DNA of 47,127 bases from an uncultured Pseudomonadota bacterium (GCA_903959175.1 CAJBVW010000015.1:1-47127); one strand, 5' to 3'. Positions 1 through 47,127 are shown, counted from the first letter of the stretch. A program made the numbers and translations. Notes: generated by a model from the sequence alone, not told the origin.

Positions 1-79
1 CGGCGAGGCCCACGTCTACTACGTCGACGCCCAGCCGGCGCACACGCCGGTCGCGGAGGTCGAGGCCTTCGAGGCGTGA
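1..79 (+). CDS. 3' end of an unidentified gene (partial)
   Basis: An open frame runs from base 2 to a TGA at 77-79 and encodes about 25 residues ending VAEVEAFEA. Its codon use is GC-rich at third positions, like the rest of the window. The start lies outside the window. The fragment carries no recognisable domain, so no function can be assigned. It ends 56 bases before the stop codon of the convergent fibrinogen-domain lipoprotein. Confidence 0.5.
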   Translation, partial: GEAHVYYVDAQPAHTPVAEVEAFEA

Positions 80-135
80 TCCGGCGCCCCGGCCTCACCC
101 GGCGTCCCGGTCGCGGCGCCGCGTCCTTCCCGTGC

Positions 136-1073
136 TCAGCGGTAGTAGATCGCCGCCCGGCAGTCGCCGTTCGTGTACGCGAGCGAGCGCTCGAGCACGT
201 CGCACCCCACGCCGTAGCCGGAGTTGTCCGTGCCGCCGGCGATGGCCGTCTGGCCGTACCCGCCGTCATCATCGAGGTTGAAGGAACGGATGCGGCCGTA
301 CGGCCCCTCCTGTTCCTCGTACCAGAAGTTGCGGCAGCCGCCGTCCGACGAGATCTCGGGGTTGGCGTCACACGCGAAGTTGGCGTCGAGGCGCACGGTG
401 CTCTGACGGGCGGGGTTCCACGCGTCGAGATGAAGATCGAGTTCGTACGCGGATGTCTCGAGGTTCACAAACGCGCCGTACGCGCGGTCGCTGGTGCGGT
501 TGTCCGCGGCGAACGCCCACGACGCCCAATCGGTGCCATCGGTGACACGGATCTCGGCCGCGGCGGGGTCGGGGATGTGCGCGAAGCAGGACGCCGCGCC
601 GGGGTCGCAGGCGGAGAGATCTTCCGCGAGCACGTCGTCCACGTCGCGCCAATTCACGGTGTCGTCCGCGTCGAACCACCACCACAACGTCCACCCGCCG
701 CCGTCGGTCTCCATGTCACAGCGGACGTCGAAGGCGGGGTTCCGCCCGTCTCCGTCCGGATCGATGGTGAAGACGCCCGAGGCCGCGGAGGGGTCGAGCG
801 CGAGGGCGTCGGCGCAGCTCGTCGGCGTGCGAACGGGCGGCGTGGTGTCGGTGTCCGAGTCCGCATCGGTGTCCGAGTCCGCATCGGTGTCCGAGTCCGT
901 ATCGGTGTCCGTGTCCGTGTCCGTGTCCGTATCGGTGTCCGTGTCCGTGTCCATGTCGGGTCCGTGTCGGCATCGGACATGTCGCCCTTGGCGGGGGGGG
1001 CCCCTTCGAGGGTGATGGTGCCGGGCGCACAGCCGATCGCGAGGACGGGGAGGAGCGGAAGGATGAGGCGCAC
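136..1073 (-). CDS. Fibrinogen-domain lipoprotein with Asp-Thr spacer (apparent -1 frameshift)
   Basis: The start is taken as GTG at 1073, behind a GGAG. It gives a lipoprotein signal ([15 protein letters not shown]) followed by a short linker. The reading frame then shifts by one base near 958-960. The second frame encodes a long Asp-Thr/Asp-Ser/Asp-Ala repeat and then a globular domain opening with [15 protein letters not shown], followed by a [13 protein letters not shown]-type motif. That motif is the hallmark N-terminal part of fibrinogen C-terminal-like domains, which in Myxococcota occur on outer-surface lipoproteins. The domain continues to the stop with several more Cys and Gly/Asp-rich loops that could bind Ca2+. 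One extra G in the run at 958-960 would join the frames as ...DTDPDMDTDT..., giving about 312 residues. The break may be an assembly error, a recent mutation or programmed; a short run of G makes an error most likely. Confidence 0.7.
846..957. repeat. Hexanucleotide tandem repeat coding Asp-Thr/Ser/Ala
   Basis: Units of the type GTGTCC, GTATCG, GCATCG and GAGTCC follow one another. They encode the acidic spacer of the fibrinogen-domain lipoprotein on the minus strand. Six-base units keep the frame when copies are gained or lost, so spacer length can vary between strains without loss of the protein. Confidence 0.85.
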
Positions 1074-1174
1074 ACGGTCTCCGGGGCGCGGGGAGGATCG
1101 CACGCCGCGCGGGCGCGCGGAAGGGGGCGGCGCACCGGACGCCCCTCGCGTCCGCCGCCGGGCCGCGTTTCATT

Positions 1175-1217
1175 CGGTTCTCCGGTGCCGGTTCTCCGGT
1201 GCCGGTTCTCACCGTGC
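1175..1217. repeat. 14-bp tandem repeat in a divergent intergenic region
   Basis: CGGTTCTCCGGTGC occurs at 1175-1188 and again at 1189-1202. A third, diverged copy runs from 1203 to about 1217. The repeat lies in the 214-base region between the divergent lipoprotein genes starting at 1073 and 1288. It could be an operator array or a simple slippage product. No convincing -35/-10 pair is visible beside it. Confidence 0.6.
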
Positions 1218-1287
1218 CGGCGAGCGCCCGCGCATCCGCGTGGCGCCCGCGCGCGCTGGCGGGTAACGGGGCGCCCCGAGGTGTTCA

Positions 1288-2313
1288 GTGCACGCTTTCC
1301 TCCTTCCGATCGCCTTGACCGTCCTGCTCTCCGGCTGCGTCCCTCGCGCGATCATCGCGTACGACATGCCCGCCGAGCTCACCGTACCCGGCGACGTTCG
1401 TTCGCTCGCGCTCGTCGACCGCAAGGGCTCCGATCTCTCCGCCGCGGCGAGGCTCGCGCTCCAGGAAGAGATCCAGGGCGGGGCGCGGTACACGATCGCC
1501 GAGCCCGCCGCGGCGCAGAGCGCCCTCGGGCGCGTGCAGGGCATCGTCGGACAGCCCCTCCCCGCCGACGCCATCGCGGCGCTCCGCAAGGCCGCGGGTG
1601 CGGACGGCATTGTGGCCGTCGACCAGGTCGAGACCCTCGAGTCCTGGAGCTACGCCCAGCACACCGAGACCCGCACCCACACCGAGACGCGCACCCCCTC
1701 CAACTGCCCGTCCTGCCCGGCCGTCGCTACCGACGTCACCGAGGAGGTCCCGATGATCGACGCGACGGTGAGCGTCACGGTGAACGTGGGCTACCAACTC
1801 TACGGTGCGAACGGCGAGGTCGTCGACGCCTGGACCGAGAGCGCCACGGAGGCGCTCACCGGCTCCGCGGAGACCGAGGCCGATGCCCGCCGCGAGGTGG
1901 GCGACACGAAGTCCGTCGCCGAGGATCTGGCATCCGCGACCGCGTTCGAGGCGGCCCGCCACATCGCGCCGTGGAGCACGAGCGTGGACCGCAAGTGGTA
2001 CGCCGCGGGCGGGCCCGAGGTCACCGCCGGCGCCAAGCTGGCGAAGGCCGACAACTGGGCGGGTGCGGAGAAAGCCTGGCGAAAGGGCCGTAAGACCGCC
2101 GCGGGAGACGCGAAGGGTCGCGTGATCTACGACCTCGCCGTCGCCGCCGAGCGCCGCGGGGACATCGCGACGGCGCTCAAGCTCGTCAAGGAGGCGAAGC
2201 CCTTCCTCAGCAACCCGAAGCGCGCCGACGAGTACCAGGCCGCCCTCCGCGACCGGAAGCGCCAGGCCTCGACGCTCGCCGCGCAGATGGCGCCGCCGCC
2301 CGAAGGGGACTGA
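1288..2313 (+). CDS. DUF6340-like lipoprotein with TPR-like C-terminus
   Basis: The GTG start at 1288 follows GAGG (1278-1281) at a six-base spacing. The product has 341 residues and begins with signal and lipobox MHAFLLPIALTVLLSGC, so it is probably a lipoprotein of the cell envelope. The sequence after the lipid-anchor Cys (MPAELTVPGDVRSLALVDR) and the later segment on subunit identity (AAGADGIVAVDQVE, then NVGYQLYGANGEVVDAW) resemble the DUF6340 family of envelope lipoproteins. The last third is helical, with a TPR-like pattern (DNWAGAEKAWRKG, then AVAAERRGDIATALKLVKEA). The family's function is not known. The gene is monocistronic as far as can be seen, with its own divergent upstream region. 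Confidence 0.7.
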   Translation: MHAFLLPIALTVLLSGCVPRAIIAYDMPAELTVPGDVRSLALVDRKGSDLSAAARLALQEEIQGGARYTIAEPAAAQSALGRVQGIVGQPLPADAIAALRKAAGADGIVAVDQVETLESWSYAQHTETRTHTETRTPSNCPSCPAVATDVTEEVPMIDATVSVTVNVGYQLYGANGEVVDAWTESATEALTGSAETEADARREVGDTKSVAEDLASATAFEAARHIAPWSTSVDRKWYAAGGPEVTAGAKLAKADNWAGAEKAWRKGRKTAAGDAKGRVIYDLAVAAERRGDIATALKLVKEAKPFLSNPKRADEYQAALRDRKRQASTLAAQMAPPPEGD

Positions 2314-2369
2314 GGGCGCGGGCGGCGCGCGCACCCCGCGCGCGCCATCACCGCCCGGCAACTCCGGCG

Positions 2370-2509
2370 CTATTCCCGAGGCATCACGTTGGCGAAGTAG
2401 GTCCGTCCGGGCAGGGAGATGTCAACTCGGAAGCGAGTCTTGTCGTTATCTTGGGCTTCCCCACCTCCGTCCCGGCGTTGGCGCTGGCGATCGAGAGCAG
2501 GAGCAGCAT
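2370..2509 (-). pseudogene. Tiny exported peptide gene with one-base frameshift
   Basis: An ATG at 2509 lies just behind GAGG and opens a clean signal peptide (MLLLLSIASANA). As sequenced, that frame stops after 41 codons, at 2384. The frame one base over carries a much more protein-like end, DNDKTRFRVDISLPGRTYF and then ANVMPRE, with TAG at 2370-2372. One extra C in the CCCC run at 2459-2462 would fuse them into a 46-residue exported peptide. A TATAAT sits upstream at 2530-2535. It is either a real small gene with a sequencing error or a recently decayed one. Its function is unknown. Confidence 0.4.
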
Positions 2510-2529
2510 CAACACCTCGGGCGGAGGCT

Positions 2530-2535
2530 ATTATA
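2530..2535 (-). promoter_or_regulatory. Consensus -10 hexamer TATAAT
   Basis: On the minus strand a perfect TATAAT lies 21 bases upstream of the ATG at 2509, in the only AT-leaning patch of the 2314-2678 region. No good -35 stands 16-18 bases upstream; a TTGACC is only 3 bases away and cannot serve. It is the likely start site for the tiny exported peptide. The rest of 2536-2678 shows no other gene; it presumably contains the purL promoter, but no clear hexamers can be seen. Confidence 0.4.
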
Positions 2536-2678
2536 CACGGTCAAGCGTTGCAAGTGCTCCGTCTGAGCCGGAGCGCGCGGTCGGGGCGCCTGGGTCGGTG
2601 TGTCCGAGCTGCCCTCCCGCCCCCATCGCCACCCGCCCCTCGCCGGGATAGTCGGGCGCGCCCGGCTTTGGAGGCCCT

Positions 2679-5600
2679 ATGCTCGTGCTCCCCGGTGGTC
2701 CTGCGCGCTCCGCGTTCCGCCTCGCGAAGCTCCTCGGTGCGGCGCGGTCAGTCGCCCCCGGTCTGACCGGCCTGCGCGCCGGCTGGCTCCACTTCGTCGA
2801 GGGGCACGACGGGGACGCCGCCTCCCTCGCCGTCCTCGGCCGCCTCCTCGACTACGAGGTCGAGCCCGCCGCCGCCCTCGATCGCGTCGACGTCGTCGTG
2901 GTCCCGCGCCCGGGCACCCTCTCGCCGTGGTCCACCAAGGCCACCGACATCGCGCGCGCCTGCGGCGTGGTCCTCGGCCGCGTCGAGCGCGGCGTGGGCT
3001 GGACCCTCCTCGGCGCCGTCTCCGCCGACGAGCGCCTCGCGCTCCTCCCGCTCCTCCACGACCGCATGACCGAGGCCGTCCTCCCCGCCGCCGCCGACGC
3101 CGCCGTGCTCTTCCGCCACGAGGCGCCCCGCACCTTCGCGCGCGTCCCCGTGCTGCAGGGCGGTCGCGACGCGCTGGTCGCCGCCGACCGTCGCCTCGGC
3201 CTCGCGCTCGCCCCGGACGAGGTCGACTACCTCGTCACCGCCTTCGCCGGCCTCGGCCGCGACCCCACGGACGTCGAGCTGATGATGTTCGCTCAGGCGA
3301 ACAGCGAGCATTGCCGGCACAAGATCTTCAACGCGAGCTGGACCCTCGACGGGCAGCCGGTCGACCGCTCCCTCTTCAAGATGGTCCGCCACACCCACGC
3401 GACCTCCCCGGGCGGCGTGCTCTCCGCGTACAGCGACAACGCGGCGGTGGTCGAGGGCTATCGCGTCGCGCGCTTCTTCCCGGACGCCGACGGCGTGTAC
3501 CGCGCCCACACCGAGAACGCGCACCTGCTGATGAAGGTGGAGACCCACAACCACCCCACCGGCATCTCCCCGCACTCCGGCGCGGCCACCGGCGCCGGCG
3601 GCGAGATCCGCGACGAGGGCGCCACCGGCCGCGGCGCGAAGCCCCGCGCGGGGTTGTCCGGCTTCACCGTGAGCGACCTGCACCTCCCCGGCGCGGAGCG
3701 GCCCTGGGAGTCGTCCGTCGGCACCTCGCCGCGCATGGCCACCGCGCTCGACATCATGATCGACGGCCCGCTCGGCGGCGCCGCCTTCAACAACGAGTTC
3801 GGCCGGCCCAACCTCAACGGCTACTTCCGCACCTTCTGCGTCGCCGTCGAGACCGACGCCGGCCCCGAGCTCCGCGGCTTCCACAAGCCGGTGATGGTCG
3901 CGGGCGGCTACGGCAACCTGCGCGACGGCCACGTGCTCAAGGAGCGCGTCCCCGAAAACGCCGCGATCATCGTGCTCGGCGGCCCGGCGATGCTCATCGG
4001 CCTTGGCGGCGGCGCGGCGTCGAGCGTCGGCACCGGCGAGCTCGCCAACGCGGACCTCGACTTCGCCAGCGTCCAGCGCGCGAACCCCGAGATGCAGCGC
4101 CGCGCGCAGGAGGTCATCGACCGATGCTGGGCGTTGGGCCTGGACAATCCGATCCGCTCCGTCCACGACGTCGGCGCGGGCGGCCTCTCCAACGCGCTCC
4201 CCGAGCTCGTGAACGACGCCGGTCGCGGCGCCCGCTTCGACCTGAAGCTCGTCCCGAGCGACGAGCCCGGCCTCTCGCCCCTCGAGCTCTGGTGCAACGA
4301 GGCCCAGGAGCGCTACGTTCTCGCCGTCGCCCCGGAGGACGTGCCCCGCTTCGCCGCGATCTGCGCCCGCGAGCGCGCTGTGTGGGCCGTCGTCGGCCAC
4401 GCCACGCCCGAGGGCTGGCTCCGCGTGGAGGACGGTCGCTCCGCCGCCGCCGCCGCCGCCGCCCCCCCCATCGATCTGCCGCTCGACCTCCTCCTCGGCA
4501 AGCCGCCAAAGATGCACCGCGACGCCCGCCGCGGCGGCCCCGCCCGGGACATCTCTCCCCTCGGTGCCGTCGACGCAAAGGACGCGTTGTACCGCCTCCT
4601 CGCGCTCCCCACCGTCGCGAGCAAGGAGTTCCTCCTCACCATCGGCGACCGCTCCGTCACCGGCACCGTCGTGCGCGACCAGATGGTCGGGCCGTGGCAG
4701 GTCCCCGTGGCGGACGTGGCGGTCACCGTCACCGACTACGTCGGCTACCAGGGCGAGGCCATGGCGATGGGCGAGCGCCCCCCCGTCGCCCTCCTCTCCG
4801 GCCCCGCGAGCGGCCGCCTCGCCGTCACCGAGGCCCTGACCAACCTCCTCGCGGCGGACGTGGGAGACCTCTCCCGCGTCGTCCTCTCCGCCAACTGGAT
4901 GTGCGCCGCCAGCCACCCCGGCGAGGACGGCCGCCTCGTCGACACCGTCCACGCCGTCGCGATGGAGCTCTGCCCGGCGCTCGGCATCGCCATCCCCGTC
5001 GGCAAGGACTCGATGTCCATGCGCGCCGGCTGGACCGACGCCGCGGGCGACCACAAGGTCGTCTCGCCGCTCACCCTCGTCGTCACCGCCTTCGCGCCCG
5101 TGCGCGACGTGCGCCGCACGCTCACGCCGCAGCTCCGCACCGACGTCGCGAGCGTCCTCGTACACGTCGACCTCTCCGGCTTCCGCGGCCGCCTCGGCGG
5201 CTCGGCCCTCGCCCAGGTGTACGGCCGCATCGGGACCACCCCCGCCGACCTCGACGATCCCGCCGCGCTGATCGGCCTCTGGACCGTCGTGAACGCGTGG
5301 CGTGACCGCGTCCTCGCCTGGCACGACGTGTCGGACGGCGGCCTCGCCGTCACCCTCGTGGAGATGATGTTCGCCGGCCACACCGGCGTGGACGTGACGG
5401 TCGCCGGCCCCGCCGACGCCCTCTACGCCGAGGAGCCCGGTGGCGTGCTCCAGGTCGCCGAGGCCGACGCCGACGGCCTCCTCGCCGCCCTCGCCGCCGC
5501 CGGCGTCCCCGCCCGCCGTCTCGGTGCCGTCGCGACCGACGATCACTTGACCGTCCGCGGCCCCGACAGCGTCCTCCTCCGCGAGGATCGCGTCGCCCTC

Positions 5601-6515
5601 CACCGCGCCTGGGGCGAGACCAGCTTCCGCATCCAGGCCCTCCGCGACGACCCGACGTGCGCCCAGGAGGCCTACGACGCCCTGCTCGACCGCGCCGACC
5701 CGGGCATCACCCCCGTCGTCACCTTCGACCCCGGCGCCCCGGCGCTGATCGGCGCCGCGCGCCCCCGCGTCGCGATCCTCCGCGAGCAGGGCGTCAACGG
5801 CCAGCTCGAGATGGCCGCCGCGTTCGACCGCGCCGGCTTCGATGCGATCGACGTGCACATGTCCGACATCCACGAGGGCCGGGACGATCTGTCGACCTAC
5901 CGCGGCGTCGTCGCGTGCGGCGGCTTCTCCTACGGCGACGTGCTGGGCGCCGGCGGCGGATGGGCCAAGGCGATCCTCTTCAACCCGCGCACGCGGGACC
6001 ACTTCGCCCGCTTCTTCGCCCGCCCCGACACCTTCTCGCTCGGCGTGTGCAACGGCTGCCAGATGATGGCGCAGCTCCGCGAGCTCGTGCCCGGTGCCGA
6101 GGCGTGGCCGCGCTTCGTCCGCAACCGCTCCGAGCAGTTCGAGGCGCGCGTCGCGATGGTGCGGATCGAACAGAGCCCGAGCCTCTTCTTCGCGGGCATG
6201 GCGGGCAGCCAGCTCCCCGTCGCCGTCGCCCACGGCGAGGGCCGCGCCCTCTACGCCCCCGGCGTCGCCGAGGCCCTCGTGGCGGCGCGCTTCGTCGACC
6301 GTCGCGGCGCGCTCGCGACGCGCTACCCCGACAACCCCAACGGCTCCCCGGCGGGCATCACGTCGGTCACGACGACGGACGGCCGCGCGACCCTCATCAT
6401 GCCGCACCCGGAGCGCGTCTTCCGCACCGTCACCAACTCGTGGCACCCGCCCGGCTGGGGCGAGGACGGCCCGTGGATGCGCATGTTCCGCAACGCGCGG
6501 GCGTGGGTGGGGTAG
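2679..6515 (+). CDS. purL: Phosphoribosylformylglycinamidine synthase, large one-chain type
   Basis: This enzyme makes FGAM from FGAR, ATP and glutamine in purine synthesis (cytoplasm). At 1278 residues it is the fused form (PurS-like, PurL and PurQ parts in one chain), usual for proteobacteria. Visible motifs include [18 protein letters not shown], the [13 protein letters not shown] phosphate loop, [28 protein letters not shown] and [11 protein letters not shown]. The glutaminase domain starts near residue 1028 ([16 protein letters not shown]). Its nucleophile Cys is about residue 1124 in [10 protein letters not shown], and the His/Glu partners are in PHPERVF (about 1243 and 1245). The ATG at 2679 is set by GGAGG at 2670-2674. 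A short Ala run (about residues 589-594) separates the two halves. The gene appears intact. Confidence 0.97.
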
Positions 6516-6536
6516 GCTCGACGGGTCGGAGCTTCA

Positions 6537-7325
6537 ATGGTCCTCCTCGCCTTGTTCGCCTGCGCCGACCCGCCCGTCGAGGCGCCCGTCTCCGAGGAGG
6601 GGCTCACCCTCGACCAGATGACCGTCCAGGCCATCCAGCAGTTCCACGAGCCCGCCGCCGCTGACCGCGTCGCGGACCTCCGCGACTGGCTCGTCGTGAA
6701 CCGCCCGGCGTGGGCCGAGGACGACTGGACCGGCGGCTACACCCTCGGCCCCATCGGCGAGGCCGACGTCTCCACCGTCGCCCACAGCGAGAACACGAAC
6801 TGGGAGGAGGTCCTCGGCGCCGGCGTGCCGCTCGTCGTCCGCGGCACGGTGGACGGCTACGCGGACGCCGCGACCGAGGAAGATCAGAGCTTCGCCGACC
6901 CCTCCACCTACATCGAGTGGACGCGCACAATCACCTCCGGCACCGCCGCGGGCTTCGTCGCGGGCGAGCCGATGGAGACCGACAACGTGATCGAGAAGGG
7001 CGGCCCCTTCGGCGTCGTCATCCCCTACGAGGCCAACAAGGACTTCATCTGGTTCGACGACGTGCTCGCCGCGCGCACCTGGGTCCCCGAGGAGGGCTGG
7101 GGCGAGGACGGCAAGAACGGCATCATCTGTGGCTTCACCCTCGAGATGTGGTTCGAGGAGGACGGCGAGCTCATCTGGTACAACGCCAGCTGGACCCAGA
7201 TCGCGACCGTCATCGGCGACACCTTCCCGGAGGACGTGCTCGTCGGCCAATTCATCGACGGCACCATCGACTACATGCTCGGGACCGAGGCGTTCGTGAT
7301 GGGGGAGTACGTCCCCGAGGAGTAG
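6537..7325 (+). CDS. Lipoprotein of unknown function
   Basis: The ATG at 6537 sits five bases after a GGAG, only 21 bases downstream of the purL stop, so the two may be co-transcribed. The product has 262 residues and opens MVLLALFACADPPVE: a minimal lipobox (LFAC) with no basic residue before the hydrophobic core. The mature part is acidic and Trp-rich. I recognise no family. Two segments look like strands facing a pocket (WTGGYTLGPIGEADVSTV; GPFGVVIPYEANKDFIWF), but this is only impression. It ends in a palindrome shared with the convergent ABC operon. Confidence 0.75.
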   Translation: MVLLALFACADPPVEAPVSEEGLTLDQMTVQAIQQFHEPAAADRVADLRDWLVVNRPAWAEDDWTGGYTLGPIGEADVSTVAHSENTNWEEVLGAGVPLVVRGTVDGYADAATEEDQSFADPSTYIEWTRTITSGTAAGFVAGEPMETDNVIEKGGPFGVVIPYEANKDFIWFDDVLAARTWVPEEGWGEDGKNGIICGFTLEMWFEEDGELIWYNASWTQIATVIGDTFPEDVLVGQFIDGTIDYMLGTEAFVMGEYVPEE

Positions 7326-7339
7326 GCGCCGCCTACTTC
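7319..7339. terminator. Palindromic hairpin spanning two convergent stop codons
   Basis: AGTAGGCG and CGCCTACT (7321-7337) form a perfect inverted repeat around one central base. In RNA this gives a six-base stem AGTAGG/CCTACT with loop CGCCG, extendable by two pairs (one G-U). The TAG of the plus-strand lipoprotein (7323-7325) and of the minus-strand permease (7333-7335) lie in opposite arms. There is no strong U tract, so it may act as a bidirectional transcript-end hairpin rather than a classical terminator. Confidence 0.5.
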
Positions 7340-9225
7340 CCCATGCGCCACAACACCACGACGATCCCGATGATCGCCAGCACCATCTCGGGCCGGAAGC
7401 CGAGCTCGATGCCCGCCACGCCCGCCGCCACGATCAGGCCGTTGTTCATCATGTGCATGACGATCGGCACGACCAGCGAGCCGCTGCGCACCCGCGCGAA
7501 GCCGAAGAGCAGGCCGAGGAGCGCGGTGGGGACGATGCGGTAGAGGGAGAGGTGGAACAGGCCGAACGCCACAGCGGTCAGGACGATGGCGAACGCCGGG
7601 TGCAGCGACTTGCGCAGCAGGCCGAGGATGGCGCCGCGGAAGAGCATCTCCTCGCAGAGGCCCGGCGCGACGGCGACGAGGAAGAACAGCGTCGCGGTCG
7701 GCAGGTCCGGGATCATCCCGGAGAGCATCTTCAGCATCTCCGGCGACATCGGCATCACGGCGCTCTGGGCGGCCTCGACCGTGAGGCCGATCAGCGGGCA
7801 GAGGAGCCCGGCGAGCACGCCCCAGGCGAGGTCGCGGGGGCGCGGCGCGTGGAGGGCGAGGGTCTCGCGGAGGTTCAGGCCGAAGAAGGCCGGGGCGAGC
7901 AGGCCGATCGGCAGGAACAGCCCGAACTGGGAGAGCGCCATGCCCCAGGCGAAGTCGGCCTGCTGGGCGGGAGACGCCACGAACCAGAGCGTTGCTAGCC
8001 CGAGCGCGAAGACGGCGAGGGCGTCGGGGACGAAGTCGCCGCGGAGGCGCCGGTGCCCGCCGCCGCGGTCGCCGAGGAGCACCTCTTCCCGCGACAGCCA
8101 GCGCGTGGTCGCGGTCAGCGCCGCGCCCGCGTACACCGTGCTCGCGACGAGGGCGATCAGCAGGGGGACCGGCTGGACCGTGCCGAGGAGGACCTCCTTG
8201 AGCGCGACCGAGAGGTTGGAGATGGGGATCAACGCCACCATCGGCGTGAGCGTCGCGTCGGGGAGCAGCGCGACGGCGGCGAGGCCGGCGGGCACCACGA
8301 GGGCCGGGAAGGCGTAGACCTGCCCCGACTTGAAGTCGCTCACGCGGGCGGCGGCGGCGGTGAGGATCGCGGCGAGCGTCGCGGCGAGCGGCAGGAAGAG
8401 CACGAGCGAGACGAAGTAGGCGCGCACGGGCAGAGCGGTGCCGCCGGTCATCGACGCGCCGAGGGAGGTCAGCGAGGTCACGTAGAGCGACGTCAGCGAG
8501 ACGAACGCGGCGGCGAGCACGAGCGTCAACACGACGATGAACTTGGCGACGGCGATGTCACGGCGGTTCGCGGCGGTCGAGAGGAGGGTCTCGATGGTGC
8601 GCCGCTCCTTCTCGCCAGTCACGACGTCGAGCGCGGTGTAGATGCCGCCGCTGGCCACGAGCATCATCAGCAGGGCGGGGACGGCGCTCGCCGCGAGGCG
8701 GAGCGTGCGGTCCGCGGCGGAGATGGTGTCGTCGCTGGTGGTCACGACGGTGCGCGCGGGATCCACGGCGCCGGCGGCCACGAAGGTGGCGGTACGCTCG
8801 GCCTCGCCCGCGCGGGTGGCCAGGGCCTCGGCGCGCTTGCGGGCGGTCATGCCGGAGCGGGCGCCGGGGTCGTAGCGGACCTCCGCGTGGAACGGCGCGC
8901 CGGGCGGCGAGAGGACGAGGGTGGCGTTGGGGCCCTTCGTGGCCGTGGAAGCGTCGTCTCGCGGAGGTGCATTGGCCGCCGCGACGAGCACGGTGTTTGC
9001 GTCGGCGTAGGGGGTCAGCCGCGCGAGGTCTCCCTCGACCGCGAGGGTGACCGGGGCGGCGTCCGCGCTGCTCGACGCGCTGCGCTGCACCTGCGCGAGG
9101 CCGACACCGACGAGCGGGAAGAGGAGCCCCTGCCCGAGCACGAGCACGAGCACGGTGACGCGGTCGCGGAGGTGGTGCCGGAGCTCCCCCGCGACCAGCG
9201 CGCCGATGGTGGAGCGCGCGCTCAG
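7333..9225 (-). CDS. ABC-2 permease fused to CPBP intramembrane protease
   Basis: The product is a 630-residue membrane protein. Its first part is a NatB-like ABC-2 permease: one N-terminal TM, a large extracytoplasmic domain, then the GEKERRTIETLL motif typical of these permeases before more TM segments. The C-terminal part is a CPBP (CaaX-like, Abi) protease domain with all motifs visible: EEMLFR (about residues 525-530), FGLFH (His about 558) and HMMNN (about 591-595). The only sensible start is CTG at 9225, overlapping the ATPase stop as CTGA; there is no ATG, GTG or TTG until within the first TM. The gene is third in an operon after a permease and an ATPase. Such fusions are known in myxobacteria and relatives. 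The substrate is unknown. Confidence 0.88.
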   Translation of the reverse strand: MSARSTIGALVAGELRHHLRDRVTVLVLVLGQGLLFPLVGVGLAQVQRSASSSADAAPVTLAVEGDLARLTPYADANTVLVAAANAPPRDDASTATKGPNATLVLSPPGAPFHAEVRYDPGARSGMTARKRAEALATRAGEAERTATFVAAGAVDPARTVVTTSDDTISAADRTLRLAASAVPALLMMLVASGGIYTALDVVTGEKERRTIETLLSTAANRRDIAVAKFIVVLTLVLAAAFVSLTSLYVTSLTSLGASMTGGTALPVRAYFVSLVLFLPLAATLAAILTAAAARVSDFKSGQVYAFPALVVPAGLAAVALLPDATLTPMVALIPISNLSVALKEVLLGTVQPVPLLIALVASTVYAGAALTATTRWLSREEVLLGDRGGGHRRLRGDFVPDALAVFALGLATLWFVASPAQQADFAWGMALSQFGLFLPIGLLAPAFFGLNLRETLALHAPRPRDLAWGVLAGLLCPLIGLTVEAAQSAVMPMSPEMLKMLSGMIPDLPTATLFFLVAVAPGLCEEMLFRGAILGLLRKSLHPAFAIVLTAVAFGLFHLSLYRIVPTALLGLLFGFARVRSGSLVVPIVMHMMNNGLIVAAGVAGIELGFRPEMVLAIIGIVVVLWRMGK

Positions 9226-9953
9226 GAGGCGGCCCGGACGTGCGCGAGGAAGGCCTCGGGGAACGTCGACGTCCCCGTCTGGGCCTGGACCTCGGCGAGG
9301 GTGCCGTCCGCGAGGACCCGGCCGCGGTGGATGATGACCGCGCGGTCGCACAAGCGCTCGACCTCGCCGAGGATGTGCGTGGAGTAGACCACGCAGCGCC
9401 CGTGATCCCGGGCGTCCTCGAGAAAGCGCATGAGCTCTTCGGTGACGAGCACGTCGAGGCCGGAGGTGGGCTCGTCGAGCACGAGCACCGGCGGATCGTG
9501 CACGAGCGCACGGGCGATGTTCACCTTCTGCTTCATGCCGGTGGAGAGCCGCTCGCACGGCACCTCGGCGAAGCGGGCGATGTCGAACTGCTCCAGCAGC
9601 GCGGCCACGCGGGCCTTCAGGTTCGGCACGCCCTGGAGGCGCCCGATGTAGACGAGCATCTCGCGCGCGGTGAGGCGGCCGTACAGCCCGGTGTTCGCCG
9701 AGAGGTAGCCGATGGAGCGCCGCACCCCGACGGGATCCGTGCGGATGTCGTGCCCGCACACCGTGGCGGTGCCGGTGTCGGGGGACACGAGCGTCGCGAG
9801 CATGCGCATGGTCGTCGTCTTGCCGGCGCCGTTCGGCCCGAGCAGGGCGAGGATCTCGCCGGGGCGGGCTGCGAACGACACGCCGGACACCGCCGCGACG
9901 GGGCTCCCGTCGGGACCGATGAACGACTTACCGAGGCTCGAGACCTGGATCAT
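9222..9953 (-). CDS. ABC transporter ATP-binding protein (NatA-like)
   Basis: The product is a 243-residue cytoplasmic ATPase that powers the two membrane subunits encoded on either side. Motifs seen are Walker [10 protein letters not shown] (about residues 39-47), signature [13 protein letters not shown], and Walker [13 protein letters not shown], followed by the switch His in [10 protein letters not shown]. The ATG at 9953 overlaps the upstream permease stop by four bases (ATGA), so translation is coupled. The sequence belongs to the ABC-2 drug/Na+ export class (NatA, CcmA-like). The real substrate cannot be told. Confidence 0.93.
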
Positions 9954-11131
9954 CTTCCCTCCTTCGTGGCCGGCGCCCCGACGCGCCAGCCTTCGCCCGA
10001 CGCCACGCGCGCCGCGAGCAGCACCGGGATCGCCACGAGCAGCAGGTTCAGGCCCACCGCGATGGGCGCCCAGGGCCAGATGTCCCGGCCCGCAATGGCC
10101 TCGCGCATCACGAGCACGAGGTTGGTCACCGGCACGAGGCCGAAGCCGAGCTCGGGGCCGATCCCCTCGAGCGCACCGACGACCCCGGCGCCCATCCCCA
10201 CGATGAGGAAGCCGCTGGCGATGTTCTGCGCCTGCTTGAAGTCGCGCGCGCGGATGACGGCGAGCATCTCCCAGGCGTTGAGGACCAGCGCCGCGAGCAC
10301 CGAGCACCCGAGCACGCCGAGCCAGGTGCCGAAGCCCACGTCGACCACGAGCTTCTGGTCGACCTCGAGCAGGTTGAGGAGCTGCCAGAGCGAGAGCAGG
10401 AAGGCGCCGCAGTTCACGACCGTCGCGACCGTGACGATGAAGAACACGCAGGCGAGCTTGCCAGCGAAGACGACGGAGGGCGACGCCGCGCACACGAGCG
10501 TCGTCTCAAGCGTGCCGCGCTCGCGCTCACCCACGGCGGCCTCGACCGCGGGGTAGAAGCCGGCGATCATCCCGTTGAGCACCAGCACGAAGGGCACCAT
10601 CATGGAGAGCGCCCAGCCGACGAGCGAGGACGCGTCGTCCTCCTGGACGGTCACGGTCACCTTCGCGTGCTCGGGGGCGAGCCCCGCGGTCGCGGCGGCG
10701 GCGGCCACGCGGGCGGTGCGCACCTCGGTCAGCGCGGCGTCGACGTGGGAGCGGGCGCGGGAGGACACGGGCAGGTCGGAGCGCCACCGGGTCTGCACGT
10801 CGAGGCCACCGTCGGGCCCGGGGGTGACGCCCACGATGGCGACGATGCGCCCGGCCGCGAGCGCGCCCTCCGCGTCGTCGACCGTGACGACGTCGAGCGC
10901 CTCGACGGCCGCGAGCGCGGCGAGAACGTCCGGCGGGGCCTCCCCCACGACGGCGACCGGGGCGGTCTCGCCGACGAGCTGGCCGGATTGGTACTCGACC
11001 CACAGGTTCGTGGCCCACACGAGGCCCGGGTAGAGCAGCAGCGGGTAGAGGACCGAGAGCAGGAAGGCGTTCGGATCGCGGAGGGTCTCGCGCAGCTCCT
11101 TGAGGAACACCGCCAGCACGGCCCCGATCAT
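9950..11131 (-). CDS. ABC-2 type permease (NatB-like)
   Basis: The first gene of the ABC operon encodes 393 residues. The start (MIGAVLAVFLKELRETLRDP) is the typical cytoplasmic helix of NatB/ABC-2 permeases, followed by TM1. A large periplasmic domain (roughly residues 45-200) precedes a block of five or more TM segments. The motif GERERGTLETTL is the counterpart of the EKERRT motif in the partner permease. The two permeases presumably form a heterodimer with the NatA-like ATPase. A 134-base region separates its ATG from the pseudouridine synthase start on the other strand. Confidence 0.9.
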   Translation of the reverse strand: MIGAVLAVFLKELRETLRDPNAFLLSVLYPLLLYPGLVWATNLWVEYQSGQLVGETAPVAVVGEAPPDVLAALAAVEALDVVTVDDAEGALAAGRIVAIVGVTPGPDGGLDVQTRWRSDLPVSSRARSHVDAALTEVRTARVAAAAATAGLAPEHAKVTVTVQEDDASSLVGWALSMMVPFVLVLNGMIAGFYPAVEAAVGERERGTLETTLVCAASPSVVFAGKLACVFFIVTVATVVNCGAFLLSLWQLLNLLEVDQKLVVDVGFGTWLGVLGCSVLAALVLNAWEMLAVIRARDFKQAQNIASGFLIVGMGAGVVGALEGIGPELGFGLVPVTNLVLVMREAIAGRDIWPWAPIAVGLNLLLVAIPVLLAARVASGEGWRVGAPATKEGR

Positions 11132-11265
11132 GTGGGCGTAGCGGTGCGGGGAGAGGGCGCGCGCGAGACGGTCCGGGGCATTCTGGAGTGCCTAACGTGA
11201 GGCTCGTCGGGGCGCGCCGATCGCGTGCGCCGCGGAACGATCTCGGGAGACGTTACATCGCGCGG

Positions 11266-11940
11266 ATGCTGTCCCTCGGCGAGGACGCCGCGCGCCTCTA
11301 CCTCTGGAAACCGCCCGGCATCCCGGTCTTTCCGCCGCACGCCGACCCCGCTGGGGACTGCCTCCTCGCGCGCCTGCTCGCCGTCCACCCGGATCGCGCG
11401 GTGGGCTGGCCGGCGGGCTTCGAGGGGGGGCTGGCCCACCGCCTCGACACCGCCACCTCCGGGCTGGTGATCGCCGCGCGCGCGCCGGCGGACCTCGCCC
11501 CGCTCCGCGCCGACTTCGCCTCGGGCGCCCTCCGCAAGCTCTACCTCTTCCGCTCCGAGGGCCTCCCCGACGTGGGTCCGCCGCCCTTCGACGAGCAGGT
11601 CCGCACCGAGCCCATCGCCCACCACCCCAACCGCAAGGACCGCATGGTCACGCGCCGCGGCCCGCGCACCACGCACCGCGGCAAGTGGTACGACGCCTGG
11701 ACCCGCTTCACGCGCCGGGGGGACGGCTGGTGGCAGGCCGAGATCCGCACCGGCGTCATGCACCAGATCCGCGTGCACGCGGCGGCCGCTGGCCTCCCTC
11801 TCACGGGGGACACGCTGTACGGCGGCACGCCCGGCGCGTTCGCGCTCCACCACGTCTGCGTGGTAGGACCCGGCTGGGCGTCCCCCCGGGCGCCGCTGCC
11901 CGAGGGCGTGAGGGGTCCGGATGTCCTGGTTCGACCGTAA
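11266..11940 (+). CDS. RluA-family RNA pseudouridine synthase
   Basis: The product converts uridine to pseudouridine in rRNA or tRNA; the target site is unknown. The family's active-site motif is clear: GLAHRLDTATSGLV, whose Asp is the catalytic residue. It is followed by LRKLYLFRSEG and, near the end, the VMHQIRVHAAAAGLPLTGDTLYGG motif of the RluA group. I prefer ATG 11266 (224 residues, MLSLGEDAARLYLWKPPG). An upstream GTG at 11188 would add 26 Arg-rich residues with no homology feel. There is no S4 domain. The 3' end overlaps the next gene by 20 bases. Confidence 0.88.
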   Translation: MLSLGEDAARLYLWKPPGIPVFPPHADPAGDCLLARLLAVHPDRAVGWPAGFEGGLAHRLDTATSGLVIAARAPADLAPLRADFASGALRKLYLFRSEGLPDVGPPPFDEQVRTEPIAHHPNRKDRMVTRRGPRTTHRGKWYDAWTRFTRRGDGWWQAEIRTGVMHQIRVHAAAAGLPLTGDTLYGGTPGAFALHHVCVVGPGWASPRAPLPEGVRGPDVLVRP

Positions 11941-12736
11941 TCGCGGCGACGAGCCCACCGCCGACGCGTGGGCGCGCCTCGGCGCCGTGGTCGACCAGGC
12001 GAAGGTGGCGGACGCCGTGCACCTCGCGTCCGGCCTCTCTGGCTTGCGTAGGTACATCCTGCGCTTCGAGCTGCGGGGCGGCCGCGTGCGCGTCTCCGGC
12101 ATCGTCGCCGAGCCGCTCCCCGAGGGCGGCGGCCCGCCCGAGCCCGCCGCGTTCGCCGCCCATGTGGGCGCCGTGGAGTCCGCCCTCAACGTCCTGCACC
12201 GCCGCTTCCCGCGGCCCTTCGTCTTCGAGCGTGGCGCCGTCGGGGTCGTGCGCGGCGGGGACACGGAGATCGGCCTCTCCTTCCGCTTCGACGAGGACGC
12301 CGACGGGTTCTCCCTCACCGAGCTCCCCCTGCCCACCGGCGCGCCCAACCCCGTCGAGCACCCCGCCTACCTCAAGGCCCTCGCCGCGTGGGACAGCCGC
12401 ATCCAGCCCGTGCGCGCGCGTTGGCTCGTCCCGAGCCGTGAGGACGCGTGGACGCTCGACGGCCCCCGCCTGACCCTCACCGGACCGGCCGGCACGCGCG
12501 TCCTCGGCGCCGATCCCATCGCCCGCTACTGGCCGCGCGGCACCCGCTTCGAGTGGCTGGTCCCGAACCCCGTCGGAGAGGAGCCCCCCTTCGTCGAGCC
12601 GATCCTCACCGTCGGCCTCGGCAGCGCGATGGAGCTCGCCGTGTTCGCCGCCGTCCGCATGAAGCGGGCGGGGGTGTTCCAGGGCGAGACCAACGACGAC
12701 AAGGGCGAGATCCTCTTCGCGGCGCTCCGCGAGTAG
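11921..12736 (+). CDS. Unknown soluble protein, 271 residues
   Basis: The ATG at 11921 lies inside the end of the pseudouridine synthase gene, behind GAGGGG, so the two are translationally coupled. There is no signal peptide or TM segment. The protein begins MSWFDRNRGDEPTADAW, has an Arg-rich centre (LHRRFPRPFVFERGAVGVVRGG) and ends in a helix with VFQGETNDDKGEILF. I do not recognise the family. Its coupling to an RNA modification gene does not prove a role in RNA. It converges with the HTTM operon, leaving 15 bases between stop codons. Confidence 0.75.
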   Translation: MSWFDRNRGDEPTADAWARLGAVVDQAKVADAVHLASGLSGLRRYILRFELRGGRVRVSGIVAEPLPEGGGPPEPAAFAAHVGAVESALNVLHRRFPRPFVFERGAVGVVRGGDTEIGLSFRFDEDADGFSLTELPLPTGAPNPVEHPAYLKALAAWDSRIQPVRARWLVPSREDAWTLDGPRLTLTGPAGTRVLGADPIARYWPRGTRFEWLVPNPVGEEPPFVEPILTVGLGSAMELAVFAAVRMKRAGVFQGETNDDKGEILFAALRE

Positions 12737-12751
12737 GCCGATCCCGAGGCG

Positions 12752-13741
12752 CTACGTCGCTGCCCGCGTGCCCTGCCCGGTGAGCGTCGCCGCCCGCATC
12801 CGGCGCGGAAGCTCGTCCGGGTGGAAGAAGGCCGGATAGAGCGACAACATCGCGTACGGGAAGATGCCGAGCGACATGGTCGCCGCGATGCCGACGTGCA
12901 GGCCGACGCCGACGAACATCCACCACTTATGCAGGTCGATCCGGTTGAACAGGGCGCGCGCCCGCCCGCCGCGCAGCCGCGTGTCCCGGAACCACCACGC
13001 GAGCAGGATCGGTCCGGCGCCGAGCTCGAAGACCATGGTGGCGGCGGAGGCGAGCTGGGTGAGGGGAAAGACCTTCTCCAACCAGGCGAAGCGCCACGCG
13101 GCGATCGAGGGGTCCTGGAGGATGAGGTAGAGGGCACCGTAGCTGCCGAAGGGCCACCACGTCACGGAGGTCTTCTGGATGCCGGCCATGAAGTACATGA
13201 CGAGCACCTGGAGGACGAGGAGGTGCCGCGGCCACGCGGGGACGAGGTCCCGCGGGCCGAAGAGCCGCCCGAGGACGCCGCCGCGGAAGAGCAGCGCGTC
13301 GAGGGACCACACGCGGCCGGATCCCGAGAAGACGAGCAGACACAGCACGTTGCGAACCATAAGGTCGATTCCGCGGTCGCCCAGGGGCAACACCTGCGCG
13401 AGCTGCGCGGACACGACGAGGGCCACCGCCGCCGCGACCGGCGTGAAGAGCCCCGTCGCGAGGCACACCAGCGCGGCGACCATGACCGCCCACGCCCCGT
13501 ACGCCGTCGCTTCGGTGGGAGGGAACCACTGGTACAGCTCGGGCACGGGGACGCGCGACATCACGTCGCCGAGGCCGCCGGCGGCGGGCATGCCCCAGAG
13601 GGTGAGGACGAGGCCGAGGTCCCACACCGTCCAGAAGTCGTAGAGCAGGACGATCGCGGTGAAGATTCGGACGAGCGCCAGGACGCGCGGCGACTCGGCC
13701 CGCGCCCACAGCCCCGCCCACCAGGCCCAGCGCGCCCTCAT
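12752..13741 (-). CDS. HTTM-domain membrane protein
   Basis: The product is a 329-residue polytopic protein of the HTTM family (horizontally transferred TM domain, related to vitamin K-dependent gamma-carboxylase). It shows about seven TM helices and the family-like stretches ESPRVLALVRIFTAIVLLYD, GDRGIDLMVRNVLCLL and LHKWWMFVGVGLHVGIA. In the family a Lys/His cluster near GIQKTSVTWWPFG is usual. Bacterial HTTM proteins have no settled function. The ATG at 13741 overlaps the stop of the preceding gene (ATGA). It is the last gene of the operon with greB. Confidence 0.87.
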   Translation of the reverse strand: MRARWAWWAGLWARAESPRVLALVRIFTAIVLLYDFWTVWDLGLVLTLWGMPAAGGLGDVMSRVPVPELYQWFPPTEATAYGAWAVMVAALVCLATGLFTPVAAAVALVVSAQLAQVLPLGDRGIDLMVRNVLCLLVFSGSGRVWSLDALLFRGGVLGRLFGPRDLVPAWPRHLLVLQVLVMYFMAGIQKTSVTWWPFGSYGALYLILQDPSIAAWRFAWLEKVFPLTQLASAATMVFELGAGPILLAWWFRDTRLRGGRARALFNRIDLHKWWMFVGVGLHVGIAATMSLGIFPYAMLSLYPAFFHPDELPRRMRAATLTGQGTRAAT

Positions 13742-14385
13742 CGGGCCACCGTGCGCTGGAGCTTCGGGAGGCGCTCGGGGTCCCGCCGGCGCCCCGGCAT
13801 CGTCGAGTGCGTGCTGACGAAGCCCACGCGGGCCTCGGCGGCGTCGGGGAAGTCGGTGAGCGCGAGCCGGCCGATGCGCTGCACGAAGTTGTCGTACGAG
13901 GCGCCGGGCTTGCGGGTGTTGCCGTCGTACACGCCGCGGACACGACGGTAGGCGAGCTGATCCCGCCGCCACGGCGCGTCGGGGTCGAGCGCGGCGTAGA
14001 CCGGCCGCCACTCGCCTTCGGAGGGGCGCACCTCGATCACGAGCTGGTGCGGGTAGCTGTCCGGGTACGTGAACAGGCCCCAACCCTGGCCCGTGCCGGA
14101 CACCCGGAACCACCCCTTGAAGGGGCCGAGGAGCGCGCTGCGCACGTCCGCGAGGGCGCGGCCGACGACGTAGGCGCGGTCGGCGAGCTCGGCGCGGGTC
14201 ACCGTGACGCCGGCGCCGCCGAGGATACCCACCCAGCGGTCGAGCTCCTCCACCGCGATGGGCTGCTCGAAGTGCGAGCGCTTCACCGACTTCGGGAGGG
14301 GAGACGCCGCGACCCCGTACACGATCAGCGTCACGGCGATCAGCGCCGCGCGGACGTGGTCGCGGGGGCGGAGCCCGTCAGCCAC
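13738..14385 (-). CDS. Membrane-anchored partner of the HTTM protein
   Basis: The product has 215 residues with one N-terminal TM segment (about 11-30, ALIAVTLIVYGVAASPLP) and a periplasmic domain. Recognisable patches are FEQPIAVEELDRWVGIL, GPFKGWFRVSGTGQGWGLF and HQLVIEVRPSEGEWRPVY. Proteins of this type are often encoded beside HTTM genes, which is the best clue: it may act with the HTTM protein at the outer face of the inner membrane. It overlaps greB by eight bases and the HTTM gene by four. The function is unknown. Confidence 0.75.
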   Translation of the reverse strand: MADGLRPRDHVRAALIAVTLIVYGVAASPLPKSVKRSHFEQPIAVEELDRWVGILGGAGVTVTRAELADRAYVVGRALADVRSALLGPFKGWFRVSGTGQGWGLFTYPDSYPHQLVIEVRPSEGEWRPVYAALDPDAPWRRDQLAYRRVRGVYDGNTRKPGASYDNFVQRIGRLALTDFPDAAEARVGFVSTHSTMPGRRRDPERLPKLQRTVAR

Positions 14386-14851
14386 GCGCGTAGGCCACCG
14401 TCACGATGGTGACCTCGCGCCGGCCCTTGGGCGTCTCGAACTCGACGACGTCTCCCTTCTGGCGGGTCAGGAGCGCGCGGCCGAGCGGGGAGACGTAGGA
14501 GATGTGCCGCTTCTCCGTGTCCACCTCGTCCTCGCCGAGGATGGTCCACGTCTGGGACGCGCCCTCCTCGTCCTCGAAGGTGACCGTCGCGCCGAAGAGC
14601 ACGGTGTCGCCGCTGAAGGCGGAGGCGTCGACCACCTCGATGCTCTCCAGGCGCTTGCCGAGGTAGCCGAGGCGACGGTCGATCTCGCGCAGGCGCTGCT
14701 TGCCGTAGCGGTACTCGGCGTTGTCCGAGCGATCTCCGAGGCTGGCCGCGTACTGGACCTCGGCCGTGATGCGCGGCCGCTCGGTCTTGAGGAGCCAATT
14801 GTACTCCTCCACGATCTTCCGGTGGCCCGCGGGGCTGATGTACGACGGCAT
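14378..14851 (-). CDS. greB: Transcription elongation factor GreB/GreA family
   Basis: The product is a 157-residue cleavage factor that rescues back-tracked RNA polymerase. ATG 14851 (MPSYISPAGHRKIVEEYN) was chosen because the family's first residues match there; an in-frame extension upstream is Arg-rich and overlaps a divergent gene. The coiled-coil N-domain has the GreB-like pattern ASLGDRSDNAEYRYGKQRLR with the acidic tip. The C-domain ends ISYVSPLGRALLTRQKGDVV. GreB is favoured over GreA by REIDRRLGYLGKRLE. It heads an operon with the two membrane protein genes. Confidence 0.92.
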   Translation of the reverse strand: MPSYISPAGHRKIVEEYNWLLKTERPRITAEVQYAASLGDRSDNAEYRYGKQRLREIDRRLGYLGKRLESIEVVDASAFSGDTVLFGATVTFEDEEGASQTWTILGEDEVDTEKRHISYVSPLGRALLTRQKGDVVEFETPKGRREVTIVTVAYARG

Positions 14852-14879
14852 ACGGGGTCCTAATCCGACCGGAGCCCGC

Positions 14880-15002
14880 TTGTTGTCCCTGCTTCTTCTG
14901 GCCTGCGCCCCCGCCACCGACGAGACCGCCTGCACCTCCTGGCCCGACGCCGCTGTCCCGCCCGACGGCACCCGCTTCGAGGCCCGCGTGGACGCCGAGT
15001 AG
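14880..15002 (+). CDS. Minimal lipoprotein, 40 residues (TTG start)
   Basis: TTG at 14880 follows GGAG (14871-14874) with a five-base spacer. The product reads LLSLLLLAC and then APATDETACTSWPDAA, a lipobox with only eight residues before the Cys and no charge. The mature peptide is about 32 residues with a second Cys. It runs divergent to greB, only 28 bases away, and is followed 69 bases later by a large lipoprotein. It is small enough to be missed by gene finders. It may be a real small lipoprotein or a truncated remnant. Confidence 0.45.
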   Translation: MLSLLLLACAPATDETACTSWPDAAVPPDGTRFEARVDAE

Positions 15003-15071
15003 CGGCCCCGTCCCGCCACGGCGCTTGCCCCGGGTCCCCGGTCGTGTGAAACACGGCTTCCCGGAGGTTCG

Positions 15072-17606
15072 ATGCTCCTGTCCCTCGCCCTCGCCCTCGT
15101 CCTGGGCTGTCAGGAGGGCGGCACCCCCCCTGCCGCCACCGAGCCCGCCGCCGCCGGGTCAAGCACCGTGTTGTCGCGCAACGAGGGGGTGCTCGTCGCC
15201 GCGCCGGGCTTCCGCGCCCGCGTCGAGGGCGCGTGGAAGGAGGCCGACTCCGTGGAGCTCTCCACCGATGCCGCCACCTTCATCAGCAAGGTCAAGGCGC
15301 CCGTCTTCGTCGACGTGCCGAACAAGCTCTCCGGCCTCGCCGCCGACACCGAGATCAAGGATCTCCGCTCCGATCCGGCGCTCGTCGAGCTCCTCCTCGG
15401 CACGGACGAGAAGGCCGCGGCGGAGGCCATCCGCGCCACCGGCGCCCGCGTCCTCATCGTCCACTCCGCGCTCCGCCCCTCGATGGACCGCTCGCGGAAC
15501 GTCATCTCGCGCCTCTACAACCACGACGCGCTCGATCGTTTCCAGCTCGCCCGCGTGGAAGACGGCGCGCTCGTCTACCTCGTGGTGGACGCCCCCCTCC
15601 AGTTCGCGCCCGAGCTCGCCCAGCAGTCGATCCAGTGGCTCCGCGCGCGCCTCGCCGGTGAGAACCCGGCCAACTTCCCCGCGTTGAAGCCAGAGCGCGG
15701 CAGTTGGACGCTCGTCGCCAGCCTGCGCGGCCAGGGCCAGGAGCTCGCCTTCTCCCTCGCCGAGGGCGCCACGCTCGACAAGGCCCTCACCGAGGTCGCC
15801 ACCGATCTCGAGGCCATGCACCGGCGCAGCCGCGAGCCCATCGGCTTCCCCCCGCTCGAGCACCACATGGCCGACCTCGCCATCGAGCTCCACCGCGTCA
15901 CAGAACGCGCGCACGTCGTCCCGCGCGACGAGGGCGACCTCGAGGACCTCTTCGAGATGGGCATCGACGGCGCCATCCTCCTCGACCGGGCCGGTGACAA
16001 AAAGCAGAGCGGCGTGTGGCCCGGCGCGGTCGCCACCACCCGCGGCATCACCAAGGCGGACACCTTCCTCCGCGGCGTCGCCAAGGACTTCAAGTGGGAC
16101 AGCATCCGCCCTTGGCGTGACCCCGAGACCGAGCTCGAGATCATCCGCACCGTCCACTACATGGAGATCCCCGGCCAGGCCGTCGTCCCGATGTACCGCG
16201 GTACGCCGCCGGTCCCGATGGACTTCGTCAACCAGACGACCGTGCGCGAGTCCATCCTCCTCGCCGGCGAGTGGTACCTCGCCAACCTCAAGGCGGACGG
16301 CGAGGTCACCTACAAGTTCTGGCCTGAAGAGAACCGCTACTCCAACGAATACAACCACGTGCGCCACACCCTCGCGACGTGGAACCTCTGGCAGGCCTGG
16401 ACCCTCGACCCCCGCCCCGAGTTCCTCGAGGGCGCCATCCGCGCCCAGAACTGGACGCTCCGGTCGCTCGGCGAGAAGGACGGCATGGCCTACATGACCC
16501 ACGGCGGCCAGACCAAGCTCGGCAGCGTCGTCGTCGCGCTGCTCGGCATGGTCGAGGTCGCGCGCTCCACCGGCGACCACAGCAACGACGAGTTGATGCG
16601 CAAGCTCGGCAAGTTCGTCATGTTTATGCAGGCCGACTCCGGCACGTTCCGCGGCTACTGGAACCCCAAGACCGGTGAGTTCATCAACCAGGTCAACGAC
16701 ATCGTCCCTGGCGAAGCCGCGCTCTCGCTCATCTACCTCTACGAGTACTTCGACGACCCCCAGTACCTCGAGGGCCTGCCGAAGTTCTTCGACTACTACA
16801 AGCCCTGGTTCAAGGAGCGCGCGGACAAGCGCTCCGACACCGGGCCGTGGCCGGCGTACACCTACGACAACGCGACGCGCCTCGAGCTCGTCCAGTTCGG
16901 CCCGTGGACCGTCATGGCCGCCGCCGCCTACACGCGCGTCCGGCCCGAGGCGAAGGACGTCGCAACCTTCGGCCTCGAGGTCGGCCGCTGGATGATCGAC
17001 ACCTACGAGTACACCGAGGCGAACGCCCCGTTCCCCGACTACGTCGGCGGCTACTACAAGTTCGCCGGCGAGCTCCCCGCGATGCAGGCCTTCTGCTACG
17101 CCGAGGGCACCGCCGCCGCTTACGACATGGCGCTCCGTATGGACCCCGCGCAGGCCGCCTACTTCGAGCAGCACACGCGCGAAGCAGTCCGCATGGGCTT
17201 CCAGATGCAGCACGACGGCATCGACAGCGTCTACTACACGCGGCCGCTCGAGATCATGGGCGGCATCAAGTACGCGTTGAACGAGCCGAAGGTCCGCATC
17301 GACTACGTACACCACGGCCTGTCCGCGATGTACCAGTGGCTCATGGCCTCCAAGAAGGACCCGAACCTCCCCGCGAGCGCGAAGGCCGAGCCCGACGAGG
17401 CGATGAAGGGCTTCCTGAAGCTCCAGGACATGCCCTCCTTCCGCGACCCGAACGCGCCGATCTGGCGCCCCGGGGACGGCCTCGCCTACCCGCGCCACGT
17501 CCGCCGCAGCTCGGTGCCGCCCGCGAAGCTCGACCCGATCGCGGTCAAGGCCGCGGCGCTCGCCGCCCAGAACGGGAGCGGCGAGGACGACGACGGCGGC
17601 GAGTAG
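15072..17606 (+). CDS. Large lipoprotein: AMMECR1-like region plus (alpha/alpha)6 glycosidase/epimerase-like domain
   Basis: The ATG at 15072 follows GGAGG. The product has 844 residues with lipobox MLLSLALALVLGC. Residues about 40-190 form an unassigned domain. Residues about 210-365 resemble the AMMECR1 fold in the order of their motifs (SWTLVASLRGQGQELAF, then LEDLFEMGIDGAILL, then the RPWRDPETELEIIRT end); this is a weak, by-eye match. The second half (about 395-780) has repeated helical hairpins with aromatic loops (NEYNHVRHTLATWNLWQAW; YLEGLPKFFDYYKPWF; PFPDYVGGYYKFAGE), as in six-hairpin glycosidases and D-glucuronyl C5-epimerases. A polysaccharide substrate at the cell surface is likely, but the reaction cannot be told. 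Confidence 0.75.
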   Translation: MLLSLALALVLGCQEGGTPPAATEPAAAGSSTVLSRNEGVLVAAPGFRARVEGAWKEADSVELSTDAATFISKVKAPVFVDVPNKLSGLAADTEIKDLRSDPALVELLLGTDEKAAAEAIRATGARVLIVHSALRPSMDRSRNVISRLYNHDALDRFQLARVEDGALVYLVVDAPLQFAPELAQQSIQWLRARLAGENPANFPALKPERGSWTLVASLRGQGQELAFSLAEGATLDKALTEVATDLEAMHRRSREPIGFPPLEHHMADLAIELHRVTERAHVVPRDEGDLEDLFEMGIDGAILLDRAGDKKQSGVWPGAVATTRGITKADTFLRGVAKDFKWDSIRPWRDPETELEIIRTVHYMEIPGQAVVPMYRGTPPVPMDFVNQTTVRESILLAGEWYLANLKADGEVTYKFWPEENRYSNEYNHVRHTLATWNLWQAWTLDPRPEFLEGAIRAQNWTLRSLGEKDGMAYMTHGGQTKLGSVVVALLGMVEVARSTGDHSNDELMRKLGKFVMFMQADSGTFRGYWNPKTGEFINQVNDIVPGEAALSLIYLYEYFDDPQYLEGLPKFFDYYKPWFKERADKRSDTGPWPAYTYDNATRLELVQFGPWTVMAAAAYTRVRPEAKDVATFGLEVGRWMIDTYEYTEANAPFPDYVGGYYKFAGELPAMQAFCYAEGTAAAYDMALRMDPAQAAYFEQHTREAVRMGFQMQHDGIDSVYYTRPLEIMGGIKYALNEPKVRIDYVHHGLSAMYQWLMASKKDPNLPASAKAEPDEAMKGFLKLQDMPSFRDPNAPIWRPGDGLAYPRHVRRSSVPPAKLDPIAVKAAALAAQNGSGEDDDGGE

Positions 17607-17636
17607 CCTCGACGGTGGGTCGGCCGGCGGTCTGCG

Positions 17637-18392
17637 CTAGTCGGCCAGCCAGCGCGCCTCGAGCCAGTCGAGCGACACCGCGGCCTCGCGCAGCGCGCGG
17701 TCCATCGCGACGACCCGCGCGTCCGTCGTGCCCTTCGCGTAGGCGCGCCCGTAGAGCACCCAGTTCGACACCTCGTAGTGGTGCAGCAACGCCGCGAAGC
17801 GGTGCCCGCGGAAGCGCTCCAACGCCGCCACCCCGGCGTCCAGGCCGTCGCAACCGACGAGCATGGTCGCGGCGTCGAAGAGGAGCTGGCGGAGGTCCTC
17901 GAAGGCGCGCTCGGGGTCGGCCGCGACCGTCGCCAGGAGCGCCTCGAAGCCCTTGGCGGACAGGCCGGCGTCCTTCGCCACGGCCGCCATCGCCGGGACC
18001 TGGGTGTCGAGGAACGAGCTCGACTTCACGTGCCCGAGCGTCCGCCCGACGAGGTAGATGTCGAAGGCGCTCGCGATGGACTCTCCGAGGAAGAGTGCGT
18101 CCGCCGTTCCGATGTCGTGCAGGGCCTTGCGCGCGAGGTGGTGCCAGGCGGCGTGGCACACCACGTCGGCGTCGATCGTGGCGTCCTCCAGCACGTCGCT
18201 CGGCTCGGCCGCGTTCCAGAAGGTGAGGTTGAGGAACAGCACGCGCCGCCAGCTCTCGCCCGGTGGGACCACGCAAAATTCGAAGCGGTCGTCCAGGAGG
18301 CGCTGCTTGAGCGCGTCGTAGAGGCCGATGTGGCGGAAGGCGCGCTCGTCGCGGATCGCGAGCTGGTCGAGCGTGACGCGGCGGAGGGGCAT
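17637..18392 (-). CDS. Unknown soluble protein, 251 residues
   Basis: The ATG at 18392 opens MPLRRVTLDQLAIRDERAF. There is no signal peptide or TM helix, and the protein is mostly helical. A conserved-looking core reads DVVCHAAWHHLARKALHD, then LGESIASAFDIYLVGR. The Cys/His cluster CHAAWHH could bind metal or be a helix face. The family is not recognised. The gene lies 29 bases downstream of the Asp-Thr-spacer lipoprotein on the same strand and may share its transcript. It converges with the large glycosidase-like lipoprotein. Confidence 0.75.
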   Translation of the reverse strand: MPLRRVTLDQLAIRDERAFRHIGLYDALKQRLLDDRFEFCVVPPGESWRRVLFLNLTFWNAAEPSDVLEDATIDADVVCHAAWHHLARKALHDIGTADALFLGESIASAFDIYLVGRTLGHVKSSSFLDTQVPAMAAVAKDAGLSAKGFEALLATVAADPERAFEDLRQLLFDAATMLVGCDGLDAGVAALERFRGHRFAALLHHYEVSNWVLYGRAYAKGTTDARVVAMDRALREAAVSLDWLEARWLAD

Positions 18393-18421
18393 CGGCGCCC
18401 CTAACCCGCGCTCCCCGCCGC

Positions 18422-19303
<882 letters not shown>

Positions 19304-19351
19304 CGCGGTGAGTCTACCGCGGGGGAGGGGAGAGATGGCCGCCGAACGTGC

Positions 19352-21163
19352 TCAGTCGCCCCGCGCCCGTTCGCGACGCCACGCCGCGCCCTCTTCCGAC
19401 CACGCGGCGGGGGCGGTGTCCGCGGTGTCCCCGGCGCGCGCGGTCCAGCTCCTGCCCTGGCGGCTGCGCGCGGAGGGGTGGCGGGCGAAGAAGGCGTCGG
19501 AGGCCTCGAGGGCACGGCGGGCGGTCCACGGCGCGACGGAGGGGTCCGGCGCGGGGAGCGCCTCCGGGTGGGCGAGCTTGCCGCGGGGCGCGAGCCAGTG
19601 CGCGGTACAGGCGGGGTCGACCCGCCCGCTCCACACCTCGGTGAGGTCGTGGCTGGTGGCGAGCCGCGCGAGGTGCTCGGCCGCGTCCGGCGCGCGGAGG
19701 CGCCAGCGGTCGTCCAGCACGCCGCAGTCCCAGGTGAGGACGGCGTCCATCGGGCGGGGATCGTTGCGGGCGCGAGAGGCCTCGTACACGCTCGAGAGCG
19801 CGACGCGCTCCTCGGCGAGCAGGAAGCGCGTGAGGCGCCCGGGATCGTCGGAGTCGGGGCCCGCCAGGCCCTGGTCGAGGACCACGCGGCAGCTCGCCCA
19901 CCCGTCGGAGCGGCAGGTGGCGTCGAGCAGCGCGCCGAGCGTGCGCGCGGTCCAGGCGGTGTGGGGGCGATACGGCACGTCCACGTTCCGCACGCCCACG
20001 TCAGTCGCGAGGAGAGCGCGCGCCGCGCCCTCGGGTGGCTGGAAGCCCTGCGGCAACGTGAAGAGGCCCCACGCGACGGCCGCGACGCCGAGGCCCGCCA
20101 GGGTGCGTCCGAGGGGGCCCGCCGCGAGGACCGCCAGCGCGAGCGCCGCGGCGGGGTAGGCCTCCGGGCTCGGCCGCAGGAACACGCCGAGCACGAGGGG
20201 CGCGAGCGTCCAGACGACGAGCACGACGGTCGCTGCCCGCTCGGTGTCGGGCGTGGGCGCCGGTCGGGCCTTCTTGGCGCCCGGCGCCGGCTTCGCGGGG
20301 GGCGGCCGGAGCGCGCGCGCCGCCGACCACGCCTGAACGCCCCGCACCGTCGTGACCAACCAGATGCATGCTGCGACGAGGAGCACGATGTTGGCGGGCG
20401 TATCGACCAGCCCACGAACGCGTCCGAAGCTGACCCCCAGCTTCTCGAGGTCCCACGCGCCCGGCGCCGGCGCGATCGTGGTGCCGAGGTCCACGATGCC
20501 CACGGTGGCGCCCGCGCTCCAGAGCGCGAGGACCGCGAGCAGCCGCCACGGGCGCGGCCAGCGGCCGGGCCAGAGGAGCGCGGGCAGCAGGGTGGCCACC
20601 CAGATCCAGGCGTTCCCGCCCAGCGCCAGGAGGACCGCGCCCACGACGCCAACGGACGCGCCCGTGCGCGCCCGCGCGAGCGAGCGGTCGCCGCTCACGA
20701 CGTAGAGCAGGAGGATCGCGAGGACGCCCTCCATCACCCCGGCGTTGTGCCGCCGCGCCAGAAAGGTGAGCCAGGGCATGGCGCCCACCAGCAACCCCGC
20801 GACCGCGCCCGCGCGGCCCCCCCCGCGGCGCCGCGCGAGCAGCCCGGCGACGAGGAGCCCGGCCGCCCACACGCCGGTGGAGACGCCGTCGAAGACGCCG
20901 AGCGTGCGGCCGAAGCCGCGGAGCGCCCCCGCGACCAGCCACGCGTACCACCCCCCGGGCTGCGTCAGGATCGCGACGCCCTCACGGGCGGCGGTGGCCC
21001 CGGACGCGAGCGCCCAGTACGCGTCCGCGACGGCGCCCAGGGGCCCCGCGTCGGAGGTCGGCAGGCGGGCGTCGACCATTCGCCACGCGACCTCGGCCGC
21101 GATGGTGACCGCGAGGGCGGCGGCGATCCAGCCCCACCCCCCGCGCGTCGATCCCGGCGTCAC
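19352..21163 (-). CDS. Polytopic membrane protein, GT-C (GT39-like) type
   Basis: The product has 603 residues and about 10-12 TM segments. After TM1 an external loop (MVDARLPTSDAGPLGAVADAY) precedes further helices, including GGWYAWLVAGALRGFG. A later loop reads PWLTFLARRHNAGVMEG, then a cytoplasmic Lys/Pro-rich loop (PPPAKPAPGAKKARPAP). This topology is usual for GT-C glycosyltransferases that use lipid-linked sugars, but no definite DxD/ExD catalytic pair could be fixed. The C-terminal 200 residues form a periplasmic domain with paired Cys. The ATG at 21163 overlaps the repeat lipoprotein stop by four bases, so the two are coupled. Confidence 0.7.
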   Translation of the reverse strand: MTPGSTRGGWGWIAAALAVTIAAEVAWRMVDARLPTSDAGPLGAVADAYWALASGATAAREGVAILTQPGGWYAWLVAGALRGFGRTLGVFDGVSTGVWAAGLLVAGLLARRRGGGRAGAVAGLLVGAMPWLTFLARRHNAGVMEGVLAILLLYVVSGDRSLARARTGASVGVVGAVLLALGGNAWIWVATLLPALLWPGRWPRPWRLLAVLALWSAGATVGIVDLGTTIAPAPGAWDLEKLGVSFGRVRGLVDTPANIVLLVAACIWLVTTVRGVQAWSAARALRPPPAKPAPGAKKARPAPTPDTERAATVVLVVWTLAPLVLGVFLRPSPEAYPAAALALAVLAAGPLGRTLAGLGVAAVAWGLFTLPQGFQPPEGAARALLATDVGVRNVDVPYRPHTAWTARTLGALLDATCRSDGWASCRVVLDQGLAGPDSDDPGRLTRFLLAEERVALSSVYEASRARNDPRPMDAVLTWDCGVLDDRWRLRAPDAAEHLARLATSHDLTEVWSGRVDPACTAHWLAPRGKLAHPEALPAPDPSVAPWTARRALEASDAFFARHPSARSRQGRSWTARAGDTADTAPAAWSEEGAAWRRERARGD

Positions 21164-22542
21164 CGCTGCTGGCCGCCCTGCTGGCCGCCGGTCATGCCGC
21201 CCTGCTGGCCGCCGGTCATGCCGCCCTGCTGGGCGCCGCCGCTGGACATGCCGCCCTGCTGGCCGCCGGTCATGCCGCCCTGCTGGCCGCCGCTGGACAT
21301 GCCGCCCTGCTGGGCGCCGCCGCTGGACATGCCGCCCTGCTGGCCGCCGCTGGACATGCCGCCCTGCTGGCCGCCGCCGGTCATCCCGCCGGTCATGCCG
21401 CCCTGCTGGCCGCCGGTCATGCCGCCCTGGCCGCCGCCGCTGGACGTGCCGCCGGTCATGCCGCTCTGCTGGCCGCCGCCGGTCATCCCGCCGGTCATGC
21501 CGCTCTGCTGGCCGCCGGTCATGCCGCTCTGCTGGCCGCCCGTCATCCCGCCCGCGCCGGTGGCACCGGCTCCGGCGCCCGTCGTCGGGGGCCCGCCCAT
21601 CCCACTGGTCGAGTTCGTGCCCTTGCCGCCCGCGCTGGCGGTGGGGCTGCCCTTCCCGGTGGTAGCGGTGGACTTCGGCTCGGTGGACTCGAAGGTGCCG
21701 CCGATGGTGGAGAGGTAGCGCTTGACCACGCCGCGCTCGAGCATGCTCACCCAGGCCTCACCGCCGAGGCCCTCGCAGGCCGCGGGCAGGCGCTCCAGGC
21801 GCGCGCGCTGCGCGGCGAGCAGCGCGGCGTCGACCTTGGCGATCGCCGCGACGACCTTGTCGGGCGCGTCCTCGGCTGCGGGATCGAGCTCGTCGATCTC
21901 GGCGGCGAAGCTGGCGAGCTCCGTCTCCACGTCGAGCGAGAGGGCCTCCACCGCGAACTGGAGGCCGAGGAGGAGCCGGCGGACGCGCAGCTCCTCATCT
22001 TCTTCGAGTTCGAGCGCGGACCAGGCGGGGAGCGTGGCGCCCCCAGAAGAGAGCTGCGTGGTGCGAGCCTTCACCAGGAGCGTGCCGGGATCGGCGACCT
22101 GCCACACGCGGGTGCGCCCCTCGGCGCCAGCGGCGGTCAGCAGCTCGCGAACGAGGGCCCGCTCGCTCTCGAGGGAGGAGCCCTCGGCGGCGGCGAGGGC
22201 CTCGTATGCGACGCGGGTGCCGCCGTCGTCGCAGGAGGTGGCGAGGGCGCCGAGCAGCGTCATCAGCTCGCGCTCGATGCGGAGCTGCTCCGCCTGGCGG
22301 CGCGCGCCGCGCTTCTCCAGCAGCTCCGTCGCGCGCGTACCGGCCTCGGGGGTGGCCAGCGAGGACAGGACGCTCGGGATCGACGCGAGCGGATCGTCCG
22401 CGTCGTCGGGCTTCTCACTGTTCGCACGCGCTTCGGCGGCCAACGTGGAGGCGCTGGGGGCGGTCGACTTCTTGCTCGCGCCGTCGGGCTCGGCGCCGCA
22501 GCCGGCGAGAAACAGTACGGCGATCAGGGTGGTCACGGACAT
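21160..22542 (-). CDS. Lipoprotein with Gly-Gly-Met-Thr-Gly-Gly-Gln-Gln repeat tail
   Basis: The product has 460 residues. The ATG at 22542 follows GGGGG at a six-base spacing. The signal MSVTTLIAVLFLAGC has no basic residue. Residues about 50-285 are helical and acidic, with coiled-coil character. From about 325 the protein is a low-complexity tail built from MTGGQQ(G/S)G, MSSGGQQGG and MSSGGAQQGG units, ending GGQQR. Such tails are flexible and may phase-separate or bind a surface; the function is unknown. It is the first gene of a pair with the 19352 membrane protein, which suggests a shared job. Confidence 0.8.
   Translation of the reverse strand: MSVTTLIAVLFLAGCGAEPDGASKKSTAPSASTLAAEARANSEKPDDADDPLASIPSVLSSLATPEAGTRATELLEKRGARRQAEQLRIERELMTLLGALATSCDDGGTRVAYEALAAAEGSSLESERALVRELLTAAGAEGRTRVWQVADPGTLLVKARTTQLSSGGATLPAWSALELEEDEELRVRRLLLGLQFAVEALSLDVETELASFAAEIDELDPAAEDAPDKVVAAIAKVDAALLAAQRARLERLPAACEGLGGEAWVSMLERGVVKRYLSTIGGTFESTEPKSTATTGKGSPTASAGGKGTNSTSGMGGPPTTGAGAGATGAGGMTGGQQSGMTGGQQSGMTGGMTGGGQQSGMTGGTSSGGGQGGMTGGQQGGMTGGMTGGGQQGGMSSGGQQGGMSSGGAQQGGMSSGGQQGGMTGGQQGGMSSGGAQQGGMTGGQQGGMTGGQQGGQQR
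21163..21552. repeat. Imperfect 24-42-bp coding repeats
   Basis: Blocks like GGTCATGCCGCCCTGCTGGC and CTGGACATGCCGCCCTGCTG alternate many times. They code for the Met-Thr/Ser-Gly-Gln tail of the lipoprotein. All unit lengths are multiples of three, so copy number can change in frame. There are no regular spacers, so it is not a CRISPR. Confidence 0.88.
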
Positions 22543-22677
22543 TGAGTTCCCCCAGGACCGCCCTTCTATAACGGGTGGTGAATACGCGACCGCGAGAATC
22601 TTCTAAAACTAGGTTGCTCCTCTATAGACCGATCGACCTCGGCCGTGGTACAGAAGCCTCGTCGAACCGGGTGCCAT
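22543..22677. promoter_or_regulatory. AT-leaning divergent promoter region
   Basis: This 135-base stretch between two divergent lipoprotein genes is less GC-rich than anything nearby. TATAGA occurs on the plus strand at 22623-22628, and on the minus strand at 22567-22572, about 25 bases before the ATG at 22542. Neither has a good -35. The likely reading is back-to-back promoters. Confidence 0.4.
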
Positions 22678-24453
22678 ATGCGTCGTGTCTCCCTCATCCC
22701 CCTACTGATGTCCCTCGCCCTCGTGGGTTGCGAGGACCCCGTAAAGCCCGTCGATACGGACATCGGGGACACCGCTATCACCGACGATCTGGACGGTGAC
22801 GGATCCGGCGCGGACGCGGACTGCGACAACGGCGACCCCGCGCGCTATCCCGGAAATGCCGAGCTGTGCGACGGCATCGACAACGATTGCGACGAAGTCG
22901 TCGACAACGGCGCGACCACCACCTACTACATCGACGCTGACGGCGACGGCGCGGGCGACATCGGCACCTCGGTCGAGGCCTGCGAGGCCCCCGACGGCTA
23001 CGTCGCCAGCAGCGACGACTGCAACGACGCCGATGACGAGATGCGCCCGGGCCTCCCCGAGGCCTGCGACGAGAAGGACAACGACTGTGACGGCACGGTC
23101 GACGAAGACGCGGCCAACACGACCTGGTTCCGTGACGCCGACAGCGACTCGTACGGTGATCCGGACGACTCCGTCGATGATTGCATCCAGCCCGACGGCT
23201 ACGTCGCGAACTCGATCGACTGCGACGACACCAGCGCCCTCGAGCCCGTTCACGTCGCTGAGGGCGGCACCTCGCTCCCCGACACGGGCGACTCCGGCGT
23301 GGACACCGCGTTCGCGGCGCTCCCCGGCGGCATGGACAACCCGCTCGGCTCCATCCAGGAAGGCATCGACCTCTCGAACGCGTGCGTCTTTGTGCACACC
23401 GGCGAGTACGTCGAGAACATCGACTTCACCGGCAAGAACATCCTGGTCCTCGGTGTGGACGGCGCTGCGAGCACCACCATCCGCGGCACCGGTACCGGCC
23501 CGGTCGTGACCTTCGCCAGCAGCGAGTCCTCGGCGGCGGTCCTCCGCTCCTTCACCATCACGGAAGGCGGCGGTGTCATCACCTCCACCTCCGAGTCGAG
23601 CGACTGCGGCTACCGCGAAACCTGCACCACCTACACGGACTCCTACCGTGGCGGCGGCATCTACGTCGACGGCGCCGGCCCCTCCCTCATCGACCTCGTG
23701 GTCCTCGAGAATGTCCTCCCCGACTACGCGTACTCCGAGCTCTCCAGCACGGACACCCTCTACGTGTACAGCATGGGCGGCGGCATCTACGTGGCGAACG
23801 GCACCCCCACCGTCACCTCCTCGCTGCTCCTCCTGAACAGCGCGGACGAAGGCGGCGGGCTCTGGCTCGACGGGGACAGCAACGTCTCCGTCACGAAGAC
23901 CGCCTTCGGCCAGAACGACGCCTCCTCCGGTGGCGGTGTGGCCTCCTACGGCTCGCTGAGCCTCACGGCTTCGGGGCTCGCGTTCAACACCGCAAGCGGT
24001 GCGGGCGGTAACTTCGGCGGCGCCGCGTTCTCGGTCGGCGGGGGCACCAGCTCCTTCCTCAACGTGACGATGTACTCGAACATCGGCGCGGGTGGCAGCG
24101 GGTACGTCGGCGCCAGCGGCACCGCGACCCTCTCCAACTCCATCGCGGCGACCAACACCGCGGGCCCCATCCTCGACGGCGAGGTTGGCGCGTCGGTGAC
24201 GGTGGCCTACTCCGACGTGTACGACGGCGCCGGCTCCAACTACGGCTCCCTCACGGACGAGACCGGTGTTGGCGGCAACATCAGCGCGGATCCCGCCTTC
24301 TCCGGCGCCGGCACCACCTGGCTCGGGTCGGACTTCCAGCTCGACGCTTCGAGCCCCGCGGTGAACGCCGGCAACCCCGCCGCGGCGTACAACGATGTGG
24401 ACGGCTCCCGGAACGACATGGGCGCCTACGGTGGCCCCGAGGCGGCCTGGTAG
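22678..24453 (+). CDS. MopE-type metal-binding, beta-helix lipoprotein
   Basis: ATG 22678 gives 591 residues beginning MRRVSLIPLLMSLALVGC, a normal lipoprotein signal with RR. An in-frame GTG at 22645 is less likely. There follow at least two Asp-rich metal-binding motifs of the MopE kind (ELCDGIDNDCDEVVDNG and ACDEKDNDCDGTVDED), each after a DADGDG or DADSDS loop; these bind Cu or Ca in relatives. From about residue 205 the protein becomes a right-handed parallel beta-helix, with GGGIYVDGAGPSL and GGGIYVANGTPTV rungs. It ends NDMGAYGGPEAAW, the common end of such proteins. It is probably on the outer surface. It may be co-transcribed with the next gene. Confidence 0.88.
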   Translation: MRRVSLIPLLMSLALVGCEDPVKPVDTDIGDTAITDDLDGDGSGADADCDNGDPARYPGNAELCDGIDNDCDEVVDNGATTTYYIDADGDGAGDIGTSVEACEAPDGYVASSDDCNDADDEMRPGLPEACDEKDNDCDGTVDEDAANTTWFRDADSDSYGDPDDSVDDCIQPDGYVANSIDCDDTSALEPVHVAEGGTSLPDTGDSGVDTAFAALPGGMDNPLGSIQEGIDLSNACVFVHTGEYVENIDFTGKNILVLGVDGAASTTIRGTGTGPVVTFASSESSAAVLRSFTITEGGGVITSTSESSDCGYRETCTTYTDSYRGGGIYVDGAGPSLIDLVVLENVLPDYAYSELSSTDTLYVYSMGGGIYVANGTPTVTSSLLLLNSADEGGGLWLDGDSNVSVTKTAFGQNDASSGGGVASYGSLSLTASGLAFNTASGAGGNFGGAAFSVGGGTSSFLNVTMYSNIGAGGSGYVGASGTATLSNSIAATNTAGPILDGEVGASVTVAYSDVYDGAGSNYGSLTDETGVGGNISADPAFSGAGTTWLGSDFQLDASSPAVNAGNPAAAYNDVDGSRNDMGAYGGPEAAW

Positions 24454-24458
24454 TTCCC

Positions 24459-25259
24459 CTGTCCCTGCTCAGTCTGATCGCAACGCTCGCGGTGGCCTTC
24501 GTGGTCCCGCGAGCGTTCGCGTTTTCGGAGCCGGTTCCGGTCGAGGTCCGGGTGGACGCCCGCACCGACCGCGGCGTGGGTACGCCGACCGTGCGCATCG
24601 TGTACGGGAAGTCCACCTCCGGGCGTCCGGTGCAGGAGGTCGTCTCGTGCCGGGATGACGGCACCAACGGGGACTCCGCTGCGAGGGACCGGCTGTGGCA
24701 GTGCCGCGGCGAGCTGGAGACCGCGGGCGCGGCCCGTCTGGTCCTCGTGGACGGCGCCGGCGGCGAGTCCGAGCGCGTCCTCGACGAGCTTGCGATCAAG
24801 CTCCTTCCGGGGCGCACGCTGCGCTGGTCGTGGTCCGCGCGTCCGACCGCGTGGCCGGCGAACCGCCTCGCCGCCACCAAGGGCGGGCCGATGGACGGAA
24901 AGACGGCCTCGGGCGTCGCCGCGTCGCTCACGGCGTTCGCCGAGGGCTCCGGAGGCTCGGCTGGGAGCGCGCCGGGCGCTGGGGGCGGCATGCCGGACGC
25001 ACCGGGCGAGTCGGCTGGAGAGGGGCCCGCGGGCCCGGGTGGACGTGACCGCAACCGCTTGACGCGGCGGATCTCGCTCCCGATCAGCTACCAATCCGCC
25101 GTTCGTACCGCGATGTTGCCGAGCACGCTCGTAACGCCCACCTGGCAGGCTCTCCTCGCGATCCCGGGGGCCCTCCTCGCGTTGGGGCTCTCACGGTGGA
25201 TCCTGCGCGCGGGGCTGATCGCGGCGCTGCGCACAGGGCGGAGCGCGGGACCGGGCTGA
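24459..25259 (+). CDS. Exported protein of unknown function, C-terminal TM (CTG or GTG start)
   Basis: The frame begins right after the upstream TAG. CTG at 24459 would give a full signal sequence, LSLLSLIATLAVAFVVPRAFA. The first conventional start is GTG 24492, which removes most of the hydrophobic core. I therefore favour CTG (266 residues). The mature part is a beta-rich domain (PVPVEVRVDARTDRGVGTPT; SCRDDG and WQCRGE carry a Cys pair). A Gly/Ser/Pro-rich linker follows (about residues 160-200), then a C-terminal TM (LLAIPGALLALGLSRWIL). It resembles the 28744 protein in layout: exported domain plus a single TM tail. It follows the MopE-like gene by five bases. Confidence 0.65.
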   Translation: MSLLSLIATLAVAFVVPRAFAFSEPVPVEVRVDARTDRGVGTPTVRIVYGKSTSGRPVQEVVSCRDDGTNGDSAARDRLWQCRGELETAGAARLVLVDGAGGESERVLDELAIKLLPGRTLRWSWSARPTAWPANRLAATKGGPMDGKTASGVAASLTAFAEGSGGSAGSAPGAGGGMPDAPGESAGEGPAGPGGRDRNRLTRRISLPISYQSAVRTAMLPSTLVTPTWQALLAIPGALLALGLSRWILRAGLIAALRTGRSAGPG

Positions 25260-25278
25260 TCACCCGGCGGCCACGAGG

Positions 25279-25920
25279 CTACCGGAACGAGCCGCGCAGG
25301 TTGTTCACGCAGGTCATCTGCGGGATGTCCAGCTCGAAACTGTCGCACGCAGTCGCGGACGACGGCGGGAGCTGAGCCTGCACGATGCCGACTTCGCTGG
25401 CGAACGGCACCGACCTGGCGAGGCGAGAGCGGAGCTTCACGGCCTCTGCGACGTCCGCAGACAATCGCTCCGCCCCCGAGTCGAGCCAGAACCTACGGCG
25501 CTCGGTGGAGACGTGGACCCAGCAGTCGTCCTCGAGGTCCTCAGTGCGCGCGCACACGTCGACGAGCGCGGCGATGGGGCCGGCGATGATCGCGTTCGTG
25601 GCGCCGAGGAGGCACGATTGGCGAGTTCTTTCCTCGCTGATCTTGGCGCACACCGTGTGGGGCGCCGGTTCGCGCTTGGCCCACGCGGCGCGCTCCACGC
25701 ACAGGTCGTACGCGGTTCCGCCCGCGAGCTGACCGCACAGCGTCATCCACTCGGCGCCCGCCAGATCGAGGTGGGACGCGAGCGTCACCGCGCAGTGATC
25801 CCGCACCGGGCCCGTCTGCTCGAGGCAGGGCTGGAGCGCCTTCGCCACGACCTCGGGCAGGCCCTCACCGAGGGGCGCGCGGCTGCATCCCACGAGCAAG
25901 AGGGCCGCTAACGTCGACAT
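25279..25920 (-). CDS. Cys-pair repeat lipoprotein, 213 residues
   Basis: The ATG at 25920 gives MSTLAALLLVGC as signal and lipobox. The mature protein has five pairs of cysteines spaced 9-11 apart: CLEQTGPVRDHC, CGQLAGGTAYDLC, CAKISEERTRQSC, CARTEDLEDDC and CDSFELDIPQMTC. This is the pattern of small helical hairpins closed by disulfides, as in periplasmic helical repeats. I do not recognise a named family. The gene upstream (25969-26334) has two such pairs and lies on the same strand, so they probably form an operon of related proteins. Confidence 0.75.
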   Translation of the reverse strand: MSTLAALLLVGCSRAPLGEGLPEVVAKALQPCLEQTGPVRDHCAVTLASHLDLAGAEWMTLCGQLAGGTAYDLCVERAAWAKREPAPHTVCAKISEERTRQSCLLGATNAIIAGPIAALVDVCARTEDLEDDCWVHVSTERRRFWLDSGAERLSADVAEAVKLRSRLARSVPFASEVGIVQAQLPPSSATACDSFELDIPQMTCVNNLRGSFR

Positions 25921-25968
25921 GCCGATCGATGGGAGGACGGGAGGCCACACGGTTCGTACGCTCCCGGC

Positions 25969-26334
25969 TCAGTTGCTGCGCTTCGACGGATCGTTCCACA
26001 GGTGGGGGCGATTCCAGGTGGTCAAGCAGGTCGTGAGGAAGGGTTTGGGCAGCGTGGCGCAGAGCGACTCGACGCTCTTGCCGTCCACCTGGGTGGGGGC
26101 GGTGGCCACGACGGCGTCGATCGCCGCGGCGCGGGCGACCGGACCTTCGATCGCGCGAATTGCGGTGTAGGCCTTCTGGATGTCCCCGGCCTTGGCCGCC
26201 GCGGACGCCTCGCCGTGGAGGCATCCGTCCCGCTCGGCCCCAGCAGGCAACGTTTCGCAGTCCGGCGTTCGACACGCAGACAGGAGCGTCAGACCAATCG
26301 ACAGGGCAAGGAGCACGACGGGAGGGTATCGCAC
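25969..26334 (-). CDS. Cys-pair repeat lipoprotein, 121 residues
   Basis: GTG at 26334 gives the signal MRYPPVVLLALSIGLTLLSAC. The mature domain has the pairs CETLPAGAERDGC and CATLPKPFLTTC, separated by a helical stretch with repeats of Ala (EASAAAKAGDIQKAYTAIRA). The protein ends LWNDPSKRSN. Further upstream in-frame starts exist (GTG in the VVDAAIV stretch), but they add a region without signal-peptide character. It stands 48 bases before the larger relative and 50 bases from the divergent GT-C gene. Confidence 0.7.
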   Translation of the reverse strand: MRYPPVVLLALSIGLTLLSACRTPDCETLPAGAERDGCLHGEASAAAKAGDIQKAYTAIRAIEGPVARAAAIDAVVATAPTQVDGKSVESLCATLPKPFLTTCLTTWNRPHLWNDPSKRSN

Positions 26335-26384
26335 GATCGCGGCGTCCACCACCGTTCCTCTGCGACGGGCGGGAGGCCGACGAC

Positions 26385-28724
26385 GTGCAGATCTGGCCGC
26401 GGGGCGCCGATGCTCGGGATTTCCAGTTAGGCGAGGCCGCGAGTGCATACGCCGTGACGAACGCCGCTTCCGCGAACACCGCCTCACGCCGGCTGGGGCT
26501 TTCGGACGCCACACGGGTCGCATTGGCGCCTACCCTTCGGGCCGCGCGCGCGTCGGGGCGTCGGGTGGTCGTCGTGGCCGGTCCCGTGGCCGCCGCCGAG
26601 TGGGCTCGGCTGCTGGAGGGCGCCGAGATCGAGGTGCTCCGCGGCGCGATCCGTACGGCCGCGCTCCTGAGCGCCGCCCGTCCCGAGGCCTCGCCCGGCG
26701 GCCGTGTGCCCCTCGACCGAAGCGCGCCCGCGCTCCTCCTGATCGACGGCGTCTCCTCGCTCGCCGGATGGGCCTTCCTCGAGCGCGCCGAGGCCCGCCT
26801 CGTGCGCCTGATGGACACCGTGGCCTCGACCGCGGGGCTGCGCGCCGAGCTCCTGGTGCGGGACCCCACGCTCGCCGCTCGCGCCGCCACCGTTCCGGAG
26901 GGCACCGATCCGCCGCTCGACCGGCTGCGCGCGCGGGCCGGCATCGCCGCGCCCCCAATCACGGAGCGTCGAGGCGCGCAGTGGGGATGGCGCGTGCTCG
27001 CGTTGGCGGCGCTCTGCGTCGCGGTGGCGCCGCTGGTCGCGGGCGTGTTCGTCGGCCCACAGGAGTCCACCGCGCTCGTCCTCGGCGGCGCGGAGACCCG
27101 CGTACCCGGTGCGCTCTGGCTCGACTCGTGGATCGCCGGCGCCCTCGCGCGCGGGGACCTCTCCGCGCTCGTGAAGACGGACGAGATCTGGTGGCCGTTC
27201 GGCGTCGACCTCGCCGCCACCTTCGGTAACCTCGCACCGGCCGTGCTCGCCGCTCCGCTCGTCTACCTCTTCGGGTACCCGGGCTTCTGGAACGTGTTCA
27301 TCGCCCTGGCGCTCGTGGTGAACGGCGCCGCCGCCGCGAGCCTGGCCCGCGCGGCCGGCGCCCACCGCGTCGCGGCTCTCCTCGCGGGGATCAGCTTCGC
27401 CGTGGCCCCGCCGCTCCTCATCGCCGCGGAGGAGGGGCGGCAGGCGCAGCTCCTCGCCTTCGTCCTCCCGCTCGCGCTGCGCGCCGGCCTGCACGCCCTC
27501 GACGGGCACCGCCCGCGAGACTTCGTGCGCGCCGCCGCGCTGACCGTGGGGGCCGGCTACGTCTGGTGGTGGTACGGCGGCCTCGCGTTCGCCGTGCTCC
27601 TCGTCGGGTGGCTCGACCGCCTCGTGCGGGACCCCGCCGCGCGCCCCCTCCTCTGGGCGAACATCCGCCGCGCTTCCTACCTGGTCGTGCCGCTCGTCCT
27701 CGCCGCGGTGCCGCTCGTCGTCGCGGTGCACGGCGGCCAGGTCTCGACGGTAGAGGCGGGGATCTCCGTGCTCGACTCGGGCGGCGACCCCGGGGCGGAC
27801 GCGCGCATCCTCGAGATCGCCGGCGGCTCGCTCACCCCCGAACAGCTCGTGTTCGGCGGCGGCCCGCTCCCCGCGAGCGGCGTGCAGTCGGCGCTCGTCG
27901 GGCTCGCCCTGCTCGCGCTGATCGTGCTCCCGCTCGGTCGGCGCCCGGGTTGGCTCGTGCTCGCGGGCGGCTTCGGCGTGCTGGCGCTCGGGCCGTGGAT
28001 CACCGTGGGCGACACCGCCTACGAAGCCCCGTGGGACCTCCTCTATCGCTGGGCGCCGTTCTTCTCGCGCTCAGGCGTGCCGGTGTGGATGCTCGTGCCC
28101 GCCGCGCTCTGCCTCGGCGTGTGGCTCGCGCTCGCGCTCACGGAGCTCTCCCCGCGCGCCGACCGCGGCGTCCCGGCGTACGCGCGCGTCGGGATCGTCG
28201 GCCTCGGCCTCGCGCTCGCGCTCGCGCTCCCCGGCGCCGCCGATCGCCTGCCGCTCGCGCGGTTCTCGTTCGACCCGCCCGCGTGGTGGTCGCTGATGGG
28301 GGAAGAGGGCGCCGTGATCGTCATCCCCTTCGTGGGCGACGACATGCCGCTCGCCTACCAGCCGCTCCACGGCCACCCGCTCGCGCTCGGGCCCTCCCCG
28401 GGCACGGTCATCGAGTCGGAGGGCCCGGTCAAGCGCGCGCTCGACGTGTCGCCGCTGCTGCGCTTCCTCTCGAAGCCGAGCGAGCCGCCGTTCGATCGCC
28501 GCGCCCTGGACGACCTGTGGGACGCCGGCCTCCGCTGGATCGTGATCGACCAGCCGCGCATGCGCGGCCTGCTCGAGGCGGGCGCGATGGGCCTCCGTTG
28601 GGCGGAGCTCGGCGAGCAGGTTGAGAACATCTTCGGCCCCGCGCGCGTCGCCACATTCGACGTACGGATCTACGCCGTGCGGGACGTGCGGGACGCCGTC
28701 AGCCTCGACGACGGCGCCCAGTAG
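26385..28724 (+). CDS. GT-C-like polytopic membrane protein with cytoplasmic N-domain
   Basis: The GTG at 26385 follows GGGAGG (26371-26376) at eight bases, a strong signal, and gives 779 residues. Residues 1-200 form a soluble alpha/beta domain (RRVVVVAGPVAAAEWARL; SAPALLLIDGVSSLAGW). It has a Walker-B-like strand but no P-loop, so it may be a degenerate NTPase relative. From about 205 the chain is a polytopic protein with the family marks WWPFGVDLAATFG in the first external loop and NVFIALALVVNGAAAAS in the next helix. A periplasmic end contains GAVIVIPFVGDDMPLAYQ and HGHPLALG. Three relatives follow in this window. It is probably a GT-C glycosyltransferase or flippase-type enzyme acting on lipid-linked sugars. 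Confidence 0.72.
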   Translation: MQIWPRGADARDFQLGEAASAYAVTNAASANTASRRLGLSDATRVALAPTLRAARASGRRVVVVAGPVAAAEWARLLEGAEIEVLRGAIRTAALLSAARPEASPGGRVPLDRSAPALLLIDGVSSLAGWAFLERAEARLVRLMDTVASTAGLRAELLVRDPTLAARAATVPEGTDPPLDRLRARAGIAAPPITERRGAQWGWRVLALAALCVAVAPLVAGVFVGPQESTALVLGGAETRVPGALWLDSWIAGALARGDLSALVKTDEIWWPFGVDLAATFGNLAPAVLAAPLVYLFGYPGFWNVFIALALVVNGAAAASLARAAGAHRVAALLAGISFAVAPPLLIAAEEGRQAQLLAFVLPLALRAGLHALDGHRPRDFVRAAALTVGAGYVWWWYGGLAFAVLLVGWLDRLVRDPAARPLLWANIRRASYLVVPLVLAAVPLVVAVHGGQVSTVEAGISVLDSGGDPGADARILEIAGGSLTPEQLVFGGGPLPASGVQSALVGLALLALIVLPLGRRPGWLVLAGGFGVLALGPWITVGDTAYEAPWDLLYRWAPFFSRSGVPVWMLVPAALCLGVWLALALTELSPRADRGVPAYARVGIVGLGLALALALPGAADRLPLARFSFDPPAWWSLMGEEGAVIVIPFVGDDMPLAYQPLHGHPLALGPSPGTVIESEGPVKRALDVSPLLRFLSKPSEPPFDRRALDDLWDAGLRWIVIDQPRMRGLLEAGAMGLRWAELGEQVENIFGPARVATFDVRIYAVRDVRDAVSLDDGAQ

Positions 28725-28743
28725 CCATCCGGCGGCGCGCGGG

Positions 28744-29253
28744 TCAGGCCCGGCGGGCGCGGAGGATGGCGCCGCGCATGACCGCGGTGATGCCGAGCGC
28801 GAGCACGAGCGCGCCCCAGCCCAGGTACAACGTGGCGGAGCTCAATCCGACCTGCTCGCCGCGGCCCGCCAGGCCGGCGCCCGTGGGGCCGTCCCACGAG
28901 GGGAGCGGGGCGCCGAGCGTGCGCTCGAGGGTCCACTCGCCGTTGACGAGCTCCGCGCGGAGGGTCACCGGGTAGGTGCGGTCGCGCCACGCGCCGGGGA
29001 CCTCGACGCTCTCGCTGTGGGTCACCGGGACGTTCGCGATCTGGCCGGCGATGCGGATGGTGGTGCTGGGCCCGCTGGGCTGCAGCACGGCCCACTGCTC
29101 GCCGTCCCCCTGCATGTCGAAGGAGAAGGCGCCGTCGTCGCTGAAGGAGACAACGCCCTGGGTGGTGTCGGTCCCCGCGACGAGGCGGACGTTCTTCACG
29201 TCCGCCGGAAGGACGACGGCCACGGCGATGAGGTTGTTGTTGGCGCTGCTCAC
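28744..29253 (-). CDS. Single-TM partner protein of the 29250 membrane protein
   Basis: The GTG at 29253 overlaps the stop of the upstream gene (GTGA). The product has 169 residues: an N-terminal beta-rich domain (AVAVVLPADVKNVRLVAG; FSFDMQGDGEQWAVLQPSG) with no signal peptide, then one TM near the C-terminus (about 145-163, LGWGALVLALGITAVM) and a basic tail (RGAILRARRA). It is not recognised. The coupling suggests a complex with the GT-C-like protein. With no N-terminal signal, the domain may face the cytoplasm, or the protein is tail-anchored. Confidence 0.65.
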   Translation of the reverse strand: MSSANNNLIAVAVVLPADVKNVRLVAGTDTTQGVVSFSDDGAFSFDMQGDGEQWAVLQPSGPSTTIRIAGQIANVPVTHSESVEVPGAWRDRTYPVTLRAELVNGEWTLERTLGAPLPSWDGPTGAGLAGRGEQVGLSSATLYLGWGALVLALGITAVMRGAILRARRA

Positions 29254-31052
29254 GTTCCGTCGCTCCCATCGAGCTGAAGGAGGGCCGTCTCCGCGTCGAG
29301 GTCGGAGCGCGGGGCGGGGAGGAGGTAGATCTCCACGGGGTCTCCGCTGGTGTCCTGGGGCGCCGCGCGAGCGGGGCCGAGCAGGCGCGTGAGCCCGTCC
29401 CGCACGCTGTCCACGTCAGAGGTGGGGAAGCTGTCGGCGTGCAGCGCGAGGTCGGTGGTGCCGACGGCGGAGAGGGCCGCGAACACGCGCCTCGCCTCTT
29501 CGTCATCGCCGTGGATGATGGCGCCGGCGATGCGACGGCTCACGGTGGTCATGCGGTCTTCTCCACGGGTGAAGTCCGCGAACACGGGCTGTCCGTGAGC
29601 GACCTGGTAGAACACCGCGCGCCCACTGTACCGAAGCAGGAGGCGGTCGGCGCCGAACAGGTCGAAGACCGCGCCGCGGCCGGTCACCGCGCTGTAGCCC
29701 TCGGGGATGCGCGCGGGGGCGCCCGCCGGGTCGAGGGCAGCGCCCGTGAAGTAGATGCCGTCCACCGCGAGGCAGGCCACCAGCGCGCCCCGCCAGAGCA
29801 CGCTCACGCCGTCGCGCCGCAGCCCGTCGAGCATCAGCGCCGCGAGCGCCGCGATGGCGACTGCGGCGACGGAGAGCAGCCGGGAGGGCATGCGGTAGGC
29901 GAGGATCTGCGGCGCGACGTCCGCGATCCAGGCGTACGGCAGGCGGGTGCCGGGGGGCGCGGCGTCGTCGAGGCGCAGCATCGGCCCGAGCGCGAAGGTC
30001 AGGCTGACCGCGAGGAGCGCCGCCCACGGCAGGGTGCGGCGCGGGGCGCGCGTCACGAGCGCGAGCATCGCCAGCATCAGACCCGCGAGCCCGACGTAGA
30101 AGATGCGGTCCTGCCGGAGGGGGGCGGACGCGGGGAAGGGGACGAGGAGCCCGGAGAGGGTCGCGCTGTCCTGGGCGACGTTTCGCAGCGGATCTTCACC
30201 GTCCGGGAAGCGGGACGCGATGGCGTCGGCGCCGCCACCGGCGTTGAGGAGCATCAGCAGCGGCACGACGAAGACGAGGCCGGTCACCGCCGCGGCGAGC
30301 ACGGCACGGAGACGACGCGCGGTGCCGGGATCTCCGTCCTTGGCCGCGCGGATGCTCGCGGCCCAGGCCGTCGGGCCCACGACGGCGGCGACCACGGCGC
30401 CGTTGACGCCGAAATACCCGGTCGACCACGCGAGCGCGGCCAGGAGCGCGCCTCCGACGACGCCGTCCCTCACGCGGCCGTCGCGCGCCACCCGGAGCAC
30501 GGCGCCCGCGAACAGGGGGAGCAGGCCCCCGGCGAGCAGGTAGGCCTCGCCTTCGAGGCGGAAGCTGTGGACGAGCGACGAAAAGCCGACGATCCAGCCT
30601 GCCGCGAAGCCCGCCATCGGACCGACGCCGAGGTCACGGCGCGCGAACCACCAGCCCGCGAGGGCGGTCGACGCGAGGCCCGCGAGGGTGAACGCGTTGT
30701 AGGCGGCGACGGGAGAGAAGAGGAGGCGGAACGGGAGGTACAGGACGCCGAAGAGGAAGCTGTCGGCGAGGCGGAGGTCGAGCCCGACGGGCCAGTTGAC
30801 CTCCGGGGCGGTGAACGGGGGCACGTCCCCATGGAGCGCGCGCCACGCGTGCTCCCCGAACCACACGACGCCGTAGCCGTCGAAGCGGCGCACGCTGAAC
30901 GGAAAGGTGGTGTGCAGCTCGGTGACCAGCGGCCAGGTGACCAGGCACGCGGCCGCGAGGAAGGTCACCGCCACGAGGGTGCCCTCGAGGAGGCCGCCGC
31001 GGGAAGGGAGGGCCGCTGGAGGGGGCGGCGCTCGGGACGGTGTCGGATTCAT
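29250..31052 (-). CDS. GT-C-like polytopic membrane protein (YfhO-type)
   Basis: ATG 31052 gives 600 residues with a Pro-rich start, then TM1 (LVAVTFLAAACLVTWPLV). The loop after it holds FPFSVRRFDGYGVVWFGEH and VNWPVGLDLRLADSFLFG, matching the WPFGVDL motif of the 26385 protein. The periplasmic end has RIPEGYSAVTGRGAVFDLFG and VAHGQPVFADF, again the family pattern (a Gly-Ala-Val strand, then His-Gly-x-Pro). It is a likely glycosyltransferase or lipid-linked sugar enzyme. The next gene overlaps by four bases. Longer in-frame starts upstream are Arg/Pro-rich and rejected. Confidence 0.75.
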   Translation of the reverse strand: MNPTPSRAPPPPAALPSRGGLLEGTLVAVTFLAAACLVTWPLVTELHTTFPFSVRRFDGYGVVWFGEHAWRALHGDVPPFTAPEVNWPVGLDLRLADSFLFGVLYLPFRLLFSPVAAYNAFTLAGLASTALAGWWFARRDLGVGPMAGFAAGWIVGFSSLVHSFRLEGEAYLLAGGLLPLFAGAVLRVARDGRVRDGVVGGALLAALAWSTGYFGVNGAVVAAVVGPTAWAASIRAAKDGDPGTARRLRAVLAAAVTGLVFVVPLLMLLNAGGGADAIASRFPDGEDPLRNVAQDSATLSGLLVPFPASAPLRQDRIFYVGLAGLMLAMLALVTRAPRRTLPWAALLAVSLTFALGPMLRLDDAAPPGTRLPYAWIADVAPQILAYRMPSRLLSVAAVAIAALAALMLDGLRRDGVSVLWRGALVACLAVDGIYFTGAALDPAGAPARIPEGYSAVTGRGAVFDLFGADRLLLRYSGRAVFYQVAHGQPVFADFTRGEDRMTTVSRRIAGAIIHGDDEEARRVFAALSAVGTTDLALHADSFPTSDVDSVRDGLTRLLGPARAAPQDTSGDPVEIYLLPAPRSDLDAETALLQLDGSDGT

Positions 31053-31205
31053 CGCGTTGGGTGCGGTAACACGTCGCAGACCTCGGGTTGACGAGCGAGT
31101 GCCGACGGGCAAAGCTGCCGGCGCGTGCCCTGGTGCCGCGGGGAGGCGGCCACGGCTTCGAGGGGCGATCAAACCGAGCGTGGGGTCTGCCTTCAGGGCC
31201 GGGGC

Positions 31206-31823
31206 CTGCGGCTCCTATGCGGGCTCGCGCTCGGGCTGGCGGCGTGCGCGGACGGGGCGGCGCCGCCGGAGTCGATGCCCGAGCGGCGCGGCGAGACGCC
31301 CGCCGAGGTGGCGAGCGCCGCGGGGTTCACCGCCAACGAGACCTGCCGGGAGTCCGATCCGCACGCCGCCGTCGCGCACCTCGTGGCGGCCGGCGGCGTT
31401 CGCGCCTCCGTCGCGCTCGGCGAGACCGGCTCCCGCTGGGAACAGGCCCTCGCTCAGCTTGCCGCGGCGCAGGCTGACTGCTTCGCGGCCGACATGACGG
31501 GTGTCGTGCCCGACGCCGCCGCGCGCGCGCTCCGCGCCGCCCTGCTCCGCGACGTGACCGTCCCACGCAAGGATCGCGGCGGCATGCCCGAGCTGTCCTG
31601 GCGGCTCCTGGAGGACGGTTCGCAGCGCGCCGCCCGCGAGATGCCCGCGGTGGACGCCGCCCTGCGCGAGGGCAACCTCGTCGTCGCGCACGGCGGGCTC
31701 GTCGCGGCCCAGCGCGCCCGCCTACGGGACATCCCCGAGGTGCTCCGCTTCCTCGACGAGACCGACCGCTCCACCTTCCTGGAGGATCCCGCGTGGATCG
31801 GCTGGCTCGGGGTGGCGCCGTGA
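31206..31823 (+). CDS. Lipoprotein of unknown function (CTG start), 205 residues
   Basis: The only place where a signal peptide starts in frame is CTG at 31206, giving LRLLCGLALGLAAC and then ADGAAPPES. The nearest in-frame ATG (31125) lies far upstream, in Arg-rich nonsense. AGGG lies about nine bases before the CTG. The mature protein is helical and Ala-rich, with a Cys pair (CRESD...QADC) and a segment like DVTVPRKDRGGMPELSW. The family is unknown. It overlaps the GT-C gene behind it by four bases (GTGA), so the two are coupled. Confidence 0.6.
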   Translation: MRLLCGLALGLAACADGAAPPESMPERRGETPAEVASAAGFTANETCRESDPHAAVAHLVAAGGVRASVALGETGSRWEQALAQLAAAQADCFAADMTGVVPDAAARALRAALLRDVTVPRKDRGGMPELSWRLLEDGSQRAAREMPAVDAALREGNLVVAHGGLVAAQRARLRDIPEVLRFLDETDRSTFLEDPAWIGWLGVAP

Positions 31824-33631
31824 GCCGCCTCTCGCCCCGCTTCGTTTCGTGGGCCGCGCCGATCGCCACGCTCGCGTGGTTCGTCGCGCTGGCGGTCGGC
31901 GTGACCTGGCCGGTCGCCGCCAACCTCGGCACGATGATCGTGGGGAACGACCGTTCGGGGCCGTGGCGCACCGTGTGGGCCCACGAGTGGACCCTCCGCC
32001 GCCTCACCGAGACGGGCAGCTGGCCGCTCGACGCGCCCGAGATCAGCTACCCCGGCGGTGGCTCGTTCTCGAGCATCGCGCCCGTGCACGACGCCATCGG
32101 CGTGCCGCTCCAGCTGATGTTCGGCCTCGTCCCTACCTTCAACCTGCTGGTGCTCGGGCACCTCGTGTTCGCGGCGATGGCGGCATGGGCCTTCGCGCGC
32201 ACGGTGGGGCTCGGCTACGGCGGGGCGCTGGTGACCGGCACGATCTTCGGGTTCAACACCTTCGTGCTCAGTTACGGGGTGTCGAGCGCCGTCGTCGAGA
32301 CGACGACCGGCGGTTGGTGTGCCCTCTTCCTCGTCGCGGCGGTGCGCCTCGTACGCGCGCCGCGGTTCAGCACGGCGCTGACCGCCGGGATCCTCTGGGC
32401 GCTGATGGCCCTCGCCTGCCTGTACTGGTCGGTGATGATGGCGCTCCTGGCGCCGTTGTTCGTCGTCGCGGCGGTCCTTGCCGGCGGCCCCTTCCTCACG
32501 CCCCCGCCGATCGTCGTGACGCCGCTCTGGAAGCGCGCGGCCTACGTGACCCTCGGCGGCGTGTTCGCCGCGGCCCTGTTCCTGCCGCCCGCGATGGCCT
32601 TGCTCGGCACCTACGACGCAGGCACCGGCTTGCTCGCCGGCTATGCCGAACGCAAGCAGGAGATGCTCGACGCCACCGTCATGGCCGGCCTCGCGCACGA
32701 CTTCGCCACGCTCGTCGGCTACCTCGTCCCCGGGCGTGACGCGCTGGTCGAGCACATCGACCTCGACGTGCTCCGGCAGACCGTCTACGCCGGCTGGACC
32801 GCCCTGCTCCTGGCCTGGGTCGGCTGGGGCACGGGGACCCGCCGCTGGGGCGTGCTCGCGGTCGGCTGCGCCGTGCTCTCCCTCGGCCCCTTCGTGTTCC
32901 TGTCCGCGACCAGCTACCGCGAGACCGTCGCGCCCTGGTGGGAGCTCCTGCGCGAGGTGCTGCCGCCCATCCGGATGATCACCTCCTACGTGCGCTTCGC
33001 CCTCTTCGCGTTCCTCGCGCTGGGCGTGCTGGCGGGCGCGGGCGTCGAGCGGATCGTGGCGTGGGGGCGTGCGCGCTGGGGCGTGACCCTCCCCATCGGC
33101 GTGCTCGCCGCCCTCCTCGTCTCGGCCGAGCTCTGGACCGTGAGCCCCGTGCCGCTCCCCGTCCCCACGGCGGACGCCACCATCCCCGAGGCCTCCCGTC
33201 GCCTCGCCACGCTCCCCCGCCCCGGCGCCGTGATCGACTGGCCCCAGCGCTACGCCGGCACGCGCTCCGAGGTGTCGCGGTACTTCTACTGGCAGTCGGT
33301 CCACCACCGGCCGATCCCGTACGACTTCGCGCCGAGCGGCTACCTGCCGACGTGGCTCGAGGCCAACGCCTTCTACGCTGCGCTGGAGAAGCGCACGTAC
33401 GGCCAGGACTACGACTCCGGCGCGTGGACGGAGGACTCCGACGACGCCGTCTACGTCGGCCTCGCGCGCGTCGCGGCGCAGGGCTTCGCCTACCTCGTCG
33501 TCCACGCCTCGCTCATCGCGGACGAGCGCAAAGAGTCGCTCTTCACCTTCCTCGACGCGCGGGTGCCCCTCGTCGAGCGCTTCCCGGACGGGACCGCCAT
33601 CTACGACCTCGGGGCCTTCGGGTTCCCGTGA
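31820..33631 (+). CDS. GT-C-like polytopic membrane protein (YfhO-type)
   Basis: The GTG at 31820 overlaps the lipoprotein stop, giving 603 residues. An earlier ATG (31793) would lie inside the upstream gene. The family layout is the same: TM1, an external loop with APEISYPGGGSFSSIAPVHD, then a helix with FNLLVLGHLVFAAMAAWAF. There is a mid-protein loop of charged residues around YAERKQEMLDATVM. The periplasmic end has RPGAVIDWPQRYAGTRSEVS and SVHHRPIPYDF. It is paralogous to 26385, 29250 and 33628. It is coupled by GTGA to the next paralogue. Confidence 0.75.
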   Translation: MSRLSPRFVSWAAPIATLAWFVALAVGVTWPVAANLGTMIVGNDRSGPWRTVWAHEWTLRRLTETGSWPLDAPEISYPGGGSFSSIAPVHDAIGVPLQLMFGLVPTFNLLVLGHLVFAAMAAWAFARTVGLGYGGALVTGTIFGFNTFVLSYGVSSAVVETTTGGWCALFLVAAVRLVRAPRFSTALTAGILWALMALACLYWSVMMALLAPLFVVAAVLAGGPFLTPPPIVVTPLWKRAAYVTLGGVFAAALFLPPAMALLGTYDAGTGLLAGYAERKQEMLDATVMAGLAHDFATLVGYLVPGRDALVEHIDLDVLRQTVYAGWTALLLAWVGWGTGTRRWGVLAVGCAVLSLGPFVFLSATSYRETVAPWWELLREVLPPIRMITSYVRFALFAFLALGVLAGAGVERIVAWGRARWGVTLPIGVLAALLVSAELWTVSPVPLPVPTADATIPEASRRLATLPRPGAVIDWPQRYAGTRSEVSRYFYWQSVHHRPIPYDFAPSGYLPTWLEANAFYAALEKRTYGQDYDSGAWTEDSDDAVYVGLARVAAQGFAYLVVHASLIADERKESLFTFLDARVPLVERFPDGTAIYDLGAFGFP

Positions 33632-35319
33632 GCGAGCGAGGCGCGTCGTCCGGGCCGTGGTGGGCCGTCGTGGCCATCGGCCTCGCCGCGTGCGTGGTCG
33701 TAGAGGGTGCGCTCGCCGGCGCGCCCGTGGGGGAAGGAACGGTCGACGCGATCGGCACCTGGTGGTTCCAGTGGTGGGTCGCGGACACGCTCTCCACCGG
33801 CTCCTCCTTCCTCTACACCGACCAGCTCTTCTTCCCCTTCGGGAAGGATGTACTCGCGCACACCGGCGCCAACGTGCTCGACGCCCTGCTCGTCGCGCCC
33901 GTGCGGCTCGCGCTGGGTCCGGTCGCCGCCTGGAACCTGCTCGTCGCGGCCGTGGTGGCCACCAACGGGCTGGCCGCCGGGCTGGTGGCGCGGCGCGGCG
34001 GGGCGCTCGCAGGCGTGCTCGGCGCAATCCTTGGCGGGCTCCATCCGTACGTCCTCCACGAGCTCGGCCAGGGCCGGCCCACCCAGGCCATCGTGGCGCC
34101 GCTCCTCGGCGCCCTCGTCCTCGGGGACACCGGCCTGCGCAGGGGCGGGATCGGTCGGCTCGTCGCCGCCGGCGCACTGTTGGCGCTCCAGGGCTGGTTC
34201 TACTGGTTCGCAGGGCTCTTCGGCGCGCTCGCCCTCGCCGTGCTCGGCGCCGGCGCGGTGTGGGACGCACGCCCCCGCGGCGTCGTGTCGGCCGGTCGGC
34301 TCCTCGTCGCGCTCGGCGTGGCGGCCGCGCTCGCCGCGCCCGTCGCGGGCCCCCTCGCGGTCTCCGCGGCGCGTGGGGAGGCCTCCGGCCTCATCGACGT
34401 CTCCCGGTGGCTCGCGGACGGCACCACCGTCACCCGGGAGGGCGACGTCGTGCGCCTCACCGTCCTCGGGGCCGCGGGCGAGGCCGGCGTGCTCGACCGT
34501 GGCGGCTTCCTGCCCGACGGCCCGATCCTCGGGCTCGGCGTGCTCCTGCTCGCCGCGCTCGCGCCGTGGCGGTGGCGGATCGTCGGCCTCCTCGCACTCT
34601 TGTTCGCGTTCGGGCCCTCGATCGGCGGCGTCACCAACCCGGTGTACGTCGCCGTCGCGGCGCTCTGCCCGCCCCTGGCGCGCCTCTGGTGGCCGGTGCG
34701 CGCGCTCTCCCTGCTGGTCCCGGTGGCTGCCGTGGGGCTCGCGGCCCTGGGGCGGGCCCGTCGCACCGACGCGCCCGGGCAATTCGCCGCGGCCTTGCGT
34801 CGCGTGCCGACCGCTGCGCTCGGGATCGGCCTCGCGGTGGTGCTGGGCGGCGAGGTCGTGGCCCGCGGCCTCCTCCCGTTCGGGACCTGGCAGCCGCGCG
34901 TCCCCGAGGGGGTCGCCGTCCTCGCCGAGTCTCCGAAGGGCGCCGCGATCGTGCTGCCGTGGGGCTACGACCAGACGCCGCTCCTCTACCAGACCACCAC
35001 CGGCGTGCCGCTCTTCAACGGCATGTACGAGCGCACGGCGGCCTTCGTGCCCGACGCCCTGCGCGCGCTCCAGCGGGAAAACGGCTTCGTCTCGGCCCTT
35101 ATGGTTGTGCCGGTCGACCCCCGCGCCGTCACCCCCTACACGGAGGCCGAGAAGGCGGCCTTCGTCGCGCTCGGCTACCGCTGGGTCGTGCTCCGGCGCG
35201 CCGCCACCGGCCCGCCCGACGGCGCGCGCGCCCGCGGCGTGCTTCGTCGGCTCACGCAGATGTTGGGGGCGCCCCGGGTGCAGGACGCCGACGTGTACGT
35301 CTGGGACCTCGCCGGCTGA
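33628..35319 (+). CDS. GT-C-like polytopic membrane protein (YfhO-type)
   Basis: The GTG at 33628 overlaps the previous stop (GTGA), giving 563 residues. Motifs of the array are present: DQLFFPFGKDVLAHTGANVL after TM1, WNLLVAAVVATNGLAAGLVA, and at the end AAIVLPWGYDQTPLLYQTTT then GVPLFNGMYER. It carries about ten TM helices. It is the last gene of the lipoprotein - GT-C - GT-C operon. The paired, tightly coupled paralogues could work as a heterodimer or act in succession on one lipid-linked sugar. Confidence 0.75.
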   Translation: MSERGASSGPWWAVVAIGLAACVVVEGALAGAPVGEGTVDAIGTWWFQWWVADTLSTGSSFLYTDQLFFPFGKDVLAHTGANVLDALLVAPVRLALGPVAAWNLLVAAVVATNGLAAGLVARRGGALAGVLGAILGGLHPYVLHELGQGRPTQAIVAPLLGALVLGDTGLRRGGIGRLVAAGALLALQGWFYWFAGLFGALALAVLGAGAVWDARPRGVVSAGRLLVALGVAAALAAPVAGPLAVSAARGEASGLIDVSRWLADGTTVTREGDVVRLTVLGAAGEAGVLDRGGFLPDGPILGLGVLLLAALAPWRWRIVGLLALLFAFGPSIGGVTNPVYVAVAALCPPLARLWWPVRALSLLVPVAAVGLAALGRARRTDAPGQFAAALRRVPTAALGIGLAVVLGGEVVARGLLPFGTWQPRVPEGVAVLAESPKGAAIVLPWGYDQTPLLYQTTTGVPLFNGMYERTAAFVPDALRALQRENGFVSALMVVPVDPRAVTPYTEAEKAAFVALGYRWVVLRRAATGPPDGARARGVLRRLTQMLGAPRVQDADVYVWDLAG

Positions 35320-35332
35320 GAGCCCGAGCCGG
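35312..35332. terminator. Hairpin at a convergent junction
   Basis: CCGGCT (35312-35317) and AGCCGG (35327-35332) are exact inverted repeats with a nine-base loop. The hairpin includes the last codons and stop of the GT-C gene, just before the convergent GT39 gene's stop at 35335. There is no U tract. Confidence 0.35.
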
Positions 35333-35334
35333 GG

Positions 35335-37245
35335 TCACTGGGGGCGGCTACCCGTGGGGCGCGGCGGCGGCTCGATGTCCCAGTAGCGCTGGAGCCACCG
35401 CCCGCAGACCGCGACCGGCGCGTCCGAGCGCGCACATTTGACGGCTTCCAGCGCCGCCTCCGCGCCGGCGGTGTCGCCGATCTCCGTGTAGATGGTCGCC
35501 TCCTCCTCGAACAGCATCGCGACCTGCCCGTCGTCGCGCCAGCGCCGTGCGAGGGGGAGCGCGTCCTCAAGCGAGGCGAGGGCGGCGGCCGTGTCCCCAC
35601 GCTCGAGCTGCCGGCGGGCGAGGAAGACCGAGGGCTCCACGGAGGGGCCCATGCCGCCCAGGGCGAGCGTGGCGAGACGCTCGGACTCTTCCAGATCGCC
35701 GCGTTCGCGCGCGAAGTCGGCCGCCTGAAGCACGAACGGGGCGTAGCCGTCGGCCTCGGCGGCGGCCGCGACGGCGTCCCGGATCGCGACGCACATCCGC
35801 TGCTCGCGCACGTAGATGAGGTTGAGGAACGCGCGCCGGAAGAAGCAGCCGCGATCCTCCGCACCGTCGGTCATCGCGGTGGCATCGGCGCCCTCGACCC
35901 GGCGCCAGCCCGCGAACCAGGCCTCGGCGGGCCGGTCGGGCGGGAGCGCGTCCCCCGCCATGTAGCGCTGGTAGGGGGTCCATGCGCGATTATCGAGGTA
36001 TCGCGGGTTCAGTTCGGGTGCGAGCTTGGCGAGGATCGCGATGTCCTCGCGCACGTCGCGCCCGCCGGACGAGGTGAGCCCGAGCTCGAGCGGCGCCGCG
36101 GGGAGCTGGAACACGGTGCAGGCGTCGGGGAGCGTGAGCAGCGCGAGCGGCGCGAGCACGGCGACCGGCGCCAGGCCGGCGAGGCGGGCGCGGAGCGTGC
36201 GCACGAGCCACTGGATGCCCGCGGCGCACAGCAGGACGAACAGGGGTAGGAGCGGGGCGAAGACGTAGGTCTTCGCGGCGGTCATGCTCCGCGTGCTCGC
36301 GGCGATCGGGAGCAGGAGGGCGGCGAGGATCCACGGCACGAGCACCGCACGGGCCCCGCGCCCGAGGTCCGAGCCCGGCGCAGTGTCGGGGGCGAGCTTC
36401 CCGCGCACGGCGAGGACGGTGCCGACGAGCGCGAGCGCGAGCATCGGCCACGCGACGTAGGGGATCAGCCCGCCGACGGGCCAGAGCGCCCACTGGAGCA
36501 CGGCGAGGTCAGGTGCCTGCCGCGACTCCCGGGAGGCCTGCGCGCCCGTGACGGCGATGGCCCACGGAGCGAAGGCGACGCCCGCGCCGATGGCGGCGCC
36601 GACGGCGGGGAGGAGGGCGCGGAGCCGCGCGGTCCCGCTGCTGCCTACCCACGCCCGCGCGGCGAGCGCGCCCACGGCGGCGACGAGGGGGAGCGCCATC
36701 GCGTAGTGGGCGTACAGCCCGAGCGCGCCGAGCACCGCGATGCTCACCGCGGCGCGGCGCGGCGGCAGGAAGTTGGCCGCGAGCAGGCCGGCGCCGATGG
36801 CGAGCAGGATCGCGTAGGCGCGCGCCATGCTCCCGTACACGAGGAAGAACGGTAGGAATGGCAGCAGCCACGCGGCGAGGCCGCCGAGGCCGAGATGCTT
36901 GCGACCCAGGTGGGCGACGATCGCGACGGCGCCGACGGCCGCGAGGGCGGAGGGGAGCCGCATCCAGACGTCGGACTCGTTCAGCCGACCGAGGATCCAC
37001 TCGAGCAGGAAGTAGCCGGGCGGGTGGCGGTCCCGCTCCGCCATCTCGAAGACCTTCGCGAGCGGTAGCTCGGTCGCGACGTTCTGGGTGAAGATCTCGT
37101 CTTCCCAGAGGGGCCAGCGCCACAGGCCCTGCACGCTGACGAGCGCCGCGAGGAGCACCGGGAGCCGGTCGGCGGGGTGGAGGAGGTGGTCCGGGAAGAG
37201 GCGCAAGGCGACCGCGCGCAAGGCGGCCGGAGCGTCGTCTGTCAA
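35335..37245 (-). CDS. GT39-family glycosyltransferase with TPR-like C-terminus
   Basis: The product has 636 residues. The N-terminal half is clearly of the GT39/ArnT (PMT_2) type: the catalytic-loop motif WPLWEDEIFT (Asp-Glu about 49-50) and the lipid-side RDRHPPGYFLLEW (HPP about 74-76), followed by about ten TM helices. These enzymes move a sugar from a polyprenyl-phosphate donor to protein or lipid on the outer side of the inner membrane. The last 200 residues are periplasmic and TPR-like (DLEESERLATLALGGMG; RQLERGDTAAALASLEDAL), which may bind the acceptor. The start is TTG at 37245, overlapping the SGNH hydrolase stop (TTGA). Confidence 0.85.
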   Translation of the reverse strand: MTDDAPAALRAVALRLFPDHLLHPADRLPVLLAALVSVQGLWRWPLWEDEIFTQNVATELPLAKVFEMAERDRHPPGYFLLEWILGRLNESDVWMRLPSALAAVGAVAIVAHLGRKHLGLGGLAAWLLPFLPFFLVYGSMARAYAILLAIGAGLLAANFLPPRRAAVSIAVLGALGLYAHYAMALPLVAAVGALAARAWVGSSGTARLRALLPAVGAAIGAGVAFAPWAIAVTGAQASRESRQAPDLAVLQWALWPVGGLIPYVAWPMLALALVGTVLAVRGKLAPDTAPGSDLGRGARAVLVPWILAALLLPIAASTRSMTAAKTYVFAPLLPLFVLLCAAGIQWLVRTLRARLAGLAPVAVLAPLALLTLPDACTVFQLPAAPLELGLTSSGGRDVREDIAILAKLAPELNPRYLDNRAWTPYQRYMAGDALPPDRPAEAWFAGWRRVEGADATAMTDGAEDRGCFFRRAFLNLIYVREQRMCVAIRDAVAAAAEADGYAPFVLQAADFARERGDLEESERLATLALGGMGPSVEPSVFLARRQLERGDTAAALASLEDALPLARRWRDDGQVAMLFEEEATIYTEIGDTAGAEAALEAVKCARSDAPVAVCGRWLQRYWDIEPPPRPTGSRPQ

Positions 37246-38261
37246 CGCGGTACCGTCCCGTCGAGGAGGAGCGAGAGGAAGCCCGCGCCGACGGGACCGG
37301 GGTGGACGGCGTCCTCGAAGAGGCCGTCCAGCCGCGGCAGGGCCTTGAACTGGGTCTCGGCGTCCGCGAGGGGAACGTCGAGGTCCTCCGCGACGAGGCG
37401 CATCTTCTCGCGGTAGGGGCCGGAGGTGGAGGGCGCGTCGATGTCGTCGACGTCCTCGGCGGCGGCGAGCAGCAGGAACACGGGGACCGCGCCGGCGTCG
37501 CGCGTCATCTTGACCATGCGGCGCAGGTTTTCGGCGTACTCGTCGGGAGGGACGCGGTTCACGGAGCCCGGTTGGGGCGTGCCCATCTGCGGGATGACGT
37601 GGGCCACGGTGGCCTCGGCGCCGCGGACGCGGAGCCAGGTGTTTCGGGCCAGGCGGTAGGCCGCCGAGTGTTCGGCCACCCGGGTCAGCGGGACCTCACG
37701 GGCGAGGCCGAAGCGCTCGATGTCGGCCGCGGACTCGCGCGTCGCGTCGCTGAACTGGTTCGCGATGACGACGTAGTCGGGCTCGAAGGCGAGGCACTTC
37801 CGCTCCAGCTTGCGGATGGACTGCTCGGTGCTGTGGCCCGGGCAGGCGCAGTTGGCGACCTGCCAGTCGACCCCGGGGTTGGCGGCGTCCCGCAGGCGCT
37901 CGAAGCGCGCGGAGAAGGTGTCCGGCCAGTCGAGGAGCACGCCGAAGACCGATGAGTCTCCCACGAAGATCACGCGCTTGGCACCCGCAGGCTTCGGGTC
38001 CGGGTAGTCCGGGCCGCGCATCTGCCACTTGTTCGTGGTGTAGCGCGTGCCCCACTCGCTCCCGCCGTTGGGGTTGATGTCCCAGCCCGGGACCTCCCCG
38101 TCGGAGACGAAGCTGTCGTCGCCCGTGATCTCGCGGACGACGGAGCCGCGATCCGTGGTCAACCGGGCGGGGAGCACGCGCGCGACGCCTTCGCACGCCG
38201 CAAGCGCGAGCACACACAGCACGCTCACGAAGAGGGCGCGACGACGAGGAGACACAGGCAT
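37242..38261 (-). CDS. Membrane-anchored or lipid-anchored SGNH hydrolase
   Basis: The product has 339 residues. The N-terminus MPVSPRRRALFVSVLCVLALAAC is either a lipoprotein signal (LAAC) or an anchor. The SGNH block I motif GDSSVFGV has Ser at about residue 103. Block III looks like QVANCACPGHSTEQ, and block V is DAVHPGPVG, with Asp/His at about 317 and 320. Such enzymes remove or add acyl groups on surface glycans. The gene is the first of an operon with the GT39 enzyme, so a shared glycan substrate is likely. Confidence 0.85.
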   Translation of the reverse strand: MPVSPRRRALFVSVLCVLALAACEGVARVLPARLTTDRGSVVREITGDDSFVSDGEVPGWDINPNGGSEWGTRYTTNKWQMRGPDYPDPKPAGAKRVIFVGDSSVFGVLLDWPDTFSARFERLRDAANPGVDWQVANCACPGHSTEQSIRKLERKCLAFEPDYVVIANQFSDATRESAADIERFGLAREVPLTRVAEHSAAYRLARNTWLRVRGAEATVAHVIPQMGTPQPGSVNRVPPDEYAENLRRMVKMTRDAGAVPVFLLLAAAEDVDDIDAPSTSGPYREKMRLVAEDLDVPLADAETQFKALPRLDGLFEDAVHPGPVGAGFLSLLLDGTVPR

Positions 38262-38436
38262 GGAGCGGCTTCCGGACGGCCGAGCCTATCCACCGTGAGC
38301 GGAGCGGTGCAAGGGCGGGCGCGGGCAAAGCGTCGTCGCCCGGCCGTGCGTCGCCGGAGGCAGAACCGTGCGGAACATCCGGGTTATCGAGGGCCCGTCG
38401 CTCGGCGGGGCCCGCGCCGCCGCGTCCGGAGGAGCC

Positions 38437-39456
38437 ATGACCGCCCCATTCGACTCGCTCGTCGCCTGGATCCGCGCCGTTGGAGGGCACGTCGGCGCCC
38501 TGGGGGTGGACAGTCGCGGCGGCGAGCGCGGCGGCGACCGCGGCCTGTTCGCGACCGCCGGGGCGGAGGAGGGGGCGTTGCTCCTGCGGGTGCCGCGGGC
38601 GTGCATCGTGACCACGGACGTCGCTGCGGAGACCGATATCGGCCGATGGATCGCGGCGCGCTTCGACGGCGGCAGCGTCGAGCAGGTGCTGCTCGCCGCG
38701 TGGATCCTGCACCGGCGCGACCGGCCCGATCCGCGCTGGGCGCCCTACCTCGCGACCCTCCCCGAGCGCGTCCCGACCCACCCGTTCTTCTACGATCGCG
38801 CCCGCGTGCACGCCCTCCGCGGGACCTCGCTGGAGGCGCTCGTGCCCGCCCGGCGCGCCTTCCTCCTCGAGGAGCTGGGCTGGCTGCGCGCGCACGTCCC
38901 CGACACCGCGGGCTGGACGGACGACGCGTGGCTCCTCGCGCGCACGCTCGTCACCTCCCGCCTCTTCGGCCTCGAAGGCGCGGTCGGCAACGCCCTCGTG
39001 CCGCTCGCGGACCTCTGCAACCACGCCCTCACCCCCGGTGCGCGCTGGGGCCTCGACGGCGACGACTTCGTGCTCCACGCGGCCACCGCGCTCGCGGCCG
39101 GCGCCGAGGTCCATGAGGGCTACGGCGCGAAGTCGAACCTCCGTCTCCTCCTCCACTACGGCTTCACCCTCGCCGAGAACCCCGAGGAGGACTGCATCGT
39201 GGACGTGGAGGGGCAGCCCGTGCAGCTCGGCGCCGCGCCGACCGAGGAGACGGTGCGCGAGGCGGTGGAGGGGCTCGCGTGGGACGGCGACGAGGCGCGC
39301 CTGCACGCCGCCCTCCGTCGGGTGTGCGCGGCGCGGCTCGCCGCCCTGCCGTCCGCGGAGGAGGACGCCGCGGACGAGGCCGTCGCGCTGGACGCCGTTC
39401 GGGTGCGTCGGGGCGAGCGGCGCGTGCTCGCCGCGTGGTGCGCGCGGTTGGCTTGA
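38437..39456 (+). CDS. SET-domain protein (SETD3/Rubisco-LSMT-like)
   Basis: ATG 38437 follows GGAGGAG and gives 339 residues; an upstream in-frame ATG (38368) is less well placed. The family (SAM-dependent protein lysine or histidine methyltransferases) is known mainly from eukaryotes. Seen here are GGDRGLFATAGAEEGALLLRVP (SET-N), the long insert (YLATLPERVPTHPFFYD; EELGWLRAHVP) and the core NALVPLADLCNHALTPGARW, followed by VHEGYGAKSNLRLLLHYGF. The Asn-His of DLCNH and the Tyr of EGYG are the usual SAM and substrate positions. Its target is unknown. It may have come by transfer from eukaryotes. Confidence 0.85.
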   Translation: MTAPFDSLVAWIRAVGGHVGALGVDSRGGERGGDRGLFATAGAEEGALLLRVPRACIVTTDVAAETDIGRWIAARFDGGSVEQVLLAAWILHRRDRPDPRWAPYLATLPERVPTHPFFYDRARVHALRGTSLEALVPARRAFLLEELGWLRAHVPDTAGWTDDAWLLARTLVTSRLFGLEGAVGNALVPLADLCNHALTPGARWGLDGDDFVLHAATALAAGAEVHEGYGAKSNLRLLLHYGFTLAENPEEDCIVDVEGQPVQLGAAPTEETVREAVEGLAWDGDEARLHAALRRVCAARLAALPSAEEDAADEAVALDAVRVRRGERRVLAAWCARLA

Positions 39457-39478
39457 CGGGGGAGGTCCGTCGGCGGGG

Positions 39479-39702
39479 GTGACGGATGTCACCATCAAGG
39501 AAACGATGTGAGCGGCGTCCATCGCCGAGGCACACGCCGCGGGCAACGCGGCATGGCTCGCCGAGGTGGCCTCGCCCCCGCCCGAGAACCCCAGACGTGT
39601 CGCCCGCGCGCTTGGTTACGCGGCCTCCCGCTCACCGGCGCAAGCCGCTCGCTCGGCTACGGCGGCGTCGTCGTCATCAGCGCGGGCGCGGCCCCGTACT
39701 GA
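39479..39702 (+). pseudogene. Possible decayed small gene
   Basis: Coding-like sequence is spread over two frames. A GTG at 39479 opens MTDVTIKETM and stops. The same frame then resumes with AASIAEAHAAGNAAWLAEVA. A second frame ends protein-like (LTGASRSLGYGGVVVISAG, then AAPY, TGA at 39702). No single frame makes sense across it. It could be a remnant or chance GC-rich pattern. The remainder of 39457-39732 shows nothing else. Confidence 0.2.
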
Positions 39703-39732
39703 GCGCGAGGCGGCCGCCCGCCCCGCGTGCGG

Positions 39733-42084
39733 TCACGCGCCGAGCGCCACGCGGACGAGCTCCTGGACGAGTCCCGGGTTCGCCGCACCGCGCGTGGCCT
39801 TCATGACCTCGCCTACGAAGAAGCCGAGCAACCCCGTGCGGCCGCCCCGGAACGCGGCGAGCTGGCCGGGGTTGCGCGCGATCACGTCCGCCACGACGGC
39901 CTCGATGGCGCCGCGGTCGGAGACCTGCCGGAGCCCCTTGGCGGCGATGATGGCGTCGGGGTCGCCGCCCTCGGCGAGGAGCACGGCGAGCACGTCCTTC
40001 GCGGAGCGGCCGGTCACCGTGCCGTCCTCGATGCGCAGGACGAGCTTGCCCACCGCGGCGGCGTCGCGGACGGAGCCGCGGGCGTCCTTCGGGAGCTCGT
40101 TGAGCAGGAACGTCGCGAGCGCGGGGGCGTGGGCGCCGACGGAGTCCGCGGCCTCGTCGAACAGCGCCGCGAGCGTGTCGTCGGAGGAGAGCAGCGCGGC
40201 GTCGTCCTCGGCGACCCCGAGCGCGCCCATCCAGCGCTCCGCACGGGCCGACTGCGCCGGGGTGAGCGTATCGGCGACGGGCTTCTTCGCCACGGGGGGG
40301 GCGTTACGGGGAGGCTTGCCCCCCTGTCCCATGACCTCGGGGCCCTTCACCGGCGCGGGTGCGGCCGCCGGCTTCTCCGCCTTGGACCACGAGTCCTTCA
40401 GGCCGACCACGCGGTTGAGCACCACGGTGTCGGCGGTGCTGTCGACGGGGTCCGTGTAGAAGTAGCCGACGCGCTCGAGCTGCAGGTGCCGGCCGCCGCC
40501 GAGCGCGATCAGGCCGGGCTCGGCGTAGGCGGTCACCGTCGTGAGCGAGCGGGGGTTGAGGTGGGTGAGGAAGTCCTCGTCGCCGGCGTCGGGGCGCTCG
40601 GCGGTGAAGAGGCGGTCGTACACGCGCACGGTGACGGGCCGCGCGACGTCCGCCGCGACCCAATGGATGGTGCCGGGCACCTTGCGGCCGTCGGGCGTGG
40701 TGCCGCCGCGCGTGGCGGGGTCGTGGGTGCAGCGCACGGCGACGACGGCGCCGGTGGCGTCCTTCTCGACGCCGACACACTTGACGACGTAGCCGTAGCG
40801 GAGGCGCACCTCACGCCCCGGCGCGAGGCGATGCCACTTGGGGGGCGGCTCCTCGGAGAAGTCCGCCCGGTCGATCCAGAGCTCTCGGCCGAAGGTGACG
40901 GGGCGGGAGCCCTCCTGCGGCACGTCGTGGGGCCAGTGCGGGGCGTCCATCGTGTCACGTTTGTCGGCGGCCCAATCCTCCACGATGACCTTGAGCGGAT
41001 CCAACACCGCCATCCAGCGGGGGGCGCGGGCGTTGAGGTCGTCGCGGATCGCGGCGTCGAGGGCCTCGATGTCGACCACGGAATTGGCCTTGGCGACGCC
41101 CACGCGCTCGCAGAAGTCGCGGATTGCCTCAGGCGTTACGCCGCGGCGGCGCAGGCCCGCGATCGTCGGCATGCGGGGGTCGTCCCAGCCGGCGACGTGG
41201 CCCTCCTTCACCAGCCGGAGCAGCTTGCGCTTGCTCATGAGCATGTGGGTGACGGCGAGGCGCGCAAACTCGTACTGCTGCACCTTGTAGGCGCCGGTCT
41301 CGCGGATGACCCAATCGTAGATGTCGCGGTTGTTCTCGAACTCGAGCGTGCAGATGGAGTGGGTGATCTGCTCGATCGCGTCCTCGAGGGGGTGGGCGTA
41401 GTCGTACATCGGGTAGATGCACCATGTGTCGCCGGTGCGGTGGTGGTGCTCGTGGCGGATGCGGTAGAGGAGGGGATCGCGGAGCTTGAGGTTTGCGGCC
41501 GACATATCGCCCTTGCCGCGGAGGACGCGGGCGCCGTCCGGGAACTCGCCGGCGCGCATGCGGCGGAAGAGGTCGAGGTTGTCGTCGACCGAGCGGTCGC
41601 GCCACGGGCTCGGGCGGCCGGGCTCCCAGGCGGTGCCGCGGTGCTCGCGGATGCCGACTTCGTCGAGGTCGTCGACGTAGGCCTTGCCGCTGCGGATCAG
41701 GCCCTCGGCGAGCTGGTACATCTCCTCGAAGTAGTCGGACGCGAAGAGCACGGCGCTCGGCGTGAACCCGAGCCAGCGCACGTCGGCCTCGATGGACTGG
41801 ACGTACTCGACCTCCTCCTTCGCGGGGTTCGTGTCGTCGAAGCGGAGGTTGCAGGTGCCGCCGAACTCCTTCGCGAGGCCGAAGTTGAGGCAGATGGACT
41901 TGGCGTGGCCGAGGTGGAGGTAGCCGTTGGGCTCGGGCGGGAAGCGCGTCGCGACCCGATCGTGTACGCCCGCCTTGAGGTGGTCCCGGATGAGGGTGCG
42001 GAGGAAGTTGTTGGCCTCCGGTGCGGCCGACTCGGGGCGAGCGGCGGGAGACGCGGGAGGGGACTCGACGGGGGGCGTGGCCAC
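39733..42084 (-). CDS. glnS: Glutaminyl-tRNA synthetase with C-terminal YqeY/GatB-like domain
   Basis: The product charges tRNA-Gln with glutamine (cytoplasm). It has 783 residues, against about 550 in E. coli. The class I motifs are present: FPPEPNGYLHLGHAKSI (HIGH version HLGH at about 57-60) and LMSKRKLLRLV (KMSKS version about 280). The GlnRS-specific region DDTNPAKEEVEYVQSI is also present. The anticodon-binding beta-barrels end about residue 555. A linker of Pro/Ala/Lys follows, then a helical domain of about 190 residues (ADTLTPAQSARAERWM to the stop) with IEDGTVTGRSAKDVLAVL and GQLAAFRGGRTGLLGFFVG. This matches the YqeY/GatB tail known from Deinococcus GlnRS, which helps tRNA binding. 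The start is GTG 42084. Confidence 0.95.
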   Translation of the reverse strand: MATPPVESPPASPAARPESAAPEANNFLRTLIRDHLKAGVHDRVATRFPPEPNGYLHLGHAKSICLNFGLAKEFGGTCNLRFDDTNPAKEEVEYVQSIEADVRWLGFTPSAVLFASDYFEEMYQLAEGLIRSGKAYVDDLDEVGIREHRGTAWEPGRPSPWRDRSVDDNLDLFRRMRAGEFPDGARVLRGKGDMSAANLKLRDPLLYRIRHEHHHRTGDTWCIYPMYDYAHPLEDAIEQITHSICTLEFENNRDIYDWVIRETGAYKVQQYEFARLAVTHMLMSKRKLLRLVKEGHVAGWDDPRMPTIAGLRRRGVTPEAIRDFCERVGVAKANSVVDIEALDAAIRDDLNARAPRWMAVLDPLKVIVEDWAADKRDTMDAPHWPHDVPQEGSRPVTFGRELWIDRADFSEEPPPKWHRLAPGREVRLRYGYVVKCVGVEKDATGAVVAVRCTHDPATRGGTTPDGRKVPGTIHWVAADVARPVTVRVYDRLFTAERPDAGDEDFLTHLNPRSLTTVTAYAEPGLIALGGGRHLQLERVGYFYTDPVDSTADTVVLNRVVGLKDSWSKAEKPAAAPAPVKGPEVMGQGGKPPRNAPPVAKKPVADTLTPAQSARAERWMGALGVAEDDAALLSSDDTLAALFDEAADSVGAHAPALATFLLNELPKDARGSVRDAAAVGKLVLRIEDGTVTGRSAKDVLAVLLAEGGDPDAIIAAKGLRQVSDRGAIEAVVADVIARNPGQLAAFRGGRTGLLGFFVGEVMKATRGAANPGLVQELVRVALGA

Positions 42085-42193
42085 GATGGCTCCGGTTGGC
42101 GCCGACCATCTAACCGGGACGGCGCCGGACCCCCACCACCGGGCGCGGACGCCGCTGGACGCACCGCGGCGGTCGGCCTACAACGTGGGTCCC

Positions 42194-43876
42194 ATGCTCC
42201 TCCTCCTCGCCTGCACCGCCTCGACGCCCCGGCTCGCCGATCCGCTCCCGGATCCGCGCGCGGACCGTGACGACACCGTCCCCGCCGACGCGATCGAGGA
42301 CCTGCCCGGCGCGGACACCCCTGCGGATCCGACCGACGCCGTCTTCGACCCCACGCGCATCGCCACCCTCGAGCTGACGATGGGGGGCGCCGACTGGGCG
42401 GAGATCCGCGACACTCCGTGGACGGAGGCGTGGCACACCGCCACCTTCCGTTGGGACGACGAGGAGGTGACGGAGATCGCCGTGCGGGCCTTCGGTCAGG
42501 GGAGCCAGATCGCCGGGAAGTCCTCGCTCAAGCTCTCGTTCGACCGCGTGGTGGACGGGCAGGAGTGGCACGGTCTGGACGAGCTGAAGCTCGACAACAG
42601 CTCCCAGGACGTGGGCTTCCTGAACGAGTTCCTCGCGACCGCGATCATGCGCCGCTTCGGGGTGCCCGCCGCGCGCACGGGGTGGGCGCGCGTGCGGGTG
42701 AACGGAGAGAACGCCGGGTTCTTCGTGGTGCTCGAGAGCATCGACGACCGCTTCGTGGAGCGTTGGTTCGGGCACGACGACGGGGTGTTGTACGGGATGA
42801 ACTCCGGCTACTACGCCCAGGGCCTCAACCCGATGGCGGACGGGCTGACGTGGTTCGAGCCGCAGACCTCGATCGACAGCGACGGCGCCGACCTCGTGGC
42901 GCTCGCCGAGACGGTCGCGTCGGGTACGGACGAGGAGCTGGCGGCGGTGCTCGATCTTCGGGGCTTCGGCCGGGAGAGCGTGGCCCGCTCGGTCATGGGC
43001 TCGATGGACGCGTTCTCGGCGGACGGGAACAACTACTACCTCTACGACGACGGCGGGCGCTGGACGATCCTGCCCTGGGACTTCGACGTCGACCTCGGCG
43101 GCTACTACTTCTCCCAGGCGCTCACGGTCGACCCGCGCGCCCCGTGGGCGACCTCCCCGTGGGCCGTCAACCCGATCACCGGCGCCGCCTACACGGACCC
43201 CGTGCTGACGCGGAACCTGGCGTCGGGCCTCGACACCGACGCGCTCGTGGACGAGCTCCTCGCCGGGGCGATGGATTGGGAGACGGTCGACGCCGAGGCG
43301 AAGGCGGCGGCCGAGCTCATCCGGGACGACGTCTACGCGGACGTGCTCGGATACGGGAGCGCCTTCGATCAACGAAGGGCGGACGTGCGGATGTTCCTGC
43401 ACGCGCGCCTCTCGGGGCTCACCGGGTACGACGTGGCGCCGTGCGCGATCCCGGACGGGCTGCCCGCGGACGCCGTGTCGCTCGCGGACATGGCCCCCAC
43501 CGGGACGGTCGGCTGGGGCGAGCTGCTCGTGGACCGCACGTATTGGGGCCCGGGCTTCAGCGTGGCCGGAGAGCACGGGTGTACCGGCGTCTTCGCGCAC
43601 GCGCCGAGCACGGTGACCGTCACGATCCCGGACGGCGTCACGCGGCTCGTGGGCAAGGCGGGGCTGCAGGACTGGGTGCAACAGTGCGGAGACGGCGCGG
43701 TGTTCGCGATCCGCCAGGGGACGACGCTCTGGGAGAGCGACACCCTCCGCAACTACGATGCCGCCGCGGCCTTCGAGGTGGAGGTGTCACCGGGAGCGCT
43801 CACGCTGGTGACGACGACCAACGCCGACTACAGCTGTGACACCGCCGCGTGGGTGGATGTGTGGGGAGCACGCTGA
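42194..43876 (+). CDS. CotH-family lipoprotein
   Basis: The product has 560 residues and starts at ATG 42194. The signal is only MLLLLAC, the shortest in the window. The mature protein has an Asp/Pro-rich spacer, then the CotH domain (a family of atypical secreted protein kinases): IATLELTMGGADWAEIRDTP, then GSQIAGKSSLKLSFDR, with Lys as in the family's ATP site. Further on come VRVNGENAGFFVVLESIDDR and the acidic block ILPWDFDVDLGGYYF. Kinase activity is known for spore CotH; for bacterial lipoproteins of this type it is inferred. A C-terminal beta domain of about 120 residues follows. The gene lies 109 bases from the divergent glnS. Confidence 0.82.
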   Translation: MLLLLACTASTPRLADPLPDPRADRDDTVPADAIEDLPGADTPADPTDAVFDPTRIATLELTMGGADWAEIRDTPWTEAWHTATFRWDDEEVTEIAVRAFGQGSQIAGKSSLKLSFDRVVDGQEWHGLDELKLDNSSQDVGFLNEFLATAIMRRFGVPAARTGWARVRVNGENAGFFVVLESIDDRFVERWFGHDDGVLYGMNSGYYAQGLNPMADGLTWFEPQTSIDSDGADLVALAETVASGTDEELAAVLDLRGFGRESVARSVMGSMDAFSADGNNYYLYDDGGRWTILPWDFDVDLGGYYFSQALTVDPRAPWATSPWAVNPITGAAYTDPVLTRNLASGLDTDALVDELLAGAMDWETVDAEAKAAAELIRDDVYADVLGYGSAFDQRRADVRMFLHARLSGLTGYDVAPCAIPDGLPADAVSLADMAPTGTVGWGELLVDRTYWGPGFSVAGEHGCTGVFAHAPSTVTVTIPDGVTRLVGKAGLQDWVQQCGDGAVFAIRQGTTLWESDTLRNYDAAAAFEVEVSPGALTLVTTTNADYSCDTAAWVDVWGAR

Positions 43877-43927
43877 CGTAGCCCGGCGGCGCATGGTATA
43901 CCGCGCGGCTCCCGCTCGAGGTGTCCG

Positions 43928-46900
43928 CTGCTGACCCTGCTCGTCCTGGCGTGCGCGCCCTACCCCGAAGGCCTCCGCGCGACCCCCGCGGGGGGCGGCC
44001 CGCTCGTCACGATCGACTGGGACGCCGAGCCCCTCCCGAACGTGCCGTTCCCGACGGATCTGGCCACGAAGACGGACCCGACGAGCCCCACCGGGCTGCG
44101 CCTCAACATCGAGACGGCCACCCGCACCGCCGTGGAGAAGCGCTCCCGCGAGCACATCAACCAGCTCACGGGCTTCGGCATCTACTCGCCGATCACCGTC
44201 GCGTTCGACGCGCCGCTCGACCTCGACAACGTGCACGCGCGCCACACGGCGGATCCCAACCTCGGCGACGCCCAGTTCGCGGACGACGCCTTCTACCTGC
44301 TCGACGTCGACCCCGCCTCGCCCGACTACGGGAAGCCCGTCGCGCTCGACGTGGGCCACGGCCGCTACCCGCTCGACGTGCCGAACCCCAACCGCTACTT
44401 CCCGAACGACAGCCGCGCCGCGTGCCCGAGCTTCGTGTTCGACACCGTGTCCGAGGACCTCGACGGCGACGGCGTCCTCGACTGGGGCGAGGACACCGAC
44501 AACGACGGCATCCTCGACGTGCCCAACGTCTGGCCGGACGGCGGCGACCCCCGCGACGACCTGCTGACCTGGTACGAGAAGTCCACCAACACCCTCATCT
44601 TCCGCCCGGTGCGCCCGCTGCGCGAGGAGACCACCTACGCCGTCGTCCTCACCGACCGCCTCGTTGGCACGGACGGGAGCCCGGTGCGCTCGCCGTGGGC
44701 GTGGGTCAACCACCTGCGCCAGACCGAGGCCCTGCGCCCGGTCGGCGGCGCGCTCGGCGCCTTCGGCCTCTCGGCGGACAACGTCGCCTTCGCGTGGACC
44801 TTCACCACCGGAAACGTCACGGGGGACCTCGTGGATGCCCGCCGCGGCCTGCTCGGAGAGGGCTCCCTCGCCGCGATGGACGCCGCGTTCCCCGAGGGCG
44901 TCGGGGAGGCCCTGCCGGTCCACGAGATCGACGGGCTCGATCCCTACCGGCTCCCGGTCGATCGCCTCATCGGCACGCTCGCTTCGCTCGGGTTGTTCCC
45001 GGACGAGAGCGCCGACGCGTTGACAGACAACTATGGCACGTTTGCGGACGTGCTCGTGGGTGGGTCGTTCACCACCCCCAACCTCCTCGGCGAGCCCGGG
45101 CAGGCCCAGGCGGCGTGGCCCGAGGTCGACGACTCCGACGACTACTGGCAGATCGACGGGTTCAACGCCACCTACTCGGCCCGCGCCGAGCGCGTGGTGT
45201 TCACCTGCGTCCTGCCCAAGAACGTGCCGCAGCCGGCGCCGGTGGTGGTCTTCGGGCACGGCTACGGCTCGTCCCGCTTCGATTTTCTCGGCTTCTCCTG
45301 GGCGTTCACCCGCATGGGCTACGCCGCGTGCGCCTTCGACTACCCGGGCCACGGCCCCACGGTCAACCCCGACGAGGAAGCCCTCATCGAGGGGGTCCTC
45401 GGCGCGACGGGCCTCGTGCCCTTCTACGAGCACCTCAAGGACGCCCGCTTCCGCGACCTGGACAACGACGGCGTGCCCGACTCCGGCGGCGACCAGTGGT
45501 CCGCGGACGGCTTCCACACCCGCGACATGGTGCGGCAGGCCGCGCTCGACCACGCCCAGTTCATCGACAGCCTCCGCGCGTGCGGCACCGGCACGATGGA
45601 CGAGGGTGGAACCGCGATCGTGAGCTGCGACTGGGACCAGGACGGCACCCCCGACATCGGCGGGCCCGACGTGGAGTACGACGTGATCGGCGGCTCGCTC
45701 GGCGGCATCAACGTGGCGGTGGCGGCGGGCGTCGTGGACGAGGTGACCGCGTGGGCGCCGGTGGTGCCCGGCGGCGGGCTGCTCGACGTCGCGATGCGCA
45801 CGGAGATCGGCGGCGCGGTCGAGGCCATGCACGGTCGCATCGTCTCTCCGTTGTTCCTCGGGTATCCGGTCGAGGGCGGGGGCCTCCGCGTCACTCAGAT
45901 GGTCAACTCCGTGACCGAGATGGAGGAGCGGGACGTCGTCACGCTCCCGAGCTTCCCGGCCGGCGGCCGCGTGGTCGTCGAGAACCTCAGCAACGGCGAG
46001 ACCCGCGAGGGCTACGTCCCCGTCGACGGCACCTTCCGCCTCGGCATCCCGGCGGACGCCGCGAGCGCCTGGGACAAGCGTCAGCTCGCCGGCATCCCGC
46101 TCGACGGCCCCGCCGAGGGCGCGACCTTCCCGCTCACGGACACCACCGCCGCCGGCGACTCCCTCCGCCTGACCTTCTACGATGCCGACGGGACCGAGGT
46201 CGCTTCGGTGTCGACCTGGGAGGCCGACGTGACCTTCGAGGGCGTGACCTACCCGGCCGGCGCGCCGCTGGTGGCCCTCGCCGAGGGCCTCGGGTACGTC
46301 CGCGGGACCCCGGAGCTGCGCCGCGCGGCCTTCGTGCTCTCGGCGATGCTCGAGCCCGGTGACCCCATCGCCTACGCCCGCTTCTACACCGAGGAGCCGC
46401 TGGAGTCCGTGGGCGGCCGCCCGCGCAACGTCCTCCTGATGCCGACGCCCGGCGACAGTATCGTGAGCATCAACACCGGGATCGCGCTCGCCCGCGCCGC
46501 CGGTTGGCTCGACGACTCCGAGGTGGATCCCCGCTACGGCACCTCCGTCGACCGCTTCCTCATCGACCGCCGCGTGGTGCAGGGCCTCGAGGAATTCGGC
46601 CCCTACGTGTGCGCGGACGGCACGCCGTGCCTCTTCGACGCCGACGACCTCGACCAGGGCACCGACGGCACCGGCGCCACCTCGGACGCCCCCCTCCGCG
46701 TCGTGATGGAGTCGAGCTCGGGCACCAGCGGCCTGCGGCTCCCGTACGTCCGCAGGACGGGCACGCACGGCTTCGCCACCCCCGAACCCGACCGCGCCTT
46801 CGACACCGCCACGTTCGCGACGATGCAGATCGCGTCCTACTTCCTGGACAAGGGCGCGTTCATCCGCGACGACCTCTGCCTCGAGGACGCCTCCTGCGCC

Positions 46901-47044
46901 TGGATCCCGCAGCTCGAGGGCGCGGGGGACACCGACACCGGGACCACCGACACCGGGACCACCGACACCGGGACCAGCGACACGGGAGGCGCCGCACCGC
47001 CGGCCGCCGGGCGCGCGCGCAGCGGCAAGGGAGGTGCGCGATGA
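43928..47044 (+). CDS. Very large alpha/beta-hydrolase lipoprotein (lipase-like), CTG start
   Basis: CTG at 43928 stands six bases after GAGG (43918-43921) and opens LLTLLVLAC, then APYPEG. No ATG, GTG or TTG can give this signal: the frame is closed by TGA at 43874, and the first ATG is 44042, past the lipid-anchor Cys. The protein has 1038 residues. Residues about 20-400 form N-terminal domains like those of bacterial virulence-factor lipases (PVTIDWDAE-type start, an Asp-rich DGDGVLDWGEDTDNDG loop). The hydrolase core has VVVFGHGYGSSRFDFLG (oxyanion loop) and the nucleophile elbow GGSLGG (Ser about 590). The end is a DTGTT repeat and a basic tail. It follows the CotH gene by 51 bases. Confidence 0.75.
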   Translation: MLTLLVLACAPYPEGLRATPAGGGPLVTIDWDAEPLPNVPFPTDLATKTDPTSPTGLRLNIETATRTAVEKRSREHINQLTGFGIYSPITVAFDAPLDLDNVHARHTADPNLGDAQFADDAFYLLDVDPASPDYGKPVALDVGHGRYPLDVPNPNRYFPNDSRAACPSFVFDTVSEDLDGDGVLDWGEDTDNDGILDVPNVWPDGGDPRDDLLTWYEKSTNTLIFRPVRPLREETTYAVVLTDRLVGTDGSPVRSPWAWVNHLRQTEALRPVGGALGAFGLSADNVAFAWTFTTGNVTGDLVDARRGLLGEGSLAAMDAAFPEGVGEALPVHEIDGLDPYRLPVDRLIGTLASLGLFPDESADALTDNYGTFADVLVGGSFTTPNLLGEPGQAQAAWPEVDDSDDYWQIDGFNATYSARAERVVFTCVLPKNVPQPAPVVVFGHGYGSSRFDFLGFSWAFTRMGYAACAFDYPGHGPTVNPDEEALIEGVLGATGLVPFYEHLKDARFRDLDNDGVPDSGGDQWSADGFHTRDMVRQAALDHAQFIDSLRACGTGTMDEGGTAIVSCDWDQDGTPDIGGPDVEYDVIGGSLGGINVAVAAGVVDEVTAWAPVVPGGGLLDVAMRTEIGGAVEAMHGRIVSPLFLGYPVEGGGLRVTQMVNSVTEMEERDVVTLPSFPAGGRVVVENLSNGETREGYVPVDGTFRLGIPADAASAWDKRQLAGIPLDGPAEGATFPLTDTTAAGDSLRLTFYDADGTEVASVSTWEADVTFEGVTYPAGAPLVALAEGLGYVRGTPELRRAAFVLSAMLEPGDPIAYARFYTEEPLESVGGRPRNVLLMPTPGDSIVSINTGIALARAAGWLDDSEVDPRYGTSVDRFLIDRRVVQGLEEFGPYVCADGTPCLFDADDLDQGTDGTGATSDAPLRVVMESSSGTSGLRLPYVRRTGTHGFATPEPDRAFDTATFATMQIASYFLDKGAFIRDDLCLEDASCAWIPQLEGAGDTDTGTTDTGTTDTGTSDTGGAAPPAAGRARSGKGGAR
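46928..46986. repeat. 15-bp tandem repeat coding Asp-Thr-Gly-Thr-Thr
   Basis: ACCGACACCGGGACC occurs three times in a row (46931-46975), followed by a diverged copy. It encodes the DTGTTDTGTTDTGTS spacer near the C-terminus of the hydrolase. The units are in frame, like the other Asp-Thr spacers of this window, but sit at the C-terminal end. Confidence 0.8.
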
Positions 47045-47127
47045 TCGCCCTCTCCCTCCTGTTCCCCATCGCCTACGCCGAGGATCCCTCGATCCTGCCC
47101 GCCCCCGCCGCGCCGCCCGCCGCCGAG
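47041..47127 (+). CDS. Start of an exported protein (partial)
   Basis: The ATG at 47041 overlaps the hydrolase stop (ATGA). The 29 residues visible are a signal peptide with signal-peptidase-I-like site (MIALSLLFPIAYA, then EDPSILPAPAAPPAAE). The gene runs off the window. It is coupled to the hydrolase, and the Pro/Ala-rich mature start suggests an envelope protein. Confidence 0.7.
   Translation, partial: MIALSLLFPIAYAEDPSILPAPAAPPAAE

Follow-up and report, generated by a model that had tools for sequence, protein, structure and literature searches.

The four membrane proteins of the array studied here, named GTC1 to GTC4, are long-diverged members of one family with a predicted GT-C fold, and they are probably inner-membrane polyprenyl-phosphate-sugar transferases that would act on exported acceptors. 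The fold is known, the family is unrecognised, and the gene neighbourhood is conserved but uncharacterised. The genes lie in the window, i.e., the whole stretch of 47,127 nucleotides that was analysed, which belongs to an uncultured Myxococcota genome, and they are listed with their neighbours in Table 1.

Table 1. Positions, strands and main traits of the array genes and the genes around them, in window coordinates
Feature	Position	Strand	Description
P0017	19352-21163	-	Polytopic membrane protein, sequence unrelated to GTC1-4
P0018	21160-22542	-	Lipoprotein with Gly/Gln/Met tandem repeats; 4-base overlap with P0017
P0010	22645-24453	+	Lipoprotein with MopE metal-binding motifs (PF11617 E=1e-17); candidate acceptor or partner
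P0011	24492-25259	+	Exported-looking, C-terminal hydrophobic helix; downstream of P0010
P0012	25279-25950	-	Cys-rich lipoprotein
GTC1	26385-28724	+	N-terminal extension of ~190 residues with poorly modelled fold, plus predicted GT-C core
P0002	28744-29253	-	Small protein with a hydrophobic helix in its C-terminal part; overlaps GTC2 by GTGA
GTC2	29250-31052	-	Predicted GT-C family member; EL1 Asp and second acid E175 kept
P0004	31185-31823	+	Lipoprotein, lipobox LAAC; GTGA overlap with GTC3
GTC3	31820-33631	+	Predicted GT-C family member; EL1 Asp replaced, E169 kept
GTC4	33628-35319	+	Predicted GT-C family member; D40 invariant, E145 always acidic in the subfamily
P0007	35335-37245	-	Polytopic; EDE and HPPGYF motifs; C-terminal TPR-like region
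P0008	37242-38261	-	SGNH/GDSL hydrolase (PF13472 E=2e-11); overlaps P0007

Gene organisation and shared motifs

Reading frames in the window were assigned via GC3 bias, and the four membrane proteins were found where the sequence-only reading had placed them (26385, 29250, 31820 and 33628). The motif (W/Y/F)P(F/V/G)G(V/L/G/K)(D/S) described there is present in all four, as WPFGVD in GTC1, WPVGLD in GTC2, YPGGGS in GTC3 and FPFGKD in GTC4, and so is the Asn in the helix that follows it (WN/YN/FN/WN in the alignment). The motifs described at the periplasmic end are mostly there as well, except for the GTC4 strand, which reads GAA, and for GTC3, which has HHRP and not HGxP. The reported GTGA overlaps are real: GTC3 and GTC4 share 33628-33631, the P0004 lipoprotein gene and GTC3 share 31820-31823, and GTC2 and P0002 share 29250-29253. 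No RNA families were found in the window, and its promoter and terminator scans gave no signal above shuffles.

Homology and predicted fold

The four proteins diverge strongly, and their proposed shared descent was borne out by pairwise and profile comparisons. With blastp, GTC1 matched GTC4 at E=3e-13 and GTC2 matched GTC3 at E=2e-11. A GTC4-family profile of 36 rows was then compared with the other paralogs using hhalign; it contained the window sequence and others taken from public metagenome-assembled genomes, most of which are recorded as Myxococcota, Deltaproteobacteria or proteobacterium. It aligned with GTC1 at 99.9% probability (E=3e-36, 531 columns), with GTC2 at 99.6% (E=1e-24, 532 columns) and with GTC3 at 99.5% (E=5e-23, 511 columns). 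The polytopic neighbours P0007 and P0017 scored 0.5% and 0.15% probability against the same profile; they were therefore ruled out as homologs of GTC1-4 and could be used as negative controls, and their scores indicate that the matches of GTC1 to GTC3 are not an effect of membrane composition. By these sequence comparisons, GTC1 to GTC4 are one homologous family, with similarity far above chance.

The AlphaFold2 model of GTC4 reached a pLDDT of 91.8 and a pTM of 0.92. When compared with the PDB, its 19 best matches were all GT-C enzymes at probability 1.00, with E-values of 5e-7 for STT3 (from yeast and mammalian OST), 4e-6 for DPY19, 3e-5 for AftA, 4e-4 for ArnT and 5e-4 for PglB; the first match outside GT-C was down at probability 0.06. 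For GTC1, the alignment supplied for modelling consisted of GTC4 relatives; the mean pLDDT was 72, the first ~190 residues being poor and the core mostly good, and the top PDB matches of this core were the same GT-C enzymes as for GTC4, plus AglB and AftD. The predicted structures of GTC4 and of the GTC1 core thus have the GT-C transmembrane fold, as the sequence-only reading had proposed, and profile homology assigns this fold to GTC2 and GTC3. TM-scores to solved GT-C enzymes were 0.3-0.5, which makes the superfamily clear but not the finer placement, so that the fold does not tell which donor and acceptor are used. A viral fold library gave no match at E<=0.001, and a sequence search of solved structures returned nothing meaningful.

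Relation to known GT-C families

None of GTC1-4 matched a Pfam or NCBIfam model. The earlier comparison with YfhO-type proteins did not hold, since PF09586 matched neither the four proteins nor any of the 36 GTC4-type members, and membership of YfhO was rejected. PMT_2 (PF13231) was rejected likewise, with no match in GTC1-4 and weak ones in two of the 36 relatives (best E=0.0019); when the window's own genome was searched for PMT_2, the window contig C15 was not among the matches. STT3 was rejected on the missing WWD[YWFN]G motif in GTC1-4 and on the Pfam and NCBIfam result, and neither GTC2 nor the GTC4 profile had a sequence match to OST chains among solved structures. The oligosaccharyltransferases STT3, PglB and AglB give the best fold matches, share the EL1 Asp with GTC2 and GTC4, and act at the outer face of the membrane, as proposed for the GTC proteins. 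In contrast to them, the GTC family has no sequence match, WWDYG motif or sequon evidence, and its periplasmic C-terminal part is smaller. DPY19, ArnT and AftA are GT-C fold matches at probability 1.00 and the known enzymes use polyprenyl-phosphate sugars, but the GTC proteins are only 10-16% identical to them.

The YfhO and PMT_2 enzymes of Gram-positive multi-component systems are also polytopic GT-C proteins of large size, and their site of action is outside the cytoplasmic membrane (PMC8035078), as proposed for the GTC proteins. The GTC family differs from these in the absent PF09586 match, the two weak PMT_2 matches and the lack of a GtrA partner. No GtrA-family flippase was detected with the Pfam model in the window's own genome (a draft, 95% complete), while control genomes were positive; the classical three-component GtrA-GtrB-GT-C arrangement is thus not found as such. 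Among the window genes examined, we recognised no gene for a GT-A donor-making enzyme or a flippase. In the literature on GT-C proteins in Myxococcota and on MopE or beta-helix lipoproteins, nothing relevant was found.

Conserved residues and the putative active site

In the 36 GTC4-type sequences, D40, W46, K73, T79, N82, D85, R150, Q153, Y192 and W193 are invariant, and so are R352, W355 and R358, while position 145 (E145 in GTC4) is acidic in all 36. D74 and E145 themselves are each conserved in at least 92% of these sequences. GTC2-type sequences keep the EL1 Asp (D66 in the numbering of the trimmed protein) and mostly keep E175. In the GTC2 and GTC4 types, the conserved acidic and Arg residues sit in EL1 and other predicted loops. 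Wider relatives of the GTC3 type mostly read GHPGNDxWNHVWG at EL1, whereas the ortholog group of the window's GTC3 is without that Asp (NDRSGPWRTVW, HELSGPWRTMW and DEYAGAWRTLW); in GTC3 and its orthologs in genomes G051 and G033 the EL1 Asp is gone and E169 is retained. GTC1 and its ortholog have no EL1 Asp at the aligned site, and both GTC1 and GTC3 have an acidic residue a few positions before it. The putative catalytic Asp would then be present in two of the four paralogs, GTC2 and GTC4, and displaced or lost in GTC1 and GTC3. A catalytic role for the EL1 Asp and the second acid is suggested by analogy with other GT-C enzymes, and the absence of the aligned Asp from GTC1 and GTC3 means that activity of all four proteins is not required.

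Genes linked to the family

The strongest linkage was to lipoprotein genes of the P0010 type. Of 90 GTC4-type genes, 13, in 10 genomes, had a P0010-like gene within 2 kb, with 0.27 expected at random placement, a Poisson figure that ignores genome kinship and takes only the best-scored P0010 candidates per genome on both sides. Such a gene was also present in 21 of 39 independently fetched GTC4-type loci; candidates with MopE motifs are very numerous, and a first look gives as many as several hundred in a single genome. Judged from its sequence, the Gly/Ser-rich repetitive region of P0010 looks like a parallel beta-helix. Homologs of P0017 were found in nine fetched records, i.e., eight distinct loci, with a GTC4-type gene as the next neighbour each time; these loci were picked around GTC4-type genes and hence show position, not genome-wide exclusivity.

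Other arrangements recur too. On G010:C49 a P0010-like gene follows three consecutive family genes, and runs of two or three family genes also occur in G031, G010, G022 and G004. About a dozen genomes have the order lipoprotein, GTC3-type gene, second and divergent family member, DUF4398-like lipoprotein and OmpA/TSP3 lipoprotein, with some 4-base overlaps and with parts absent from some of them. One such locus lies on contig C226 of the window's own genome, and its family members were read there as a single long frame.

The hydrolase and P0007 had been assigned to the same surroundings by the sequence-only reading, and these assignments fared less well. The SGNH hydrolase had been placed in one pathway with the array, but its type shows only modest linkage to GT-C family genes (five pairs listed within 2 kb, 1.8 expected). 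It has nearly the same absence from family f3 of the order as the GT-C family, and both the linkage and this absence could stem from shared ancestry. For P0007, labelled GT39, there was no PMT_2 match, and only its acidic and HPPGYF motifs hint at GT39. An alignment of P0007 with L110:5662-7686 was set aside because the ORF used there was in the wrong frame.

Orthologs, age and distribution

A tree of 68 family members placed GTC1 with sequences from G033 and G051, GTC2 with G051 and GTC3 with G033 and G051, each at support 1.0, and GTC4 with five relatives including G051 at 0.995. Each paralog therefore clusters with its own orthologs, which indicates a set of old paralogs, and recent tandem duplication was ruled out as the origin of the array. 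These orthologs come from another family of the order; identity in G051 is 44% for GTC2 and 51% for GTC3, the latter being 50% identical in G033. G051 has all four paralogs and several partner genes in conserved neighbourhoods: contig C800 carries P0012-GTC1-P0002-GTC2-GTC4 and contig C782 carries P0010-P0011-GTC3, with the P0011 ortholog adjoining that of P0010. The P0002 ortholog on C800 (40%) is at the matching place and has a signal peptide, and P0012 homologs lie near the GTC1 orthologs in G051:C800 and G033:C189.

The distribution of the full cluster is patchy, as two genomes of the same genus (G001 and G002) carry orthologs of GTC4 but lack close ones of GTC2; orthologs of GTC2 and P0002 were found in one other genome only, G051. 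The earlier proposal of a dedicated pathway whose genes co-occur held in part: the neighbourhood and its linkage to lipoprotein genes are conserved, but the cluster of exactly these four genes is rare. Of 58 relatives, 36-42 carry the wider family, often with a high copy number. Members are numerous in the genomes of five families of the order, absent from the 16 genomes of the sixth (f3), and sporadic elsewhere in the phylum.

Discussion

We suggest that the GTC proteins would use polyprenyl-phosphate-linked sugars as donors on the periplasmic face, which we infer from the GT-C superfamily and, for bacterial multi-component systems, from PMC8035078, and would move the sugar onto an exported acceptor, probably the adjacent surface lipoproteins, above all those of the MopE-motif type, or an envelope glycan. 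The products of overlapping genes may act jointly, possibly as pairs. Lipoproteins are favoured as acceptors because of the linkage, although linkage to a lipoprotein gene is no proof of an enzyme-substrate relation.

The main rival to a lipoprotein acceptor is an envelope glycan. GTC1-4 would then assemble or modify a polysaccharide or lipid-linked glycan (LPS core, O-antigen or lipid) in the manner of ArnT, AftA or YfhO, with the lipoproteins as assembly or export factors, and we give this a substantial chance, though less than an even one. ArnT and AftA are among the fold matches, the SGNH hydrolase, weakly linked elsewhere, adjoins the array, and there is a precedent in YfhO-type multi-component systems (PMC8035078), in which GT-C enzymes modify polymers of the cell wall and a separate protein may be needed to bind the acceptor. 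No polysaccharide export, Wzx/Wzy or GT-A genes were recognised among the genes examined, however, and the most strongly linked genes encode a lipoprotein with metal-binding motifs.

A division of labour, with GTC2 and GTC4 catalytic and GTC1 and GTC3 structural or acceptor-binding, would be compatible with either acceptor and is a tentative proposal, which we hold somewhat less likely than the glycan reading. The loss of the EL1 Asp in the GTC3 ortholog group and in GTC1 with its ortholog agrees with it, and tandem pairs of family genes are recurrent, with 4-base overlaps in several of them; on this sequence evidence, recurrent pairs and an uneven putative catalytic Asp allow heteromers. EmbA-EmbB and Pmt1-Pmt2, represented in the GTC4 fold-search list by entries 7bvc and 6p25, are known GT-C heterodimers of paralogous proteins, and a similar pairing is proposed for the GTC proteins. 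Against such a division, the shifted acidic residue in GTC1 and GTC3 could substitute for the Asp, and GTC3 retains the second acid E169. An extended form would be an undescribed protein-glycosylation system of uncultured Myxococcota: active GT-C paralogs paired with inactive ones would, together with the P0017 type, glycosylate a dedicated neighbouring MopE-motif surface lipoprotein, with many such modules of enzyme and substrate per genome. This is speculative and rather unlikely. That GTC1-4 are lipid-carrier or polymer transporters or receptors merely on a GT-C scaffold would fit their sequence divergence, but it is highly improbable given that the GTC2 and GTC4 types have invariant acidic and Arg loop residues typical of enzymes and that all confident fold matches are enzymes.

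As putative transferases acting on exported acceptors, the GTC proteins point to an unstudied capacity for surface glycosylation, since this large GT-C family without a Pfam or NCBIfam model occurs in many copies per genome in most families of one Myxococcota order and is missing from another. The recurrent neighbourhood of GTC4-type, P0017-type and P0010-type genes offers concrete candidate partners and a candidate acceptor, and the split between paralogs that keep the EL1 Asp and those that lack it provides a chance to probe GT-C heteromers in bacteria.

Two-paralog GT-C loci in the order

A locus consisting of two GT-C paralogs and lipoprotein genes was found to recur in about 12 genomes of the order, with L188, L189, L191, L200 and L203 as examples. 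The last of these (G000:C226) is a second locus in the window's own genome.

Repeats and other genes of the window

The Gly/Gln/Met-rich tail of the lipoprotein P0018 is the product of tandem repeats within its gene. The protein encoded at 38368-39456 contains the motifs PLADLCNH and YGAKSN..LLLHYGF, reminiscent of SETD3-like SET methyltransferases, and gave no Pfam match at E<=0.001. The CotH-kinase ORF overlaps the 5' end of the glutaminyl-tRNA synthetase-like ORF.

Features of the window
Feature	Position	Remark
Hexanucleotide tandem array	845-968	~20 copies
Hexanucleotide tandem array	19090-19212	~20 copies
Coding tandem repeats	21172-21553	27/39-base units, within P0018 gene
GTC1 N-terminal extension	26385-26950	~190 residues
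ORF reading as glutaminyl-tRNA synthetase	39733-42084	strand opposite to CotH-kinase ORF
CotH-kinase protein	41927-43876	with NPCBM domain

Comparison with related proteins

The GTC1 extension is conserved in part in the related genome G051 (L109:2444-3560), where extra hydrophobic segments precede it. The G051 ortholog (L109:5522-6268) of the small protein P0002 has a clear signal peptide, in contrast to P0002 itself (28744-29253), in which none was present at the start or encoded in-frame upstream. Position 431 is a cysteine in 97% of relatives but not in the window GTC4 (33628-35319), which also lacks a second subfamily-conserved cysteine, near the C-terminus. These two residues may be a disulfide pair of the GTC4 subfamily, lost in the window protein.
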